A DNA stretch of 64,000 bases. Source: an uncultured Lachnospiraceae bacterium. Its GTDB lineage: Bacteria > Bacillota > Clostridia > Lachnospirales > Lachnospiraceae. Below, piece after piece: positions 1 through 64,000 of the stretch. The notes below the pieces were generated by a model. The model was not told the origin of the DNA, did not search any database, and saw nothing but the letters and a program-made list of their open reading frames with translations. Position 1 is the stretch's first letter, and each line of letters begins with the position of its first letter. The stretch covers positions 372,001-436,000 of the forward strand of contig CADAOY010000004.1 of NCBI GenBank assembly GCA_902789665.1. Direction: 5' to 3'. The translations under genes were made by a program, and so were the position numbers.

Positions 1-634
1 TGTATTCTCAGCCAATGAATATCTTACAAGAAGCAATCTTATGAAGGCTTTCAAAGAAGACAGCACAACACCTATTATGGTTGGTAAGAAAACAGCCGTT
101 GTTGGTGGTGGTAATGTTGCAATGGATGCTGCAAGAACTGCATTAAGACTTGGTTCAGATGTACATGTTATTTACAGACGTTCTGAAGCAGAACTTCCGG
201 CAAGAGCAGAAGAAGTTCATCATGCTAAAGAAGAAGGAATAATCTTTGATATGCTTACAAATCCTGTTGAAATCCTTTCAGATGAAAATGGATATGTAAA
301 TGGTATCAAGTGTATTAAGATGGAACTTGGTGAGCCTGATGCATCAGGAAGAAGAAGCCCTGTTGAAATTCCTGGCAGCGAGTTTGTTATTGATGTTGAT
401 GTGGTTATCATGTCACTTGGTACATCTCCAAATCCTCTTATTTCTTCAACAACAAAGGGTCTTGAAATAAATAAGAGAAAATGTATTGTTGCAGAAGAAG
501 AGACAGGAAAGACCACTAAAGAAGGTGTTTATGCAGGTGGTGATGCCGTAACTGGTGCAGCAACAGTTATTCTTGCAATGGGTGCAGGAAGAGCCGGTGC
601 CAAGGGTATTCATGAGTATTTATCCAATAAATAG
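1..634 (+). CDS. gltA: NADPH-dependent glutamate synthase small-subunit family flavoprotein (5' truncated)
   Basis: Only the C-terminal part is present; the reading frame is open from base 2 and the start lies before the window. Visible are a dinucleotide-binding Rossmann turn (VVGGGNVAMDAARTALRLG), the YRRSEAELPAR segment that follows it in this family, and the terminal FAD-contacting GVYAGGDAVTGAATVILAMG motif. The family moves electrons between NAD(P)H, FAD and a partner or fused domain, typically for glutamate synthesis from glutamine and 2-oxoglutarate. The same architecture occurs in NfnB-type ferredoxin:NADP oxidoreductases, and without the upstream gene I cannot separate the two. The next gene follows after 18 bases. 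Confidence 0.8.
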   Translation, partial: VFSANEYLTRSNLMKAFKEDSTTPIMVGKKTAVVGGGNVAMDAARTALRLGSDVHVIYRRSEAELPARAEEVHHAKEEGIIFDMLTNPVEILSDENGYVNGIKCIKMELGEPDASGRRSPVEIPGSEFVIDVDVVIMSLGTSPNPLISSTTKGLEINKRKCIVAEEETGKTTKEGVYAGGDAVTGAATVILAMGAGRAGAKGIHEYLSNK

Positions 635-652
635 GATATAAAGGAGAATAAA

Positions 653-1471
653 ATGCCATTTTGTCCTAATTGTAAAATGGAATACAGGGAAGGCTTTAAA
701 GTCTGCGCAGACTGTAAGGTTCCTTTGGTTGATAAATTAGAGGAAATGCCTAAGTTTGAAGCAATAGATGAAAGCAATCTCTTTGTAGGCGATTTCGTAG
801 AAGATGAAGATGATAATGATATTCCTGAAAGTATGGAAAAATATGTCATTGAAGATGAAGACGGAATTAAAAGAGTTGACGAAACAGCTTTGATTGAAGC
901 TATTAATACAGGTGAATTTACGGAACTTGGTGATATTGATGACAATATGCTCAGAAGGATTGCTCCACAGATTCAGGGAGTTCTTAGAAGACAGAAAGCC
1001 TTATCTTCAGCAGATGTTTATGTGCCAAGTAAGGAAAAGATATCTGAATTATCATCAAGTATTGTTACGCTTTTTATCTGTGGCGGCATCGGCCTTGTTG
1101 CAGTAATTCTTGCTTTAACAGGAGTTATTCCGCTTCCTATTCACGGTGTCAGATTATATGTTATCTGTGGCGTTATGGGTGTTATGTTCCTTGCCTTTAT
1201 AGTTGGTGGTTTTACCTCAATAGCAAGCAAGAAGAAATTAAGTACTGCGGTGGATGACGAAGAAGAGAGTATGAAGAAATTAATCTTCTATATTGAGAAT
1301 AATTTCGATGCCAAGGCAGTGGATGATCACATCGGCGATATTGATGAGGGACAGAAATTCTTTGTAAGAACTGCTTATTTAAGAAGGGATTTAAAGGAAA
1401 TGTTCCCTGATTTAAGCGATGGTTTTATAGATAATTTTATTGATGAGAATTTCGATAAAATCTTTGATTAA
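653..1471 (+). CDS. Zinc-ribbon membrane protein of unknown function
   Basis: A 272-residue protein that I do not recognise as a named family. The N-terminus carries a four-cysteine zinc ribbon (C4, C7, C18, C21). It is followed by an acidic linker, two hydrophobic segments at about residues 137-162 and 165-188 joined by a short turn, and an acidic C-terminal region. There is no signal peptide, so the ribbon and tail are probably cytoplasmic and the helical hairpin inserts in the membrane. It lies between the flavoprotein gene and rlmH, two bases before the latter, so it is probably cotranscribed. No catalytic motif is visible; an adaptor or scaffold role is only a guess. Confidence 0.8.
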   Translation: MPFCPNCKMEYREGFKVCADCKVPLVDKLEEMPKFEAIDESNLFVGDFVEDEDDNDIPESMEKYVIEDEDGIKRVDETALIEAINTGEFTELGDIDDNMLRRIAPQIQGVLRRQKALSSADVYVPSKEKISELSSSIVTLFICGGIGLVAVILALTGVIPLPIHGVRLYVICGVMGVMFLAFIVGGFTSIASKKKLSTAVDDEEESMKKLIFYIENNFDAKAVDDHIGDIDEGQKFFVRTAYLRRDLKEMFPDLSDGFIDNFIDENFDKIFD

Positions 1472-1473
1472 TT

Positions 1474-1953
1474 ATGAAAATTACTTTACTTACAGTTGGC
1501 AAAATCAAAGAGAAATATCTTAGGGATGCCATAGATGAATATTCCAAAAGACTTGGCAAATTCTGCAAATTAAATATTGTGGAAGTTAAGGATGAGGAAA
1601 CAAAACAAAGTCCTTCGCAAAGCGAAATAGAGGAAGTCAAAAATAAAGAAGGTAGAAGATTAATGGAATATATTGATGATAAAGCATATGTATGCGGACT
1701 CTTCATTAATTCCAAAGAATATTCTTCTGAAGAATTTGCTCATATTATTGATGACCTGGGGGTTAAAGGCATAAGTCATATCTGCTTTGTTATTGGAGGT
1801 TCTTTAGGTATAAGTGATGAGATAGAAAAAAGGTGCAATATGAAGATATCATTTTCGCCCATGACTTTTCCTCATCAGTTAATGAGAGTAATACTTTTAG
1901 AGCAGATATACAGAGCATATAAGATAAATAATAATGAGCCATATCATAAATAA
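1474..1953 (+). CDS. rlmH: 23S rRNA (pseudouridine1915-N3)-methyltransferase RlmH
   Basis: RlmH methylates N3 of pseudouridine 1915 in helix 69 of 23S rRNA on assembled ribosomes, using S-adenosylmethionine. The 159-residue length is normal for this single-domain SPOUT (trefoil-knot) enzyme. Family signatures are the N-terminal MKITLLTVGKIKEKYL, the SAM-binding loop FVIGGSLGIS near residues 105-114, and the C-terminal FPHQLMRVILLEQIYRAY followed by NNEPYHK. The ATG lies two bases after the preceding stop, consistent with an operon. No unusual substitutions were noticed. Confidence 0.96.
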   Translation: MKITLLTVGKIKEKYLRDAIDEYSKRLGKFCKLNIVEVKDEETKQSPSQSEIEEVKNKEGRRLMEYIDDKAYVCGLFINSKEYSSEEFAHIIDDLGVKGISHICFVIGGSLGISDEIEKRCNMKISFSPMTFPHQLMRVILLEQIYRAYKINNNEPYHK

Positions 1954-1965
1954 GGGGGTATATTT

Positions 1966-3267
1966 ATGAGAATGTATGATCTGATACTTAAAAAACGTAG
2001 TGGCGAAGCTCTTAGTAAAGAAGAAATTGATTTTATTATTCAGGGGTATACTAAAGGTGAAATTCCTGATTATCAGATGTCAGCCCTTACAATGGCAATC
2101 TATTTTAAGGGCATGAATGTTGAGGAAACCATTAATCTTACCAAGTCCATGGTAAATAGTGGAGATACTCTGGATTTATCAGGCATTAACGGTATTACCT
2201 GTGATAAGCATTCAACAGGTGGTGTTGGAGATAAGACTTCAATCACACTTGTTCCTTTGGTTGCAGCATGTGGTGGTAAAATTGCCAAAATGAGCGGCAG
2301 AGCTTTAGGTCATACAGGTGGAACTACTGATAAATTATGCTCTTTTAAGGGATTTAGGTTAGATTTAAGCAATGAAGAATTCATAAATCAGGTTAATGAT
2401 ATAGGGCTTTCAATTATTGCCCAGACTCATGACCTGGCGCCTGCAGATAAGAAATTATATGCACTTCGTGATGTAACTGCAACTGTTGATAATATATCAC
2501 TTATTGCATCATCAATTATGTCCAAAAAGATTGCTTCCGGAGCACAGGCTATTGTGCTTGATGTAAAGACGGGAAGCGGGGCTTTTATGCAGGATGAGGA
2601 AGATGCAAGAGCGCTTGCCAGACTGATGGTTCAGATAGGTAAGGGAGCGGGTAGAAATACCATGGCTGTATTATCTGATATGGATCAGCCACTTGGCTAT
2701 GCTGTAGGTAATGCCCTGGAAGTTAAGGAAGCAATTGATACCTTAAGAGGCGAGGGACCTGAAGATTTTACAACTTTAATTTATGAACTTGCATCAAAGA
2801 TGTTAATTGTTTCAAAGATTTGTGAAACAGAAGAAGAAGCCCGTGAGAAGATTAAATGGGCTATTGAATCCGGTGAAGGTCTTAAGAGACTTGAGATGTT
2901 TGTTAAGGCTCAGGGCGGAACCGGAGAAGAAGTATATAATACAGATCTTCTTCCAAAGGCAAAGATTGTAAAAGAAGTTCTTTCTGAGGAAGAGGGATAT
3001 ATTGAGCATATTAACTGTGCTGAGGTTGGTATGTGCTCGCTTAACTTAGGCGGCGGCAGAGAGAATAAGGACAGTGAGATTGATTTGTCTGTTGGACTTG
3101 TTCTTAAGGCCAAAGTTGGGGATTATGTGAAAAAAGGTGATGTAATTGCCCTTATTCACAGCAATGATGAGAATAATATTTCTCCTGTATCTAAGAGATT
3201 ACTTAATGCTTATACTTTTGGAAACAAAGAGATAAAGAGAAATGTAATATTAGATATTATCAAATAG
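1966..3267 (+). CDS. pdp: Pyrimidine-nucleoside phosphorylase
   Basis: This enzyme phosphorolyses uridine, thymidine and deoxyuridine to the base and (deoxy)ribose-1-phosphate in nucleoside salvage. It has 433 residues, the usual length. The N-terminal all-alpha domain carries MRMYDLILKKRSGEALSKEE. The phosphate and nucleoside site is seen in KHSTGGVGDKTS (from residue 81) and KMSGRALGHTGGTTDKL; the C-terminal domain includes KAKVGDYVKKGDVIALIHSN. The GGGGGT ribosome site lies just before the ATG. The downstream partner for deoxyribose-1-phosphate, phosphopentomutase (deoB), is also in this window at 51461, in a separate operon. Confidence 0.95.
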   Translation: MRMYDLILKKRSGEALSKEEIDFIIQGYTKGEIPDYQMSALTMAIYFKGMNVEETINLTKSMVNSGDTLDLSGINGITCDKHSTGGVGDKTSITLVPLVAACGGKIAKMSGRALGHTGGTTDKLCSFKGFRLDLSNEEFINQVNDIGLSIIAQTHDLAPADKKLYALRDVTATVDNISLIASSIMSKKIASGAQAIVLDVKTGSGAFMQDEEDARALARLMVQIGKGAGRNTMAVLSDMDQPLGYAVGNALEVKEAIDTLRGEGPEDFTTLIYELASKMLIVSKICETEEEAREKIKWAIESGEGLKRLEMFVKAQGGTGEEVYNTDLLPKAKIVKEVLSEEEGYIEHINCAEVGMCSLNLGGGRENKDSEIDLSVGLVLKAKVGDYVKKGDVIALIHSNDENNISPVSKRLLNAYTFGNKEIKRNVILDIIK

Positions 3268-3274
3268 GTGAGAA

Positions 3275-3769
3275 ATGCTATATATTGAAAATCTAAATGA
3301 ATATGAATTTGATTTTGATTATGAAACTCTGGCAAAGGAAGTAACTTCATATGTACTTTCTAAAGAAGGCTGCAAATATGAGGCTGAGATTAATCTTTAT
3401 TTAGTTGATGATGATGAGATAAAAGAGATTAATTCATCCCAGAGAAATATAGACAGAAAAACGGATGTGCTGTCTTTTCCAAATATTGATTATGAGACTC
3501 CTTCTGATATGAGTCATATTCAAGAGGGAGATCCGATGTATTTTGATCCGGAGAACTCAAATCTGATTCTTGGTGATATCATTATTTCTGTGCCTACTTT
3601 AAGGGCTCAGGCTGCTGAATATGGTCATAGTGAAAGAAGGGAATTTGCTTTTTTAATCACTCACAGTATGTTACACTTACTTGGATATGACCATATGGTT
3701 AAAGAAGAAGAAAAAATCATGTTTGATAAACAAAATATATACTTAGAGGAAATGGGAATTACGAGGTAA
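3275..3769 (+). CDS. ybeY: Endoribonuclease YbeY (rRNA maturation factor)
   Basis: YbeY is a zinc-dependent endoribonuclease needed for 16S rRNA 3' end maturation and ribosome quality control. The protein has 164 residues and the diagnostic metal motif HSMLHLLGYDH, with ligands H130, H134 and H140. The upstream segment RKTDVLSFP is also typical. In many Firmicutes ybeY follows phoH and precedes era; here it instead follows pdp by 7 bases and precedes a flippase gene by 3 bases, so the usual neighbourhood is not conserved. Confidence 0.95.
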   Translation: MLYIENLNEYEFDFDYETLAKEVTSYVLSKEGCKYEAEINLYLVDDDEIKEINSSQRNIDRKTDVLSFPNIDYETPSDMSHIQEGDPMYFDPENSNLILGDIIISVPTLRAQAAEYGHSERREFAFLITHSMLHLLGYDHMVKEEEKIMFDKQNIYLEEMGITR

Positions 3770-3772
3770 GAA

Positions 3773-5419
3773 ATGGGAAGTAAAGATAAGACAACCAGAG
3801 CGCTGATAAAACAGGGAACTTTTCTTGCAGTGGCTGGTATAATCGTAAGAATTATCGGTTTAGTTAGACGTATACCTCTTCAGAATATAATTGGTGATAC
3901 AGGTAACGGTTATTATGCAGCAGCATATGAAGTTTATTCGATTATTTTACTTGTATCTTCTTATAGTTTACCTGCTGCAGTTTCCAAGGAAATTGCAAGG
4001 AGAGTAGGTAAGGGACAATATAAAAATGCCAGAAGAACATTTAATGCAGCATTTATATTTGCATTATGTTCAGGTGGCCTTGCATTTTTGCTGGTATTCT
4101 TTGGCGCAGATTTCCTTGCAGGTACTGTAATGGCTGAGCCAATGAGTATTATGGCATTAAGAGTATTATCACCAACACTTTTATTAGTTGCTTTAATGGG
4201 TGTTTACAGAGGTTATTTCCAGGGTTTTGGCAATATGCAGCCTACAGGAATCTCACAGATACTTGAACAGATTGTACTTGTAATTGTTTCACTTACAGGT
4301 GCTTATATACTTTTTGGTATTGGCAGTAAATATGGCAATATCATGTTTAATGAGAATTATGCAGCTTCTCTTGGTGCAACCGGTGCAACAATCGGCTGCG
4401 GTGCCGGAGCTTTAGTCGGTCTTTTATTCCTGGCTGTTGTATATCAGATTCACAGAAGAAGTACCAGAAGAAAGCTTCTTAACGATAATACAAAAAAAGA
4501 AGAATCCTACGTTATTTTAGTTCAGGGTCTTCTTATTACAATCCTTCCTTTCCTTCTAAGTACAGTTATGTATAATCTTACAAATGTACTTGATCAGGGT
4601 ATATTCAATCACTTTATGGAAAGCGTGGGAGAAGGTGAAGTTAAGTCTGCAATCTGGGGTGTATATTCCGGTAAGTATAAGGTGCTTATCAATCTTCCAA
4701 TTGCCCTTGCCAATGCAATGTGTTCAGCAATTATTCCTTCACTTACAGTAAGTATTTCACAGCATGATCATATAAGTGCAAGAAGCAAAATGGCCACCGT
4801 CATGAGATTCACCATGATGATTACAATTCCTTCAGCCATTGGCCTTGCTGTACTTGGCAGACCTATCGTGGATATGCTTTTTAGTGGTGAGATTGATATG
4901 GCTGCCCATATGTTATATATTGGTGCTTTTTCAATTATATTCTATGGAATATCAACTTTAAGTAATGGTATTTTGCAGGGTATTAACAAACTTTTAGTAC
5001 CAATACTTCACAGTGCAATTTCACTGGTTATCCATCTGGTAGCTCTTGTTATTATGCTAAGACTTTTCCACTGGGGCATCTATTCAGTTGTAATTGCAAA
5101 TCTGTTATTTGCCATTTTGATGTGTGTACTTAACAGTCTTTCAATTCGTAAAACCATTGGATATAAGCAGGAGATTAAGAAGACATTTATCATTCCTTTG
5201 ATTGCTTCTTTAATTATGGCAGCATTTACAATTGCCACATACTTCCTGTTTAAGTTATTTACTCCGGTTTCAGTTGCTACAATCATAAGCATATGCGTAG
5301 CAGTTGTGGCATATCTTGTTTCAATGCTTTTATTAAAGGGTATTACTGAAAATGATATTGCTTCAATGCCAATGGGTAAATCTGTAGTATATTTCTTACG
5401 AAAACTGAGGATATTCTAA
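3773..5419 (+). CDS. MurJ/SpoVB-like polysaccharide (lipid II-type) flippase
   Basis: A 548-residue integral membrane protein of the MOP exporter superfamily, with about fourteen hydrophobic segments spread over its length. The N-terminal stretch TFLAVAGIIVRIIGLVRRIP and the later SLPAAVSKEIARRVGKGQY and GVYRGYFQGFGNMQPTGISQ are typical of the SpoVB/MurJ polysaccharide biosynthesis family in Firmicutes. Members translocate undecaprenyl-linked sugar intermediates across the membrane. Several paralogues are usual in clostridial genomes, so whether this one acts in vegetative peptidoglycan synthesis or sporulation cannot be decided. It lies 3 bases after ybeY and 3 bases before the next oxidoreductase. 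Confidence 0.88.
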   Translation: MGSKDKTTRALIKQGTFLAVAGIIVRIIGLVRRIPLQNIIGDTGNGYYAAAYEVYSIILLVSSYSLPAAVSKEIARRVGKGQYKNARRTFNAAFIFALCSGGLAFLLVFFGADFLAGTVMAEPMSIMALRVLSPTLLLVALMGVYRGYFQGFGNMQPTGISQILEQIVLVIVSLTGAYILFGIGSKYGNIMFNENYAASLGATGATIGCGAGALVGLLFLAVVYQIHRRSTRRKLLNDNTKKEESYVILVQGLLITILPFLLSTVMYNLTNVLDQGIFNHFMESVGEGEVKSAIWGVYSGKYKVLINLPIALANAMCSAIIPSLTVSISQHDHISARSKMATVMRFTMMITIPSAIGLAVLGRPIVDMLFSGEIDMAAHMLYIGAFSIIFYGISTLSNGILQGINKLLVPILHSAISLVIHLVALVIMLRLFHWGIYSVVIANLLFAILMCVLNSLSIRKTIGYKQEIKKTFIIPLIASLIMAAFTIATYFLFKLFTPVSVATIISICVAVVAYLVSMLLLKGITENDIASMPMGKSVVYFLRKLRIF

Positions 5420-5422
5420 AAT

Positions 5423-6670
5423 ATGAGTAAAAGAATTGGAATAATAGGAGGCGGTTCAGCAGGACTGATGCTTGCCATTATGCTGATGGACGAAGATGTT
5501 CAGATAACCATCTTTGAACACAGAAATACAGTGGCAGGCAAATTCCTTATGACAGGAAATGGTAAATGTAATATTACCAATGACAACCTGGATATAAATG
5601 AGTATTATTCTGATGATCCCGAGAAGTTAAAGAGAATAATTAATGCTTTTTCTCCTGAGGATCTGAAGACTTTTCTTAAGAATAATGGAATACCGACTAT
5701 ATCAAAAGGAGATTATGTTTATCCTTACACGGAAAGTGCCAGGGATATCTATAATCTTTTTGAACTTTTAATAAAGAAACATGATGTGGATTATGTGCTG
5801 AATTCCAATGTGGTTAAAGCAGTAAAAGAAGATGATAAGTTTATTGTTGAAACCCATGAAGGACTTGAATTGTCCTTTGATTACCTGGTTTTGGCAGGTG
5901 GCGGAAAGGCTTATCCGAAGACGGGAAGCGATGGAAGCATTTTCAAAATCGCCAGGTCCTTCGGTATTAATCCAACATTTACATATCCTGTATTAGTTCC
6001 TTTAAAGTGCGAGAACTTTATCTCAATACTTATGGGACTTAGAGTTAACTCGGCATTAACTGCATTTGTGGATGGAGAGGAAGTATATAAAGATAAGGGT
6101 AATCTTCAGTTTACTGAATATGGCTTATCAGGAATTGTTACTTTCCAGGTCAGCAGATATTTAACAAAGGCCTTGGAAGAAGGAAAGAAATGTGAAGTAT
6201 CCATAGATTTCCTTGCTGATGATGATTTGACTTTGGATTATTATCTTGAACTTTCTCAGAAGCATTCTGATTTTACACTTGAGAATCTGTTTGGCGGAAG
6301 CATTAATAAAAAGCTTTTAATTTACCTGCTTAAAGCCTTTATAGTAACAAATTCCAAGGTTAAGGAAGAATATGGATTATTATCCAAACTTACCATGATG
6401 GACCTTAATAAGGATTATATTAAGGAATTCTATGAATATGTTAGAAATTACAGGGTTAAAATTATTGGACATATGGGATATGAACATGCCCAGTGTACCA
6501 GAGGCGGAGTAAGACTTCAGGAATTAAGTGATAATTTGGAAAGCCTTAACTGTCCGGGACTATATGTAATTGGAGAAATGATAAATGTGGACGGTCCATG
6601 CGGCGGATATAATCTGCAGTGGGCTTTCAGCAGTGCTCATGGGGCTTATGAAGGAATTATAAAGGATTAA
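5423..6670 (+). CDS. BaiN/HI0933-like NAD(P)/FAD-dependent oxidoreductase
   Basis: A 415-residue flavoprotein. The N-terminal FAD-binding turn is GIIGGGSAGL (G9, G11, G14); the family-specific block GKFLMTGNGKCNITN follows, with AGGGKAYPKTGSDG in the middle and CTRGGVRLQEL plus GEMINVDGPCGGYNLQWAFS at the C-terminus. These features place it in the HI0933/YhiN/BaiN group of flavin reductases. One member reduces bile-acid intermediates, but most have no known substrate, so only cofactor use is supported. It sits in a run of closely spaced genes, 3 bases before a second FAD enzyme. Confidence 0.88.
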   Translation: MSKRIGIIGGGSAGLMLAIMLMDEDVQITIFEHRNTVAGKFLMTGNGKCNITNDNLDINEYYSDDPEKLKRIINAFSPEDLKTFLKNNGIPTISKGDYVYPYTESARDIYNLFELLIKKHDVDYVLNSNVVKAVKEDDKFIVETHEGLELSFDYLVLAGGGKAYPKTGSDGSIFKIARSFGINPTFTYPVLVPLKCENFISILMGLRVNSALTAFVDGEEVYKDKGNLQFTEYGLSGIVTFQVSRYLTKALEEGKKCEVSIDFLADDDLTLDYYLELSQKHSDFTLENLFGGSINKKLLIYLLKAFIVTNSKVKEEYGLLSKLTMMDLNKDYIKEFYEYVRNYRVKIIGHMGYEHAQCTRGGVRLQELSDNLESLNCPGLYVIGEMINVDGPCGGYNLQWAFSSAHGAYEGIIKD

Positions 6671-6673
6671 CAG

Positions 6674-8314
6674 ATGTTTGAAATTGATAATTTAAAACTT
6701 AAGCCCATAGATGATAAGGACATAAAAAAGTATTTAGCTGAATATCTTTTAATAAATGAGAGAGAAATATCCAATTTAGAGATAATTCAAAAATCAATTG
6801 ATGCAAGAAAAAAACCGGATATTTACTTTGTATACAGAATACGTTTTGAACTTGCAGATAAAAAGTACACAAAACAGTTATTAAAAAAGAAAAATATAAA
6901 ACCTATAGACAATATTAATACATATAATCCTGTATGTGATATTAATGTTTCAAATAACGTAAAATACCAGCCGGTGGTTGTTGGTATGGGACCTGCGGGA
7001 TTATTTGCGGCCTACATCCTGGCCTTAAATGGATTTAAGCCTATAATCATTGAAAGAGGCAAAGCTGTTGAAGACAGGGTTAAGGATGTTGAAGATTACT
7101 GGAATAATGGTAAATTAAACCTTAATTCAAATGTTCAGTTTGGTGAAGGCGGAGCCGGTACTTTCTCAGACGGAAAGTTATCTACCGGAATTAAAGATAA
7201 GTCTGGCAGAAAAGAATTCCTTTTAGATACTTTCATAAAGTATGGCGCAAAAGAAAACATTAAATATGATTCCAAACCTCATGTGGGTTCTGATGTGCTC
7301 AGAGGCGTTATAAAAGGCCTCAGGGAGAGAATTACAGAACTTGGCGGCGAAATATACTATGATACTTTATTTAAGGATTTAGAGGTATCAGATGGCGCTG
7401 TAAAGGGTGTTGTAATAAGTAAGGATGGCCGCGATGAGCATATTGATACAGATACTGTAATTCTTGCTTTAGGTCACAGTTCCAGAGATACCTTCAGAAT
7501 GCTTTATAATAAAGATTATTTGAAGGACAGCATTGTTAGTAAGAATTTCGCAGTAGGTTTCAGGGTAATACATAAGCAGTCTTTTATAGATAAATCACAG
7601 TATGGCCAGGATTTCGACAGCATATATAACGGAATGCTTCCGGTGTCGCCTTATAAACTTACTCATAATCTTAAAGAAGGCGGCGGAGTATATTCATTTT
7701 GTATGTGCCCGGGTGGCTATGTGGTTAATGCATCAAGTACCGATAATGGCATATGCGTTAATGGCATGAGCAATGTGGACAGAAACAGCGGTTATGCCAA
7801 CAGTGCCATTGTAGTAAGTATAGGCCCTGATGATTATAATATTACGGGCAGTCCTCTTGATGGAATTAATTATCAGGAGATGATAGAAAATAAGATTTAT
7901 AACTTAGGCCAGGGTAAAATCCTTATCTCGAGATTCAGTGATTATGCTGATGCTTTTGGGTATAAAAGAGATTATGACAGGCTTGACATAGAAGAAGATA
8001 AAGCTATATTGGGTTTATATACCAATGGTGATTTATCAAAAGTATATTCAGACAGGATTAATAAAGCCTTTATTGAAGGAATGGAGCATTTTGATAATAT
8101 TATTAAAGGCTATACTGGTTCTGATCCACTGCTTTGCGGTGTTGAATCAAGAACATCTTCTCCGATTACAATGCTTCGTAACGAGAAGATGTATATGAAT
8201 GTAAAAGGTTTATATCCGGCAGGAGAAGGCGCCGGACATGCAGGGGGAATAGTTTCAGCCGCCATTGACGGTATGAAAATCGGGGAAATGATTGTTAAAG
8301 GAGATTTGTTATGA
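6674..8314 (+). CDS. FAD-dependent dehydrogenase, COG2509-type
   Basis: A 546-residue protein with an N-terminal region of about 95 residues followed by a FAD-binding turn, VVGMGPAGLFAAYILALNG, near residues 101-120. The block VQFGEGGAGTFSDGKL and the C-terminal GLYPAGEGAGHAGGIVSAA are characteristic of the uncharacterised FAD-dependent dehydrogenase family COG2509. The substrate is unknown. The N-terminal extension may bind RNA or protein, but nothing in the sequence proves it. The last four bases overlap the start of proB (ATGA arrangement), implying translational coupling. Confidence 0.85.
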   Translation: MFEIDNLKLKPIDDKDIKKYLAEYLLINEREISNLEIIQKSIDARKKPDIYFVYRIRFELADKKYTKQLLKKKNIKPIDNINTYNPVCDINVSNNVKYQPVVVGMGPAGLFAAYILALNGFKPIIIERGKAVEDRVKDVEDYWNNGKLNLNSNVQFGEGGAGTFSDGKLSTGIKDKSGRKEFLLDTFIKYGAKENIKYDSKPHVGSDVLRGVIKGLRERITELGGEIYYDTLFKDLEVSDGAVKGVVISKDGRDEHIDTDTVILALGHSSRDTFRMLYNKDYLKDSIVSKNFAVGFRVIHKQSFIDKSQYGQDFDSIYNGMLPVSPYKLTHNLKEGGGVYSFCMCPGGYVVNASSTDNGICVNGMSNVDRNSGYANSAIVVSIGPDDYNITGSPLDGINYQEMIENKIYNLGQGKILISRFSDYADAFGYKRDYDRLDIEEDKAILGLYTNGDLSKVYSDRINKAFIEGMEHFDNIIKGYTGSDPLLCGVESRTSSPITMLRNEKMYMNVKGLYPAGEGAGHAGGIVSAAIDGMKIGEMIVKGDLL

Positions 8315-9186
8315 CAAACGCGGATGAATTCTATGAAATCACAAGACCGGACATCCCTAAGAAGAAAAGGGTAGTTATTAAAATTGGTTCTTCATCCTTA
8401 ACTCACCCCGAAACCAATGATATGGATTATAACAAAATCGAGGTTTTGGTCAGAGAAATCTGTAATATAAGAAACAGCGGAAAAGATGTGGTACTTGTTA
8501 CATCAGGTTCCATTTCCTTAGGTAAGAAAGCATTTATAAACAGCGGGGATGATGAGCATATTCCAATGAAGCAGGCTCTGGCTGCTGTTGGTCAGGCAAG
8601 ACTCATGAGCGTATATCAGAAGATATTTGCCGAATATAATCAGGTTTGTGCACAGATCCTTATGACAAAGGATACCATCACCAATGATACCAACAGAAAG
8701 AATGCAAAGAATACCTTTGAAGAACTTCTTAAAATGGGAGTTGTTCCTGTTGTTAATGAAAATGATACCATTTCAACTTACGAAATTAAATTTGGTGATA
8801 ATGATACACTTTCAGCAATTGTTGCTTCCTTAATCGGAGCAGACCTTTTGATGTTATTATCTGACATTGACGGACTTTATACAGCCAATCCAAGGGAAGA
8901 TAAGAATGCCAAATTTATCAGTACAGTTGATAAAATCGATGAGAAAATCATGAATATGGGTTCCAATCATACAGGTTCTTCCGTAGGAACAGGCGGAATG
9001 CATACAAAACTTAATGCTGGCCGCATCGCCACAGCATCAGGACTTGATATGATTATTGCCAATGCCTCAGATATCCATGTAATACACAGACTTATGGATG
9101 GAAGGGAATTCGGAACTTTCTTCAAAGCAAATAAGGACGAGAATTTTAACCTGGTAGAAATTGCCAAAGGATTGAATGAAGACTAA
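8311..9186 (+). CDS. proB: Glutamate 5-kinase (short form without PUA domain)
   Basis: This enzyme phosphorylates the gamma-carboxyl of glutamate, the first step of proline synthesis. The 291-residue protein is an amino-acid kinase fold with KIGSSSL (residues 24-30), LVTSGSISLG, VVPVVNENDTIS and FGDNDTLSA motifs. It lacks the C-terminal PUA domain of the longer E. coli enzyme, as in many clostridia, and has a short extra N-terminus before the kinase fold. The order proB, cyclo-ligase, proA with 1- and 8-base overlaps makes a coupled proline unit interrupted by a folate gene. No T-box or other leader precedes it, since it is internal to an operon. Confidence 0.95.
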   Translation: MTNADEFYEITRPDIPKKKRVVIKIGSSSLTHPETNDMDYNKIEVLVREICNIRNSGKDVVLVTSGSISLGKKAFINSGDDEHIPMKQALAAVGQARLMSVYQKIFAEYNQVCAQILMTKDTITNDTNRKNAKNTFEELLKMGVVPVVNENDTISTYEIKFGDNDTLSAIVASLIGADLLMLLSDIDGLYTANPREDKNAKFISTVDKIDEKIMNMGSNHTGSSVGTGGMHTKLNAGRIATASGLDMIIANASDIHVIHRLMDGREFGTFFKANKDENFNLVEIAKGLNED

Positions 9187-9776
9187 TGGACAAAATCACC
9201 GCACGAAAAGAATATCTTGCACTCAGAAAATCTTTAAGTGTTGAATATAAGGATAAACAAAATGAGAAGATATGTGCCAGAATTCTGGAGTTTCTTAAAG
9301 ATAAAGAAATAGACGGAGTTTTGTCATATGCCTCATATAAAACGGAAGTTGATACCTGGAAAGTTAATGTGGAGATAATGAAGATGGGATATAAATTATA
9401 TCTCCCAAGAACCGGTTTTAAGGACATTCAGTTTTATGGTTTTGACAGAGTTAAAACAGAGGCTGCTTTAAAACAGAAACTTAGAAAGAACAAATATGGA
9501 ATTATGGACCCGATGCCCGATACCGTTCATAAGTTCAGACCAAAGGCCGGAAAGAATTATTTATGCCTTGTGCCCGGCGTGGCTTTTGACAAAGTTAAGC
9601 ACAGAATGGGATACGGGCGGGGATTTTACGACAGTTTTCTTTCTGAAATGGCGGAGAAGACAGGTATTATAAAAGTTGGAATATCATATGATATGTGTAT
9701 ATTCCCCGAAATTCCTTATGATGAACATGACGTTTTAATGGATTATGTTTTAACAGGAGATAATTTATATGAATAA
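9186..9776 (+). CDS. 5-formyltetrahydrofolate cyclo-ligase
   Basis: This enzyme converts 5-formyl-THF to 5,10-methenyl-THF with ATP, recycling a storage folate. The protein has 196 residues, the family norm. The N-terminal KEYLALRKSLS resembles the family's basic helix, and the nucleotide-binding signature MGYGRGFYD is at residues 141-149, preceded by VPGVAFD. Its start codon shares one base with the proB stop (TAATG) and its end overlaps proA by eight bases. The E. coli homologue is ygfA; I leave the symbol empty because naming differs between species. Confidence 0.93.
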   Translation: MDKITARKEYLALRKSLSVEYKDKQNEKICARILEFLKDKEIDGVLSYASYKTEVDTWKVNVEIMKMGYKLYLPRTGFKDIQFYGFDRVKTEAALKQKLRKNKYGIMDPMPDTVHKFRPKAGKNYLCLVPGVAFDKVKHRMGYGRGFYDSFLSEMAEKTGIIKVGISYDMCIFPEIPYDEHDVLMDYVLTGDNLYE

Positions 9777-11037
9777 AGACTGCGCTAATTATGAATATTT
9801 AAGTGATATAGGAAAGCGTTCCAAAAAGGCCAGCTATGTAATGGCCATGCTTGATACTGATACAAAGAATAAGGCTTTACTTAATGTGGCTAAGTGTATC
9901 AAGGAAGATCAGGAACTGATTCTTAAAGGTAATGAGACTGATTATGAAAATGCCGTTAAGAATAATATGTCTGATGGACTTAAGGACAGATTAAAACTTA
10001 CACCTGAAAGAATTGATGGCATAATTGAAGGCATAAGACAGGTAGCAAAGCTTGATGATCCGGTTGGCAGAGTACTTGAGGAAAGAGATTTATATAACGG
10101 TCTTCATATTTCCAAGGTTGCTGTTCCAATGGGCGTTGTTGGCATTATTTATGAATCAAGACCAAATGTAACACCGGATGCTTTTGCTCTTTGTTTTAAG
10201 TCAGGTAATGTAAGCATATTAAAGGGCGGCAAGGACTGTATTAATTCCAATATTGCCATTGTTAATGCAATTAAGAGAGGCCTCAGGGAAGCAGGAGTAA
10301 CCGAAGATGCCACATCTTTAATTGAGAAGACTGACAGACAGGTTACAACTGATTTCATGACCATGAATGAATATGTTAATGTTATTGTTCCAAGAGGCGG
10401 CGCCGGACTTATTAAGGCCGTTGTTGAAAACAGCAATATTCCGGTAATTGAAACAGGTACAGGTAACTGCCATATTTATGTGGATGAAAAGGCTGATATT
10501 GAAATGGCAGCAAATATTGTATTCAATGCAAAGACACAGAGAATCGGTGTATGTAATGCAGCTGAATCTTTAGTTGTTAATGAAAAAATAGCCGACAAGG
10601 CACTTCCTGCAATTTATGCAAAATTAAAAGAAAAGAATGTGGAATTAAGAGGCGATGATGCATCAAGAGCCATTCTTAAGGACATAAATGAGGCAACAGA
10701 GGAAGATTTCTATAAAGAATATCTTGATTATATTATGTCTGTAAAAGTGGTTAAAACCACGGATGAAGCAATTGATTTTATTAATGAACACAGTACAGGT
10801 CATTCAGAGGCCATTATAAGTGAGATCCCTGAGAATATTGATAAGTTCCTTAAGGGAGTTGACAGTGCCTGTGTTTATGCTAACTGCTCAACAAGATTTA
10901 CAGACGGATTCGAATTTGGACTTGGTGCTGAAATAGGCATATCAACACAGAAGTTACATGCCAGAGGACCTATGGGACTTAAGGAATTATGCTCCTATAA
11001 ATATACTATCAGGGGTAATGGACAGGTAAGAGGATAA
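9769..11037 (+). CDS. proA: Gamma-glutamyl phosphate reductase
   Basis: ProA reduces gamma-glutamyl phosphate with NADPH to glutamate semialdehyde, the second step of proline synthesis. The protein has 422 residues and an aldehyde dehydrogenase-like fold. Motifs include VAVPMGVVGIIYESRPNVTP-like sequence in the cofactor domain, IVPRGGAGLI, and the catalytic cysteine C262 in the QRIGVCNAAESLVV context. The C-terminal GLGAEIGISTQKLHARGPMG is highly typical. It starts inside the cyclo-ligase gene and is followed after four bases by miaB. Confidence 0.97.
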   Translation: MNKDCANYEYLSDIGKRSKKASYVMAMLDTDTKNKALLNVAKCIKEDQELILKGNETDYENAVKNNMSDGLKDRLKLTPERIDGIIEGIRQVAKLDDPVGRVLEERDLYNGLHISKVAVPMGVVGIIYESRPNVTPDAFALCFKSGNVSILKGGKDCINSNIAIVNAIKRGLREAGVTEDATSLIEKTDRQVTTDFMTMNEYVNVIVPRGGAGLIKAVVENSNIPVIETGTGNCHIYVDEKADIEMAANIVFNAKTQRIGVCNAAESLVVNEKIADKALPAIYAKLKEKNVELRGDDASRAILKDINEATEEDFYKEYLDYIMSVKVVKTTDEAIDFINEHSTGHSEAIISEIPENIDKFLKGVDSACVYANCSTRFTDGFEFGLGAEIGISTQKLHARGPMGLKELCSYKYTIRGNGQVRG

Positions 11038-11041
11038 GATT

Positions 11042-12466
11042 TTGAAATTTGAAACAAAGAATGATACTGCAGAAATTCAAAAACAGCTTGAATATATAGA
11101 GCGTGGAAAAGAAATATATAATAAGCAGAAGGCTCTTTTGGGAAGAGACTTAACCTGTAATGTAACCACCTTTGGTTGTCAGATGAATGCCAGGGACAGT
11201 GAGAAACTCTCGGGTATTCTTAGAGATATTGGATATGTGGAAACTGAATCTGAAGATGCTGATCTGGTTATCTATAATACATGTACAGTAAGGGATAATG
11301 CCAATCAGAAGGTATATGGCAAGCTTGGTGTATTAAACGGATATAAAAGACGTAATCCCGATATGAAGATAGCACTTTGCGGATGTATGATGCAGGAGAG
11401 AAGTGTTATTGATAAAATAGAGCATTCCTACAAGTTCGTGGATCTGATTTTTGGAACACATAATCTTTATAAGTTCCCGGAATTATATGTAAAAATGATG
11501 GAAGCATCTGATATGGTAGTGGAAGTAGTAAGCAGTACAGTTACCATAGCTGAGGCTCTTCCGGTTAATCGTAAATACAGCTATAAGTCAGGCGTTAATA
11601 TAATGTTTGGCTGCGATAATGTATGTACCTACTGCATCGTTCCTTATGTAAGGGGCAGGGAGAGAAGCAGGGATAAAGATGAAATTATCGAAGAGATTAA
11701 GTCTTTGGTAAAAGACGGCGTTAAAGAAGTAATGCTTCTTGGTCAGAATGTTAATTCATATGGCAAGAATCTTGAAGATAAAACAACTTTTGCTGAGCTT
11801 TTAAGGGAAGTTGAAAAGGTTGAAGGTCTTGAAAGAATCAGATTCATGACCTCTAATCCATATGATTTACCTGATGAATTAATCGAAGTAATCAGGGATT
11901 CCAAAAAGATATGCAGACATCTTCACCTTCCGCTTCAGTCAGGAAGTACTGAAGTATTAAAGAAGATGAACAGAAGACATACCAAGGAAGAATACTTAGA
12001 GCTTGTTGATAAAATAAAAAGAGAAATACCTGATATATCTTTGACAACAGATATTATTGTGGGCTTCCCGACTGAAACTCATAAAGATGTGGATGATACA
12101 ATTGATGTAATAAATAAAGTCGGATTTGACAATGCATTTACATTTATTTATTCTCCTCGTACCGGAACTCCTGCTGCAAGAATGCCAATGAGCATGACAG
12201 AAGAAGAGATTAAATATGAGTTTGACAGAGTTTTGAGTGCAGTTCAGGAGAATGCAAAGAAAAGAGCGGCAAGATTCAAAGGACAGACTCTGCCGGTTTT
12301 AGTTGAAGAGATTAATGAGAAAGATTCATCCTATGTGACAGGCAGATTATCAAGTAATATGCTGGTTCATTTTAAGGGTGACAGTTCTCTGATTGGAAAT
12401 ATAGTCGACGTTAGATTAGATGAATGCAGGGGCTTTTATTACTACGGAGAGATGGTAGAAAGATGA
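11042..12466 (+). CDS. miaB: tRNA-2-methylthio-N6-dimethylallyladenosine synthase MiaB (TTG start)
   Basis: MiaB is a radical SAM methylthiotransferase that adds the 2-methylthio group to i6A37 in tRNA. The 474-residue protein has an N-terminal UPF0004 domain with the cluster cysteine C46 in TFGCQMNARDS, the radical SAM motif C191-x3-C195-x2-C198 in GCDNVCTYCIVPYVRGRERS, and a C-terminal TRAM domain. The start is TTG at 11042, supported by an AGAGGA ribosome site about 8 bases upstream and by no better ATG. miaA, which makes its i6A substrate, is three genes downstream in the same run. Confidence 0.96.
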   Translation: MKFETKNDTAEIQKQLEYIERGKEIYNKQKALLGRDLTCNVTTFGCQMNARDSEKLSGILRDIGYVETESEDADLVIYNTCTVRDNANQKVYGKLGVLNGYKRRNPDMKIALCGCMMQERSVIDKIEHSYKFVDLIFGTHNLYKFPELYVKMMEASDMVVEVVSSTVTIAEALPVNRKYSYKSGVNIMFGCDNVCTYCIVPYVRGRERSRDKDEIIEEIKSLVKDGVKEVMLLGQNVNSYGKNLEDKTTFAELLREVEKVEGLERIRFMTSNPYDLPDELIEVIRDSKKICRHLHLPLQSGSTEVLKKMNRRHTKEEYLELVDKIKREIPDISLTTDIIVGFPTETHKDVDDTIDVINKVGFDNAFTFIYSPRTGTPAARMPMSMTEEEIKYEFDRVLSAVQENAKKRAARFKGQTLPVLVEEINEKDSSYVTGRLSSNMLVHFKGDSSLIGNIVDVRLDECRGFYYYGEMVER

Positions 12467-15114
12467 CAGTAACTAAAGATACACCTAATTTATCGCCAAT
12501 GATGCAAAAATACCTTGAGACTAAGGAAGAGTATGAAGACGCGATACTTTTTTACAGGCTCGGGGATTTTTATGAAATGTTTTTGGATGATGCTTTGACG
12601 GCATCAAGGGTATTGGAGATTACCCTTACCGGAAAGAACTGCGGACTTCCTGAGAAAGTTCCAATGTGCGGCGTTCCTTTTCACAGCGCGGCATCCTATA
12701 TTAATAAATTAGTTGAAAATGGATACAAGGTAGCTATCTGCGAGCAGGTTGAAGATCCGAAGCTTGCCAAAGGCCTGGTTAAAAGAGAGGTCGTAAGAAT
12801 AGTTACTCCGGGTACCAATATTGATCCGGTTTCCTTAAAGGAAGATGAGAATAATTATCTCATGAGCATATGCTTTATTTCGGGTAATATTGGAATATCC
12901 ATATGTGACGTATCTACCGGCGATTATTATCTTTGTGAAGTTGAGGACATATCCAAACTTTATGATGAGATAAATAAATATATGCCTTCTGAGATTGTCT
13001 GCAATTCCATGCTTAAATTAAGTGGAATTGACATTGATGATATTAAAGACAGACTTGGTATTGTTTATAATGAACTGCCGGATAAGTATTTTGAAAAAAG
13101 CAATGCTGAAAGCATCCTTTTAAAGCATTTTAAAATCAGTTCTTTAATTGGTCTTGGTATAGATGAGTTTACTGAAGGAATCTGCGCATCAGGCGCGCTC
13201 CTTAGATATCTTTATGATACACAGAAGATATCGCTTGATCATATAACTCATCTGCTTCCTTATTCCAATGGCAAATATATGATTCTGGATTTCTCAACAA
13301 GAAGGAATCTGGAACTTACACTTACACTTAGAGAGAAGCAGAAAAAAGGTTCTCTTTTTGGTGTGCTTGACAGAACCAAGACTGCCATGGGTGCGAGATT
13401 CCTTCGTAGTTCCATAGAACAGCCGCTTCTTAAAAAAGAAGATATTGATTTAAGACTTGATTCCATTACATCTTTTAATGAGAATATCATGGAAAGAGAT
13501 GAGATTAGAGAATATCTTCAGGGTGTATATGATCTTGAAAGACTTATGGCGAAGGTAAGTTACGGCTCTGTTAATCCTAGAGACATGATTGCACTTAAGA
13601 ATTCGCTGGAACTTATTCCTCATATCAAGGATGACTTAAATGAGTTTCCGGCTGCGCTTCTTAACGATATTAATTCACAGATTGACGGATTAGAAGATAT
13701 ATATAACCTTTTAGACAATGCTTTTATAATGGAGCCTCCTTTATCATCCAAAGAAGGTGGTTTTGTCAAAGAAGGTTATTCATCTGACATTGATTATTTA
13801 AGAGGAATCAAACAAAACAGTAAGGAACTGCTTTCTGAGATTGAATCAGAAGAAAGAGAAAATACGGGAATAAAGAACTTAAGAATTAAGTTTAATAAAG
13901 TATTTGGTTACTGCATCGAGGTTACCAATTCATTCAAGGAACAGGTGCCGGCATATTATATCAGAAGACAGACACTGACAAACTGCGAAAGATATACAAT
14001 CCCTAAGTTAAAGGAACTTGAGGACAATATTTTAAACGCGGAAGATAAATTATATTCCCTTGAATATGATGTCTTTGTGGATGTACGTTCATTTATTATG
14101 GACAGAGTGGACAGAATACAGCATACAGCCAAGGCACTGGCTTATCTTGATATGCTTTTGTCTTTTGCATATGTATCAGAGAAGAATAATTATATTAAGC
14201 CTTCGATTGAAGAAGATGGAATAATCAATATAAAGGGTGGAAGACATCCGGTAGTTGAAAAGATGATAAGGGATGATTCCTTTATTAACAATGATACATT
14301 CCTTAATAATGATGAGCATCAGATATCAATCATTACAGGTCCTAATATGTCAGGTAAATCCACTTATATGAGACAGACTGCATTAATTGTGCTGATGGCT
14401 CAGATAGGCTGCTATGTGCCTGCAAACAGCGCTCACATAGGACTTGTGGACAGAATCTTCACCAGAGTTGGTGCATCGGATGACCTTGCAAGCGGACAGA
14501 GTACCTTTATGGTGGAAATGAATGAGGTTTCAAATATCCTTAAAAATGCCACAAAGGACAGCCTTCTTATTCTTGATGAGATAGGCCGCGGAACTTCGAC
14601 TTTTGACGGCCTTAGTATTGCATGGGCTGTTGTGGAATATATAAGTAAGAGCGTGGGAGCCAAAACACTTTTTGCAACCCATTATCATGAACTTACGTCA
14701 ATTTCCGAGAATATGAAAAATGTGAAGAATTACTGCGTGGCAGTCAAGGAATCCGGAGATGATGTGGTATTCCTTCGTAAAATCATCGAAGGGCCTGCTG
14801 ATAAGAGCTACGGTATCTATGTTGCCTCTCTTGCGGGCGTGCCGGAGAGCGTAATTACAAGGGCCAAGGAAATTGCAAAGAGCCTGTCTTCTTATGATGT
14901 GGCTGAGAAAGTGCTGCTTGACGATGAAGGCATTCTTTCTGCGAACCTTAAGAACCTTATGCCGATTGAAGACAAGAATATGACCCAGATGTCAATTTAT
15001 TCCATGATTAACAATGATGAAATTATTGATACACTAAAAGATCTTAACGTGGATTCACTGACTCCTGTTGAGGCCTTAAATATACTTAATGATTTAAAAA
15101 AGAAATTAATTTGA
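12463..15114 (+). CDS. mutS: DNA mismatch repair protein MutS
   Basis: MutS recognises base mismatches and small loops and recruits MutL. I place the start at ATG 12463, where it overlaps the miaB stop (ATGA) and has GGAGAG upstream; an ATG at 12424 in the same frame lies inside miaB and would add a non-conserved leader. The 883-residue protein begins LSPMMQKYLETKEEYEDAIL and has the mismatch-reading RLGDFYEMF (Phe-x-Glu). The ATPase has GPNMSGKST (Walker A, residues 626-634), LILDEIGRGTST and the conserved FATHYHEL. The length fits full MutS. Confidence 0.97.
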   Translation: MTVTKDTPNLSPMMQKYLETKEEYEDAILFYRLGDFYEMFLDDALTASRVLEITLTGKNCGLPEKVPMCGVPFHSAASYINKLVENGYKVAICEQVEDPKLAKGLVKREVVRIVTPGTNIDPVSLKEDENNYLMSICFISGNIGISICDVSTGDYYLCEVEDISKLYDEINKYMPSEIVCNSMLKLSGIDIDDIKDRLGIVYNELPDKYFEKSNAESILLKHFKISSLIGLGIDEFTEGICASGALLRYLYDTQKISLDHITHLLPYSNGKYMILDFSTRRNLELTLTLREKQKKGSLFGVLDRTKTAMGARFLRSSIEQPLLKKEDIDLRLDSITSFNENIMERDEIREYLQGVYDLERLMAKVSYGSVNPRDMIALKNSLELIPHIKDDLNEFPAALLNDINSQIDGLEDIYNLLDNAFIMEPPLSSKEGGFVKEGYSSDIDYLRGIKQNSKELLSEIESEERENTGIKNLRIKFNKVFGYCIEVTNSFKEQVPAYYIRRQTLTNCERYTIPKLKELEDNILNAEDKLYSLEYDVFVDVRSFIMDRVDRIQHTAKALAYLDMLLSFAYVSEKNNYIKPSIEEDGIINIKGGRHPVVEKMIRDDSFINNDTFLNNDEHQISIITGPNMSGKSTYMRQTALIVLMAQIGCYVPANSAHIGLVDRIFTRVGASDDLASGQSTFMVEMNEVSNILKNATKDSLLILDEIGRGTSTFDGLSIAWAVVEYISKSVGAKTLFATHYHELTSISENMKNVKNYCVAVKESGDDVVFLRKIIEGPADKSYGIYVASLAGVPESVITRAKEIAKSLSSYDVAEKVLLDDEGILSANLKNLMPIEDKNMTQMSIYSMINNDEIIDTLKDLNVDSLTPVEALNILNDLKKKLI

Positions 15115-15120
15115 TTAACT

Positions 15121-15156
15121 ATGCCGATTTACCACTAAATCGGCATGTTGTTTTGT
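15121..15156 (+). terminator. Perfect 11-bp hairpin between mutS and mutL
   Basis: Positions 15121-15131 and 15136-15146 are exact inverted copies with a four-base CCAC loop, followed by a broken T-rich stretch (GTTGTTTTG). It resembles an intrinsic terminator or attenuator with a weak U-tract. It ends about 10 bases before the mutL ribosome site (TAGGAG), so partial termination could lower mutL and miaA relative to mutS. Confidence 0.6.
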
Positions 15157-15166
15157 AGGAGAATAT

Positions 15167-17122
15167 ATGATAAGAGTACTTGATGACTTAACAATTGACA
15201 AAATCGCCGCCGGTGAAGTTATTGAAAAACCCCTTAATGTAGTTAAAGAACTTGTAGAAAATTCAATTGATGCAGGTTCCACAAATATAAGCGTAGAAAT
15301 TAAAAATGGCGGAATTGATTATATCAGAGTAACAGATAATGGCTGCGGCATTGAATATTCAGATATTAAACTTGCATTTCAAAGACATGCTACAAGTAAG
15401 ATAGTTTCATCTGAAGATCTTAACTACTTACATACACTTGGATTCAGGGGTGAAGCTTTGGCAAGTATATGCTCGGTATCAAGACTTACAATGGTAACAA
15501 AAACGGTTAATGAATTATCAGGAATTAAGGCATATACAGAAGGGGGCGAGGATTTTGGCATAGAGGAAGTTGGAGCGCCGGATGGAACCACGTTAATTGT
15601 GGAAGATTTATTCTACAATGTGCCGGCAAGAAAGAAATTCCTTAAAGCTCCTTCGACAGAAGGCTCATATATCTTTGAACTTATGCAGGAACTTGCCCTG
15701 TCAAGACCAGATATTGCATTTAAGATGATAATTAACGGAAGCGTTAAGTTTTCAACCACGGGAAATGGCAGGCTTAAGGATGTAATTTATAATATTTACG
15801 GTCAGGAAGTTACTGATAATCTTATAAATGTGGAATGTAATGAACTTGGATATGAGATAAAGGGATATCTTGGAAAGCCTTATATTTCCAAGGGTTCAAG
15901 AAGTTATGAGAATTATTTTGTTAATAACAGATATGTTAAATGTAATGCGCTGCAAAAAGGTCTCGAAGAGGGCTATAACAAATATTTAATGCAGCACAGA
16001 TTTCCGTTTTGCGTGCTTCATCTTTCAGTAGACAGCGCAAACGTGGATGTAAATATTCATCCAAGCAAGATGATGCTTAGAGTTGCCAATGAAGAGGCAC
16101 TTGCCAATCTTGTAATGAAGATGGTGGAAGAAGCACTGACAAGGCAGGATTATATAACTGACGTTCCGGTTGGAGATGAAACAAATGACAAATTAGAAGC
16201 GATTCGTACGCCTGAGCCTTTCGAAGTAAACAGGCTTCAAAAAGAAAAAGAAGTGATAAGTCAGGATATTGATATTACTTTCGAGGATGAAGAAGAGTCA
16301 GTAAAGGAAGATAGTGAAGAGGCGGATATTTTTGCAAAGGCTAATGAAAGATTCTCAGAGTCCAAGGTTTTATATGATGCGATAAATCCTAAAAATGAGG
16401 CGGATGATAAGACTTTGGCTCACGAGGAATTATATAAGCCTAAAGAGGTTGCGCCGCCTGATAATAAACCAAAAGATGTAATCGTTGATAAAGTAAAACA
16501 GATGACTGTTTTTGATGATGAGAGATTCCTAAATAAAGATAATTTCAAGGATTATGAGATCATCGGACAGGTCTTCGGAACGTACTGGATTATTGCCTTT
16601 AAGGACAAGATGTATCTTATGGACCAGCATGCGGCTCATGAGAAGGTTAAATATGAGCAGTTTATCAAGAAAATCAGAAATGATGAAGTAATGACGCAGA
16701 TGCTTAATCCGGGAATTGTTATGAGTCTTACTCCGTCAAAGTATGAGATATGCATGAACAATATGGATATCTTTAATAAACTGGGATTCGAGGTTGATAC
16801 ATTCGGCGACCTGGATATTAAGCTTAACGGAATTCCGGCGGTTTTATATGGCAATGACCCTAAACTTTTATTTGAGGAAATTTTAAGTGATTTGGAAAGT
16901 CTTGGTTATGTAAAAGATTCGAGGCTTCTTGAAGAAAAAGTCGCAACTATGGGTTGTAAGGCTGCCATAAAAGGTAATACAATAATACCAAGGGCTGAAG
17001 TGGAAGCACTTTTCAGGGAATTATTCACCCTTGATAATCCATACTTCTGTCCACATGGCAGACCAACATTAATTGCCATGACCAAAGCAGAAATAGATAA
17101 GAAATTTAAGAGAATTGTTTAA
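15167..17122 (+). CDS. mutL: DNA mismatch repair endonuclease MutL
   Basis: MutL couples mismatch recognition by MutS to strand incision. The 651-residue protein has the GHKL ATPase motifs IAAGEVIEKPLNVVKELVEN, DNGCGI and LGFRGEALASI at the N-terminus and an acidic, poorly conserved linker at about residues 340-450. The C-terminal endonuclease carries DQHAAHEKVKYEQF (D486-F499) and FCPHGRPT (C628). The intact DQHA(x)2E(x)4E motif means it nicks DNA itself, as expected where MutH is absent. miaA begins on the base after the stop codon. Confidence 0.97.
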   Translation: MIRVLDDLTIDKIAAGEVIEKPLNVVKELVENSIDAGSTNISVEIKNGGIDYIRVTDNGCGIEYSDIKLAFQRHATSKIVSSEDLNYLHTLGFRGEALASICSVSRLTMVTKTVNELSGIKAYTEGGEDFGIEEVGAPDGTTLIVEDLFYNVPARKKFLKAPSTEGSYIFELMQELALSRPDIAFKMIINGSVKFSTTGNGRLKDVIYNIYGQEVTDNLINVECNELGYEIKGYLGKPYISKGSRSYENYFVNNRYVKCNALQKGLEEGYNKYLMQHRFPFCVLHLSVDSANVDVNIHPSKMMLRVANEEALANLVMKMVEEALTRQDYITDVPVGDETNDKLEAIRTPEPFEVNRLQKEKEVISQDIDITFEDEEESVKEDSEEADIFAKANERFSESKVLYDAINPKNEADDKTLAHEELYKPKEVAPPDNKPKDVIVDKVKQMTVFDDERFLNKDNFKDYEIIGQVFGTYWIIAFKDKMYLMDQHAAHEKVKYEQFIKKIRNDEVMTQMLNPGIVMSLTPSKYEICMNNMDIFNKLGFEVDTFGDLDIKLNGIPAVLYGNDPKLLFEEILSDLESLGYVKDSRLLEEKVATMGCKAAIKGNTIIPRAEVEALFRELFTLDNPYFCPHGRPTLIAMTKAEIDKKFKRIV

Positions 17123-18046
17123 ATGAAAGATATTGTAATAATTGCAGGGCCAACTGCGGTTGGAAAGACAGACCTTTCCATCTTCCTTGCCAAGCAGATT
17201 GATGGCGAGATTATTTCGGCTGATTCCATGCAGGTTTACAAAGGCATGGACATAGGCACGGGCAAAATTACCGCCGGAGAGATGATGGGGGTTAAGCACC
17301 ATCTGATTGATATACTGGATCCGGGCGAGGATTTTAACATAGCGATGTTTGTGAAGCTTGCCAAGGAAGCAATCGCTGACATAAGGTCAAGAGGAAAGAT
17401 GCCGATTATAGTTGGCGGAACGGGATTCTATATTCAGGCACTCCTTAAGGACGTTGAATTTGAAGATGAAGAAGATTCGTCATACAGGGAAATGCTTTAT
17501 AAAGAACTTGAAGATAAGGGTGCTGAGTATGTCCATGATTTATTAAAGGACATTGATGAAGTAAGCTTTAATGAAATTCCGGTGAATAATTCAAAAAGAG
17601 TTATCAGGGCTCTTGAATATTATCATTTTCATAATGAGCCAATAAGTGCTCATAATGAGAGACTTAAGAATACTGATTATGCTTATAATGAGGCTCTGTT
17701 TTGCATAACAAATGACAGGCAGACAATATATGATAATATTGATAAAAGAGTCGATAAAATGATATCTTTAGGGCTCCTTTCAGAGGTTAAGGCCCTGCTA
17801 GATAAGGGGCTAACAGAAGATAATGTGTCCATGAAAGGTTTGGGATATAAAGAGTTTATTCCTTATTTCAAGGGTGAATGTACTTTGGATGAAGCCATAT
17901 ATGTGCTTAAAAGAGATACAAGACATTTTGCCAAAAGACAGCTTACATGGTTTAGAAAAGAAAAAAATGTCATATATATAGATAAGTCGAAGTTTGGCGG
18001 GACTGATGAGATATTAAAGTATATGACAGAAATTATTAATGAGTAA
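17123..18046 (+). CDS. miaA: tRNA dimethylallyltransferase MiaA
   Basis: MiaA transfers a dimethylallyl group to A37 of tRNAs reading UNN codons, making the i6A that MiaB then methylthiolates. The 307-residue protein has the P-loop GPTAVGKT (residues 9-16), the tRNA-contacting ISADSMQVYKGMDIGTGK, HHLIDI and VGGTGFYIQALL motifs and the C-terminal RDTRHFAKRQLTWFR. It starts directly after the mutL stop, so the two are coupled. No convincing terminator follows within the next 100 bases. Confidence 0.97.
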   Translation: MKDIVIIAGPTAVGKTDLSIFLAKQIDGEIISADSMQVYKGMDIGTGKITAGEMMGVKHHLIDILDPGEDFNIAMFVKLAKEAIADIRSRGKMPIIVGGTGFYIQALLKDVEFEDEEDSSYREMLYKELEDKGAEYVHDLLKDIDEVSFNEIPVNNSKRVIRALEYYHFHNEPISAHNERLKNTDYAYNEALFCITNDRQTIYDNIDKRVDKMISLGLLSEVKALLDKGLTEDNVSMKGLGYKEFIPYFKGECTLDEAIYVLKRDTRHFAKRQLTWFRKEKNVIYIDKSKFGGTDEILKYMTEIINE

Positions 18047-18153
18047 ATATAGAGGTTTGTTGCACTTTTGTATACATTAGATGCATAAAATGGGGTATAG
18101 ATGTTAAAAATAATGTTATTTCCTGAATTTAAGGGGAATTAAGGAGGTCTTTT

Positions 18154-21100
18154 ATGAGAGATGTTAATGATCCAAATGTAGTTGAAGACAATGAAAACAA
18201 TCAAAACATTGATAATGAGGATAATCAAAGCCAATATACTGAAGTTGATGATGAATATCTTCGTGGCGGTTATGGTGTCATTAATGAAGAAGATAATAAT
18301 CAGGAACATGAGATTAATTTTGAGAATATCAATATAAATGATCCCGGATTCGTTAACAGAGTAGGGGAAGCAGGAGAAGAGATTGATAACGAAAATTTAA
18401 GAAGAGTTCAGGAAGAAATGGAATATGAGAATAATACTCCATCTCATGAGAAAGTATATGATTATCTTCAGAAACAGAAAGTTTTCGATCATCTTGATAC
18501 ATTTGTTAATCTCGGTATCAGTAAAGATGATTATTTAAAGATGTATAACGAGGCATATGCAGATAATGCAACTGATGAGCAGAAAATTGCATGGGCTTTG
18601 TTTACTTTGGAATATCATCAGGGATTAAACAGATTTTTAACTGAACACTGGAATATAAATCCTGATTCATTTAATTCACTTGATCAGGTAGCAACAATCA
18701 ATAATGCATATTCACTTAACTCAGAAGTTTGTGCCAAGGCTATTGCCAATTGTGGTGGTAATATTCTTGATAAACTTATTGAAAAGGCTTTCTTTGATGT
18801 TCATGACAACTCTTATCAGAGAACAATTGAAGAAAATGATGTTAAATTCCAGAATAATCTGGCTAAATATATCTATTTGTGTGGATTAAAGTATGAATTT
18901 GATAATGTTCATGGTACTGATGAAGAGATAAAAGCCTGGAAGGAAGAGATTCTTAATGAATTATTATCAGATTCTTATGAAAATAAGATTCAGCAGGCTA
19001 AGAATTCAGATTTCTTTAAAAAAGCACTTACCAAATTCAAAAAAGAGAGCGTATATTCTGCAAACAGCGCCAGAGAGGTTTTATCTGAAACTGCAATAGA
19101 AGCTGCTGAAGAGAAGTATAATGATATTTATTATACTTTTGCCATTGGTGTGCAGGATGAAAATGAAAAGCAGGATGTATTAAAAACTGTAGAAGAAATT
19201 GAAAAGATTAAGGCTATATACAGTCCTGTAATTAGCAATGAAGGTGAAGATAAAACATTTAATGAACCTTGTTTCGATACAATGTTTATTAAGAAAAAAG
19301 CGAATCTTTACGGAAGACAAAATAATGTTGTCGGTGATCTTATAAATCAGAGAAAAGAAACTAAGAAGATTGAAAAACGTATTTTTGTTGCATCTCAAGA
19401 GAGACATAATAAGAATAGAAATACAGTTTATCAATTAATGAAACAATTTGCCGGTAAAGAAGATTTAATTCAGGCAATTGATGAGATAATTGAAGCAGAT
19501 ACAAAATATTTAGAGTGCATCGAGAATCTTGCTAATTTAGAGAAAGCTGGTAACCGAGCAGAAAATTTAAAAAAATATGAAGAGTACATGAAAAAATCCG
19601 ATGAAGAAAAGAATGAAGCTGAAATGATGTCGGATCCTGTTCTTTATTTGTATATTAGACGAGAAATTGAGCTTGATAAAAAAACTAAAATCAAAGAGGC
19701 TATTTTAAACAGGTACGATTATAAAGTTTTTGATGAAGCATATGATATATATGCAAATCAGATAAAACCGCTTAAAGGTAGTCCTGAAACTTATAAGAGG
19801 GTTGAACGTGAAGTTACAGAGGAAGTTAATAAACAGGTTGATGAAGAAAACGCAATTAAAGCTCAGGAGCCACTAAGACTTAAGCAGGAAGCTTTGGAAT
19901 ATAAGCAAAGCAAAGAAGCAAACAATATTGAAAAATTAAATGAAATTAAGCAAAAAAGAGCTCAAAGAGATATGGATGAAAAGTCATCCTATCCTCAGCT
20001 TTACAAAACTGTAAATACTAAAAACGGAACAGGATATATATCAAGATCATCAGTTGAAGCAAAAGACCTGATGGTTAAAGATTATGCAGATTATAAGAAG
20101 AAGTGGATTTTATCCAATCAAGAGATTCAAGATTATGATGATGCATTCAACAACTCTATTTTAGATTATGATAATACAGAAAAATCATATACTAAAAAAA
20201 TTGAAATAAATAAGCCTGACAGAAGCGGTAATAAGATTAATTATTTTAAACCTCAGCAAGCAGAAGTAACAGGGCTTATTGAACTTGATGATGTAAAAAT
20301 TGACAGAACTGTTACAAAATTCAAGGAACCTGAACCATTGCCTCCAATTCCGGATCAGTATTCACTTTCTGAGCCATATATTTATGCTGCATGGATGTAT
20401 GCCAATATTAAACCAAAGGTACTTTTCGGAACAGCTGAATATGACAGAATTAATAATGATTTAAAACAGCTTCACGATGATATTATTAAAACTGATAATT
20501 CTCAGTTGTCTAATGCATATTATCTTCCTAAGGCCAGATTAATTTTAGCCAGAATGAATCATTATATTGACAGAAAGAATGATGCAAAAGATAACAATAA
20601 TGGCAGAGAGTCAGATAATGCACGAATAAGAAGAGAAAATATAACTGCGGCAAGAACAAATATGAGAAGTGCCATTATCGCGATGGAGAAAAAAGCCGGT
20701 GTTAAATATACTGCAGCTGAAAACCTTCTTGCAGATTTGACTGTTATTAAAGAACTTACACGTGAAAATAATGATGATATCAATGCAATTATTTCAGATC
20801 TTGAAAATAATAATAAGGCCGATGCTTTAAGGAAGATGAAAGCATTCATTGATAAATACTACGAGATTTATAAAGGCGAGAATGGTTATCCATTCAGACT
20901 TAAGGATGATGAAAATGGTAAGGATAGAATTCCTTTCTCTGAAACATCAAGATATTATAAATCTGTTTTACTTGGTTTCCAGAAACTTGGAGATGAATAT
21001 TTAACAGAACTTTCGAAAGATAAACCGGACAAGTTCTATGATTTTAAAATTGAAATGATGCATGATAACAAGGATATTCTCAAGCCTGTTGATTACTCTA

Positions 21101-21912
21101 AAAAATATGGTATTACTCTTATTCCGGAATCATATGAGGCCGAAATTAAAATAAATAAGTGTAATACTTTAGAGGATTATGCGAAGCAGTTTGAGAAGAA
21201 TTATCAGGCTATGGTTGATATGGCTAGTTTTAAGCACTTAATAGCTTATAGAGATCGTATAATTAATAAAAATAATATTTACAATCCTGATGCTATTATT
21301 ACTTCTCTTGAAAGAAAGGCATTGCTTGAAAATGCTTTGTCAGCTATTTTCTTAAATGAATTAGACAAGAATAATAAGGCTCATGGCATTAATGCACCAT
21401 TTGATTTTGAGGCAGTTGAGCAGCAGAGAATTAAGTTTATAAGCGCAATAAAGAAGTCTTCACTTTCAAATAACCTGGCTTCTCAGGTTGCCAGATATTT
21501 TGACCTTAGCGAAAAAAATGGGGATATGCGTGATGAAATGGAATATATACAAAATCGTTCAAATGGCCAAAAGGTTATAATCAAGGATCTTGAAAACTTT
21601 AATAAACTTATTATGGCTCCAGCCCTTAAGGATGGAATGAGGAAAAACATTAAAGATTTTGATGCCATGGTTTCCGGTGCGCAGAAATATGATAAGGCAA
21701 AGGGAGAAAACCTTATTAAGTCAATTGATTATGATTTAAAGGTTTCTAAAGCTTTAAAAATTACCAATGATATTGATGGCGTAAATAATGTTATCAAGTC
21801 TGCTGAAATCAAAGGTGAGAAATTGACTGACAGTGCAAAGAAGATGCTTGATGCTGTTAAGGCAAGAAAGAATCAGAAAACAATTGAACCAACCAAAGGT
21901 ATCAAGTTATAA
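18154..21912 (+). CDS. 1252-residue orphan protein of unknown function
   Basis: I do not recognise this protein. It begins after a strong AAGGAGG site and ends at a strong terminator, and no other gene shares its unit. The first 80 or so residues are rich in Asp, Glu and Asn and look disordered. The rest is highly charged and helix-rich, with a likely coiled coil at about residues 545-610 (Glu/Lys/Gln-rich) and a Pro-rich hinge near residue 725 (EPLPPIPDQYSLSEP). There is no signal peptide, transmembrane segment, P-loop or clear catalytic motif, and cysteines are few. Upstream, TTGCAC at 18060 has only a poor -10 match. A large scaffold, a spore or stress structural protein, or an effector exported without a classical signal are all possible. 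Confidence 0.85.
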   Translation: MRDVNDPNVVEDNENNQNIDNEDNQSQYTEVDDEYLRGGYGVINEEDNNQEHEINFENININDPGFVNRVGEAGEEIDNENLRRVQEEMEYENNTPSHEKVYDYLQKQKVFDHLDTFVNLGISKDDYLKMYNEAYADNATDEQKIAWALFTLEYHQGLNRFLTEHWNINPDSFNSLDQVATINNAYSLNSEVCAKAIANCGGNILDKLIEKAFFDVHDNSYQRTIEENDVKFQNNLAKYIYLCGLKYEFDNVHGTDEEIKAWKEEILNELLSDSYENKIQQAKNSDFFKKALTKFKKESVYSANSAREVLSETAIEAAEEKYNDIYYTFAIGVQDENEKQDVLKTVEEIEKIKAIYSPVISNEGEDKTFNEPCFDTMFIKKKANLYGRQNNVVGDLINQRKETKKIEKRIFVASQERHNKNRNTVYQLMKQFAGKEDLIQAIDEIIEADTKYLECIENLANLEKAGNRAENLKKYEEYMKKSDEEKNEAEMMSDPVLYLYIRREIELDKKTKIKEAILNRYDYKVFDEAYDIYANQIKPLKGSPETYKRVEREVTEEVNKQVDEENAIKAQEPLRLKQEALEYKQSKEANNIEKLNEIKQKRAQRDMDEKSSYPQLYKTVNTKNGTGYISRSSVEAKDLMVKDYADYKKKWILSNQEIQDYDDAFNNSILDYDNTEKSYTKKIEINKPDRSGNKINYFKPQQAEVTGLIELDDVKIDRTVTKFKEPEPLPPIPDQYSLSEPYIYAAWMYANIKPKVLFGTAEYDRINNDLKQLHDDIIKTDNSQLSNAYYLPKARLILARMNHYIDRKNDAKDNNNGRESDNARIRRENITAARTNMRSAIIAMEKKAGVKYTAAENLLADLTVIKELTRENNDDINAIISDLENNNKADALRKMKAFIDKYYEIYKGENGYPFRLKDDENGKDRIPFSETSRYYKSVLLGFQKLGDEYLTELSKDKPDKFYDFKIEMMHDNKDILKPVDYSKKYGITLIPESYEAEIKINKCNTLEDYAKQFEKNYQAMVDMASFKHLIAYRDRIINKNNIYNPDAIITSLERKALLENALSAIFLNELDKNNKAHGINAPFDFEAVEQQRIKFISAIKKSSLSNNLASQVARYFDLSEKNGDMRDEMEYIQNRSNGQKVIIKDLENFNKLIMAPALKDGMRKNIKDFDAMVSGAQKYDKAKGENLIKSIDYDLKVSKALKITNDIDGVNNVIKSAEIKGEKLTDSAKKMLDAVKARKNQKTIEPTKGIKL

Positions 21913-21923
21913 GTAATTTTGGC

Positions 21924-21954
21924 AAAAGGGCCTGCTTTAAACAGGCTCTTTTTT
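21924..21954 (+). terminator. Rho-independent terminator of the 1252-residue protein gene
   Basis: An 11-bp stem (AAAAGGGCCTG with CAGGCTCTTTT, one G-U pair), a 7-base loop and a run of six T. It lies 12 bases after the stop codon. Confidence 0.92.
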
Positions 21955-21963
21955 GTGCGAAGA

Positions 21964-22055
21964 GGGTGCAAGTGCAGACTTGCTTGCAAGTATATGTAAC
22001 AGCAAAATAGACCGTGCACACTTGTGTGCTAAGGTATAATTTGCTGTTTGCACCT
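21964..22055. other. Candidate structured RNA or DNA element (nested inverted repeats)
   Basis: The ends GGTGCAA (21965-21971) and TTGCACC (22048-22054) are inverted copies. Inside, AACAGCAAA (21998-22006) pairs with TTTGCTGTT (22040-22048), continues through short pairings at 22011-22013/22033-22035, and closes on GCACA-CTTG-TGTGC at 22016-22029. A separate 5-bp hairpin lies at 21978-21991. Together they form one branched fold in a region with no reading frame of note. Whether it is transcribed is unknown; the terminator just upstream means it would need its own promoter or read-through. Confidence 0.45.
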
Positions 22056-22058
22056 AAC

Positions 22059-22091
22059 GGACATCGAGTAGGGTCCCCCTACTCGATGTTC
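22059..22091. repeat. 15-bp hairpin with 3-base loop
   Basis: Arms 22059-22073 and 22077-22091 are complementary over 15 bp with one G-U pair; the core 13 bp are exact. Only three T follow on the + strand and no T-run follows on the minus strand. It is therefore a strong hairpin but a poor intrinsic terminator, and may be the 3' end of the preceding structured element. Confidence 0.6.
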
Positions 22092-22110
22092 TTTGGATAA
22101 TCAATGGAAA

Positions 22111-22155
22111 AGTAGGAAGAAGTAGGAAAAAGTGGGATAAAGTAGCATAAAGTAG
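22111..22155 (+). repeat. Tandem 10-bp repeats, MraZ-box-like
   Basis: Five units in exact 10-base register begin at 22111, 22121, 22131, 22141 and 22151: AGTAGGAAGA, AGTAGGAAAA, AGTGGGATAA, AGTAGCATAA and AGTAG. Each is preceded by A-rich bases, so the shared core is AAAGTRGG. MraZ, the conserved regulator of the division and wall cluster, binds tandem TGGG- or AAAGTG-type repeats at 10-bp spacing in the bacteria studied. No mraZ, rsmH or other division gene lies nearby here, so this is an operator-like array without its usual gene. Confidence 0.6.
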
Positions 22156-22255
22156 TACCGCCCGGGTTATTGATGATAAAACTTTCATAAAGTAATATTT
22201 AATCAGGACATATGTAATTTTATAAAAACAAAACCTTTCATAATATCCTGAAAAT

Positions 22256-22356
22256 CAAGAACCCGGGATTAATACTTGAACCTAAACCGAATCTTTTTTC
22301 ACATAATTTCTTTATTGGTTTTGTTTATTTAAGATTACATGAATCCGGGGTTCTTG
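22256..22356. repeat. Spaced 15-bp inverted repeat
   Basis: Arms 22256-22270 (CAAGAACCCGGGATT) and 22342-22356 match as inverted copies with one mismatch, 71 bases apart. A second inverted pair, AATCTT at 22290-22295 and AAGATT at 22331-22336, is nested inside. The right arm ends about 40 bases before the PilZ promoter. It may be a regulatory fold, a small non-coding mobile relic, or part of one longer untranslated RNA with the elements upstream. Confidence 0.5.
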
Positions 22357-22396
22357 TTTGACGGGATGCTTAATATTACAAATACCATAATTTTAC

Positions 22397-22426
22397 TTGT
22401 TTATATGGACTATTTAATGTTATAAT
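22397..22426 (+). promoter_or_regulatory. Promoter of the PilZ gene
   Basis: TTGTTT at 22397-22402, an 18-base spacer, and an extended -10 (TG at 22418-22419, then TATAAT at 22421-22426). The gene starts about 30 bases downstream. Confidence 0.7.
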
Positions 22427-22457
22427 TACATATATCTGTAATTTTATGGGGGCAATT

Positions 22458-22796
22458 ATGGAAGATAGAAGAAAAAGCAGAAGAATTGAATTAGAAGCAA
22501 AGATTATGGTTAAGAGACTTGATGCTCCGGAACCTGAAGAGATAGCAATCGAAGTTTTCGATTTATCCAAGACAGGTATTGGCTTTAAGTGCGAGAAGGC
22601 ATTAACCATCGGCGCTGTATATGAAGCATCCTTAACCATCTGGACCAAGGAAGTAATTCATGCTTTTATTGAAATAGTAAGAATATTTAAAGATGATAAT
22701 TCCTTTAATTACGGTGGTGTATTCATTGGTATGCCAGAGATGGATATGCACAGAATTGAAACATATGAAACCGTTATGGAAGAAACCAATAAATAG
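22458..22796 (+). CDS. Small PilZ-domain (c-di-GMP-binding) protein
   Basis: A 112-residue single-domain protein. The two PilZ signatures are present: the basic cluster EDRRKSRR (RxxxR at R4/R8 or R5/R9) and the D35-x-S37-x-x-G40 motif in FDLSKTGIGF. Both contact c-di-GMP in characterised PilZ domains, so binding is likely. I start at ATG 22458, which has a GGGGGC ribosome site; an in-frame ATG at 22446 lacks one and would only add four residues. There is no output domain, so it probably acts on a partner. It is a single-gene unit with its own promoter and terminator. Confidence 0.88.
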   Translation: MEDRRKSRRIELEAKIMVKRLDAPEPEEIAIEVFDLSKTGIGFKCEKALTIGAVYEASLTIWTKEVIHAFIEIVRIFKDDNSFNYGGVFIGMPEMDMHRIETYETVMEETNK

Positions 22797-22813
22797 TTTA
22801 TGATTAGGTATTT

Positions 22814-22840
22814 AAGCCCTGATTTATATCAGGGCTTTTT
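22814..22840 (+). terminator. Rho-independent terminator after the PilZ gene
   Basis: A 10-bp stem, 22814-22823 with 22828-22837, loop TTAT and a five-T run. Confidence 0.92.
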
Positions 22841-22887
22841 CTATTGTGATTAAGCTTTATTTATTTAGTAAAAGTGTCCAAAATCTA

Positions 22888-22916
22888 TTGTAAAATCAAG
22901 GTTTTTTTAGTAAAAT
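22888..22916 (+). promoter_or_regulatory. Promoter of the EF-G paralogue
   Basis: TTGTAA at 22888-22893, a 17-base spacer and TAAAAT at 22911-22916. Just downstream, GACTATGGGT occurs twice (22918-22927 and 22932-22941), spanning the expected transcription start. Confidence 0.7.
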
Positions 22917-22979
22917 AGACTATGGGTGGTCGACTATGGGTTACAATTTATCGGCCAATAATAATTGGGGAGGTTTTAT

Positions 22980-25070
22980 ATGAATATTTATACTACAGAC
23001 AAGATTCGTAATGTGGTTCTTTTGGGACATGGTGGAGCTGGTAAGACATCACTTGCAGAAGCCATGGCTTATCTTGGTGGCCTTACATCTCGTATGGGCA
23101 AGATCGCAGACGGCAACACAATCAGTGACTATGGTAAAGAAGAGATTAAGAGACAGATTTCAATATCTACTTCTTTAATTCCTATTGAATGGAATGATTG
23201 CAAGATTAATATTCTTGATACTCCTGGTTTCTTTGATTTCGTTGGTGAAGTTGAAGAAGCAGCAGGCGCAGCTGATGCAGCCATTATCGTTGTTTCAGGT
23301 AAGGCTGGTGTTGAAGTTGGTACCGAAAGAGCATGGGATATATGCGAAAAGTATAAATTACCTAGAATGTTCTTTGTAACAGACATGGATATTGATAATG
23401 CTTCATACAGAGAAGTAGTTGAAAAACTTACAGAATTATATGGCAACAAGATTGCTCCTTTCCATCTTCCTATCAGAGAGAATGAGCAGTTCGTTGGATA
23501 TGTTAATGTAGTTGGTGAGAAGGGTTATAAGTGGGATGGCAAGGATGCTGTTGAATGCGAGATTCCTGCAGCCAACGTAGAATATCTTAATAAGTATAAG
23601 GATATTCTTAATGAAGCAGTTGCTGAAACATCAGAGGATCTGATGGAAAGATATTTTGGCGGTGAGACATTCTCAGAAAATGAAATCAGAGCAGCTCTTC
23701 GTACATCTTTCGCAGATAATTCAATAGTTCCAATTTCCATGGGTTCAAATACACTTTGCCGTGGTATTTATACACTTCTTGATGATATTATTAAATACTT
23801 CCCTGGCCCGGACAGCTGCAAGGTTGCCGGTGTTGATCTTAAGACAAATGAAGTATTCCAGGCTGATTATGATTTCTCCAAAGCTAAATCAGCTTATATC
23901 TTCAAAACAATCGTTGACCCGTTCATTGGTAAGTATTCACTTATTAAGGTTAATTCAGGTGTTCTTAAGACAGACGACCTTATGTATAATGATGAGAAGC
24001 AGGTTGAAGAGAAGATTGGTAAGATTTATGTGCTTCAGGGAAATAAGCCTGTTGAAGTAAAAGAACTTCATGCCGGTGATATCGGAGCACTTGCCAAGAT
24101 TACTGCTGCGAGAACAGGCAATACTCTTTCAACAAAAGGTCATATCATCAGATATGGTAAGAATGAGATTTCAAAGCCTTATACATATAAGAGATATCAT
24201 GTTGTTAATAAGGCTGATGTTGATAAAGCATCCCAGGCACTTCAGAAGATTATGCATGAAGATTTAACAGTTAAGGCTGTTAATGATTCAGAGAATAAGC
24301 AGATGCTTCTTTACGGTATTGGCGATATGCAGCTTGATGTTGTTGTTAGCAGACTTCTTAATGAATATAAGGTTGCAATTGAACTTACAAAACCTAAGGT
24401 TGCATTCAGAGAGACAATCAAGAAGAAGAGTGATGTTGAATATAAGTATAAGAAACAGTCAGGTGGACATGGTCAGTATGGTCATGTAAAGATGCGTTTC
24501 GAGCCTTCATATGATTTGGAGAAACCATATGTATTCGAAGAAGAAGTAGTTGGTGGAGCAGTTCCTAAGAACTTCTTCCCGGCTGTTGAGAAGGGCTTAC
24601 AGGAAAGCGTTGTTAAGGGACCTCTTGCAGCATATCCTGTAGTTGGTGTTAAGGCTGTATTATATGATGGTTCTTATCATCCGGTTGACTCTTCTGAAAT
24701 GGCATTTAAGATGGCTACAATTCAGGCATTCAAGAAAGGCTTCATGGAAGCAGGCCCTGTACTTTATGAGCCAATCATGTCACTTAAGGTTACAGTTCCT
24801 GATAAGTGCACAGGTGATGTAATGGGTGACCTTAATAAGAAGAGAGGCCGTGTACTTGGAATGAATCCTGTTGGCGGCGGCAAGACCTGTATCGAAGCTG
24901 ATATTCCTATGATGAGCTTATACGGATATTGCACAGATCTTCGTTCCATGACAGGTGGTAGAGGCGATTTTGAATATGAATTTGCCCGCTATGAACAGGC
25001 TCCATCAGATATTCAGGATGCTGAAGTTAAGGCAAGAGCAGATAAAGTTGCTGAAAATGCTGCTGAATAA
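22980..25070 (+). CDS. Elongation factor G-like translational GTPase (FusA2 type)
   Basis: A 696-residue EF-G paralogue. The G1 loop is GHGGAGKTS (residues 16-24) rather than the AHIDAGKTT of true EF-G, and the G3 DTPG is intact. The NKxD guanine-specificity position reads TDMD (134-137). The later EF-G domains (domain IV SGGHGQYGHVKMRFEP, then VGGAVPKNFFPAVEKG) are complete. I start at ATG 22980 because GGGGAGG lies 6 bases before it; the TTG at 22965 sits inside that site. This paralogue group is widespread in Firmicutes; its exact step in translation is not settled. It is monocistronic. Confidence 0.9.
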   Translation: MNIYTTDKIRNVVLLGHGGAGKTSLAEAMAYLGGLTSRMGKIADGNTISDYGKEEIKRQISISTSLIPIEWNDCKINILDTPGFFDFVGEVEEAAGAADAAIIVVSGKAGVEVGTERAWDICEKYKLPRMFFVTDMDIDNASYREVVEKLTELYGNKIAPFHLPIRENEQFVGYVNVVGEKGYKWDGKDAVECEIPAANVEYLNKYKDILNEAVAETSEDLMERYFGGETFSENEIRAALRTSFADNSIVPISMGSNTLCRGIYTLLDDIIKYFPGPDSCKVAGVDLKTNEVFQADYDFSKAKSAYIFKTIVDPFIGKYSLIKVNSGVLKTDDLMYNDEKQVEEKIGKIYVLQGNKPVEVKELHAGDIGALAKITAARTGNTLSTKGHIIRYGKNEISKPYTYKRYHVVNKADVDKASQALQKIMHEDLTVKAVNDSENKQMLLYGIGDMQLDVVVSRLLNEYKVAIELTKPKVAFRETIKKKSDVEYKYKKQSGGHGQYGHVKMRFEPSYDLEKPYVFEEEVVGGAVPKNFFPAVEKGLQESVVKGPLAAYPVVGVKAVLYDGSYHPVDSSEMAFKMATIQAFKKGFMEAGPVLYEPIMSLKVTVPDKCTGDVMGDLNKKRGRVLGMNPVGGGKTCIEADIPMMSLYGYCTDLRSMTGGRGDFEYEFARYEQAPSDIQDAEVKARADKVAENAAE

Positions 25071-25092
25071 GTAAAACTCAATAATTGTCAAT

Positions 25093-25125
25093 AAAGGCTG
25101 CATACTTATGTATGCAGTCTTTTTT
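25093..25125 (+). terminator. Rho-independent terminator after the EF-G paralogue
   Basis: A long stem, 25093-25105 with 25110-25122 (13 pairs including one G-U), loop TTAT, and T-run to 25125. Confidence 0.93.
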
Positions 25126-25126
25126 C

Positions 25127-25155
25127 TTGATTTTTACGCGTATTTTTAGTATAGT
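25127..25155 (+). promoter_or_regulatory. Promoter of the plsX-acpP-rnc-smc-ftsY operon
   Basis: TTGATT at 25127-25132, a 17-base spacer and TATAGT at 25150-25155. It abuts the preceding terminator. The 74-base leader contains a small ATGCC/GGCAT inverted repeat; I see no FapR-type palindrome. Confidence 0.7.
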
Positions 25156-25229
25156 TATAAGGTATGTTTAATATCTGTAACTATGCCTAAAAATAGAAAT
25201 GGCATGATTTTTACTAAAGGAATGGTATT

Positions 25230-26249
25230 ATGAAAGACAAAATTAAAATTGTAATTGATGCCAGTGGTGGAGACAATGCACCTGGTGAAATCATTAAGGG
25301 TGCTGTTGAAGCATTAAATGAATGTGAAAAACTTGAATATATCATGGCAGGTGATGAAGAGAAGATTAATGCAGAACTTGCCAAATATACATATCCAAAG
25401 GAAAGAGTGGAAATACTTCACTGCTCAGAAGAAATAGAAATGGGCGATCCACCGGTAAGCGCTATCCGTAAGAAGAAAGATTCTTCAATTGTTAAGGGTA
25501 TGCATGTATTAAGAGACGGCGGCGCAGATGCCTTTGTTTCAGCAGGAAGTACTGGTGCCATTTTAGTAGGTGGTCAGATTATTGTTGGAAGAATTAAAGG
25601 TGTTGAAAGACCACCATTGGTTCCGCTTGTTCCTCATGAACATGGCTTCTCATGTATTGTAGACTGCGGCGCAAATGTAGATGCAAAGCCATCTAACCTG
25701 GTACAGTTTGCCGTAATGGGTACCTTATACATGAAGAATATCATGGGTGTTGAGAATCCTAAGGTTGGTATTGTTAATATTGGAACAGAAGAAGAAAAAG
25801 GTAATCAGCTTGTTAAAGATACATTTCCACTTCTTAAAGCCTGTCCTGATATAAATTTTGTTGGCTCAGTTGAAGCCAGGGATATTCCTAAGGGTGTGGT
25901 TGATGTAATCGTGTGCGATGCTTTTGTAGGTAATGTTATTATAAAGACTTATGAAGGCGTGGCATCAACACTGGTTCATGCAATTAAAGAAGGAATGATG
26001 AGTTCTTTTACCGGAAAGATTGGCGGTGCTTTGGTGAAGAAGCCTCTTAAAGAGAAGTTAAAAACTTTTTCATCAGATGAACAGGGTGGAGCACCTATGC
26101 TTGGTCTTAAAGCGCTGGTAATGAAGGCTCATGGAAGTTCAGATGCTTATGCATTTAAACACGCTGTTTTATCCTGCGTTAATTTTGTAGAAAAGGATGT
26201 AACAGGCAAAATACAGGAAGCTTTATCACATACTGATATAGTTTCATAA
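25230..26249 (+). CDS. plsX: Phosphate acyltransferase PlsX
   Basis: PlsX converts acyl-ACP and phosphate to acyl phosphate, the donor for PlsY in phosphatidic acid synthesis. The 339-residue protein has the family's IVIDASGGDNAPGEII start, DPPVSAIRKKKDSSI, FVSAGSTGAIL, VDCGANVDAKP and CDAFVGNVIIKTYEG motifs. It acts peripherally on the membrane. It opens the conserved lipid/cell-cycle operon with acpP. In many relatives rpmF and a DUF177 gene lie just upstream, but here rpmF is 12 kb away. Confidence 0.96.
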   Translation: MKDKIKIVIDASGGDNAPGEIIKGAVEALNECEKLEYIMAGDEEKINAELAKYTYPKERVEILHCSEEIEMGDPPVSAIRKKKDSSIVKGMHVLRDGGADAFVSAGSTGAILVGGQIIVGRIKGVERPPLVPLVPHEHGFSCIVDCGANVDAKPSNLVQFAVMGTLYMKNIMGVENPKVGIVNIGTEEEKGNQLVKDTFPLLKACPDINFVGSVEARDIPKGVVDVIVCDAFVGNVIIKTYEGVASTLVHAIKEGMMSSFTGKIGGALVKKPLKEKLKTFSSDEQGGAPMLGLKALVMKAHGSSDAYAFKHAVLSCVNFVEKDVTGKIQEALSHTDIVS

Positions 26250-26273
26250 AATTAGGGAGATTGATGTTATAAA

Positions 26274-26513
26274 ATGGAAGAAGAGATATTAAAAGAGGCG
26301 ATTGTAGAAGTCCTCGGTGTCTACATTAATGAAATTGAAGATGATATGACATTCACAGGCGACCTTAGTGCCGATTCTCTTGATGTATATCAGATTGTAT
26401 TGATAGTAGAAGACAAGCTTAATATTGAGCTTAAAGAAGAAGATATATATGAAGTTAAAACTGTTGGCCAGGCTTTGGAACTTATAAAGAAGGCTGTTAA
26501 AGAGAATGAATGA
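26274..26513 (+). CDS. acpP: Acyl carrier protein
   Basis: A 79-residue acidic protein that carries growing acyl chains on a phosphopantetheine arm. The attachment serine is S35 in the LSADSLDVYQ context (DSL motif). The rest, IVLIVEDKLNIELKEEDIYE, matches helices II and III of ACPs. It follows plsX by 24 bases and overlaps the start of rnc by 8 bases, linking lipid synthesis with RNA processing genes in one transcript. Confidence 0.95.
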   Translation: MEEEILKEAIVEVLGVYINEIEDDMTFTGDLSADSLDVYQIVLIVEDKLNIELKEEDIYEVKTVGQALELIKKAVKENE

Positions 26514-27285
26514 TCAATTAAAAAGCAAACTTCATAAACTGGAGGATGTAATAGGTTATCATTTTAATGATCTTGATCTTCTTAAGGTTGCAGTAAGTCA
26601 CACATCCTATGTTAATGAACTAAGGGTTTATAAGTGGGAAAGTTACCAGAGAATGGAATACTTGGGTGATGCTGTCCTTGAGCTGGTTATTAGTGATTAC
26701 CTTTACAGGAATAATCCTGATATGTCTGAAGGTGTAATGAGTAAAACCCGTTCCTCGATTGTTTGTGAAACGGCGCTTTCTTATTGTGCGAGAAAAATCA
26801 ATTTAAGTGAATATATTCTGCTTGGTATTGGCGAGGCTGCTGCAGGTGGAGCTGACAGGGATTCTATTTTGTCAGACGTATTTGAATCCATTATTGGCGC
26901 CATTTATCTTGATGGCGGCTATGATAAGGCCAAAGATCATATTTATGCTCATGTTGTTAATGAGATTGGTGATACCATGGTATATGTTGACAACAAGAGT
27001 ATGCTTCAGGAAATTATGCAGTCCAAGCATATTGGTAAGATTGAATATAGTGTAATTTCTGAAAAAGGACCGGAACACAAGAAAGTATTTGAGGTTGCGC
27101 TGGTTATCAATGGCAAGCAGATTGTCATTGCTCAGGGTAAAAATAAGAAGAAAGCTGAGCAAAGGGCGGCTTTTGAAGCAATTAAAATGATTAATGAATA
27201 TGGCCTTCTGGATGGTGAAGAAACGGAAGAATCATCCAAGGAGGAAAAGCCTGAGAATCAGGATAAAGATGATAAAAAAGAATAA
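26506..27285 (+). CDS. rnc: Ribonuclease III
   Basis: RNase III cleaves double-stranded RNA in rRNA precursors and structured mRNAs. The 259-residue protein has the catalytic signature RMEYLGDAVLEL near residues 48-59 and the second acidic site in DVFESIIGAIYLDGG. A C-terminal double-stranded-RNA-binding domain (KVFEVALVINGKQ, then GKNKKKAEQRAAFEA) precedes a highly acidic tail. It overlaps acpP and is 35 bases before smc, the usual Firmicute arrangement. Structured mRNA leaders elsewhere in this window, such as that of pnp, are plausible substrates. Confidence 0.96.
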   Translation: MNDQLKSKLHKLEDVIGYHFNDLDLLKVAVSHTSYVNELRVYKWESYQRMEYLGDAVLELVISDYLYRNNPDMSEGVMSKTRSSIVCETALSYCARKINLSEYILLGIGEAAAGGADRDSILSDVFESIIGAIYLDGGYDKAKDHIYAHVVNEIGDTMVYVDNKSMLQEIMQSKHIGKIEYSVISEKGPEHKKVFEVALVINGKQIVIAQGKNKKKAEQRAAFEAIKMINEYGLLDGEETEESSKEEKPENQDKDDKKE

Positions 27286-27320
27286 TCCTGTGTGGATTTA
27301 TATAGATTAAGGTGTAAAAG

Positions 27321-30300
27321 ATGTTACTTAAAAGTATCGAAGTACAGGGATTTAAATCCTTTGCAAATAAAATAGTTTTTAATTTTGAACATGGTATTAC
27401 AGGTATCGTTGGACCTAATGGTAGTGGTAAGAGTAATGTTGCCGATGCTGTAAGATGGGTTTTGGGTGAGCAGAGAATTAAACAGCTTCGTGGTTCTTCA
27501 ATGCAGGATGTTATTTTCTCGGGAACTGCTCTTCGTAAGAGCGTTGGTTCTGCATATGTTGCAATAACCCTTGATAACAGCGACCATTCGCTTCCAATTG
27601 ATTATAAAGAAGTTACAGTTGCCAGACGTATTTACCGTTCCGGTGAAAGTGAATATTCTATTAATGGCACCCTTTGCAGACTTAAGGATGTTAATGAATT
27701 ATTCTATGATACCGGTATTGGTAAGGAAGGCTATTCTATTATCGGTCAGGGTCAGATTGACAAGATTATTTCAAGTAAGCCTGAGGACAGAAGAGAATTA
27801 TTTGATGAAGCCGCAGGTATCGTTAAATTCAAAAGAAGAAAATACGAAGCAGGCAAAAAGTTAGAATCAGAAAGTCAGAACTTATTAAGAGTTACTGACG
27901 TTCTTAACGTGCTTAAAGATCAGGCAGGGCCTCTTAAAACCCAGTCTGAAAAAGCCAAAACATATTTAACAAAAAGAGAAGAACTGAAGAGACTTGATGT
28001 TAATGCATTTCTTCTTGATAATGACAGATTAAATACAAATCTTGAGAATGTTAAGAGTAAATTTGATATTGCATCTTCTGATTTAGAGGTTGCAAATGCC
28101 AAGAATGAAGCCCTTAAGACTGATTATGAAAGAATTGAAGGTCTTATAAGTGAACTTGATACTGAAATTAACAATATCAAGGACACAATGGCATCTTCAG
28201 ATGTAATGAGAGAAAAACTAGAAGGACAGATTGTACTTAATAAGCAGAGTATTGAGTCATCCACAAGTAATCTTGAACATCTTAAGGTTAGAATTAACAA
28301 TATCAATAATAATCTTGATATTAAGAATAAAGAGAAAGAAGAGATTCTTTCAAGAAAATCTGAAATAGATAAAAAATGTGATGACATTAATAACAAGAAA
28401 GCTGCTGCTGTAAAAGAGTTAGAGGATTGTCAGGCTAATATCGAAGATTTAAATACTGCAGTGGAAAGTTCCAAGAATGCCATTATTGAACTTCTTACAT
28501 CAAGGGCAAATATCAAAGTTGAACTTGGTAAATTAGATACAATGGCAGAGCAGAAGAATATCAGATTATCTGAACTTGATGCTTCACTCCTTCAGGCAAA
28601 GAGCAAGGAGGCAGAACAGAACAGTGCCATTAAACTTTTGGAGGATGATTTTAACAAAGTTACTGAAGAAATCGAGACTCTTAGCAATCAGTTAAAGGAA
28701 ATGGAAGCAAAGAGCCTTACTTACAGAGATAAACTCGGCAAGATTGATGAGGAACTTCGTAAGAATCAGATGCTGTTCCATCAGGAAAAATCCAAGTTAG
28801 AGGCTATTAATAACATTACCGAAAGATATGAAGGATACAGTAATTCCATCAAGAAGGTAATGGAGCAAAAAGAGAATAATAAGGACATTCACGGCGTTGT
28901 TGCTGATATCATTAAGGTATCTAAGGAATATGAAAATGCCATCGAAGTTGCTCTTGGCAATAATATTCAGAATATCGTTACATCAACTGAAAAAGATGCA
29001 AAGAAGATGATTGAATTCTTAAAGGAAAATAAGTATGGTAAAGCATCTTTCCTTCCTCTTGATTCAATTGAGAATCCACAGGAATTCAAGACACCACATG
29101 TGCTTAATGAAAAAGGCGTAATCGGCCTGGCATCAGACCTTGTTGATGTTGAGCCTAAATATAAGAATGTTGCGAAGTCAATGCTTGGAAGAATCGTAAT
29201 TGTTGATAATATGGACAATGCTTTTGCCATAGCGAGAAAGAACAATTACGCAATAAGAATGGTTACTGTTGATGGAGAACTTTTGGCTCCGGGCGGTGTA
29301 ATCACAGGTGGTGCTTTCAAAAACAGCAGTAATTTACTTAGCAGAAGAAGAGAAACAGATGAATTAACCAAGCATGTTAAGGAATTAGAAGATAAGGTTA
29401 ATGCATCTTTACAGGAAATTGAAGACTGCAAGAAAGAGCGTAATGAATTAAGACAGAACCTGGAGAAGACCAAAGACGCAGTACAGGATGCCTATATCAG
29501 ACAGAATACTGCAAGAATTAAGGTTATGCAGGCCAAGGAGAAAAAGGGCGATGTGCTTTCGGGCTTTGATTCATTAAGAGACGAGAAGGCTATCCTAAAG
29601 CAGGATCTTAATGATATTGAGGTAAAGAAGGAAGAACTTAAGAATAATCTTAATAATTCCAATGAAGTTGAAGATAAAGAGAATGCTGCAATTAAGGAAA
29701 AAGGACTTAAACTTGAAACATTAAGAGAAGAAGAATCCAGAAAACTTGCAGTAGTTTCAGATATTGAGATTGAGGCTCAAAAGTTATTGCAGAGTCAGGA
29801 ATTCGAGAAGCAGAATCTTGACAGAGTACTTGAAGAAGAAAACAGATTTAATGCAGAAATGAAAGAAGTAACTGAAGAATCTGAAAAACTTAAGGCTGAT
29901 ATCGAAGAAAGAACAAAGAATATTGAAGAGATTAAACTTACACTTAAGGAATCTGTATCAAGCCAGTCTGACAGTGAAATTAAGTTAAAGGAAATGAATG
30001 CCAAGAAGGAAGAGTTCCAGGCCAAGCAGAAAGATTTCTTCAATCAAAGAGATAATCTTACCAAGGAAGTTGCAAATCTTGATAAGGAAATATTCAGACT
30101 TAATTCACAAAAAGAGAGAATTGAGGAACAGATTGCTTCTTATGCAAGTTATATCTGGCAGGAATATAATCTTACTTTAGCAGATGCAGGTCCTTTAAGG
30201 GATGAGGAATTAACCGATCTTCCAAAGATGAGAAAAGAAATCAATTCAATCAAGGAAGAGATTAAAGGTCTTGGTTCAATTAATGTTAATGCAATTGAGG

Positions 30301-30881
30301 AATATCAGGAAGTTATGGAAAAACTTACATTCCTGCAGACTCAGCATGATGATCTGGTTGAAGCAAGAGATGAACTTATCCGTATTATAGATGAACTTGA
30401 TGAAGCCATGAGAAAACAGTTCAAGGAACAGTTCACTTTAATAAGCAGCGAGTTCAATGCAGTATTTAAGGAATTATTTGGTGGTGGTGATGCCAAGTTA
30501 GAACTTCTGGAAGATGAAGATATTCTTGAAGCAGGTATTAAGATTGAAGCACAGCCACCTGGAAAGAAATTACAGAATATGATGCAGTTATCCGGTGGTG
30601 AGAAGGCATTTACAGCAATTGCTCTTTTATTTGCAATTCAGAATCTTAAGCCTTCACCATTCTGTCTCCTTGACGAGATTGAGGCTGCTCTTGATGAGAA
30701 TAACGTTGAGAGATTTGCCAAGTACTTAATCAAGATGAGTAAGAAGACACAGTTTATCGTTATTACTCACAGACGTGGTACCATGAACAAGGCAGACAGA
30801 TTATATGGTATTACCATGCAGGAGAAGGGTGTATCAGCATTAGTCAGCGTAAATCTTATTGATAAGGATCTTGATGACTAA
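27321..30881 (+). CDS. smc: Chromosome segregation ATPase SMC
   Basis: SMC, with ScpA and ScpB, compacts and segregates the chromosome. The 1186-residue protein has Walker A GPNGSGKS (residues 31-38), long coiled-coil arms at about 170-510 and 670-1010, and a hinge of roughly residues 520-665. The ABC signature LSGGEKAFTAIAL starts near 1090 and Walker B is LLDEIEAALDE. All key ATPase residues are present. It lies between rnc and ftsY, as in other Firmicutes. Confidence 0.97.
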   Translation: MLLKSIEVQGFKSFANKIVFNFEHGITGIVGPNGSGKSNVADAVRWVLGEQRIKQLRGSSMQDVIFSGTALRKSVGSAYVAITLDNSDHSLPIDYKEVTVARRIYRSGESEYSINGTLCRLKDVNELFYDTGIGKEGYSIIGQGQIDKIISSKPEDRRELFDEAAGIVKFKRRKYEAGKKLESESQNLLRVTDVLNVLKDQAGPLKTQSEKAKTYLTKREELKRLDVNAFLLDNDRLNTNLENVKSKFDIASSDLEVANAKNEALKTDYERIEGLISELDTEINNIKDTMASSDVMREKLEGQIVLNKQSIESSTSNLEHLKVRINNINNNLDIKNKEKEEILSRKSEIDKKCDDINNKKAAAVKELEDCQANIEDLNTAVESSKNAIIELLTSRANIKVELGKLDTMAEQKNIRLSELDASLLQAKSKEAEQNSAIKLLEDDFNKVTEEIETLSNQLKEMEAKSLTYRDKLGKIDEELRKNQMLFHQEKSKLEAINNITERYEGYSNSIKKVMEQKENNKDIHGVVADIIKVSKEYENAIEVALGNNIQNIVTSTEKDAKKMIEFLKENKYGKASFLPLDSIENPQEFKTPHVLNEKGVIGLASDLVDVEPKYKNVAKSMLGRIVIVDNMDNAFAIARKNNYAIRMVTVDGELLAPGGVITGGAFKNSSNLLSRRRETDELTKHVKELEDKVNASLQEIEDCKKERNELRQNLEKTKDAVQDAYIRQNTARIKVMQAKEKKGDVLSGFDSLRDEKAILKQDLNDIEVKKEELKNNLNNSNEVEDKENAAIKEKGLKLETLREEESRKLAVVSDIEIEAQKLLQSQEFEKQNLDRVLEEENRFNAEMKEVTEESEKLKADIEERTKNIEEIKLTLKESVSSQSDSEIKLKEMNAKKEEFQAKQKDFFNQRDNLTKEVANLDKEIFRLNSQKERIEEQIASYASYIWQEYNLTLADAGPLRDEELTDLPKMRKEINSIKEEIKGLGSINVNAIEEYQEVMEKLTFLQTQHDDLVEARDELIRIIDELDEAMRKQFKEQFTLISSEFNAVFKELFGGGDAKLELLEDEDILEAGIKIEAQPPGKKLQNMMQLSGGEKAFTAIALLFAIQNLKPSPFCLLDEIEAALDENNVERFAKYLIKMSKKTQFIVITHRRGTMNKADRLYGITMQEKGVSALVSVNLIDKDLDD

Positions 30882-30892
30882 GAAAGGTTATT

Positions 30893-32014
30893 ATGTTTGG
30901 ATTTAAGAAAAAGAACATAACTGAAAATGAACAGGTTGTCCTGGAAGAGAATGACTCAGCAGAGTTGAATTCTTCAGTGGAAGAGACCAATACAGAAACT
31001 GAAACTCCAAACGCGAATGAAACTGCTCCGGAAGCAGATGCGGCTCCGGTAATTGAGGAATCTGGAGACTCAGACCTTGTTGACACAAATGAAGAAGTTA
31101 AGAAAAAAGGTTTCTTTGCCAAATTAAAACAGGGATTAACCAAGACAAGAGATAATATCAAAAACAGAATCGATGTGGCTTTTGATGAATCAAGACAGAT
31201 TGATGATGAGTTTTATGAAGATCTTGAAGAAGCCCTTGTTATGGCGGATGTTGGTATTGATGCTACTGAAGGCATAATTGAAAGATTACAGCAAAAGGTA
31301 AAAGAACGCCATATTTATGATGCAAGAGAATGTAAGAAACTGCTGCTTGACAGTATTAAAGAGCAGATGAGTCTTGAAAAGGACGCATATGATTTTGAGA
31401 ATACACAGTCTGTAGTGCTTGTTATTGGTGTTAACGGCGTTGGTAAAACAACAACAGTAGGAAAGTTAGCACATAATCTTAAGGATAATGGACGTAAGGT
31501 TATGATAGTTGCAGCTGATACATTCAGGGCTGCAGCAACAGAACAACTTGAAGAATGGGCTAAAAGAGCAGATGTTGATATTATTTCAGCACAGGAAGGT
31601 GCTGATCCGTCGGGCGTTGTTTTTGACGCAGTTCAGTCTGCCAAGAAGAAAAACATAGATACTCTTATTTGTGATACAGCAGGAAGACTTCACAATAAGA
31701 AGAATCTTATGGAAGAACTTAAGAAAATGAACAGAATCATAGACAGGGAATTCCCGAATGCCAAGAGAGAGAATTTCATTGTCCTTGATGGAACCACAGG
31801 TCAGAATGCACTTATTCAGGCTAGAGAATTTGCCAATGTTGCAGACCTTACGGGTATAATAATTACAAAACTTGATGGCACAGCAAAAGGCGGTATTGTT
31901 GTAGCAATACAGTCTGAGCTTAAGATTCCTGTTAAATATATAGGAGTTGGAGAAGGCATAGAAGATTTGCAGAGATTTGATGCCAATGCCTTCGTGGATG
32001 CATTATTCGAATAA
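30893..32014 (+). CDS. ftsY: Signal recognition particle receptor FtsY
   Basis: FtsY docks SRP-ribosome complexes at the membrane by forming a GTPase heterodimer with Ffh. The 373 residues comprise an acidic N-terminal A region (about 1-70), a helical N domain, and the G domain with GVNGVGKTTT (179-188), DTFRAAATEQLEEW, DTAGRLHNKKNLMEEL, TKLDGTAKGG and GVGEGIEDLQ. There is no transmembrane segment. Its stop codon abuts the stop of the convergent tmcAL gene, with no terminator hairpin between. Confidence 0.97.
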   Translation: MFGFKKKNITENEQVVLEENDSAELNSSVEETNTETETPNANETAPEADAAPVIEESGDSDLVDTNEEVKKKGFFAKLKQGLTKTRDNIKNRIDVAFDESRQIDDEFYEDLEEALVMADVGIDATEGIIERLQQKVKERHIYDARECKKLLLDSIKEQMSLEKDAYDFENTQSVVLVIGVNGVGKTTTVGKLAHNLKDNGRKVMIVAADTFRAAATEQLEEWAKRADVDIISAQEGADPSGVVFDAVQSAKKKNIDTLICDTAGRLHNKKNLMEELKKMNRIIDREFPNAKRENFIVLDGTTGQNALIQAREFANVADLTGIIITKLDGTAKGGIVVAIQSELKIPVKYIGVGEGIEDLQRFDANAFVDALFE

Positions 32015-33250
32015 TCAGATAGTTATGATTTTTCTCTGGAACTCACTGGTAGTTGCAAATTCAAACTTATCTGTAATGATTGTATCGTAGATGTGAGCTG
32101 CTTCAATATCGCTCTCAAGCATCTTCATTGCATCTTCATCTAAAATATTTCTGGCATCAGCCAGTTTGGAAATAAGAGGTATTTTTGATTCTTTCTTAAT
32201 AGCATTAAGAAGAGGAGATGCCTCTTTTTTTAATCCAAGAATTCTTGCATACATTGCATAATCGTTAGCCACAAATTTCTTAAGATTATCCTTCTTGATA
32301 TTAAGAAGAATATGAATAAGACAACGACTTACTCTTGCATAGGTAACGTCCTTGGATTTAAGTAAATCGCAGAATTGTTCAAAAGATACATATTTATTAA
32401 GGTTTTTCTTAATCTTGTCTGAAAGATCTTTGTTTACATCAACATATTCGGTATAACCCTTACCTGCATCAAGTAAGAGCTTGTATTTAAGCATGGAAGA
32501 AATATCATTAGACCATACAGGGAAGGTCTTGTTATAGTTTTCATCCATATATTTATAGCAGTATTCCGGAACAAGTTCGGATATCATTTTAATACTCTTA
32601 TTGGATTCCACAGACTGTCTGATTGCAAGGGCAGAACTTAAGGTATTGGAAACCATTCTGTCGTGATAGCCTGAGCCCACCCTTTTATTGGTATATGGAA
32701 TCATGGAACTTTTTCTCTTATTTATTGCCTTGATATATTCAATGCCAAGAATATTATTAGGATAATTCATGGCATCAACATGCTCGTATGAATTAGGAAT
32801 GATTTCGCCGATGGCCTGTGAACGGGCAACAGGATAGGATAAGCCCTGTTTAATCTTGGTCTTAATTAAGGAATCAAGTTGTCCTGATTTGGTATTAAGG
32901 ATTTTGGCAACATCGGAGATGATGTCGATATTTCCGGATTCTGAGCCAAAGCAAAGATAATTTACAACTCCAAGTTTATCAAGGAGAGCAACAGCGCCTG
33001 AACCGAAGTATTCGGCAGAAGATACACTGTAATAAAGAGGCAGCTCCAAAACGAGATCTGCACCTGAATTTAAGGCAATTTCAGTACGGGCATATTTATC
33101 CATCATGGCAGGAGTACCCCTCTGGGTAAAATTCCCGCTCATAACAATAACAACATAATCAACACCCAGATTAGATTTAATATATTCAATCTGTGTTTTA
33201 TGTCCGTTATGAAATGGATTATATTCTGCTACTATGCCTGCAACTGTCAT
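32015..33250 (-). CDS. tmcAL: tRNA(Met) cytidine acetate ligase TmcAL (YlbM-like)
   Basis: A 411-residue nucleotidyltransferase-like protein beginning VAGIVAEYNPFHNGHKTQI, with the HxGH motif at H14-H17. The later DYVVIVMSGNFTQRGTPAMM and SALAIRQS segments fit the TmcAL family, which uses acetate and ATP to form N4-acetylcytidine at the wobble position of elongator tRNA(Met). It was formerly called YlbM. A good GAGGTG ribosome site precedes the minus-strand ATG. It shares a divergent promoter region with pta, whose product makes acetyl phosphate, a suggestive but unproved link through acetate. Confidence 0.9.
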   Translation of the reverse strand: MTVAGIVAEYNPFHNGHKTQIEYIKSNLGVDYVVIVMSGNFTQRGTPAMMDKYARTEIALNSGADLVLELPLYYSVSSAEYFGSGAVALLDKLGVVNYLCFGSESGNIDIISDVAKILNTKSGQLDSLIKTKIKQGLSYPVARSQAIGEIIPNSYEHVDAMNYPNNILGIEYIKAINKRKSSMIPYTNKRVGSGYHDRMVSNTLSSALAIRQSVESNKSIKMISELVPEYCYKYMDENYNKTFPVWSNDISSMLKYKLLLDAGKGYTEYVDVNKDLSDKIKKNLNKYVSFEQFCDLLKSKDVTYARVSRCLIHILLNIKKDNLKKFVANDYAMYARILGLKKEASPLLNAIKKESKIPLISKLADARNILDEDAMKMLESDIEAAHIYDTIITDKFEFATTSEFQRKIITI

Positions 33251-33284
33251 TACATCACCTCAATTTATTTAATACACCTTTACT

Positions 33285-33313
33285 AATCTAACATTTTATT
33301 TCCTATCTTACAA
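33285..33313 (-). promoter_or_regulatory. Promoter of tmcAL (minus strand)
   Basis: Read on the minus strand, TTGTAA (33313-33308), a 17-base spacer, and an extended -10 TG-n-TAGATT (hexamer at 33290-33285). Confidence 0.5.
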
Positions 33314-33325
33314 GTTAAAACTTGT
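33310..33325. promoter_or_regulatory. Operator-like inverted repeat between tmcAL and pta
   Basis: ACAAGTT-AA-AACTTGT forms a 7-bp inverted repeat that overlaps the -35 regions of both divergent promoters. A protein bound there could control both genes. Part of the symmetry is expected from two back-to-back TTGT hexamers, so an operator role is tentative. Confidence 0.45.
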
Positions 33326-33350
33326 ATATGAATTAAAAATAAAGTATAAT
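33322..33350 (+). promoter_or_regulatory. Promoter of pta
   Basis: TTGTAT at 33322-33327, a 17-base spacer and a perfect TATAAT at 33345-33350. The pta ATG is 49 bases downstream. Confidence 0.85.
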
Positions 33351-33398
33351 ATTTTTTGGTTTTAAACCTAATTTTTTATATAAAGGAGATATTTTAAA

Positions 33399-34400
33399 AT
33401 GGCTTTTGTTGACAAGATTAAAGAGAAAGCTAAAGGCTTTAACAAAACAATTTTACTTCCAGAGACTATGGATGACAGAACATATTATGCCGCTGAGAAG
33501 GCAATCCAGGAAGGTATTGCAAAGATCGTTCTCATTGGTGATAAGGCTGAAATCGATGCTCATGTTAAATCTACAGGCGTAGATATTTCCAAGGCTGAGA
33601 TTATTGAGCCGGCTACATATGACAAGACAGAAAGTTATATTAATCTGTTATATGAGACACGTAAGGCTAAAGGTATGACAGAAGAGCAGGCTAAGGATAT
33701 ATTACTTAAAGATACAATTACTTATGGTATTGTAATGCTTAAGGCAGGAGATGCTGACGGACTTGTTGCAGGTGCTTGTCACTCAACAGCTGATACACTT
33801 CGTCCATCACTTCAGATTCTTAAGACAAAGGCTGGATGCAAGTTAGTATCTGCATTCTTCATCATGGATGTTCCTAATTGCGAATATGGTGCTAATGGTA
33901 CATTCATCTTTGCAGACAGTGGTCTTAATCAGGATCCTAATCCGGAAGAACTCGCTGCAATTGCTGCATCATCAGCAGAAAGTTTTGAGAGTCTTGTTGG
34001 TGAGAAGGCTGTATGTGCAATGCTTTCACATTCAACAGTAGGCAGCGCTAAGCATGCATTAGTTGATAAGATGGTAGAGGCTACAAGAATTGCCAAAGAG
34101 CAGTATCCTGACATCGTTGTTGATGGTGAGTTCCAGCTTGACGCAGCTATTGTTCCTTCAGTTGCCAAGTCCAAAGCTCCTAACTCAGATGTTGCAGGTA
34201 AGGCTAATGTACTTATCTTCCCTAACCTTGATGCTGGTAATATCTCATACAAGATTGTTCAGAGACTTGCTAAGGCAGATGCTTATGGACCTATCTTACA
34301 GGGTATTGCAAAGCCTGTTAATGACCTTTCAAGAGGCTGTTCAGCTGAAGATATCGTTGGTGTAATTGCCATTACTGTTGTTCAGGCAGCACTTAACTAA
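33399..34400 (+). CDS. pta: Phosphate acetyltransferase
   Basis: Pta interconverts acetyl-CoA and acetyl phosphate, feeding ATP formation from acetate. The 333-residue protein is the short form, without the N-terminal regulatory domain of the E. coli enzyme. Recognisable segments are ILLPETMDDRTYYAAEKA, DGLVAGACHSTADTLRP, GSAKHALVDKMVEAT, VDGEFQLDAAIVPSVA and PILQGIAKPVNDLSRGCS. Acetate kinase (ackA) is normally next to it; here a terminator follows directly and no ackA occurs in the window. It has its own strong promoter. Confidence 0.96.
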   Translation: MAFVDKIKEKAKGFNKTILLPETMDDRTYYAAEKAIQEGIAKIVLIGDKAEIDAHVKSTGVDISKAEIIEPATYDKTESYINLLYETRKAKGMTEEQAKDILLKDTITYGIVMLKAGDADGLVAGACHSTADTLRPSLQILKTKAGCKLVSAFFIMDVPNCEYGANGTFIFADSGLNQDPNPEELAAIAASSAESFESLVGEKAVCAMLSHSTVGSAKHALVDKMVEATRIAKEQYPDIVVDGEFQLDAAIVPSVAKSKAPNSDVAGKANVLIFPNLDAGNISYKIVQRLAKADAYGPILQGIAKPVNDLSRGCSAEDIVGVIAITVVQAALN

Positions 34401-34418
34401 TTATTGCTTTATAATTAA

Positions 34419-34456
34419 ACACCGAAGGTCCTTAACAGGGCTTTCGGTGTATTTTT
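34419..34456 (+). terminator. Rho-independent terminator after pta
   Basis: A 13-bp stem with two G-U pairs, 34419-34431 with 34438-34450, loop TTAACA, then ATTTTT. Confidence 0.9.
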
Positions 34457-34481
34457 ATATATAAATGTATGAGGGATATTG

Positions 34482-35864
34482 ATGAATAATTCTAAAAAAG
34501 TCTTAAAATATGCAAAAGAGCATTTTAATGAAGTACATCATACAACTCTTAATCCTGAAGGACCCGGAGTAGTAAGAATACATCTGGTTCCACCGGCTTT
34601 AGAGGATGATAATGTAGGACCAAGTGTTGTCATTATCAATGGTCAGGATATTATTCCTGTTAATCCTTCATGGACAATTCTGCTTTGCGAATTTATTGAT
34701 GAGATTAATAAGTATGATGGTAAGGAAGTTACAGAAGATGATTATAAAATCATCGTTAATAACATCTGTAAGAAGGTTAAGAAGATTTATACTTTTCTTC
34801 CAAAGAGAGTTATTAAAAATGATTTGAATCGTATTCTTGATACCTTTACAGCTGTTGCGTACAGAGAAGATGTTACTGAAGAAATAGGATATATGAATAT
34901 TGGTGAGTATGCTCCATTTATGAAGGCTCCGCACAGAATGGATTTACTTGTTTCTGCCATGGAGAAAAATGGTAAATGGAACTGTAATCAGAAATGTATT
35001 CACTGCTATGCCGCAGGTCAGGAACATGGTAAAGAGGAAGAGTTATCTACTGATGACTGGAAGAAAATCATTAATAAATGCAGGGAAATCGGTATTCCTC
35101 AGCTTACATTTACAGGTGGCGAACCTACAGTAAGAGAAGATTTATTTGAACTTATAGACAGTGCAAGATGGTTTGTTACAAGACTTAATACAAATGGTAT
35201 TAATTTAAGCCCTGAGTTCTGTGAGAAACTAAAAAAGGCTTCGCTTGACAGCGTTCAGATTACATTTTATTCATCTGATGAAGAAATTCATAATAAATTA
35301 GTAGGCGCAAATGCTTATGAGAAGACAGTAGATGGAATTAAGAATGCACTTGCTGCCGGCTTAAGTGTCAGCGTTAATACACCGCTTTGCACTGATAACA
35401 AGGACTATCTTAATACACTTAAATTCCTTAACTCTCTTGGAGTTACATATGTTACCTGTTCAGCGCTTATTACAACAGGTAATGCGACCAAAGACCCTTC
35501 AGTTAAGCTTCAGCTTGAAGTAGAAGAATTAAAGAAGATTTTAAAGGAATCAGTAGAGTATTGTAATGAAAACAAGATAGAGATCAGTTTCACATCACCA
35601 GGATGGATAGAAACGGAGTATTGTGAAGAACTTGGTATTAATCCGCCTACCTGCGGTGCCTGCCTTTCTAATATGGCAATTACGCCATCAGGCAAGGTTG
35701 TTCCATGCCAGAGCTGGCTTTCAGATAAGCCACTAGGGTGTATGCTGACAGATGACTGGAAGGATATATGGAATAGTGATGAATGCGTTAAAAGACGTGA
35801 TTATTCAGCTTCCATGGAAGGCAAATGTCCCCTTCGAATTACAAAAGAAGGAGGTGACAAATAA
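34482..35864 (+). CDS. Radical SAM/SPASM protein, putative maturase of the adjacent Cys-Ala-tailed protein
   Basis: A 460-residue enzyme. The radical SAM cluster motif is C168-x3-C172-x2-C175 (WNCNQKCIHCYAAG), followed by LTFTGGEPTVREDL and the SAM-binding RLNTNGINL. The C-terminus has SPASM-type cysteines (C391, C394, C409, C420, C435, C449) for auxiliary iron-sulfur clusters. The first 130 or so residues lack cysteines and include VVIINGQDIIPVNPSWTILL followed by helices, which resembles the PqqD-like recognition domain that binds leader peptides. I start at ATG 34482 (GAGGG six bases upstream) rather than TTG 34479. The stop shares a base with the next ATG, so the two are coupled. Peptide-modifying function is inferred. 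Confidence 0.85.
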   Translation: MNNSKKVLKYAKEHFNEVHHTTLNPEGPGVVRIHLVPPALEDDNVGPSVVIINGQDIIPVNPSWTILLCEFIDEINKYDGKEVTEDDYKIIVNNICKKVKKIYTFLPKRVIKNDLNRILDTFTAVAYREDVTEEIGYMNIGEYAPFMKAPHRMDLLVSAMEKNGKWNCNQKCIHCYAAGQEHGKEEELSTDDWKKIINKCREIGIPQLTFTGGEPTVREDLFELIDSARWFVTRLNTNGINLSPEFCEKLKKASLDSVQITFYSSDEEIHNKLVGANAYEKTVDGIKNALAAGLSVSVNTPLCTDNKDYLNTLKFLNSLGVTYVTCSALITTGNATKDPSVKLQLEVEELKKILKESVEYCNENKIEISFTSPGWIETEYCEELGINPPTCGACLSNMAITPSGKVVPCQSWLSDKPLGCMLTDDWKDIWNSDECVKRRDYSASMEGKCPLRITKEGGDK

Positions 35865-37129
35865 TGAATAAGAATTCTTTTAAAAGATTATTTGGATTAT
35901 TGGCAGTAGTTATAATTTCCACATTATTTGCTTTTGTCATTCTTCCTGTTAAGGTTAATGCCAAAGATCTGGATGAAATTGAAAAATATGTAATTAATGT
36001 AGATGTTAATGAAGATGGAACTCTTACTCTTGTTTATCATATTGAGTGGAGAGTGCTGGATTCAACTTCGGAAGGCCCGCTTTCATGGGTAATAATTGGT
36101 ACGCCTAATAAGCATTATGTCGATTATAAACCATTATCCGATTCCATTAAAAAGATGAAGTATACCACTGACTCAGGTTCCGGATTCAGGATTGACCTCG
36201 ATAAGGATTATTATGCAGGTGACCTTGTTATAATAGAATTTGCTCTTGTTCAGGATTATATGTATCAGATGGAATATCCTGAAAAAGGTCAGACTCAGTA
36301 TACCTTTACTCCGGGCTGGTTTGATGAGATTTATGTTGATGAATTAATAATTACATGGAATGAAGATAAGTCGTTATATGCTAAATCCGGCTATACGGAA
36401 ATGGATGGACGTTATGTATGGCATACATTCCTTGGTAAGGGCAGTAAATATACAGTATCGGTTGTATATCCTTCTGATGCATATGAGTTTAGTGCCAATA
36501 AAAAATATATAGATGAACAGAAGGGAAGCGGAGCCACAGATGATACCGGATCTGCCATTTTGGGAACAATCTTTATATTCTTTATGTATGGTGGTTTTTT
36601 TGTTTTAGTTTATCTGTTTGTTTTACTGGTTGATTATATATCATGGGTATCGAGTGCAGGATTTAAACCGGGAATCAAGAAAGTAAGAACTATTATTGAA
36701 TACTACGATAAATGTCAGGGCTGTGGCGGTGTAAGACCGAAGGGCGCAGAAATATGTCCATATTGTGGAAGAAACTTCATCAAATCAAAAGAGGTTATTG
36801 AAGAAACTAAGATTCCTAAGAAATATGAAGAATATAAGAAGGAAATACTTAATGCCAAAAAGGATGGTAATTACAGAATATCAACTCTTCCAAATACTGT
36901 TATGCATGTAAGTTCGGTGACCGTTCCTCATAAAACTTCCTTTAAGAATTTCAGGGCTGCCAATGCTGCAAAGTCCAGTGGAAGAAGAGGTGGACACGGC
37001 GGCGGATGTGCCTGTGCCTGCGCCTGTGCGTGTGCCTGTGCAGGTGGCGGAAGAGCCGGTTGTATAGCCAAAGATTTCTATAAAGACCACAAAAAGAAGG
37101 ATTCGGTGATTTTTACCGTATCAAAATGA
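35864..37129 (+). CDS. Membrane protein with zinc ribbon and Cys-Ala repeat tail, putative radical SAM substrate
   Basis: A 421-residue protein preceded by a near-perfect AAGGAGGTGA site. In order it has a signal peptide (about 1-32, cleavage after VNA), a beta-rich extracellular domain of about 190 residues resembling DUF2207-type proteins, one transmembrane segment (about 231-262), a zinc ribbon (C284, C287, C298, C301) and a Lys/Glu-rich linker. The tail carries GGHGGG, six Cys-Ala pairs (382-393), GGGRAGC (C400) and a Lys-rich end. With this topology the repeat is cytoplasmic, reachable by the coupled radical SAM enzyme. Codons in the repeat vary (TGT/TGC; GCC/GCG/GCA), so protein sequence rather than DNA slippage seems to be conserved. 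Function is unknown; thioether formation or metal binding on the tail are both possible. Confidence 0.82.
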   Translation: MNKNSFKRLFGLLAVVIISTLFAFVILPVKVNAKDLDEIEKYVINVDVNEDGTLTLVYHIEWRVLDSTSEGPLSWVIIGTPNKHYVDYKPLSDSIKKMKYTTDSGSGFRIDLDKDYYAGDLVIIEFALVQDYMYQMEYPEKGQTQYTFTPGWFDEIYVDELIITWNEDKSLYAKSGYTEMDGRYVWHTFLGKGSKYTVSVVYPSDAYEFSANKKYIDEQKGSGATDDTGSAILGTIFIFFMYGGFFVLVYLFVLLVDYISWVSSAGFKPGIKKVRTIIEYYDKCQGCGGVRPKGAEICPYCGRNFIKSKEVIEETKIPKKYEEYKKEILNAKKDGNYRISTLPNTVMHVSSVTVPHKTSFKNFRAANAAKSSGRRGGHGGGCACACACACACAGGGRAGCIAKDFYKDHKKKDSVIFTVSK

Positions 37130-37139
37130 TAAAAAGTAT

Positions 37140-37168
37140 TTGACAAAGACTAATTATCATTATATAAT
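37140..37168 (+). promoter_or_regulatory. Consensus promoter of rpmF
   Basis: TTGACA at 37140-37145, exactly 17 bases, TATAAT at 37163-37168: a perfect sigma-A consensus, fitting a highly expressed ribosomal protein gene. Confidence 0.95.
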
Positions 37169-37213
37169 CGTAAAGTACGTTTGAATAAAAGTAAGCAGAT
37201 AGGAGGTGTAAAG

Positions 37214-37399
37214 ATGTCTATTTGTCCTAAGAATAAATCTTCCAAGGGAAGAAGAGATAAAAGAAGAGCTAATTGGAAAATGAGCGCTAGCACATTAGTT
37301 AAGTGCAGCAATTGTGGCGCTTTAACAGTACCTCATAGAGTTTGTAAGGCTTGTGGTCATTACAACAAGAAGGAAGTAGTTAAATTAGAAGAAGCTTAA
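37214..37399 (+). CDS. rpmF: 50S ribosomal protein L32
   Basis: A 61-residue basic protein of the large ribosomal subunit. It begins MSICPKNKSSKGRRDKRRANW and has the zinc-type pairs CSNC and CKAC. The start at ATG 37214 is fixed by AGGAGGT at 37201-37207; an upstream in-frame start at 37181 would add residues unlike L32. It forms its own unit between a consensus promoter and a palindromic terminator, separated from plsX, its usual neighbour. Confidence 0.97.
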   Translation: MSICPKNKSSKGRRDKRRANWKMSASTLVKCSNCGALTVPHRVCKACGHYNKKEVVKLEEA

Positions 37400-37405
37400 A
37401 AACAT

Positions 37406-37434
37406 AGCCGGTCATATGACCGGCTTTTATTTTT
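37406..37434 (+). terminator. Rho-independent terminator after rpmF
   Basis: A perfect 20-base palindrome at 37406-37425 (AGCCGGTCAT and its complement) followed by TTTATTTTT. Confidence 0.93.
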
Positions 37435-37461
37435 GTCATATAAATATTTCTATGATATAAT
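37433..37461 (+). promoter_or_regulatory. Promoter of the GH25-like gene
   Basis: TTGTCA at 37433-37438, 17 bases, TATAAT at 37456-37461. The -35 overlaps the tail of the rpmF terminator. Confidence 0.85.
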
Positions 37462-37481
37462 ACCTTTAAGAGGTTATTAGT

Positions 37482-38606
37482 ATGCGTTTGGAAAATGACA
37501 AAGAGAATATGGAGGAATTTGACAACAAGGTCAATGTTGGTTTTGCAGGAGCAATTATGATTGCTCTTTTTGTGTTGACAATTGTTGGCGTTATTCTTTT
37601 TGTAAACAGGGACGCTCTTAATCTGCTTAATAAAAAGCCGGCACCTGAAGTTCAGGAGGTAAAAGAGCCGGATGATTTAGATGGACTTGTGTCAGGTTCT
37701 ACTTTGACATCTGATGATCTTGATATTTGGGAAGATTATCCAAAGGAAGAACCGGCAGAAGAAGAAACGGTTATTCCGGGAAGTGCCACATATGAAGAGG
37801 ATAAGGAAGAAGATCCTTCTGAAGGTGGAACAAAGACTGAAGTTAAGTTATCAGATGGAACTGTAAAATGGTATCCAATCAGTCCATATATTCCTGAATG
37901 TCCATATAAAGATGAGATGTTCAGCACAAGTAATGGAAGAATGGCTTACTATGAAGATGGCAAAGTCGTTTCCTATACAGGCGTTGATATATCACAGAAT
38001 AATGACTATGTGGATTTTAATAAAGTAAAAAAAGACGGAATTGATTATGTAATGCTGAGGGTTGGAAGCCGTGGATATTCATCAGGTGTTATATCGATAG
38101 ATGAGAATTTCTATGACAATGCACAGAGAGCAGGACAGGCCGGACTGGATATAGGTGTTATTTTCTTCTCCCAGGCCATATCGGAAGCAGAAGCGATAGA
38201 GGAGGCGGATTTTGTCTATAATACTTTAAATGGCGTAGATGTTAAATATCCTGTTGTATATCAGATGGATTATGTTCCTAATGATGTATCCAGAATAGAT
38301 AAATTAACTGTGGAGAATAAAACCAAAATCGCTGCGGCTTTCCTTAACAGAATAAATGAAAGAAGCAAGGCGGAGGGTGCGACAGGAAGATATATTCCAA
38401 TGCTTTATGCCGATAAGGAATGGGCTTTTACATCGATTAATTATTTAAGTCTGTGGTCATATGATTTATATTATGAGAATCTTTCTGACATGCCGAATTT
38501 CCCATACAGATTCCATATGTGGAAATATTCCAAAACCGGAGTGGTTGACGGTATATCCGGAAAAGTGGATTTAAGCATAAGCTTAATAGATTATAATTTG
38601 AAATAA
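37482..38606 (+). CDS. Membrane-anchored GH25 (muramidase-like) protein with altered active site
   Basis: A 374-residue protein with one N-terminal transmembrane anchor (about residues 18-41), an acidic Pro/Glu-rich linker (about 45-120), then a GH25 lysozyme-like barrel outside the cell. The fold is indicated by GVDISQNNDYVDFNKVKKDG (with D169), YVMLRVGSRGYSSG, the sequential barrel segments and WSYDLYYENL. At the catalytic strand, active GH25 enzymes have an Asp-x-Glu motif; here the aligned segment reads YPVVYQMDYV, placing Q261 and D263 at those positions. Cleavage of peptidoglycan is therefore doubtful; it may bind rather than cut. Its stop codon abuts that of the convergent next gene. 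Confidence 0.85.
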   Translation: MRLENDKENMEEFDNKVNVGFAGAIMIALFVLTIVGVILFVNRDALNLLNKKPAPEVQEVKEPDDLDGLVSGSTLTSDDLDIWEDYPKEEPAEEETVIPGSATYEEDKEEDPSEGGTKTEVKLSDGTVKWYPISPYIPECPYKDEMFSTSNGRMAYYEDGKVVSYTGVDISQNNDYVDFNKVKKDGIDYVMLRVGSRGYSSGVISIDENFYDNAQRAGQAGLDIGVIFFSQAISEAEAIEEADFVYNTLNGVDVKYPVVYQMDYVPNDVSRIDKLTVENKTKIAAAFLNRINERSKAEGATGRYIPMLYADKEWAFTSINYLSLWSYDLYYENLSDMPNFPYRFHMWKYSKTGVVDGISGKVDLSISLIDYNLK

Positions 38607-39389
38607 TTAAAACTTATATATTTTGGAACTTAACGGTAATTCATCATAAATTGCCTGGTATTCATCATCTGATAAACCGCTTATAAAATTATGATGATAA
38701 TTCTTGCCAATTCCATTACGAATCAGAATATCTGCCGCCTTGTTATATGCAATGGCGGCTTTAATTTCGTTATCATAAATCCCGATACGAATATAATTAT
38801 TAATATGAATTCGCGCTTCATATACGGTATTTAAGTCTTTTTCGATTTTTCTTACGCCTGTATAGCGGTTAATTATCCTTATATTTTCATAACGATAATC
38901 AGTTCTGTCCTTGTTAATGAATTCATAATCCCTGTTCTCAACAGCGTAGGACATAATTCCATATCTTAAGCCAAGGCTTTCCTGGCTGCCGTAATCGTTG
39001 ACAAAAAGATGATTGCCGCGCTTCATGATTTTGTGAGCAGAATAGAAGAACAGATCATCTTTGGAAAATTTCAGCGCATAATCATAGGATAAATAATATA
39101 AAAAGAATCCCGGCTTGATATAAATTGGATTTTTAAAATAAACATTATTATCCCTGAAATTGATTAAGATTATAAATTTATCAAAAGATATGGCTTTGAA
39201 TGCAGGGTAGTCATCGGGAGTATATGAACCACTAAGGATATCCTTTGCTTCTTTATAGCATGAAGCAGCCTGCCTTTTAGCGTTGAAAGAGCCAAGACTT
39301 ATGTGTTTGCCGTGGTAAGTTACGGAAACCCTGTAGTATTCCTTACCATTTGCATATTTAGCTTTAAAAATACCCGTATTCTTTGCCAT
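38607..39389 (-). CDS. AP2-like / degenerate HNH-like protein
   Basis: A 260-residue protein, one of two minus-strand genes here. Residues 1-50 (YYRVSVTYHGKHISLGSFNA and on) and about 190-235 (ARIHINNYIRIGIYDNE and on) both look like AP2 DNA-binding domains, with the lG-x-(F/Y)-x(n)-AA-x-Y-x-x-A pattern. Between them, KRGNHLFVNDYG and FINKDRTDYRYENIRIINRY match the shape of HNH homing-endonuclease modules but lack the usual catalytic histidines. It may be a domesticated homing endonuclease acting as a DNA-binding protein. No introns, flanking repeats or partner gene were seen. The ribosome site (AAAGGA) is unusually far from the ATG. Confidence 0.75.
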   Translation of the reverse strand: MAKNTGIFKAKYANGKEYYRVSVTYHGKHISLGSFNAKRQAASCYKEAKDILSGSYTPDDYPAFKAISFDKFIILINFRDNNVYFKNPIYIKPGFFLYYLSYDYALKFSKDDLFFYSAHKIMKRGNHLFVNDYGSQESLGLRYGIMSYAVENRDYEFINKDRTDYRYENIRIINRYTGVRKIEKDLNTVYEARIHINNYIRIGIYDNEIKAAIAYNKAADILIRNGIGKNYHHNFISGLSDDEYQAIYDELPLSSKIYKF

Positions 39390-39510
39390 TTAGATTGTTA
39401 ATCCTTTAACTTGCCAATATAGTAAGATTTATGCTAAAATATTATGGACTATTTGTTGAATTTATGCGTTATCAACAGATTAATTATACAATAATTTGGA
39501 GATTAAGAAA

Positions 39511-40992
39511 ATGGAAATTAAGTATACCAGCACAAGAGATAAAAATGTAATTGTTTCACCTTCAAAGGCAATTGTTACAGGCCTTTCACATGAAGGTGGT
39601 TTATTCGTGCCTACAAGTTTTCCAAAACTTGATAAGTCTTTGGATGAATTATCAAAAATGGATTACAGGAATGTGGCTTATGAAGTAATGAAATTATTCC
39701 TTACTGATTTTACAGAAAGTGAATTAAGAGGCTGCATAGAAAAAGCATATGATGAAAAGTTCGATACTGATGAGATTGTTCCGTTGTCAGAAGTAGATAA
39801 TGCTTATTATGTGGAATTATTCCATGGTGCAACCATAGCTTTTAAGGATATGGCACTCAGCATTCTTCCTCATTTAATGATGGTTGCTGCAAAGAAGAAT
39901 AATATTAATGATAAGATTTGTATTCTTACTGCAACATCCGGTGATACAGGTAAGGCTGCGCTGGCTGGTTTTGCAGGAGTGGATGGAACAAAGATAGTTG
40001 TCTTTTATCCAAAGAATGGTGTAAGTGCCATCCAGGAAAGACAGATGGTAACACAAAAGGGCGACAATGTTAAGGTTGTTGGAATTAAAGGTAATTTCGA
40101 TGATGCCCAGACAGGTGTTAAGAATATATTTGGAAGCGATGAGATGGCAAAACTTGCCAAGGATAAGGGAACAGTATTCTCATCAGCCAATTCAATTAAT
40201 ATAGGCAGACTTGTTCCGCAGATTGCATATTATGTATTTTCTTATGTGACATTAATTAAAGAAGGCAGAATCAATGCAGGAGACAAGGTTAATTTTGTTG
40301 TTCCAACAGGTAACTTTGGTAATATTTTGGCAGGCTTCTATGCTAAGGAAATTGGTATTCCTGTTAATAAATTAATCTGCGCATCAAATGAAAATAAAGT
40401 ATTATATGATTTCTTCCAAAATGGTACATATGACAGAAACAGAGAATTCATATTAACAACATCACCATCAATGGATATTCTTATTTCAAGTAACTTGGAG
40501 AGGCTTATTTATTATATCGCCGGCAATGACAGCGATAAGTGCCTTGAACTTATGAATGAACTTAAAACCAAAGGTTCATATACAATTGATGATAGTATGA
40601 AGGCTAAGCTTGATGCTTTTGTTGGCGGATTCGCATCAGAAGATGAGGTTAGCGAAAGAATCAGGGAATTATATACAAATGACAGCTATGTAATTGATAC
40701 TCATACAGCTGTTGCATCAAGTGTATATAAGGCATACAGAGAGAATACGAAAGATGAGACAGTAAGTCTTATTATTTCAACAGCAAGCCCTTACAAGTTC
40801 CCAAGAGCGGTACTTAAGGCTATTGAAGGTAAGGACAGGGAAGACAGTGATTTTGAATTAATTGATATTTTAAATAATGTAAGCCATGTTGCTGTTCCTA
40901 AGGCTGTAACGGATGTAATTAATTCACCTGTCAGATTTGATATAGTTTGTGACACAGATAAAATGAAAGATGAGGTTCTTCAGTTCTTATAG
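39511..40992 (+). CDS. thrC: Threonine synthase
   Basis: This PLP enzyme converts O-phosphohomoserine to threonine. It has 493 residues from ATG 39511 (GGAG at 39498-39501); an in-frame TTG at 39496 is less likely. Characteristic are KYTSTRDKN, EGGLFVPTSFP, the PLP lysine K112 in GATIAFKDMALS, ILTATSGDTGKAALAGF and VPTGNFGNILAGFYA. This is the longer class of threonine synthase found in clostridia and enterobacteria. No T-box or attenuator leader was found in the 120 bases upstream, and no clear promoter either. The diguanylate cyclase gene follows by 24 bases. Confidence 0.96.
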   Translation: MEIKYTSTRDKNVIVSPSKAIVTGLSHEGGLFVPTSFPKLDKSLDELSKMDYRNVAYEVMKLFLTDFTESELRGCIEKAYDEKFDTDEIVPLSEVDNAYYVELFHGATIAFKDMALSILPHLMMVAAKKNNINDKICILTATSGDTGKAALAGFAGVDGTKIVVFYPKNGVSAIQERQMVTQKGDNVKVVGIKGNFDDAQTGVKNIFGSDEMAKLAKDKGTVFSSANSINIGRLVPQIAYYVFSYVTLIKEGRINAGDKVNFVVPTGNFGNILAGFYAKEIGIPVNKLICASNENKVLYDFFQNGTYDRNREFILTTSPSMDILISSNLERLIYYIAGNDSDKCLELMNELKTKGSYTIDDSMKAKLDAFVGGFASEDEVSERIRELYTNDSYVIDTHTAVASSVYKAYRENTKDETVSLIISTASPYKFPRAVLKAIEGKDREDSDFELIDILNNVSHVAVPKAVTDVINSPVRFDIVCDTDKMKDEVLQFL

Positions 40993-41016
40993 GTTGTGTA
41001 TGTATAGGGGGAGCTT

Positions 41017-42375
41017 ATGGAAGAAGAAAAGAAACACATTCTTATAGTTGATGATGTATCGGCTAATATCAAAATCGCCGCTGATGTACTTAAAAATGAT
41101 TATAAATTATCCATGGCCAAGTCAGGTAAACAGGCTATTGAGTTTCTGGAAAAGGCCAAGCCTGATCTGATTTTACTTGATGTAAAGATGCCTGAGATGG
41201 ATGGCTATGATACTTTGCAGATTATTAAATCAAATCCTGAGACGGCGTCCATTCCTGTTGTTTTCCTGACAGTTGATGACAGAAGAGAGGCAGAGATTCA
41301 GGGACTTAAACTTGGAGCTATGGATTTTATTCTTAAGCCTTTTGAACCTGATGTAATGCTTAGCCGCATTAATAAGATTCTTCAGATTGAGGATTTAAGA
41401 AAAGACTTAACTATATCAGCAAGAAAAGATTATTTAACAGAAGTCTGGAACAGAAGATATATAGAGGATTATGTTGAAAGATATTTAGATGAAGGTGATG
41501 ACAGGGAAGCCGTTTTTCTCTTACTTGATCTGGATAATTTCAAAGTGTGCAATGATACCTATGGCCATATGGCTGGAGATGTAATCCTGTCTGAGTTTGC
41601 CAAGATAATGGAATCCATTATCGGACCAAGAGATGCAGTAGCAAGACTTGGAGGAGATGAATTTGTCATCTTCCTTAAAGGCAAGTATCAAATGGATGAG
41701 ATTAAGAAAATCTGCGAGGAAATACTTGAAAAGGTAAGAACCAAATTACCGAAGTGCGTTGATCCGAAATGCAGACTCTCAACATCCATAGGTGTTGCTA
41801 TTTGCCCTGTTGATGGTAAGGATTATAATTCACTTTATTCCAAGGCTGATAAGGCTTTATATTACGTTAAAGAGAATGGTAAGGATAATTATCATTTTTA
41901 CAGGGAAAAGGAATTTGATGTTCCAGCGCCTGAACAGTCTGATGCCATGGCAGATATGCATAAGTTAGAGAAGATGATATCCGAGCAAAGTGGTCTTGTG
42001 GGTGCATATAAAGTAGAATATGAGGCTTTTAAACATATATATCAGTTTGTATCAAGAGGTCTGGACCGTTCAGGACAGAGTGTTAAACTAATTCTTTTGA
42101 CCATTAATGCCATTAATGGATATAAGATTGCTCCTGAAGAATTAGACGGAATTATGAGCGACCTTGAAAGGACCATAGTTGTATCATTAAGACTTGGTGA
42201 TGTTACAACCAGATACAGTTCTTTCCAGTATGTGGTAATGCTTCCGGGACTTGAGGAAGATGATGCCAAGAAGGTTGCAATGAGAATTTGCGATACTTTT
42301 AATGAAATAAAAGATAAAGATAACATTATCGTTCAATATGTGATTGGTAATGTAGAAGCGAAAAAAAGAGAATGA
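41017..42375 (+). CDS. Response regulator diguanylate cyclase (REC-GGDEF plus degenerate GGDEF-like domain)
   Basis: A 452-residue soluble protein. An N-terminal receiver domain has the acidic pair D12/D13 and the phospho-acceptor D55 in LILLDVKMPEMDGY, then LKPF. A GGDEF cyclase domain has LTEVWNRRYIE and an intact RLGGDEF (212-216), so c-di-GMP synthesis is expected. The RxxD inhibitory site is not present at its usual place (GPRD there). Residues about 318-452 resemble a second GGDEF fold in which the motif is replaced by RYSSFQYVV. No histidine kinase is adjacent. It lies between thrC and citrate synthase with gaps of 24 and 12 bases, an odd setting for a signalling gene. Confidence 0.92.
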   Translation: MEEEKKHILIVDDVSANIKIAADVLKNDYKLSMAKSGKQAIEFLEKAKPDLILLDVKMPEMDGYDTLQIIKSNPETASIPVVFLTVDDRREAEIQGLKLGAMDFILKPFEPDVMLSRINKILQIEDLRKDLTISARKDYLTEVWNRRYIEDYVERYLDEGDDREAVFLLLDLDNFKVCNDTYGHMAGDVILSEFAKIMESIIGPRDAVARLGGDEFVIFLKGKYQMDEIKKICEEILEKVRTKLPKCVDPKCRLSTSIGVAICPVDGKDYNSLYSKADKALYYVKENGKDNYHFYREKEFDVPAPEQSDAMADMHKLEKMISEQSGLVGAYKVEYEAFKHIYQFVSRGLDRSGQSVKLILLTINAINGYKIAPEELDGIMSDLERTIVVSLRLGDVTTRYSSFQYVVMLPGLEEDDAKKVAMRICDTFNEIKDKDNIIVQYVIGNVEAKKRE

Positions 42376-42387
42376 AAGGATAAATGA

Positions 42388-43764
42388 ATGACTAATTACA
42401 ATTTTGATATTTTTCAGGAAGAGGTTTCGCCTGAAATATTAAGACTTGCAAAAATTTCTGAGCAGCACAGCATAATTGATAATGAACTTTTTACCAAATA
42501 TGATGTTAAAAGAGGACTTAGAGATTTAAACGGACGAGGTGTTCGTACAGGCCTTACCCGAATATCAGATGTAAGAGCCAATAAAATTGTAGATGGTGAA
42601 CAGATTCCAATCCCTGGAAAACTTTTCTACCGTGGTTATAATGTTGAAGATTTAGTTAAAGGATTTACTGAAGATAACAGATATGGTTTTGAGGAGGTAG
42701 CATTTCTGCTGCTTTTTGATAAACTGCCGGATAATGATGAATTAAATACTTTTAAGAAAATCATTGGCGGATACAGAAGTCTTCCTACATCTTTCGTAAG
42801 AGATATAATCATGAAGGCTCCAAGTAAGGATATGATGAATACCCTTGCAAGATCAGTACTTACTTTATATGCATATGATGACAGGGCAGATGATACATCA
42901 CTTCCTAATGTTTTAAGACAGTGCATGCAGCTTATCAGTTTATTTCCTGAACTTGCAATATATGGATATCAGGCATATAACCATTATCATGATGGCAACA
43001 GCTTGTTTATTCATACACCTAATCCGGAATTATCTACTGCAGAAAACATTTTAAGTCTTTTAAGACCGGACAGTTCATATACCAAGTTAGAGGCAACACT
43101 TCTTGATATTGCTCTTGTACTTCATATGGAACATGGTGGTGGTAATAACTCCACATTTACAACACATGTTGTTACATCTACACTTACTGATACATATTCA
43201 ACCATTGCTGCAGCCATTGGTTCATTAAAGGGACCAAGACATGGCGGCGCAAATATCAAGGTTGTTAAAATGTTTGAAGACATGAAGGCCAATGTTAAGG
43301 ACTGGAAGGATGAGGACGAAGTTGGTGCATATCTTAGAAGACTTCTTCATAAAGATGCATTTGACCATGCAGGATTAATCTATGGCTGTGGTCATGCTAT
43401 TTATTCAAGTTCAGATCCGAGGGCGGAGATTTTTAAAGATTTCGTTGGAAAACTTTCGCATGAAAAAGGTCTGGATTCTGAATATCAGTTATATTCGCTG
43501 GTTGAGAGACTTGCTCCTAAGATTATCGCTGAAGAGCGTAAGATGTATAAGGGTGTCTGCATCAATGTGGACTTCTATTCAGGCTTTGTATACAGCATGC
43601 TGGGACTTCCTGCTGAACTTTATACACCAATGTTTGCAATTGCAAGAATTGTTGGATGGAGTGCACACAGAATGGAAGAACTTGCCAATAACGGTAAGAT
43701 TATCAGACCTGCATATATGCCAATTCATGATGACCTTAAATATGTAGCAATTGATAAAAGATAA
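42388..43764 (+). CDS. Citrate synthase
   Basis: This enzyme condenses acetyl-CoA and oxaloacetate to citrate. The 458-residue protein has GLTRISDVRA, GKLFYRGYNVEDLV, VLHMEHGGGNNSTFTTHVV, GSLKGPRHGGANIKVV and AGLIYGCGHAIY motifs carrying the catalytic histidines. In an anaerobe it probably serves 2-oxoglutarate and glutamate supply through an incomplete citric acid pathway. It follows the diguanylate cyclase gene by 12 bases and ends the transcript at a terminator just after its stop. Confidence 0.94.
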   Translation: MTNYNFDIFQEEVSPEILRLAKISEQHSIIDNELFTKYDVKRGLRDLNGRGVRTGLTRISDVRANKIVDGEQIPIPGKLFYRGYNVEDLVKGFTEDNRYGFEEVAFLLLFDKLPDNDELNTFKKIIGGYRSLPTSFVRDIIMKAPSKDMMNTLARSVLTLYAYDDRADDTSLPNVLRQCMQLISLFPELAIYGYQAYNHYHDGNSLFIHTPNPELSTAENILSLLRPDSSYTKLEATLLDIALVLHMEHGGGNNSTFTTHVVTSTLTDTYSTIAAAIGSLKGPRHGGANIKVVKMFEDMKANVKDWKDEDEVGAYLRRLLHKDAFDHAGLIYGCGHAIYSSSDPRAEIFKDFVGKLSHEKGLDSEYQLYSLVERLAPKIIAEERKMYKGVCINVDFYSGFVYSMLGLPAELYTPMFAIARIVGWSAHRMEELANNGKIIRPAYMPIHDDLKYVAIDKR

Positions 43765-43766
43765 AT

Positions 43767-43795
43767 AAGAAATGCGCCTTTATGGGCGCTTTCTT
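43767..43795 (+). terminator. Rho-independent terminator after citrate synthase
   Basis: The GCGCC/GGCGC core stem at 43774-43778/43785-43789 is extended by AAGAAA/TTTCTT with one bulged T. The weak T-run makes it less certain than others here. Confidence 0.7.
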
Positions 43796-43844
43796 AAATT
43801 GAGCAGCATAAGCGTAAGGGCGTGCTGTAATTAGACGGTTTTTG

Positions 43845-43863
43845 GCAGCCTTGCCAGGGCTGC
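43845..43863 (+). other. Hairpin abutting the M24 peptidase ribosome site
   Basis: GCAGCC (43845-43850) pairs with GGCTGC (43858-43863) and is followed at once by GAAGGAG, the ribosome site of the next gene. A second inverted pair, CAGCA/TGCTG, lies upstream at 43804-43808/43823-43827. The pair may tune translation. Confidence 0.4.
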
Positions 43864-43875
43864 GAAGGAGAAACT

Positions 43876-45678
43876 ATGGATAAATTTGGTTTAAGAATTA
43901 AAGAGATTCAGAGGAGAATGGCTGAAGATGAGATAGATATGTATCTTATTGATGATGCTGACCCTTACTGCAGTGAATATGTGGATGAATATTTTAAATT
44001 AAGGACATATATATCCGGTTTTACAGGTTCAAATGGTAAGCTTCTTATAACGAAGGATGGGGCATATCTGTGGACTGACGGCAGGTATTTTACACAGGCG
44101 AAAATTGAACTTAAAAGTAATGCAAAACTAATGGAGATGGGAAGGGAAGGCGTGCCGACTCTTCAGGAATTTATTGTGGATATGGGTGGCAGTCTTGGTT
44201 TTGATGAAGATAATATCAATTCCAAATTGATTGCTTCCATTATGGATAAGGCCGGAGCCAAGGGTGTTAATATAACTGTTTTCTCAGGTTTAAAATACGC
44301 CAGAGAGATTGTGGATAAAGAAGAAAAGGTTTTACTGAGTCCTAAAGAGGTTAGAATTCTTGATAATGGCCTTGTGGATTTGCCTGCAAAGGAGAAAGTT
44401 GAAAGGGTAAGAGAATATATAAAAAAGAAAAATGGTGATATATATCTTTCTGCCAAACTTGATATGAATATGTTCTTAACCAACTTAAGGGGATGTGATA
44501 TTAAGTTTAATCCTGTTGCTTTTTCATATGTGGTTATAACCACGGATGATGCTTTCCTTTATTTGTATCCGGAAAGTTTTAAAGATAACAGGGATGAGAT
44601 AATTAAATATTTGGCTGATAATGGAATCAAGCTTCTTAATATGAATAATTTTAAGGATGAGATTTCCATTATATGTAATGGTAAGAAAGTGATTGCATCC
44701 CTGGATTCTATATCTTTTGGACTTTGGGAGAGTCTTGTTAAAAATGCAGATGCCAAATACATACATGAAGATAATGAACTTGAAACCTTTAAGGCTATTA
44801 AAGGTGAAAAAGAAACCGGGCATATGAAGAGAATTTATCTTAAGGACAGCGTTATTCTGACTAAGTTTATATATAAACTGCTTCACAGTGATATAGAAAC
44901 ATTGGATGAATATGATGCCATGGTTATGCTTGATGAAATGAGATTAGAAGATGAAGAGTGTTATGATTTGTCTTTTAATACCATATCTGCATATGGCGCT
45001 AATGCGGCAATGATGCATTATGAATGCACTAAGGATAATAAGGCCGGGCTTCAAAGAAAAGGCATGTATTTAGTTGACAGCGGCGGTCAGTATAATGGCG
45101 GCACAACTGATGTAACAAGGACAATTCGTCTTGGTGACTGTACAGATGATATGATAAGGCATTATACCAAAACTGCCATGGGTATGCTGAGACTTCAAAA
45201 TGCTGTTTTTATGAAAGATTCACTTGGGGTTAATCTTGATATTCTTAGTAGAATGCCACTTTGGGAAGAAGGAATTGATTATAAATGCGGAACAGGTCAT
45301 GGCATTGGATATATGTTAAATGTTCATGAAGGACCGCATTATATATCACAAAAATTAAGAAATACAAGTCAGGTAAGCGCAATAGTTCCTGGAATGATAG
45401 TTTCAGATGAACCCGGAGTGTATCTTGAAGGCGAATATGGAATAAGAATTGAGAATATTTTGCTTTGCGCATTGAAGCAGAAGAATATGGGTGATACTTT
45501 CTATAAATTTGAACCTTTAACACTTGTTCCACTTGATGGCTCACTTATAGATAAGAAATATATGAACAGTGATGATGTTAAATATTATGATGAATATCAG
45601 CAATTGGTATTTGATGCATTAAGTCCATATCTGGATGCTGGAGAAATAAGTTGGTTAAAAGACTACATAAAGGCTTAA
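43876..45678 (+). CDS. M24 family aminopeptidase P (Xaa-Pro aminopeptidase)
   Basis: A 600-residue metallopeptidase that removes N-terminal residues before proline. Two creatinase-like N-terminal domains (LRTYISGFTGSNGKLLI starts the first; the second covers about 160-310) precede the pita-bread catalytic domain. Metal ligands are visible in VDSGGQYNGGTTDVTRTI (two Asp), GTGHGIGYMLNVHEGPH (His), SDEPGVY (Glu) and YGIRIENI (Glu). The three-domain length matches the bacterial and eukaryotic APP type. No clear promoter was found between the citrate synthase terminator and this gene. Confidence 0.93.
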   Translation: MDKFGLRIKEIQRRMAEDEIDMYLIDDADPYCSEYVDEYFKLRTYISGFTGSNGKLLITKDGAYLWTDGRYFTQAKIELKSNAKLMEMGREGVPTLQEFIVDMGGSLGFDEDNINSKLIASIMDKAGAKGVNITVFSGLKYAREIVDKEEKVLLSPKEVRILDNGLVDLPAKEKVERVREYIKKKNGDIYLSAKLDMNMFLTNLRGCDIKFNPVAFSYVVITTDDAFLYLYPESFKDNRDEIIKYLADNGIKLLNMNNFKDEISIICNGKKVIASLDSISFGLWESLVKNADAKYIHEDNELETFKAIKGEKETGHMKRIYLKDSVILTKFIYKLLHSDIETLDEYDAMVMLDEMRLEDEECYDLSFNTISAYGANAAMMHYECTKDNKAGLQRKGMYLVDSGGQYNGGTTDVTRTIRLGDCTDDMIRHYTKTAMGMLRLQNAVFMKDSLGVNLDILSRMPLWEEGIDYKCGTGHGIGYMLNVHEGPHYISQKLRNTSQVSAIVPGMIVSDEPGVYLEGEYGIRIENILLCALKQKNMGDTFYKFEPLTLVPLDGSLIDKKYMNSDDVKYYDEYQQLVFDALSPYLDAGEISWLKDYIKA

Positions 45679-45696
45679 AAATAGATTTTATGTATA

Positions 45697-45725
45697 TTGA
45701 CTTTTAAGGGATTTTTTGCAATAAT
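45697..45725 (+). promoter_or_regulatory. Promoter of pckA
   Basis: TTGACT at 45697-45702, 17 bases, AATAAT at 45720-45725. The leader is about 80 bases long. Confidence 0.8.
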
Positions 45726-45760
45726 GAGTTTTGGTATGCTAACTGTTTACTGTGTTAACT

Positions 45761-45780
45761 GACTTCCAATCACGGAAGTC
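45761..45780 (+). other. Hairpin in the pckA leader
   Basis: GACTTCC-AATCAC-GGAAGTC, a perfect 7-bp stem 30 bases before the pckA ATG, between promoter and ribosome site (AGAGG). It may stabilise the mRNA or bind a regulator. Confidence 0.5.
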
Positions 45781-45810
45781 GTAAAAAATAAAAGAAAAGA
45801 GGTAATTTAA

Positions 45811-47424
45811 ATGGCAACAGTTGATTTAAGCAAGTATGGAATTACTGATGTAAAAGAAATCATCTACAATCCTTCTTACGAGAAGTTATTTGAAGATGAA
45901 ATGGATCCAAGTCTTGAAGGCTATGACAAAGGTCAGGTTACAGAACTTGGTGCTGTTAACGTAATGACAGGTATTTATACAGGTCGTTCACCTAAAGACA
46001 AATTTATCGTTGATGACGCTAAGTCGCATGATACAGTATGGTGGACAACACCTGAGTATCCAAACGATAACCATCCAGCAAGTGAGGCAACATGGGCAGC
46101 TTGTAAGAAGCTTGCTGTTGATCAGTTGTCAGGAAAGAAATTATATGTAGTTGATGCTTTCTGCGGTGCTAACAAAGATACAAGAATGTCAGTTAGATTC
46201 ATCATGGAAGTAGCTTGGCAGGCACATTTCGTAACAAATATGTTCATCAAGCCAACTGCTGAAGAAGAAGCTGCTTTCGAGCCAAACTTCATCGTTTACA
46301 CAGCATCAAAGGCTAAAGTTGAGAACTATAAGGAATTAGGTCTTAACTCAGAGACAGCAGTTCTCTTCAACGTATCTTCAAGAGAACAGGTTATCTTAAA
46401 TACATGGTACGGCGGAGAAATGAAGAAAGGTATGTTCTCAATGCAGAACTACTTCTTACCACTTAATGGTATGGCTTCAATGCACTGCTCAGCTAACACA
46501 GATATGGAAGGTAAGAATACAGCTATCTTCTTCGGTCTTTCAGGTACAGGTAAGACAACACTTTCAACAGATCCTAAGAGACTTCTTATCGGTGATGATG
46601 AGCACGGCTGGGATGACAACGGCGTATTCAACTTAGAGGGTGGATGCTACGCTAAGGTTATCGGTCTTGATAAAGAATCAGAGCCAGATATCTACAATGC
46701 AATCAAGAGAAATGCTCTTTTAGAGAACGTTACTGTTGATGCTAACGGCAAGATTGATTTTGCTGATAAGTCAGTTACAGAGAATACAAGAGTTTCTTAT
46801 CCAATCGAGCACATCGAGAAGATCGCTAAGAATGTAAACAAGGTTTCTTCTGGTCCTGATGCACAGAATGTTATCTTCCTTTCAGCTGATGCATTTGGTG
46901 TATTACCTCCAGTATCAATTCTTACTCCAGAGCAGACACAGTACTACTTCTTAAGTGGTTTCACAGCTAAGCTTGCAGGTACAGAAAGAGGTATCACAGA
47001 GCCTACACCTACATTCTCAGCTTGCTTCGGTCAGGCATTCTTAGAGTTACATCCTACAAAGTATGCTGAAGAACTTGTTAAGAAGATGCAGAAGAGCGGC
47101 GCTAAGGCTTATCTTGTAAATACAGGTTGGAACGGAACAGGTAAGAGAATCACAATTAAGGATACACGTGGTATCATCGATGCAATCCTTAATGGCGATA
47201 TCAAGAATGCTCCTACAAAGAAGATTCCTGTATTCGATTTCGAAGTTCCTACAGAGCTTCCAGGTGTTGATTCTAAGATTCTTGATCCTAGAGATACATA
47301 CGCTGATGCTTCTGAATGGGATGCAAAGGCTAAGGATCTTGCTGAGAGATTCACAAAGAACTTTGTTAAGTACACAGGCAATGAAGCTGGTAAGGCTTTA
47401 GTTGCAGCTGGTCCTAAGGCATAA
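45811..47424 (+). CDS. pckA: Phosphoenolpyruvate carboxykinase (ATP)
   Basis: This enzyme interconverts oxaloacetate and PEP with ATP/ADP; in fermentative anaerobes it often runs towards carboxylation. The 537-residue protein has [16 protein letters not shown], the substrate-binding MSVRFIMEV region, the P-loop [11 protein letters not shown] (242-252), [23 protein letters not shown] and [11 protein letters not shown]. Codons ending in C (ATC, TTC, AAC) are more frequent here than in neighbours, as expected for a very highly expressed gene. It is monocistronic with its own promoter, structured leader and terminator. Confidence 0.97.
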
Positions 47425-47454
47425 GTTAAAACTTAAAAGTTTAATTATATTTAA

Positions 47455-47484
47455 AGAGAGTCCTTATTTAAGGGCTCTCTTGTT
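47455..47484 (+). terminator. Rho-independent terminator after pckA
   Basis: A perfect 11-bp stem with one G-U pair (47455-47465 with 47470-47480), loop ATTT, followed by a short T-rich tail. Confidence 0.88.
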
Positions 47485-47491
47485 GTTTGGG

Positions 47492-47520
47492 TTGACATAA
47501 TACGATAAATGTTGTAATAT
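47492..47520 (+). promoter_or_regulatory. Promoter of the NlpC/P60 gene
   Basis: TTGACA at 47492-47497, 17 bases, TAATAT at 47515-47520. Confidence 0.75.
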
Positions 47521-47553
47521 TTCTGTAATATTGTTTATTTTAGGAGAGTACGT

Positions 47554-48732
47554 ATGAAGCATGGTTTGGCAATTGCATTGGCCGCTTGCTTAACAGTAGT
47601 TGGAGGAATATCCTTAGGATATTCTTTTACTATGAATACCGATGCAGATACTGTCAGTTCTGAGGTTCAGGAGACTTCAGAACAGGCTTTAAGTGATATA
47701 ACAGAAACTCAGGATGTGACTGATGCTGTTGATGCCGAAACCGGGGATGCAGAAGCACAAAGCAGTCAGGTGATAGATTTAACACCTGAGTACAGAGATA
47801 GTATGACTTTGTCAGCAGGCGTTGATTCAACAATCGAAGCCTTTGTTGATCCGGACTCAATTCCAAGAGAAGAAATTGAAGGAATGACTTTCTGGGGATA
47901 CAGAAATCTTGGTATTGCAAGAGTAGATAATCATCTTAATGTAAGATCAATTCCTTCCACAGATGGTAAGCTTGTTGGTAAAATGTCCAACAATGCTGCG
48001 TGTGAGGTAAGATATGTAAAAGATGGCTGGGCTTATATTACATCAGGTAAGGTTGATGGTTATGTAAGTATGGATTATCTTTTAACCGGTGCAGATGCGG
48101 TGCTTTATGCTGAGACAATTGCAACTCCCCTTGCCCTGGTTACTGCAGATGCCCTTAATGTTCGTGAAGAGCCAAGTCTGGATTGCGATGTAGTCAGCTC
48201 GATTCCACATGGGCAGATGCTTGAATTTAAGTATATTACAGAAGACGGATGGGTATGTATTGACCTTGATGGTGAAGATGTATTCTTAAATGCGGAATAT
48301 GTTGATATTCAGGAAAGACTTGATACAGCAATTACCATGTCTGAACTTCTTTATGGTTCTGGTGTATCTGATGTAAGAGTTGCTCTCGTTGCAGAAGCAC
48401 AGAAATATATCGGTAATCCTTACGTATATGGTGGTACATCACTTACAAAGGGTACTGACTGTTCAGGATTTACAATGAGAATATTCCAGAAATTTGGTAT
48501 ATCACTTCCTAGAACTGCAGCTGAACAGGCAAGAACAGGAACCAAGGTTTCATTATCAGATGTCAGACCGGGTGATCTTATTTTCTACGGTTCATCCAAG
48601 AGAATCAGCCATGTTGTTATTTATATTGGTAACGGTCAGGTTGTTCATGCGTCATCGAAGAGAACCGGTATCAAAATTTCCGACATGTACTACAGAACCC
48701 CTGTATGTGCAAGAAGTTATATAAATAACTGA
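47554..48732 (+). CDS. Secreted SH3-NlpC/P60 peptidoglycan endopeptidase
   Basis: A 392-residue cell-wall hydrolase. It has an N-terminal signal sequence (about 1-28), an acidic Ser/Thr/Glu-rich linker, and two bacterial SH3 domains (about 125-180, with LNVRSIPSTDGKLVGKM, and about 195-250, with LNVREEPSLDCDVVSSI). The C-terminal NlpC/P60 domain has the catalytic cysteine C303 in GTDCSGFTMRIF and histidines H353 (ISHVVIYIG) and H365 (VVHASS). Such enzymes cut peptide cross-links, usually gamma-D-Glu to diamino acid. All catalytic residues are present. It is monocistronic. Confidence 0.94.
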   Translation: MKHGLAIALAACLTVVGGISLGYSFTMNTDADTVSSEVQETSEQALSDITETQDVTDAVDAETGDAEAQSSQVIDLTPEYRDSMTLSAGVDSTIEAFVDPDSIPREEIEGMTFWGYRNLGIARVDNHLNVRSIPSTDGKLVGKMSNNAACEVRYVKDGWAYITSGKVDGYVSMDYLLTGADAVLYAETIATPLALVTADALNVREEPSLDCDVVSSIPHGQMLEFKYITEDGWVCIDLDGEDVFLNAEYVDIQERLDTAITMSELLYGSGVSDVRVALVAEAQKYIGNPYVYGGTSLTKGTDCSGFTMRIFQKFGISLPRTAAEQARTGTKVSLSDVRPGDLIFYGSSKRISHVVIYIGNGQVVHASSKRTGIKISDMYYRTPVCARSYINN

Positions 48733-48737
48733 TTTGT

Positions 48738-48766
48738 TTGACAAATACTTTATTTAGTGATATATT
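48738..48766 (+). promoter_or_regulatory. Promoter of rpsO
   Basis: TTGACA at 48738-48743, 17 bases, TATATT at 48761-48766. The -35 is embedded in an inverted repeat, ATTTGT-TTG-ACAAAT (48732-48746). Confidence 0.88.
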
Positions 48767-48781
48767 AGTTAATGCTGTTGA

Positions 48782-48827
48782 CTTTTTCAAAGTATTGCGA
48801 ATACTCCAATCCTTTACTTTGTGAAAG
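48782..48827 (+). promoter_or_regulatory. Structured rpsO leader, candidate S15 autoregulatory site
   Basis: Positions 48782-48792 pair with 48817-48827 over 11 bases with one mismatch and one T-G pair, enclosing an alternative AGTATT-GCG-AATACT hairpin at 48791-48805. It ends about 24 bases before the ribosome site. S15 represses its own mRNA through structured leaders in several bacteria, and unrelated folds do the job in different groups, so this is a plausible new one. Confidence 0.5.
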
Positions 48828-48863
48828 CCGGATAGAAATATATAATTACAGGAGGAAACAAAA

Positions 48864-49130
48864 ATGATTTCTAAAGAGAAGAAACAGGCAATTATCAAAG
48901 AGTACGCAAGATGCGAAGGTGATACAGGTTCACCAGAAGTACAGGTAGCTATTCTTACAGCTCGTATAAAAGAGATTACAGAGCATATGAAGGCTAATCC
49001 AAAGGATTACCATTCAGGAAGAGGCTTACTTATGTTAGTAGGTCAGAGAAGAGGTTTACTTGAGTACCTTAAGAAGAAAGATATCGAGAGATATCGTTCA
49101 TTAATCGAAAGACTTGGTCTTAGAAAGTAA
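48864..49130 (+). CDS. rpsO: 30S ribosomal protein S15
   Basis: An 88-residue primary 16S rRNA-binding protein that organises the platform of the small subunit. It begins [16 protein letters not shown] and includes [17 protein letters not shown], the loop [20 protein letters not shown] and the C-terminal [12 protein letters not shown]. The start has AGGAGG upstream. It precedes pnp, the classic S15-PNPase pair, but a strong terminator lies between them. Confidence 0.98.
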
Positions 49131-49139
49131 GTGTTTTAT

Positions 49140-49166
49140 AAGGCGGACATTTATGTTCGCCTTTTT
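49140..49166 (+). terminator. Rho-independent terminator between rpsO and pnp
   Basis: A 10- to 11-bp stem with one G-U pair (49140-49150 with 49153-49163) and a five-T run. Read-through may still supply pnp. Confidence 0.92.
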
Positions 49167-49216
49167 AACATGTTTGAATACTTTAACAGTATCAAACGGG
49201 TAAATGGTAGAAGTAA

Positions 49217-49236
49217 TTCACGTATGAAGACGTGAA
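49217..49236 (+). other. Hairpin upstream of pnp
   Basis: TTCACGT-ATGAAG-ACGTGAA, a perfect 7-bp stem about 22 bases before the pnp ATG and just before its ribosome site. In E. coli, RNase III and PNPase act on a pnp leader hairpin to autoregulate; the position is similar but homology is not shown. Confidence 0.45.
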
Positions 49237-49257
49237 GAGAAGAAAAAGGAGAGTATT

Positions 49258-51342
49258 ATGTTTAAAACTTTTAGTATGGAACTTGCTGGTCGTACACTTA
49301 GCGTTGATATCGGCAGAGTGTCAAAGCAGGCTAACGGCGCTGCTTTTATGCATTATGGTGATACAACAGTGCTTTCAACAGCTACAGCTTCTGAGAAGCC
49401 TAGGGATGGAATCGATTTCTTCCCATTATCTGTTGAATATGAAGAGAAACTGTATTCGGTTGGTAAGATTCCGGGTGGTTTCAACAAAAGAGAAGGTAAG
49501 GCTTCAGAGAATGCTATTCTTACAAGCCGTGTAATTGACAGACCTATGCGTCCTTTATTCCCAAAGGATTATAGAAATGATGTAACACTTAATAACCTTG
49601 TTATGAGTGTTGATCCAACCTGTCGTCCAGAACTTGTAGCTATGCTTGGTTCAGCAATCGCAACATCTATTTCAGATATTCCATTCTGTGGACCATGTGC
49701 AACAACTCAGGTTGGTATGATTAATGGTGAACTTATTATTAACCCAACTCAGGAACAGTGGAAGAATGGTGACCTTCAGTTAACAGTAGCATCTACATCA
49801 GAGAAGGTTATTATGATTGAAGCTGGTGCTAATGAAATTCCTGAAGATGTTATGATTGATGCTATTTATAAAGCACATGACATTAACCAGACAATTATTG
49901 CATGGATTAATTCAATCGTTGCTGAAGTTGGTAAGCCAAAACATGAATATACAAGCTGTGCTATTCCTGAAGAGATGTTTGCTAAGATGAAAGAATTAGT
50001 AACACCTGAAGAAATGGAAAAGGCTGTATTCACAGATGAGAAGCAGGTTAGAGAAGAAAACATCAGAGTAATCACAGAAAAGTTAGAAGAGGCTTTTGCT
50101 GAGAATGAAGAATGGCTTGCTATCTTAGGTGAGGCTATTTACCAGTATGAGAAGAAGACAGTACGTAAGATGATTCTTAAGGATCAGAAGCGTCCTGATG
50201 GTCGTGCAATCACAGAAATCAGACCACTTGCTGCTGAAGTTGATATTATTCCTAGAGTTCATGGTTCATCCATGTTCACCAGAGGACAGACACAGATCTG
50301 TGATGTATGTACTTTGGCTCCACTTTCAGAAGTTCAGAAGATTGATGGTCTTGATGACAATGAAAAAGTTAAGAGATATATGCATCACTATAACTTCCCT
50401 GCATATTCTGTAGGTGAGACAAAGGTTTCAAGAGGACCAGGAAGAAGAGAAATCGGTCATGGTGCACTTGCTGAGAGAGCACTTATCCCGGTACTTCCTT
50501 CAGAGGAAGAATTTCCATATGCAATCAGATGCGTATCTGAGACATTTGAATCAAATGGTTCAACATCAATGGCTTCAACATGTGCATCATGTATGTCACT
50601 TATGGCTGCAGGTGTTCCAATTAAGAAGATGGTTGCAGGTATCTCATGTGGTCTTGTAACAGGTGAGACAGATGATGATTTCATTCTTCTTACAGATATC
50701 CAGGGTCTTGAAGATTTCTTCGGCGACATGGACTTCAAGGTTACAGGTACAAAAGATGGTATCACAGCTATTCAGATGGATATTAAGATTCATGGTCTTA
50801 CAAGACCTATCGTTGAAGGCGCTATCGCAAGATGTAGAGAAGCAAGATTCTTCATTATGGATAACTGCATGAGCAAGGCAATTGCAGCTCCAAGAGAATC
50901 AGTTAATGAATATGCTCCAAAGATTTCTCAGATTTCAATTGATCCTGAGAAGATTGGTGATGTTATCGGTAAGAGCGGTAAGGTTATCAACGAGATTATC
51001 GCAAGAACAGGCGTTAAGATTGATACTGCTGATGACGGTATGATCAGCGTATGTGGCTGCGATCAGTCTAAGATTGATGAAGCAATCAAGATGATCCAGA
51101 CAATCGTTACTGATTATGAAGAAGGACAGATCTTCACAGGTAAGGTTGTTTCAATCAAAGACTTTGGTGCTTTCGTTGAATTCGCTCCTGGTAAGGAAGG
51201 AATGGTTCATATTTCCAAGATTGCCAAGGAAAGAATTAACAGAGTTGAAGATGTACTTACTTTAGGTGACACAGTTACTGTTAAGTGCATGGGTAAAGAT
51301 AAGATGGGCAGAATGAGTTTCTCAATTAAGGATGCTCAGTAA
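49258..51342 (+). CDS. pnp: Polyribonucleotide nucleotidyltransferase (PNPase)
   Basis: PNPase degrades RNA 3' to 5' by phosphorolysis and can add tails in reverse. The 694-residue protein has two RNase PH domains (the second, catalytic one includes RPDGRAITEIRPL, FTRGQTQ and GPGRREIGHGALAERAL), then a KH domain (ISIDPEKIGDVIGKSGKVIN) and an S1 domain (FTGKVVSIKDFGAFVEFAPG) at the C-terminus. All domains are complete. A strong AAGGAGA site precedes the ATG. Confidence 0.98.
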   Translation: MFKTFSMELAGRTLSVDIGRVSKQANGAAFMHYGDTTVLSTATASEKPRDGIDFFPLSVEYEEKLYSVGKIPGGFNKREGKASENAILTSRVIDRPMRPLFPKDYRNDVTLNNLVMSVDPTCRPELVAMLGSAIATSISDIPFCGPCATTQVGMINGELIINPTQEQWKNGDLQLTVASTSEKVIMIEAGANEIPEDVMIDAIYKAHDINQTIIAWINSIVAEVGKPKHEYTSCAIPEEMFAKMKELVTPEEMEKAVFTDEKQVREENIRVITEKLEEAFAENEEWLAILGEAIYQYEKKTVRKMILKDQKRPDGRAITEIRPLAAEVDIIPRVHGSSMFTRGQTQICDVCTLAPLSEVQKIDGLDDNEKVKRYMHHYNFPAYSVGETKVSRGPGRREIGHGALAERALIPVLPSEEEFPYAIRCVSETFESNGSTSMASTCASCMSLMAAGVPIKKMVAGISCGLVTGETDDDFILLTDIQGLEDFFGDMDFKVTGTKDGITAIQMDIKIHGLTRPIVEGAIARCREARFFIMDNCMSKAIAAPRESVNEYAPKISQISIDPEKIGDVIGKSGKVINEIIARTGVKIDTADDGMISVCGCDQSKIDEAIKMIQTIVTDYEEGQIFTGKVVSIKDFGAFVEFAPGKEGMVHISKIAKERINRVEDVLTLGDTVTVKCMGKDKMGRMSFSIKDAQ

Positions 51343-51363
51343 TTAAATCTTAAATTTAAAAAT

Positions 51364-51396
51364 AATGCTACAGGATTCAATTCCTGTAGCATTTTT
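51364..51396 (+). terminator. Rho-independent terminator after pnp
   Basis: A 12-bp perfect stem (51364-51375 with 51382-51393), loop TTCAAT, then T-run. Confidence 0.94.
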
Positions 51397-51418
51397 ATTT
51401 ATGTTAACAGTATATTTA

Positions 51419-51427
51419 TGTTATAAT
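51419..51427 (+). promoter_or_regulatory. Extended -10 promoter of the deoB operon
   Basis: TG-T-TATAAT, an extended -10 with a poor -35 (TTATGT at 51399-51404). It lies 34 bases before the deoB ATG. Confidence 0.65.
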
Positions 51428-51460
51428 GTTAGTAGCGACTTTAGTTAAGGAGTTACAAAT

Positions 51461-52621
51461 ATGAGAAGAGTATTTTTTGTTGTTCTGGACAGTTTTGGAA
51501 TTGGTGAAGAACCGGATGCCGATGCTTTTGGTGATGTAGGGTCAAATACATTAAAATCCGTATATGGAAGCAGGTTCTTTGATTTTAAGAATATGGCTAA
51601 TCTTGGATTCTTTAATATAGATGGTATTGAAGTTGGAGAGAAGAATCCAAATCCTAAAGGTGCTGTGGCAAGAATGCAGGAAGCATCAAACGGTAAGGAT
51701 ACAACCACAGGTCACTGGGAAATAGGCGGTATAATCTCACCTAAGGCTTTTCCTACCTATCCTGACGGTTTTCCTAAAGAAATACTGGATGAATTTGAAA
51801 GGCAGACAGGAAGGGGCATATTATGCAATAAACCATATTCAGGAACTGTAGTTATAAATGATTATGGTGATGAACACGTTAAAACCGGAAAGTGGATTGT
51901 ATATACATCTGCTGACAGCGTATTTCAGATTGCAGCTCATGAGGATGTTGTTCCCCTTGAAGAATTATATGATGCATGCAGAAAAGCAAGAGAAATACTT
52001 CAGGGTGAACATGGAGTTGGAAGAGTTATTGCAAGACCTTTTACAGGTACATCCGGTAATTATACAAGAACAACCAACAGGCATGATTTTTCCCTAGAGC
52101 CACCAAGGGATACCATACTTGATGTAATAAAGAATAATGGTATGTCAGTATTATCTGTTGGAAAGATTTATGATATCTTTGCCCACAGAGGAACTACAGA
52201 CCATGTATTTACAACATCAAATACAGATGGTATGGATAAGTTAAGTAACTGGATGGACAGGGATTTTGAAGGTTTGTGTTTTGTAAATCTTGTGGATTTC
52301 GACATGATATATGGCCACAGAAGAGATATAGACGGATATGCAAAGGCTTTGGCTGAATTTGACTCAAGACTTCCTGAGTTTATGTCGAAATTAAAAGAAG
52401 ATGATATATTTATGATTACAGCAGATCACGGATGTGATCCGGGATTTACCAAGACAACAGACCATACCAGGGAATATGTGCCATATGTTGTTTTTGGTAA
52501 GAATGTAAAACCTGGTAATTACGGTACAAGAAAGACTTTCGCAGACATGGGAGCCACTGTGCTTAATTACCTTGGCATAAATGAATCACTCGATGGAAGA
52601 CCTATGGATATATTTGTTTAA
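51461..52621 (+). CDS. deoB: Phosphopentomutase
   Basis: DeoB interconverts (deoxy)ribose-1-phosphate and -5-phosphate, the step after nucleoside phosphorolysis by the pdp product. The 386-residue protein belongs to the alkaline-phosphatase superfamily. Metal and catalytic segments are VVLDSFGIGEEPDADAFGD, GKDTTTGHWEIGG, FVNLVDFDMIYGHRRD and ITADHGCDPG with the later HTREYVP. The length is normal. It heads a unit with the glycosyltransferase, prfC and transglutaminase genes, spaced by 14, 1 and 9 bases. Confidence 0.96.
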   Translation: MRRVFFVVLDSFGIGEEPDADAFGDVGSNTLKSVYGSRFFDFKNMANLGFFNIDGIEVGEKNPNPKGAVARMQEASNGKDTTTGHWEIGGIISPKAFPTYPDGFPKEILDEFERQTGRGILCNKPYSGTVVINDYGDEHVKTGKWIVYTSADSVFQIAAHEDVVPLEELYDACRKAREILQGEHGVGRVIARPFTGTSGNYTRTTNRHDFSLEPPRDTILDVIKNNGMSVLSVGKIYDIFAHRGTTDHVFTTSNTDGMDKLSNWMDRDFEGLCFVNLVDFDMIYGHRRDIDGYAKALAEFDSRLPEFMSKLKEDDIFMITADHGCDPGFTKTTDHTREYVPYVVFGKNVKPGNYGTRKTFADMGATVLNYLGINESLDGRPMDIFV

Positions 52622-52635
52622 TTTAGGAGATTTAT

Positions 52636-54501
52636 TTGGAAGTTATATTCAGGTTTGTAGCCTCCCATTTAAAAATATTTGAACTCATTGTTTTCTGGTA
52701 TCCGGTAGGAATGAGTTTAATGTGGATTGTTGGAAGCATTATTTATTACTGGCGTATAGAGCGTAAAGAACCATTGCCGCTACCTTATGCACCAATGGTT
52801 TCTATTTTGGTGCCTACATATAACGAATCCGCACAGGTAGCTGAAACTGTTGAGAGGCTGAGCCATCTTAATTATCCTGAATATGAAATAATTTTAATTA
52901 ATGATGGAAGTTCAGATAATACCTCTGAAATTGAACATGAGATAGTTAAGACGAATCCAAAGGTCAGACTTATAGATTTAAAAGAAAACTGCGGTAAGGC
53001 CAATGCCCTTGATCTTGGTTTTATGGCTGCAAAATCTGAATATCTTATCTGCGTTGACGGCGATTCCTATCTTGATGAAAACTGTATCAGATATTTAATG
53101 TCTCATTTTCTTAATAAAAGAAATGGTGAAAGAGTTGGAGCTGTAACGGGTAATCCTCGTGTAAGAAACAGAAGCTCTCTGCTTGCAAGTATTCAGCTTT
53201 GCGAATATGCAAGTATTATTTCCATGATTAAAAGAACGCAGCGTATCTGGGGTAAGGTTATGACTGTATCAGGCGTTGTTGTTGCATATAGAAAAAGAGC
53301 GCTTCTTGACTGCGAATTATGGGACAGAGATTTAATTACTGAAGATATAGGTGTTACATGGAAGATTGAGAAGAATTTCTGGGACGTCAGATATGAGCCT
53401 AATGCGCTTTGCTGGATGCTTGTTCCTGAAACCGTTAAGGGTTTATACCGTCAGAGAAAACGCTGGGCCCAGGGCGGACAGGAAGTAATGTTCAGGCACC
53501 TTAATATATTCTCAAGCTGGAAAAGAAGAAGATTATATCCGATTCTTCTTGAACAGGCCATGTCGCTTTTGTGGGTTTTATGCTGGCTGCTTCTTACTTT
53601 GACGGAGATTTTTTATCTTTTATATACAAAAGAATCTTATATTCCATATCTGTGGAAATCCCAGTTTTTGTCTGTAATATGTATGATTCAGTTTGTGGTT
53701 GCCTTGAATCTTGAAAAGAAGTACGATAAGTCGATTTTTAAGTATATTGTGTCGGCAGCCTGGTATCCGATTGTTTACTGGATTATTAATGGAATGGTGG
53801 CGCTTCTTGCCTTTCCGTCCACAATTGCGGGCATTATCAAGCGTTCTAAATTTGCCACCTGGAAAAGCCCCGACCGCGGCATAGATACAGCAGCGGATGA
53901 AATGAATGAGGAACTCCTTGCGGGAAAAAATGAGGTGAGCGAGGGCGATGAGAAAGAAGTGGTTATTCCGGAAGGCGTTAAAAAGTACGAAGGTATTGCA
54001 TCCATCAGGACTGACAGAGAGAAAAACAGCATGGACAGTCATTTTAATGGAATGTATTACAGGGAATATGAGGATAATAAGAAGGATATAATTCAGAATA
54101 AACAGACCTGGTGGAAGAAGATAATAGAGATATTTGTAACAATATTCGCCTGGGCTTTTATCCTGGTTTATCTTGGATATATTTTATATGGAACCATATG
54201 TATCATATATGGCAGAACACCTTTTGCCTTCTTCATCTATAATGAGGAAATGGTAAGAGAGAGCGGACATCTGGCATTTATTTCGCTGATTGTTTTGTTG
54301 GTGGAAATTGTTGTATTAATCTTCTGGAAAGAATATAATCGTATAAGGTTTGCCAAGAAAGACAGAAGATCTTTCAGACCGGATGTCATTAAAGATGAAA
54401 TAGCTTATATTATGCGTACATCACCTGAAATGGTGGATAAAATGCAGAATGAAAGAATAGTAGTATTAGAAAACAATATAGTACCGGAGGAATTACATTA
54501 A
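52636..54501 (+). CDS. PgaC-PgaD-like fusion: membrane glycosyltransferase, putative poly-N-acetylglucosamine synthase
   Basis: A 621-residue family 2 glycosyltransferase with a TTG start, supported by AGGAGA five bases upstream. An N-terminal membrane helix precedes the catalytic domain, which has MVSILVPTYNESAQV, the metal-binding D141-G-D143, the base E236-D237 in LITEDIG, and Q273RKRW277. Further membrane segments follow. From about residue 490 a second unit has two more membrane segments and VVLIFWKEYNRIRF (559-572), resembling PgaD, the separate partner of PgaC in proteobacteria. PgaCD make the biofilm polymer PNAG and are activated by c-di-GMP. A hyaluronan- or cellulose-like product cannot be excluded. 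No pgaB or icaB deacetylase gene is adjacent. Confidence 0.85.
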   Translation: MEVIFRFVASHLKIFELIVFWYPVGMSLMWIVGSIIYYWRIERKEPLPLPYAPMVSILVPTYNESAQVAETVERLSHLNYPEYEIILINDGSSDNTSEIEHEIVKTNPKVRLIDLKENCGKANALDLGFMAAKSEYLICVDGDSYLDENCIRYLMSHFLNKRNGERVGAVTGNPRVRNRSSLLASIQLCEYASIISMIKRTQRIWGKVMTVSGVVVAYRKRALLDCELWDRDLITEDIGVTWKIEKNFWDVRYEPNALCWMLVPETVKGLYRQRKRWAQGGQEVMFRHLNIFSSWKRRRLYPILLEQAMSLLWVLCWLLLTLTEIFYLLYTKESYIPYLWKSQFLSVICMIQFVVALNLEKKYDKSIFKYIVSAAWYPIVYWIINGMVALLAFPSTIAGIIKRSKFATWKSPDRGIDTAADEMNEELLAGKNEVSEGDEKEVVIPEGVKKYEGIASIRTDREKNSMDSHFNGMYYREYEDNKKDIIQNKQTWWKKIIEIFVTIFAWAFILVYLGYILYGTICIIYGRTPFAFFIYNEEMVRESGHLAFISLIVLLVEIVVLIFWKEYNRIRFAKKDRRSFRPDVIKDEIAYIMRTSPEMVDKMQNERIVVLENNIVPEELH

Positions 54502-54502
54502 A

Positions 54503-56095
54503 ATGGGAAGTTTTGACAAGGAGATAAACAGAAGAAGGACATTTGCCATTATATCTCACCCAGATGCAGGTAAAACAACATTAACAGAGAAGTTTTTATT
54601 ATACGGTGGAGCCATTAATCTGGCAGGGAGCGTTAAAGGTAAAGCTACAGCAAGACATGCTGTATCTGACTGGATGGAAATCGAGAAGGAAAGAGGTATT
54701 TCTGTTACATCTTCAGTATTACAGTTTGAGTATGACGGATATTGTATAAATATTCTTGATACTCCGGGACACCAGGATTTCTCGGAAGATACATATCGTA
54801 CACTTATGGCGGCAGACAGTGCAGTCATGGTTATTGATGCATCAAAAGGTGTGGAGGCTCAGACCAGAAAACTCTTTAAAGTCTGCGGTATGAGAGGTAT
54901 TCCTATTTTTACATTTATAAATAAGCTTGATAGAGAAGCTAAGGATACTTTTGAACTCCTTGATCAGATTGAAAAGGAACTTGGAATTGAAACCTGTCCG
55001 ATAAACTGGCCAATGGGCAGTGGTAAAGAATTTAAGGGCATATTTGACAGGGCAAATAAGCAGGTAATTACTTATTCGGATACTGAAAAGGGTACCAAGG
55101 AAGGCAAGGCTGAAAGAATTGATTTAAGCAATCCCAACCTTGTTTCAGTAGTAGGTCAGGATGCTCTTGATACATTAAATGATGAGATAGAACTTCTTGA
55201 TGGAGCAAGTTCAGAATATGATTTGGACAGAATCAGGGATGGAAAACTAACACCGGTATTCTTTGGTTCTGCTTTGACAAACTTTGGTGTGGAAATCTTC
55301 CTGAAAGACTTTTTAAAAATGTCCACCACGCCGCTTCCTCGTAAATCAGATAAAGGGCTTATTGAGCCAACAGATGATGAATTCTCAGCATTTGTATTTA
55401 AGATTCAGGCTAATATGAATAAGGCTCACAGGGACAGAATTGCTTTTATGCGTATATGTTCAGGCAAGTTTGAGGCTGACAGGGAAGTTTATCATGTTCA
55501 GGGTGGTAAATCAATGAGACTCTCACAGCCTCAGCAGATAATGGCTTCAGAAAGAAAGATACTTGATACTGCATATGCAGGGGATATAATCGGTGTGTTC
55601 GACCCGGGGATTTTTTCCATTGGTGATACTTTGACAGGTGGTAAGAATAAGTTCTCTTATGAGGGTATTCCGACTTTCGCGCCTGAGCATTTTGCAAAGG
55701 TCAGACAGGTTGATACCATGAAGAGAAAACAGTTTATGAAGGGTGTAAGTCAGATAGCCCAGGAAGGTGCCATTCAGATATTTAAGGAATTAAATACCGG
55801 TATGGAAGAGATTATTGTGGGCGTTGTCGGCGTGCTTCAGTTTGAGGTTTTAAAATACAGACTTGAGAATGAATATAATGTTGATATAAGGCTTGAGCCC
55901 CTTGCTTATGAGCATATAAGATGGATTGAGAATAAGGATGAGGTTGATGTAAATAAACTTATCGGTACCTCAGATATGAAGAAGGTTACAGACCTTAAGG
56001 ATAATCCGCTTCTTTTATTTATTAATCCTTGGAGCGTTAATATGGTCTTAGAACGTAATGAAGGTCTGAAATTATCTGAGTTTGGCAGAATGTAA
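54503..56095 (+). CDS. prfC: Peptide chain release factor 3
   Basis: RF3 is a GTPase that removes RF1 and RF2 from the ribosome after termination. The 530-residue protein has the G1 motif SHPDAGKTT (18-26), DTPGHQDFSEDTYRTLMAAD, NKLDREAKD and the later HFAKVRQVDTMKRKQFMKG. The absence of the EF-G domain IV and V arrangement and the SEDTYRTL segment distinguish it from EF-G and TetM. The ATG follows GGAGG and lies one base after the glycosyltransferase stop. Confidence 0.96.
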   Translation: MGSFDKEINRRRTFAIISHPDAGKTTLTEKFLLYGGAINLAGSVKGKATARHAVSDWMEIEKERGISVTSSVLQFEYDGYCINILDTPGHQDFSEDTYRTLMAADSAVMVIDASKGVEAQTRKLFKVCGMRGIPIFTFINKLDREAKDTFELLDQIEKELGIETCPINWPMGSGKEFKGIFDRANKQVITYSDTEKGTKEGKAERIDLSNPNLVSVVGQDALDTLNDEIELLDGASSEYDLDRIRDGKLTPVFFGSALTNFGVEIFLKDFLKMSTTPLPRKSDKGLIEPTDDEFSAFVFKIQANMNKAHRDRIAFMRICSGKFEADREVYHVQGGKSMRLSQPQQIMASERKILDTAYAGDIIGVFDPGIFSIGDTLTGGKNKFSYEGIPTFAPEHFAKVRQVDTMKRKQFMKGVSQIAQEGAIQIFKELNTGMEEIIVGVVGVLQFEVLKYRLENEYNVDIRLEPLAYEHIRWIENKDEVDVNKLIGTSDMKKVTDLKDNPLLLFINPWSVNMVLERNEGLKLSEFGRM

Positions 56096-56104
56096 AGGCG
56101 ATAT

Positions 56105-57406
56105 ATGAAGAAATATGTAATTACAATTGTGGCAGCTTTACTGATATTTGGTATTTTTATCTTTGCAGTTGAAGGTAAGGATTTAATCAATAATCAGAAG
56201 AAAATAAGCCAGGTGACAACAACATCTCAGGATGAGGATGTGGTTTCAGTTAAAGAAGTGCAGAGCAGCAGCTCAGATTCTGAAACCATTGCAAGTGTGC
56301 CGCTTGATTTTGGCGAACTGGTTGTAGATGCCAAATTGAAAAAAGAAGATATTGAAAAAAGGGAAGAGTGCGGTCTTAGCGTTGATGGAATAAATGCTGC
56401 ATATAAGGAGTGCTCTAATCTCTATGGTTTTACTTCACTTTCAGATGATTTAAAACAGTTATATCTTGAATTATATATTATCTTTACAAATAAGACTTCT
56501 GACGTGGTAGTCTGCTCTGTCAGCGAGATGGACCTTGCCAAAGTATATAAGGTTGTGATGGCAGACCATCCGGAGATTTTTTACATTGATGGTTTTGAAT
56601 ATGTTAAGTATTCAACAGGAAATGTTATTACAAAGATAGAAGTATCTCCGGCGCTTACGATGTCGGAAGATGAGATTGCAAAGGCTTCAGAGTACATTAA
56701 GCAGTATGTTGATGTATTTAAATCGGGCATTAATTTAACGTCTTCAACTGATTATGACAAAGTTAAATATACCTATGGTTTTATAATTGTTAATACCGAA
56801 TATCTGGAGACATCTGATCAGGGACAGAATATCCTTTCAGTAATAGTTAATCAGCAGTCCGTATGCCAGGGATATGCCAAGACATTTCAGTATTTGCTTT
56901 CTCAGATAGGTGTTGATTCATTCTTAGTAACAGGTTATACAAAGAAAGATAATGTACCTCATGCCTGGAATATAGTTAAGATGGATGGTGAATGGTATTA
57001 TATTGACTGTACCTGGGGAGATTCGAACCTTAGTGGTGAGAATGCTTCTTTATCCGATATTGATTATTCTTTCTTTGGAGTTACTACAGATGAGATTTTA
57101 AGGACACATGTGCCGGATAATACAACCACAATGCCGGTTTGCACAGCGACTAAAGATAATTATTATTATAAAGAGGGGGCTTATTTTGACAGTCTTGATG
57201 GACCTAAGTTAAAGGGATTGTTTAATTCGGCATATGCCACAGGTCAGTCAAGCGTAACTGTTAAATGCGCTAATTCTTCGGTTTATAATCTTATGCTTGG
57301 TGAACTTATAGATGGTAATAAAATATTTGATTATCTTGAGAGCGGGACATCAAATATGAGTTATTATGTGAATGAGGATTTGTATATAATTACATTTATT
57401 TTCTAA
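56105..57406 (+). CDS. Membrane-anchored or secreted transglutaminase-like protein
   Basis: A 433-residue protein with an N-terminal hydrophobic segment (about 4-22) that is a signal anchor or signal peptide, then a Ser/Glu-rich linker. The transglutaminase-like (papain-fold) core has the triad C254 in SVCQGYAKTFQYLL, H286 in VPHAWNIV and D301 in YYIDCTWGD. The fold is used for proteolysis or peptide cross-linking outside the cell; the substrate is unknown. It ends the deoB operon next to a putative exopolysaccharide synthase, so a role at the cell surface is reasonable. No clear terminator follows. Confidence 0.88.
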   Translation: MKKYVITIVAALLIFGIFIFAVEGKDLINNQKKISQVTTTSQDEDVVSVKEVQSSSSDSETIASVPLDFGELVVDAKLKKEDIEKREECGLSVDGINAAYKECSNLYGFTSLSDDLKQLYLELYIIFTNKTSDVVVCSVSEMDLAKVYKVVMADHPEIFYIDGFEYVKYSTGNVITKIEVSPALTMSEDEIAKASEYIKQYVDVFKSGINLTSSTDYDKVKYTYGFIIVNTEYLETSDQGQNILSVIVNQQSVCQGYAKTFQYLLSQIGVDSFLVTGYTKKDNVPHAWNIVKMDGEWYYIDCTWGDSNLSGENASLSDIDYSFFGVTTDEILRTHVPDNTTTMPVCTATKDNYYYKEGAYFDSLDGPKLKGLFNSAYATGQSSVTVKCANSSVYNLMLGELIDGNKIFDYLESGTSNMSYYVNEDLYIITFIF

Positions 57407-57429
57407 ATTGAAGAATAAGTATATATTTG

Positions 57430-57458
57430 TTGTTTTAATGGGTAGTTTTTGATATAAT
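57430..57458 (+). promoter_or_regulatory. Promoter of the asp23-nusB-xseAB-ispA-dxs-tlyA-nadK operon
   Basis: TTGTTT at 57430-57435, 17 bases, TATAAT at 57453-57458. No internal terminator was seen downstream to the end of the window. Confidence 0.75.
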
Positions 57459-57513
57459 TATAAAGAATATGGGCTCGAAAGAGTAGTTTAGATATATAAC
57501 GGAGGATAGAACT

Positions 57514-57864
57514 ATGAGCGAAAAAAGAATTGGAAGAGTCAGACTTGCTGATGATGTAGTGCCGGTTATTGCTTCCATTGCTGCATCAGAAGTAGAAGGT
57601 GTTGTCAGTGTTGCTGATAATATGACAAGTGAAATCCTTTCCAAGATGGGTATGCGTAAAGCTCCTAAGGGCGTTAAAGTATCTATTGAGAATAAGAAGG
57701 TTGCTGTTGATATGGCACTTGGCATTGATGCAGGAATCAATGTTCCTGAGACAAGCCGTAAGGTTCAGGAAAAGGTTAAAGAGGCCATTGAGGAAATGAT
57801 TGGTCTTGAAGTTGTTGATGTTAATATCAGAATTGCATCTGTCTTACTTCCTAAAGGAGAATAA
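57514..57864 (+). CDS. Asp23/Gls24 family envelope stress protein
   Basis: A 116-residue single-domain protein. It has the family pattern RLADDVVPVIASIAASEVEGV near the N-terminus and ETSRKVQEKVKEAIEEMIGLEVVDVNIRI at the C-terminus (the usual alkaline-shock helix-strand ending). Asp23 proteins in Firmicutes are recruited to the membrane by a partner and respond to envelope stress. In clostridia this gene regularly precedes nusB, here by 8 bases; the reason for the pairing is unknown. Confidence 0.93.
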   Translation: MSEKRIGRVRLADDVVPVIASIAASEVEGVVSVADNMTSEILSKMGMRKAPKGVKVSIENKKVAVDMALGIDAGINVPETSRKVQEKVKEAIEEMIGLEVVDVNIRIASVLLPKGE

Positions 57865-57872
57865 TTTAGGTT

Positions 57873-58274
57873 ATGAGAAGACGAGACTGCAGAGAACAGG
57901 TTTTTAAATTAGTATTTCAATATGATTTCAATCCTGAGGAAGATGCTAAATTTACTGAAGATATATTCTTTAAATTTAATTCCGTTAAGCTTGATGACGA
58001 AGAATTGTCATATGTAAGCGACAGGTATGAAAAGATTATTGAAAATTTGGGGGATATAGACAAAAAATTAGATAATTCCATGGAGGGCTGGACCATATCA
58101 AGAATTGGTAAGGTGGAACTGGCTCTTCTTCGTGTTGCGGTTTATGAAATTATCTATGATGATGATATCGATAAATCAGTTGCAATTAATGAAGCAGTAG
58201 AACTTGCTCATAAATTCGGACCTGATAAGTCGGCATCATTTATAAATGGTATTCTCTCCAAAATTGGAGACTGA
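57873..58274 (+). CDS. nusB: Transcription antitermination factor NusB
   Basis: NusB, with NusE (S10), binds boxA RNA and supports antitermination in rRNA operons. The 133-residue all-helical protein starts RRRDCREQVFKLVFQYDFNP and has the conserved SRIGKVELALLRVAVYEI and VAINEAVELAHKFGPDKSASFING segments. The length is normal. It is followed by xseA, whose preferred start lies five bases after the nusB stop codon. Confidence 0.96.
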   Translation: MRRRDCREQVFKLVFQYDFNPEEDAKFTEDIFFKFNSVKLDDEELSYVSDRYEKIIENLGDIDKKLDNSMEGWTISRIGKVELALLRVAVYEIIYDDDIDKSVAINEAVELAHKFGPDKSASFINGILSKIGD

Positions 58275-58278
58275 TATA

Positions 58279-59511
58279 TTGGATAGTAATAATATTTTTA
58301 CCGTTTCTAAATTAAATAATCAAGTCGCCAGAATCCTTAACAATGATTTGGTTCTAAGTGATGTTTATGTTGCAGGCGAAATTAGCAATTATTCCCCTTA
58401 TAAAAATGGAAATACATATTTTACCTTAAAGGATGCCGGATCAGAGTTATCCTGTATTCTTTTTACGCGCTCTTATAAGGGCAATATGGTTGCTGATTTG
58501 GGTAATGGCTTGAAGGTAATTCTGCATGGCCATATTAATGTCTATGAAGTCAAAGGAACCTACAGCCTGGTTGTTGATGACATAAAGGTTCAGGGTGAAG
58601 GTGATTTGGCTGCGGCCTTCCAGAAACTTAAGAATAAACTTGAGAAGGAAGGATTTTTTGACAAGGAATATAAAAGACCACTTCCTAAATATCCAAAAAC
58701 AGTTGGTATTGTTACAGCTCCGGGGGGCGCTGCAGTAAGGGATATAATCAGTATTGCCAAAAAGAAGAATCCTTATGTGCAGCTTATTTTATATCCGGCA
58801 ATTGTTCAGGGCGATAATGCACTTGATAGTGTAATTAATGGTATTCATGCTCTTGAAGATTTGGGTGTGGATGTGATGATAGTCGGAAGAGGTGGTGGCT
58901 CCCTTGAAGATTTATGGACTTTCAATGAAGAAGCCCTGGCTCATGTGATTTTTGATTCCACAGTGCCTATTATTTCGGCAGTCGGACATGAGACAGATTA
59001 TACTATTGCTGACATGGTGGCAGATGTAAGGGCCGAGACACCGACAAAGGGAGCTGAACTTGCGGTGCCTGATTTTGCACAGATTGCAGAAAGATATAAT
59101 CGTATATATGAGCAACTGGATGATTATATATACAGCTATATAGATGATAAAGGAAAAAGGAAGTTACAGTATTTATCTGCCAGACTTAAGGCTGTATCTC
59201 CTGAAAATAAGGCAGTTCAGAAAAGACTTTTGCTGGGTACCAAAGAAGAAGCACTGGACAGGAATTTTAAACTCTTAATTGAGAGAAAGAAAAATAAACT
59301 GAAGATGCTTTCCATGCAGCTTCAAAGTCTTAATCCTGAAAAACAGTTTTCTGACGGAATATGTTATGTCCTTGATAAGGATGGAAATAAGATTAAGGAC
59401 ATATCGGGAATTAAAGAAAATGATAATGTAAAAATCGTGCTTAAAGGCGGAGAAGCCGGTGCAACAATTAATGATGTGACGCTTAGAGATTTGGAAACAA
59501 AAGAGGAATAA
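58279..59511 (+). CDS. xseA: Exodeoxyribonuclease VII large subunit (TTG start)
   Basis: XseA with XseB degrades single-stranded DNA in both directions. I start at TTG 58279, giving MDSNNIFTVSKLNNQVARIL, because GGAGA lies 8 bases upstream and the VSKLN segment sits at the usual distance from the N-terminus; an earlier in-frame start at 58246 is inside nusB. The 410 residues comprise an N-terminal OB fold (VYVAGEISNYSPYKNGNTYF) and the catalytic region (VGIVTAPGGAAVRDII, VGRGGGSLEDLWTFNEE, SAVGHETDYTIAD). A coiled-coil region follows. Confidence 0.93.
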   Translation: MDSNNIFTVSKLNNQVARILNNDLVLSDVYVAGEISNYSPYKNGNTYFTLKDAGSELSCILFTRSYKGNMVADLGNGLKVILHGHINVYEVKGTYSLVVDDIKVQGEGDLAAAFQKLKNKLEKEGFFDKEYKRPLPKYPKTVGIVTAPGGAAVRDIISIAKKKNPYVQLILYPAIVQGDNALDSVINGIHALEDLGVDVMIVGRGGGSLEDLWTFNEEALAHVIFDSTVPIISAVGHETDYTIADMVADVRAETPTKGAELAVPDFAQIAERYNRIYEQLDDYIYSYIDDKGKRKLQYLSARLKAVSPENKAVQKRLLLGTKEEALDRNFKLLIERKKNKLKMLSMQLQSLNPEKQFSDGICYVLDKDGNKIKDISGIKENDNVKIVLKGGEAGATINDVTLRDLETKEE

Positions 59512-59512
59512 T

Positions 59513-59740
59513 ATGGCAGCAAAAAAAGATATAGAAAATGAAACAACTCTGGAAGAAGATTTTGAAACATTAGAGAATCTTATTAAGGAATTATCCAAAG
59601 ATGATGTGAATATAGAAGAGGCTTTTGCCAAATATGAGCAGGGACTTAAACTTCTTAAAAACTGTAATGAGAAAATCGATACAATCGAAAAGAAGGTTCA
59701 GGTTCTTACAGAGTCTTTGGAATTAAAGGATTTTGAATAG
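59513..59740 (+). CDS. xseB: Exodeoxyribonuclease VII small subunit
   Basis: A 75-residue acidic, helical protein that binds the XseA coiled coil. Typical are LEEDFETLENLIKELSKDDV, EEAFAKYEQGLKLLKNCNEK and the short charged tail. It begins one base after the xseA stop. Confidence 0.95.
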   Translation: MAAKKDIENETTLEEDFETLENLIKELSKDDVNIEEAFAKYEQGLKLLKNCNEKIDTIEKKVQVLTESLELKDFE

Positions 59741-59748
59741 GAGTTATG

Positions 59749-60648
59749 ATGGATAAGGAAACTCTTGTTAAACATATTGATGAAGTACAAAATATAATTT
59801 ATAAGTTCTGCCCTGAAGAAAAGGGCGATCAGAAAAGAGTAATGGAAGCCATGAATTACTCATATAAGGCAGGTGGTAAGAGATTAAGACCAATGCTCAT
59901 ACTTGAAAGTTTCAGGCTTCTTGGCGGAAAGGATGAAAGCATCTGTTATCCATTTATGGCTGCTCTTGAAATGATTCATACTTATTCACTTATTCATGAC
60001 GATCTTCCGGCAATGGATAATGATGATTTAAGAAGAGGCAAGCCAACTAATCATAAAATGTTTGATGAGGCTACAGCGATTCTGGCAGGTGACGGACTTC
60101 TTAATCTTGCTTTTGAAACAGCAGCAGATGCAATGTATAACTGTGATAATGATGAAGACCGTATCAATATGATTAAGGCTAACAGAATTCTTTCTAACAA
60201 AGCCGGCATATATGGCATGATTGGTGGACAGATGGCAGATATAATCGGAGAGAGTAATAAAGATATTACACTTGATGAAATAATGTTCATCCATGAACAT
60301 AAAACAGCCTGCCTGATTGAGTCGGCATTATGTATAGGCGCAGCGCTTGCAGGTGCTTCAGATGAGATTATTGATAAAATGAAAGAAATTGCATCCCTGG
60401 TTGGAATTGCATTTCAGATTCAGGATGATATACTTGATGTTACAAGTACTACAGAAGAACTTGGTAAATTAGTGGGTTCCGATGAGAAGAATGAAAAGAT
60501 TACCTATATCACTTTAGTTGGTCTTGATAAGGCAATTAAAGACCAGAAAGATATGTCCAATAAAGCCATTGATTTACTTAATGAGATTAAAGAAGGAGAT
60601 TCCTTCTTGAAAGATTTGATTATCAGTCTTACTGACAGACGTAACTAG
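59749..60648 (+). CDS. ispA: Polyprenyl (farnesyl/geranyl) diphosphate synthase
   Basis: This short-chain prenyltransferase condenses IPP with allylic diphosphates. Of two adjacent ATGs, 59749 is 5 bases from the AGGAG site while 59746 is only 2 away, so I use the second. The 299-residue protein has the first aspartate-rich motif D84-D85-LPAM-D90 followed by DDLRRGKPTNH, GGQMADI, and the second motif QDDILD (225-230). It sits before dxs, giving two steps of isoprenoid synthesis in one transcript. Product chain length cannot be read with certainty. Confidence 0.94.
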   Translation: MDKETLVKHIDEVQNIIYKFCPEEKGDQKRVMEAMNYSYKAGGKRLRPMLILESFRLLGGKDESICYPFMAALEMIHTYSLIHDDLPAMDNDDLRRGKPTNHKMFDEATAILAGDGLLNLAFETAADAMYNCDNDEDRINMIKANRILSNKAGIYGMIGGQMADIIGESNKDITLDEIMFIHEHKTACLIESALCIGAALAGASDEIIDKMKEIASLVGIAFQIQDDILDVTSTTEELGKLVGSDEKNEKITYITLVGLDKAIKDQKDMSNKAIDLLNEIKEGDSFLKDLIISLTDRRN

Positions 60649-60659
60649 GACAAAAACTT

Positions 60660-62522
60660 ATGTATCTTGAAAAAATTAAAAAACCGAATGATATAAAGAA
60701 GATTCCTAAGAATGCTTTGCCTGATCTTGCCCAGGAAATCAGGGAATTTCTGATTAATTCCATCAGCATAACAGGCGGACACCTTGCTGCAAACCTTGGT
60801 GTTGTGGAACTTACAATGGCTCTTCATCTTGTTATGGATTTCCCGGAAGATAAGCTTATATGGGATGTAGGTCATCAGTGCTATACTCATAAAATCCTTA
60901 CCGGCAGAAAAGACGGCTTTGCAAATCTTCGTAAGTTTGGAGGTATGGCAGGCTTTCCTAAAACATCAGAGAGCGACTGCGATGCTTTTAATACTGGTCA
61001 CAGTTCCACATCCATTTCAGCAGGTCTTGGCATGGCTATGGCAAGAACACTTGATGGAAAGAATAACATGGTTGTTTCTGTAATAGGTGATGGCTCCTTA
61101 ACAGGCGGCATGGCTTATGAAGCTTTTAATAATGCAGCAAAGATGAATACACCATTTATTATTATTCTTAATGATAATAATATGTCCATATCTGAGAATG
61201 TGGGTGGTGTAAGTACTTATCTTAACAGCATAAGAACAACTGAAGCATATATTGATTTAAAGGATGAGGTTAAGGAAAGATTATCAAATGTTCCAAGAGG
61301 TGAAATGATGATTCATGGCATCTCCAAGGCCAAATCCAAATTTAAGAATCTTGTAATTCCGGGCACTATTTTTGAAAGTATGGGGATTACATATTTAGGA
61401 CCGGTTGATGGCCATGATATTAATGCCATTGTTAAGGTATTAAAGAATGCCAAGAGATGTAAAACACCTGTTGTTGTACATGTTCTTACAAAGAAGGGAA
61501 AAGGCTTCGAGCCTGCTGAAAAACATCCGGCAAGATTCCACGGTGCTGAACCTTTCTTAATTGAGAATGGACTTCCTTCACATCCGAAGACAAAGCCAAA
61601 TTATCAGGATATATTCTCAACTGTTATGTGCAAGATGGGTGGCATTAATGACAAAATCGTCGCCATTACTGCAGCGATGCCTGATGGTACCGGTCTTAAG
61701 AGATTTAAGAATATGTATCCTGACAGATTCTTTGATGTAGGTATTGCTGAAGAACATGCGGTTACTTTTGCAGCAGGTCTTGCAATGGGTGGATATATTC
61801 CGATTTTTGCGGTTTATTCTTCATTCTTACAAAGAGGATATGATCAGATAATTCATGATGTCTGTATGCAGAAGCTTCATGTGGTATTTGCAATAGACAG
61901 AGCCGGTATGGTAGGAAGTGATGGTGAGACGCACCAGGGTATTTTTGATTTGTCTTACCTTTCAAGCATTCCTAATCTTACAGTTATGGCTCCTAAGAAT
62001 AAATGGGAACTTGCAGATATGCTTAAATATGCTATTAGATATGATGGTCCTGTTGCCATCAGATATCCCAGAGGCGAAGCATATGATGGTCTTGAAGAAA
62101 ACAGATTAAGACTTACATATGGTAAGAGCGAGACCATTTATGAAGAAGATACTGTATGCTTATATGCAGTTGGAAGCATGGTTAAGGAAGCTGTTATCGT
62201 AAGAGATAAGTTAAAAGAAGAAGGCATTAATGCAGGTTTGGTAAATGCAAGATTTGTTAAGCCTATAGATACCAAAACCATTGAAAAGTTAGCAAAGAAA
62301 TATGAGCTTATTGTTACAATGGAAGAGAATGTTTTAAATGGCGGTTTCGGTGAGAAAGTTGACGCTTATATTAAAGATAATTCTCTTAATGCCAATGTGC
62401 TCAATATAGGTATTGATGACACTTATGTTGAACATGGCAGTGTTGATAAATTATATGAAGTTGTAGGTATTGATACAGCAAGTGTTATTGATAAAATAAA
62501 GAATAAGCTTAAGAATAAATAG
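60660..62522 (+). CDS. dxs: 1-deoxy-D-xylulose-5-phosphate synthase
   Basis: DXS makes DXP from pyruvate and glyceraldehyde 3-phosphate with thiamine diphosphate, the entry step of the MEP isoprenoid pathway. The 620-residue protein has GGHLAANLGVVELTMALH, WDVGHQCYTHKILTGR, the ThDP motif GDGSLTGGMAYEAFNNA, PVDGHDI, FDVGIAEEHAVTFAAGLA and DRAGMVGSDGETHQGIFD. Length and motifs are all standard. It follows ispA by 11 bases. Confidence 0.97.
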   Translation: MYLEKIKKPNDIKKIPKNALPDLAQEIREFLINSISITGGHLAANLGVVELTMALHLVMDFPEDKLIWDVGHQCYTHKILTGRKDGFANLRKFGGMAGFPKTSESDCDAFNTGHSSTSISAGLGMAMARTLDGKNNMVVSVIGDGSLTGGMAYEAFNNAAKMNTPFIIILNDNNMSISENVGGVSTYLNSIRTTEAYIDLKDEVKERLSNVPRGEMMIHGISKAKSKFKNLVIPGTIFESMGITYLGPVDGHDINAIVKVLKNAKRCKTPVVVHVLTKKGKGFEPAEKHPARFHGAEPFLIENGLPSHPKTKPNYQDIFSTVMCKMGGINDKIVAITAAMPDGTGLKRFKNMYPDRFFDVGIAEEHAVTFAAGLAMGGYIPIFAVYSSFLQRGYDQIIHDVCMQKLHVVFAIDRAGMVGSDGETHQGIFDLSYLSSIPNLTVMAPKNKWELADMLKYAIRYDGPVAIRYPRGEAYDGLEENRLRLTYGKSETIYEEDTVCLYAVGSMVKEAVIVRDKLKEEGINAGLVNARFVKPIDTKTIEKLAKKYELIVTMEENVLNGGFGEKVDAYIKDNSLNANVLNIGIDDTYVEHGSVDKLYEVVGIDTASVIDKIKNKLKNK

Positions 62523-62529
62523 GTAATAT

Positions 62530-63336
62530 ATGAAAGTCAGATTGGATGTGCTTTTGGTTAATCTTGGTCTTGCACCTTCAAGAGAAAAAGCCAAAGCAAT
62601 AATAATGTCCGGTATTGTCTATGTTAACGGACAAAAGGAAGATAAATGCGGCGATACTTTTGATGATGAGACATCTAAAGTTGAAGTCAGGGGAAAGACT
62701 TTAAAATACGTAAGCCGTGGCGGTCTTAAACTTGAAAAGGCCATAGAGGTTTATAATCTTAACTTTGACAATATGATATGCATGGATATAGGTGCTTCCA
62801 CCGGCGGTTTTACAGACTGTATGCTGCAAAATGGTGCAGCTAAAGTATATTCAATAGATGTGGGACACGGACAGCTTGACTGGCGTTTAAGAAATGACGA
62901 GAGAGTAGTCTGCATGGAAAAAACAAATTTCAGATATCTCACCAAAGCAGATATTCCTGATAAAATTGATTTTGCATCCTGTGACGTATCTTTCATTTCA
63001 CTTGATAAAATCCTGCCACCTGCCTATGATATACTTGAAGACGGGGCTGAAATGGTATGCTTAATAAAGCCTCAGTTTGAGACAACCAAGGATAAGGTTG
63101 GTAAAAAGGGAGTAGTCAGAGATAAAGAAGTTCACAAAGAAGTAATCAAAAAGGTTATGGATATAAGTCTTGAAACAGGGTTTGGAATTCTTAATCTTGA
63201 TTATTCGCCAATAAGAGGGCCGGAAGGCAATATAGAATATCTTTTATATTTAAAGAAAAATGGAGAAAGTGTGGATAATCTTTCGGAATTAATTGAAGAA
63301 AAGGTAAGATTATCTCATGAAGAACTGGAGAATTAG
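62530..63336 (+). CDS. TlyA-family rRNA methyltransferase
   Basis: A 268-residue protein with an N-terminal S4 RNA-binding domain (RLDVLLVNLGLAPSREKAKA, about 1-60) and an FtsJ-like Rossmann methyltransferase domain. SAM-binding and catalytic segments are DIGASTGGFTDCMLQNGA and SIDVGHGQLDWRL, then CDVSFISL and LIKPQFE. TlyA methylates 2'-hydroxyls of cytidines in 16S and/or 23S rRNA in mycobacteria, and some homologues were called haemolysins. It precedes nadK, as usual in Firmicutes. Confidence 0.93.
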   Translation: MKVRLDVLLVNLGLAPSREKAKAIIMSGIVYVNGQKEDKCGDTFDDETSKVEVRGKTLKYVSRGGLKLEKAIEVYNLNFDNMICMDIGASTGGFTDCMLQNGAAKVYSIDVGHGQLDWRLRNDERVVCMEKTNFRYLTKADIPDKIDFASCDVSFISLDKILPPAYDILEDGAEMVCLIKPQFETTKDKVGKKGVVRDKEVHKEVIKKVMDISLETGFGILNLDYSPIRGPEGNIEYLLYLKKNGESVDNLSELIEEKVRLSHEELEN

Positions 63337-63344
63337 GGGAAGTT

Positions 63345-64000
63345 ATGAGGAAATTTGCGGTTATATGCAATATTGAAAAAGATATTAACGGAGGCCTGTG
63401 CGATCAGGTCTGCGATTATCTTGAAGAAAAAGATTGCGAATATTGCAAAATTACATATACAAACAGATTCGCCTCTGAGGAATCTCTGGACAGGGATTTT
63501 GACGCAGAAGGAGCAATAGTTCTTGGAGGTGATGGTACCATTCTTAGAACGGTCAGATTCCTTGGGGATCGTCAGATACCTATTCTGGGTATAAATTTGG
63601 GCCATTTAGGCTATTTAACTTCCGTAGATAAAAAAGAATACAGACTTGCCATTGATAAGCTTATTGATGATGATTACGATATCAGCGAGCGTATGCTTAT
63701 AAGAGGCTTTATCAAAAGAGATGGCGAAGTAATTAAAACCGTGGATTCACTTAATGATATTGTTATATCAAGAAGTGGTACATTATCCACGCTCAATTAT
63801 GATATTATTGTTAATGGCAGAATGCTTAAGAGTTACAGCGCTGATGGTGTAATTCTTTCAACGCCGACAGGTTCAACAGCTTATAATCTTTCAGCAGGAG
63901 GACCTATTGCATTCCCTGAAGGGAAATTAATAATTGTAACTCCGGTTTCACCTCATACACTGATGAACAGAAGCATTATATTTAATGCATCTGACGAGGT
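63345..64000 (+). CDS. nadK: NAD kinase (3' truncated by the window end)
   Basis: NAD kinase phosphorylates NAD to NADP and is the only route to NADP. About 218 residues are visible, from ATG 63345 after a GGGGAAG site. They include the ATP/NAD motif GGDGT (61-65) in IVLGGDGTILRTVRFLG, then LGINLGHLGYLT and the substrate-binding GVILSTPTGSTAYNLSAGGPI. The remaining C-terminus (probably 50-70 residues) is beyond the window. It continues the operon that starts at asp23; argR and recN often follow in relatives. Confidence 0.96.
   Translation, partial: MRKFAVICNIEKDINGGLCDQVCDYLEEKDCEYCKITYTNRFASEESLDRDFDAEGAIVLGGDGTILRTVRFLGDRQIPILGINLGHLGYLTSVDKKEYRLAIDKLIDDDYDISERMLIRGFIKRDGEVIKTVDSLNDIVISRSGTLSTLNYDIIVNGRMLKSYSADGVILSTPTGSTAYNLSAGGPIAFPEGKLIIVTPVSPHTLMNRSIIFNASDE

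Follow-up and report, generated by a model that had tools for sequence, protein, structure and literature searches.

A two-gene family that joins a radical SAM enzyme to a Cys-Ala-tailed membrane protein, its putative substrate

Within the window, by which we mean the whole stretch of 64,000 nucleotides from an uncultured Lachnospiraceae bacterium that was analysed here, the gene for a radical SAM enzyme is followed by that for a membrane protein ending in (CA)6-GGGRAGC-xxKDFY, and the two constitute a two-gene family. Because the enzyme carries a predicted peptide-recognition fold, the pairing is strict and both the cysteines and the alanines of the tail are conserved, the tail is the likely substrate of the enzyme, a conclusion that is strongly supported; the pairing of enzyme and substrate taken by itself we regard as very probable. 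The full statement, that the enzyme cross-links the cysteines of the membrane-tethered cytosolic tail as thioethers and that the product stays on the protein, we put at roughly two chances in three.

An earlier reading, made from the sequence only, had given the gene coordinates, the one-base overlap between enzyme stop and tail-gene start (TAATG) and a ribosome-binding site for the second gene, and these are confirmed, AAGGAGGTGA standing directly before the second start (Table 1). The enzyme frame runs from an ATG at 34482 to its stop at 35864, with a TTG at 34479 as a possible alternative start, and the pair is flanked by pta and by an apparent rpmF, a short gene at 37181-37399. Enzyme, core and follower all have clear limits.

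Table 1. Features of the gene pair, in window positions; residue numbers are those of the protein concerned
Feature	Position	Strand	Basis
Radical SAM enzyme, putative tail maturase, 460 aa	34482..35864	+	ORF, Pfam, alignment, predicted-structure matches
RRE-like (predicted fold) N-terminal beta-beta-beta/alpha-alpha-alpha domain, residues 31-126	34572..34859	+	AlphaFold2 model
Radical SAM cluster motif C168-x3-C172-x2-C175	34983..35006	+	invariant in 15 aligned enzymes
Reduced SPASM, Twitch-like: C391-x12-G404-x4-C409 and C449; CX2CX5CX3C half absent	35652..35828	+	alignment
Ribosome-binding site AAGGAGGTGA of tail gene	35848..35857	+	sequence
Cys-Ala-tailed membrane protein, putative substrate, 421 aa	35864..37129	+	ORF, alignment, hydropathy, model
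N-terminal hydrophobic helix, signal-peptide-like, residues 5-34	35876..35965	+	hydropathy
Extracytoplasmic beta domain, about residues 37-204, weakly DUF2207-like	35972..36475	+	Pfam trace, model strands
Single transmembrane helix, residues 229-266; net charge -2 before, +3 after	36548..36661	+	hydropathy
Zinc-ribbon-like CxxCG pair, residues 284-302 (CxxCG at 284 and 298), optional in relatives	36713..36769	+	alignment
Gly/Ser-rich linker preceding core	36977..37006	+	sequence
Core of six Cys-Ala pairs, C382-A393 (Cys 382-392); last four pairs invariant in 16 aligned proteins	37007..37042	+	alignment, codon test
Conserved follower GGGRAGC-IA-KDFY, residues 394-406, last cysteine C400; candidate recognition element	37043..37081	+	alignment

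The pairing proposed from this one locus recurs wherever the DNA is complete. The tail gene lies beside the enzyme in 42 of 49 enzyme loci examined (the window, L030-L046, L047-L058, L099, L100, L101, L104, L117-L123 and L148-L155), the other seven (L039, L046, L101, L104, L120, L148, L151) being cut by a contig end or an N-run, such that no covered locus is without a tail. The carriers are little-studied bacteria of gut and rumen, and in each of their fully covered loci the enzyme is linked to a tail that belongs to a full-size membrane protein. In the 42 loci the tail gene directly adjoins the enzyme gene, downstream and on the same strand, with the exception of L100, where two tail genes lie upstream. 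The 42 loci do not amount to 42 independent events, because several are near-copies (window and L030; L040 and L045; L041 and L042) and a single assembly supplied the contigs of both L039 and L042, and the total joins several pattern scans, one of which missed L035, L040, L045, L046, L049, L054 and L149 and a second L118, L122, L150 and L152.

The same picture emerges when enzyme and tail are sought separately, the enzyme thresholds (1e-80 to 1e-100) having been chosen so as to keep out radical SAM enzymes from beyond this clade. Among 150 genomes of the family, the enzyme and the tail (29-position query) are each found in 13, and these are identical genomes. Five of 291 class genomes have the enzyme; the tail query matches ten at E <=0.01, including the same five at E 1.8e-7 or better, and the five weak tail-only matches (G376, G361, G381, G232 and G221; E 0.002-0.009) were rejected, as the matched frames lack a Cys-Ala repeat. 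Of 348 phylum genomes eight have the enzyme (E <=1e-90) and six the tail (E <=1e-3), all within those eight; of the two others, G685 shows a tail on reading and G772 has an N-run there. The order (216 genomes) gives three with the enzyme, all with the tail, and in the class of G486 the enzyme occurs in 12/17 genomes, with the tail beside it in 9/12 and the locus cut in 3/12; the enzyme-free genomes of that class (5/17) have no match to the body gene. The pattern that the sequence-only reading had itself named as fatal, tails as frequent without the enzyme as with it, was looked for in the family (150 genomes), class (291) and phylum (348) sets, where enzyme-free genomes yielded no real tail. 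One of the searched genomes (G383) has a stop within the enzyme frame, G082 encodes a body-like protein (27% identity) with neither tail nor enzyme, and the matches in G065 and G073 are limited to zinc ribbons. The 17 enzyme loci from a contig scan carry the title Lachnospiraceae in 14 cases and Oscillospiraceae, Clostridia and Anaeroplasmataceae in one each, and searches of whole genomes added further loci. L045 belongs to Lachnospiraceae bacterium YSD2013, apparently a cultured isolate.

The tail itself is present as earlier read, six Cys-Ala pairs followed by GGGRAGC, and its DNA pattern for (CA)4 has a single genomic site, with three matches that overlap (genome 91.5% complete), the reversed control giving 0 matches. 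What relatives conserve is, judged by alignment, (CA)4 + G-x-AGC + K-[D]-F, so that the repeat stands as a conserved unit and the exact number of six pairs does not; over 16 aligned relatives the tail forms the longest run of invariant columns. In a codon test, 40 tail blocks of 15 codons comprise 39 DNA versions encoding 4 peptides, with pS 0.78, pN 0.038 and pN/pS 0.05, values to be read with the block selection in mind, since the pattern required a Cys-Ala tail, which favours low pN and makes the peptide invariance partly a matter of construction; at least six tails lie outside the test (L118, L122, L150, L152, L155 and the contig-end tail L102, GGGRVGC). On this codon evidence the tail is maintained at the protein level, and a chance repeat was rejected on the single genomic place, the empty reversed control and the ratio of DNA versions to peptides. 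Core cysteines and alanines are invariant in the blocks, except for one Cys-to-Tyr change in a duplicated L100 tail, which we counted against the cross-link reading.

The endings of the 40 blocks are GGGRAGC in 31, GGGGAGC in five and SSGRAGC in four. In the tree the four SSGRAGC rows form one supported clade and the five GGGGAGC rows belong to the remote clade; L155, serine-spaced yet ending in GGGRAGC, was left out. Long branches connect the remote clade to the nearer enzymes, to which its members are 31-36% identical (L118 against six), and the tail-protein bodies of the two clades are homologous (hhalign E 6e-31). The remote-clade tails read GCACVSCACACVSCACACACAGG-x-GAGC-xx-KF or close to that, and the CACACACA core is kept there together with the gene pair. 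The 24 zinc-ribbon rows fall on one side of a branch with support 96/89 and nine 'short' rows without the ribbon form no well-supported clade, the ribbon of L104 and its absence in L120 being assumed for the tree, since both tail genes are truncated. The body of the protein and its tail share their inheritance.

The enzyme belongs to the radical SAM superfamily, PF04055 (Radical_SAM) matching at E 4e-25 with 89.2 bits against a cut-off of 29.5, and its cluster motif reads CNQKCIHC, in a loop that is poorly modelled (AlphaFold2 pLDDT <50). The SPASM family PF13186 is also matched (E 5e-7, 30.3 bits, above the cut-off of 21.5). A SPASM domain with two auxiliary clusters has the motif CX9-15GX4C + CX2CX5CX3C, usually with seven cysteines; the window enzyme keeps the first half (C391/G404/C409) and of the second only C449. 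Of the earlier assignment as radical SAM/SPASM, the radical SAM part therefore stands and the full SPASM part does not: by its cysteines the window-clade enzyme is Twitch-like, with one auxiliary cluster at most, a point that we counted against the cross-link reading. The complete SPASM cysteine set is found in four of five aligned remote-clade enzymes, L122 being without one cysteine.

In structural comparison, with the predicted structure as sole input, the enzyme model resembles RiPP maturases, as had been expected, with SkfB as best match. The RRE of such maturases is a PqqD-like winged-helix domain at the N-terminus that binds peptides. The N-terminal domain is modelled at pLDDT 82-94 over 10-residue blocks, the SkfB alignment beginning at model residue 31 and that of SuiB at 21. 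Sactisynthase entries are among the top matches (SkfB; 5why and 5wgg), and SuiB and TigE, which make bonds other than those of sactisynthases, rank close to them, such that the reaction type is not decided by the fold. No NCBIfam model among those listed reaches its cut-off, the named peptide maturases included, be it for the window enzyme among the best 25 of 57 families, for L118 among the best 25 of 50, or for L058 among the best 25 of 41. The top match of the window enzyme is NirJ2 (115 bits against 500), and its scores to the NirJ2, MoaA and AhbD models appear to reflect superfamily kinship only. Among the best matches listed no NCBIfam thioether-maturase model reaches its cut-off, which again was counted against the cross-link reading. 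A defence viperin was considered and rejected, since the PADLOC pVip matches (E 1.5e-16) span the barrel only and look like superfamily similarity.

The architecture read earlier for the membrane protein, with signal-like helix, beta domain, one transmembrane segment and CxxCG pairs, is largely upheld, except that the zinc ribbon is optional in relatives: CxxCG is absent from the tail proteins of L044, L053, L055-L058, L100, L117, L119, L121 and L123 and, on reading, from those of L118, L122, L153 and L154, and so, by comparison of relatives, the ribbon is dispensable. Pfam yields only sub-threshold traces of DUF2207 (PF09972; 19.1 bits in the window and 22.8 in L034, gathering cut-off 24.4), and at E 0.1 no DUF2207 match appears in eight other tail proteins scanned. 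The AlphaFold2 model has a mean pLDDT of 69, mostly confident in the beta domain and below 50 over the tail (residues 369-421). Foldseek aligns about 200 model columns to M1 aminopeptidases (E 4e-8) at a low TM-score of 0.28, and OST subunits are matched, also with low TM-scores. Because a signal helix and one membrane helix are followed by a basic side, the tail is predicted to be cytosolic. By eye, the remote-clade proteins of L117 and L121 continue through a further hydrophobic segment into an apparent TPM protein, an extension that would leave the tail cytosolic.

Of the 40 loci put through neighbour clustering, 39 have the tail cluster and 38 that of the enzyme (L039 is truncated, the L103 contig carries a tail only and the L038 enzyme was lost to an ORF filter); no further gene is common to the 40, and the next commonest clusters occur in six. 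A membrane gene upstream is limited to a subclade (L053, L055, L056, L057 and, by eye, L153 and L154). Downstream of the pair, the remote clade has genes for a TPM-domain protein (Pfam in L118, L119 and L122) and a LemA protein (Pfam in L117, L118 and L119). LemA as a required partner was rejected, as it was not found in 14 of 18 window-side genomes tested (17 pair-bearing ones and the pair-free G120). A plasmid origin was likewise rejected (no plasmid match at E 1e-40), as was a phage origin (no relative in viral_contigs, and one 'Bacteriophage sp.' record looks like bacterial DNA).

We propose that the two genes would operate as an enzyme-substrate module. The signal sequence and the single helix would insert the membrane protein with its beta domain outside and its C-terminal tail in the cytosol, where the RRE-like domain of the enzyme would bind the tail, with the conserved follower G-x-AGC-xx-K(D)F(Y) as its probable guide. 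The C168/C172/C175 cluster would generate a 5'-deoxyadenosyl radical, and the Cys-Ala repeat would be oxidatively cross-linked, most likely through S-to-carbon thioethers from cysteine sulfur to alanine carbons, 2 Da being lost per link. The product would be a rigid thioether-ladder tail, retained on the membrane protein without release, and we would guess that it has a metal, redox or assembly role in that protein. With Cys-rich cores, this fold is known mostly for forming thioethers, which in sactipeptides and ranthipeptides run from Cys sulfur to a backbone or side-chain carbon. The acceptor is uncertain, because the Cys-Ala repeat is without the Asp/Glu/Thr partner used in ranthipeptides; alanine is described as an acceptor in ruminococcin C1 (PMC8172795).

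The same pair could perform another chemistry, in which the alanines are epimerised, desaturated or made to form C-C bonds (D-Ala in an alternating L/D strand would be one example), and the cysteines would stay free for metal binding. Alanines and cysteines are equally invariant, and radical SAM RiPP enzymes are described that react otherwise on repeats, as with cyclopropylglycine in a TVGG repeat (PMC9062424); the sactisynthases among the top structural matches speak against it, inconclusively given the nearby SuiB and TigE, and on balance we think it rather unlikely. Alternatively, the tail, rich in cysteine, could hold metal or an iron-sulfur cluster and dock or feed the enzyme, whose true substrate would be a membrane lipid or small molecule. 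Strict pairing and cysteine conservation would suit such a complex equally well and many members have a zinc ribbon, but the predicted RRE-like domain is a peptide-recognition fold, a metal site has no need of the nearly invariant alanines, and no further gene is shared by the clustered loci, so that this seems improbable to us. It is more improbable still that the modified tail is a RiPP natural product, set free by cleavage from a membrane protein that acts as a giant leader. The C-terminal core with its short follower, as in some RiPPs, and the preceding Gly/Ser linker would fit, as would the ABC-type ATPase genes found in 6/40 loci and once (L031) directly downstream of the pair; however, these genes lie at scattered places and are the largest recognised group, no transporter or protease cluster being widely shared over the 40 loci, the core hardly varies even between remote clades, unlike diversifying antimicrobials, and body and tail are inherited together. 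A protease or exporter may be nearby, the neighbours being mostly unannotated. That the tail, a simple two-residue repeat, is a low-complexity stretch kept by DNA slippage or linkage and functionally unconnected to the enzyme is in the main already refuted by the 4 peptides from 39 DNA versions and by the full co-occurrence in separate profile searches.

Most known radical SAM peptide chemistry concerns small peptides. SkfB and other sactisynthases (AlbA, ThnB, RumMC) share the predicted layout of RRE, radical SAM barrel and Twitch/SPASM domain, as described for SkfB (PMC6231123), but act on short peptides with an N-terminal leader, whereas here the C-terminal core sits on a 421-aa membrane protein, bearing out the earlier reading of a core on a full-size protein. 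The substrate candidates, 309-691 aa with a membrane helix, thus differ from the short precursor (leader and core) of sactipeptides and ranthipeptides, and the window enzyme scores far below the SkfB (73 of 300 bits) and StsB (66 of 625 bits) cut-offs. The nearest idea met in print (PMC12452194) concerns TIGR04222 membrane proteins, whose Cys-bearing low-complexity C-terminus is proposed as substrate of adjoining MNIO enzymes. The two systems share a Cys-bearing C-terminus of a membrane protein beside a RiPP-type enzyme, but there, as described (PMC12452194), the C-terminus is predicted outside, the enzyme is a non-haem iron one and its linkage is not universal, whereas the present pair has a radical SAM enzyme, a regular Cys-Ala core and, in the loci examined, strict linkage. 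TIGR04222 has no match in the tail proteins scanned, and the pair falls outside that set, its partner being radical SAM and the other neighbours mostly unannotated.

His-Xaa-Ser and ACGX-repeat systems also tie radical SAM enzymes to a short-repeat substrate, of a different repeat from Cys-Ala, and QhpC is not known to have a membrane anchor or a Cys-Ala repeat. QhpD is described as making radical SAM thioethers within QhpC, a protein subunit of quinohemoprotein amine dehydrogenase and not a natural product, and is to that extent like the activity proposed for the present enzyme (PMC8172795); the substrates are unrelated. HxsB and HxsC of the HxsA/HxsB/HxsC system are described as radical SAM enzymes, and TvgB as one such enzyme acting repeatedly along the TVGG core of TvgA to give cyclopropylglycine, which differs from the pair in its small peptide, residues and chemistry (PMC9062424). 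The window enzyme scores 68 bits to HxsC against a cut-off of 268 and likewise far below that of the ACGX model, outside the His-Xaa-Ser system. A literature search met no description of the enzyme with a Cys-Ala tail; the radical SAM RiPP atlas of Clark and Seyedsayamdost (2022), outside its coverage, might include one.

We therefore suggest, tentatively and at less than even odds, a new class of radical SAM protein modification, in which a membrane-anchored, cytosol-facing Cys-Ala ladder would become a thioether chain, built permanently into a cell-envelope protein for a structural, redox or metal role and nearly unchanged from the Lachnospiraceae to a distant class of their phylum, where it lies beside TPM and LemA genes. 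Should the tail be cross-linked, RiPP-type chemistry would extend to resident membrane proteins, alternating Cys-Ala would represent a new thioether scaffold, and the pair would offer a point of entry to LemA/TPM/DUF2207-like envelope proteins, which are poorly understood.

In the remote clade, that is, the pair carriers whose enzymes are 31-36% identical to those nearer the window, six loci (L117, L118, L119, L121, L122 and L123) present the order enzyme, Cys-Ala-tailed protein, TPM-domain protein and LemA, the tail protein being fused with a TPM-like part in L117 and L121. The TPM assignment comes from Pfam in L118, L119 and L122, and that of LemA in L117, L118 and L119, both being made by likeness elsewhere in this set.

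Among carriers without zinc ribbons, a protein of 276-336 aa recurs directly upstream of the enzyme (L053, L055, L056, L057, L153 and L154); by eye it appears membrane-like, and a Pfam scan of the L053 copy gave no match. Downstream of the pair in the window, positions 37482-38606 encode a lysozyme-like member of glycosyl hydrolase family 25 whose N-terminal segment is hydrophobic.

Variant enzymes and additional tail genes are also found among the relatives.

Variant enzyme frames and extra tail genes
Feature	Locus	Coordinates	Strand	Genome	Source
Enzyme frame with internal TAA	L101	4963-6345		G383	
Enzyme with repetitive insertion within N-terminal domain	L057	8521-10323	-		Enzyme alignment
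Second tail gene, divergent copy	L031	38-1300	-		
Tandem tail-gene copies	L100	4782-5711 and 5774-6709			

Beside the L101 enzyme frame, the gene for the tail protein's body is cut off by the end of the contig, where its sequence is Gly-rich; in the same genome a tail is found at the end of another contig (L102). Genome G345, in which lie a tail-only contig (L103) and an enzyme locus with a cut tail gene (L104), probably carries two different tail-gene copies.

The enzyme and tail pair is likewise contained in a record labelled Bacteriophage sp. (L155, MT837216.1), a label that is probably wrong because the record looks like a bacterial chromosome.
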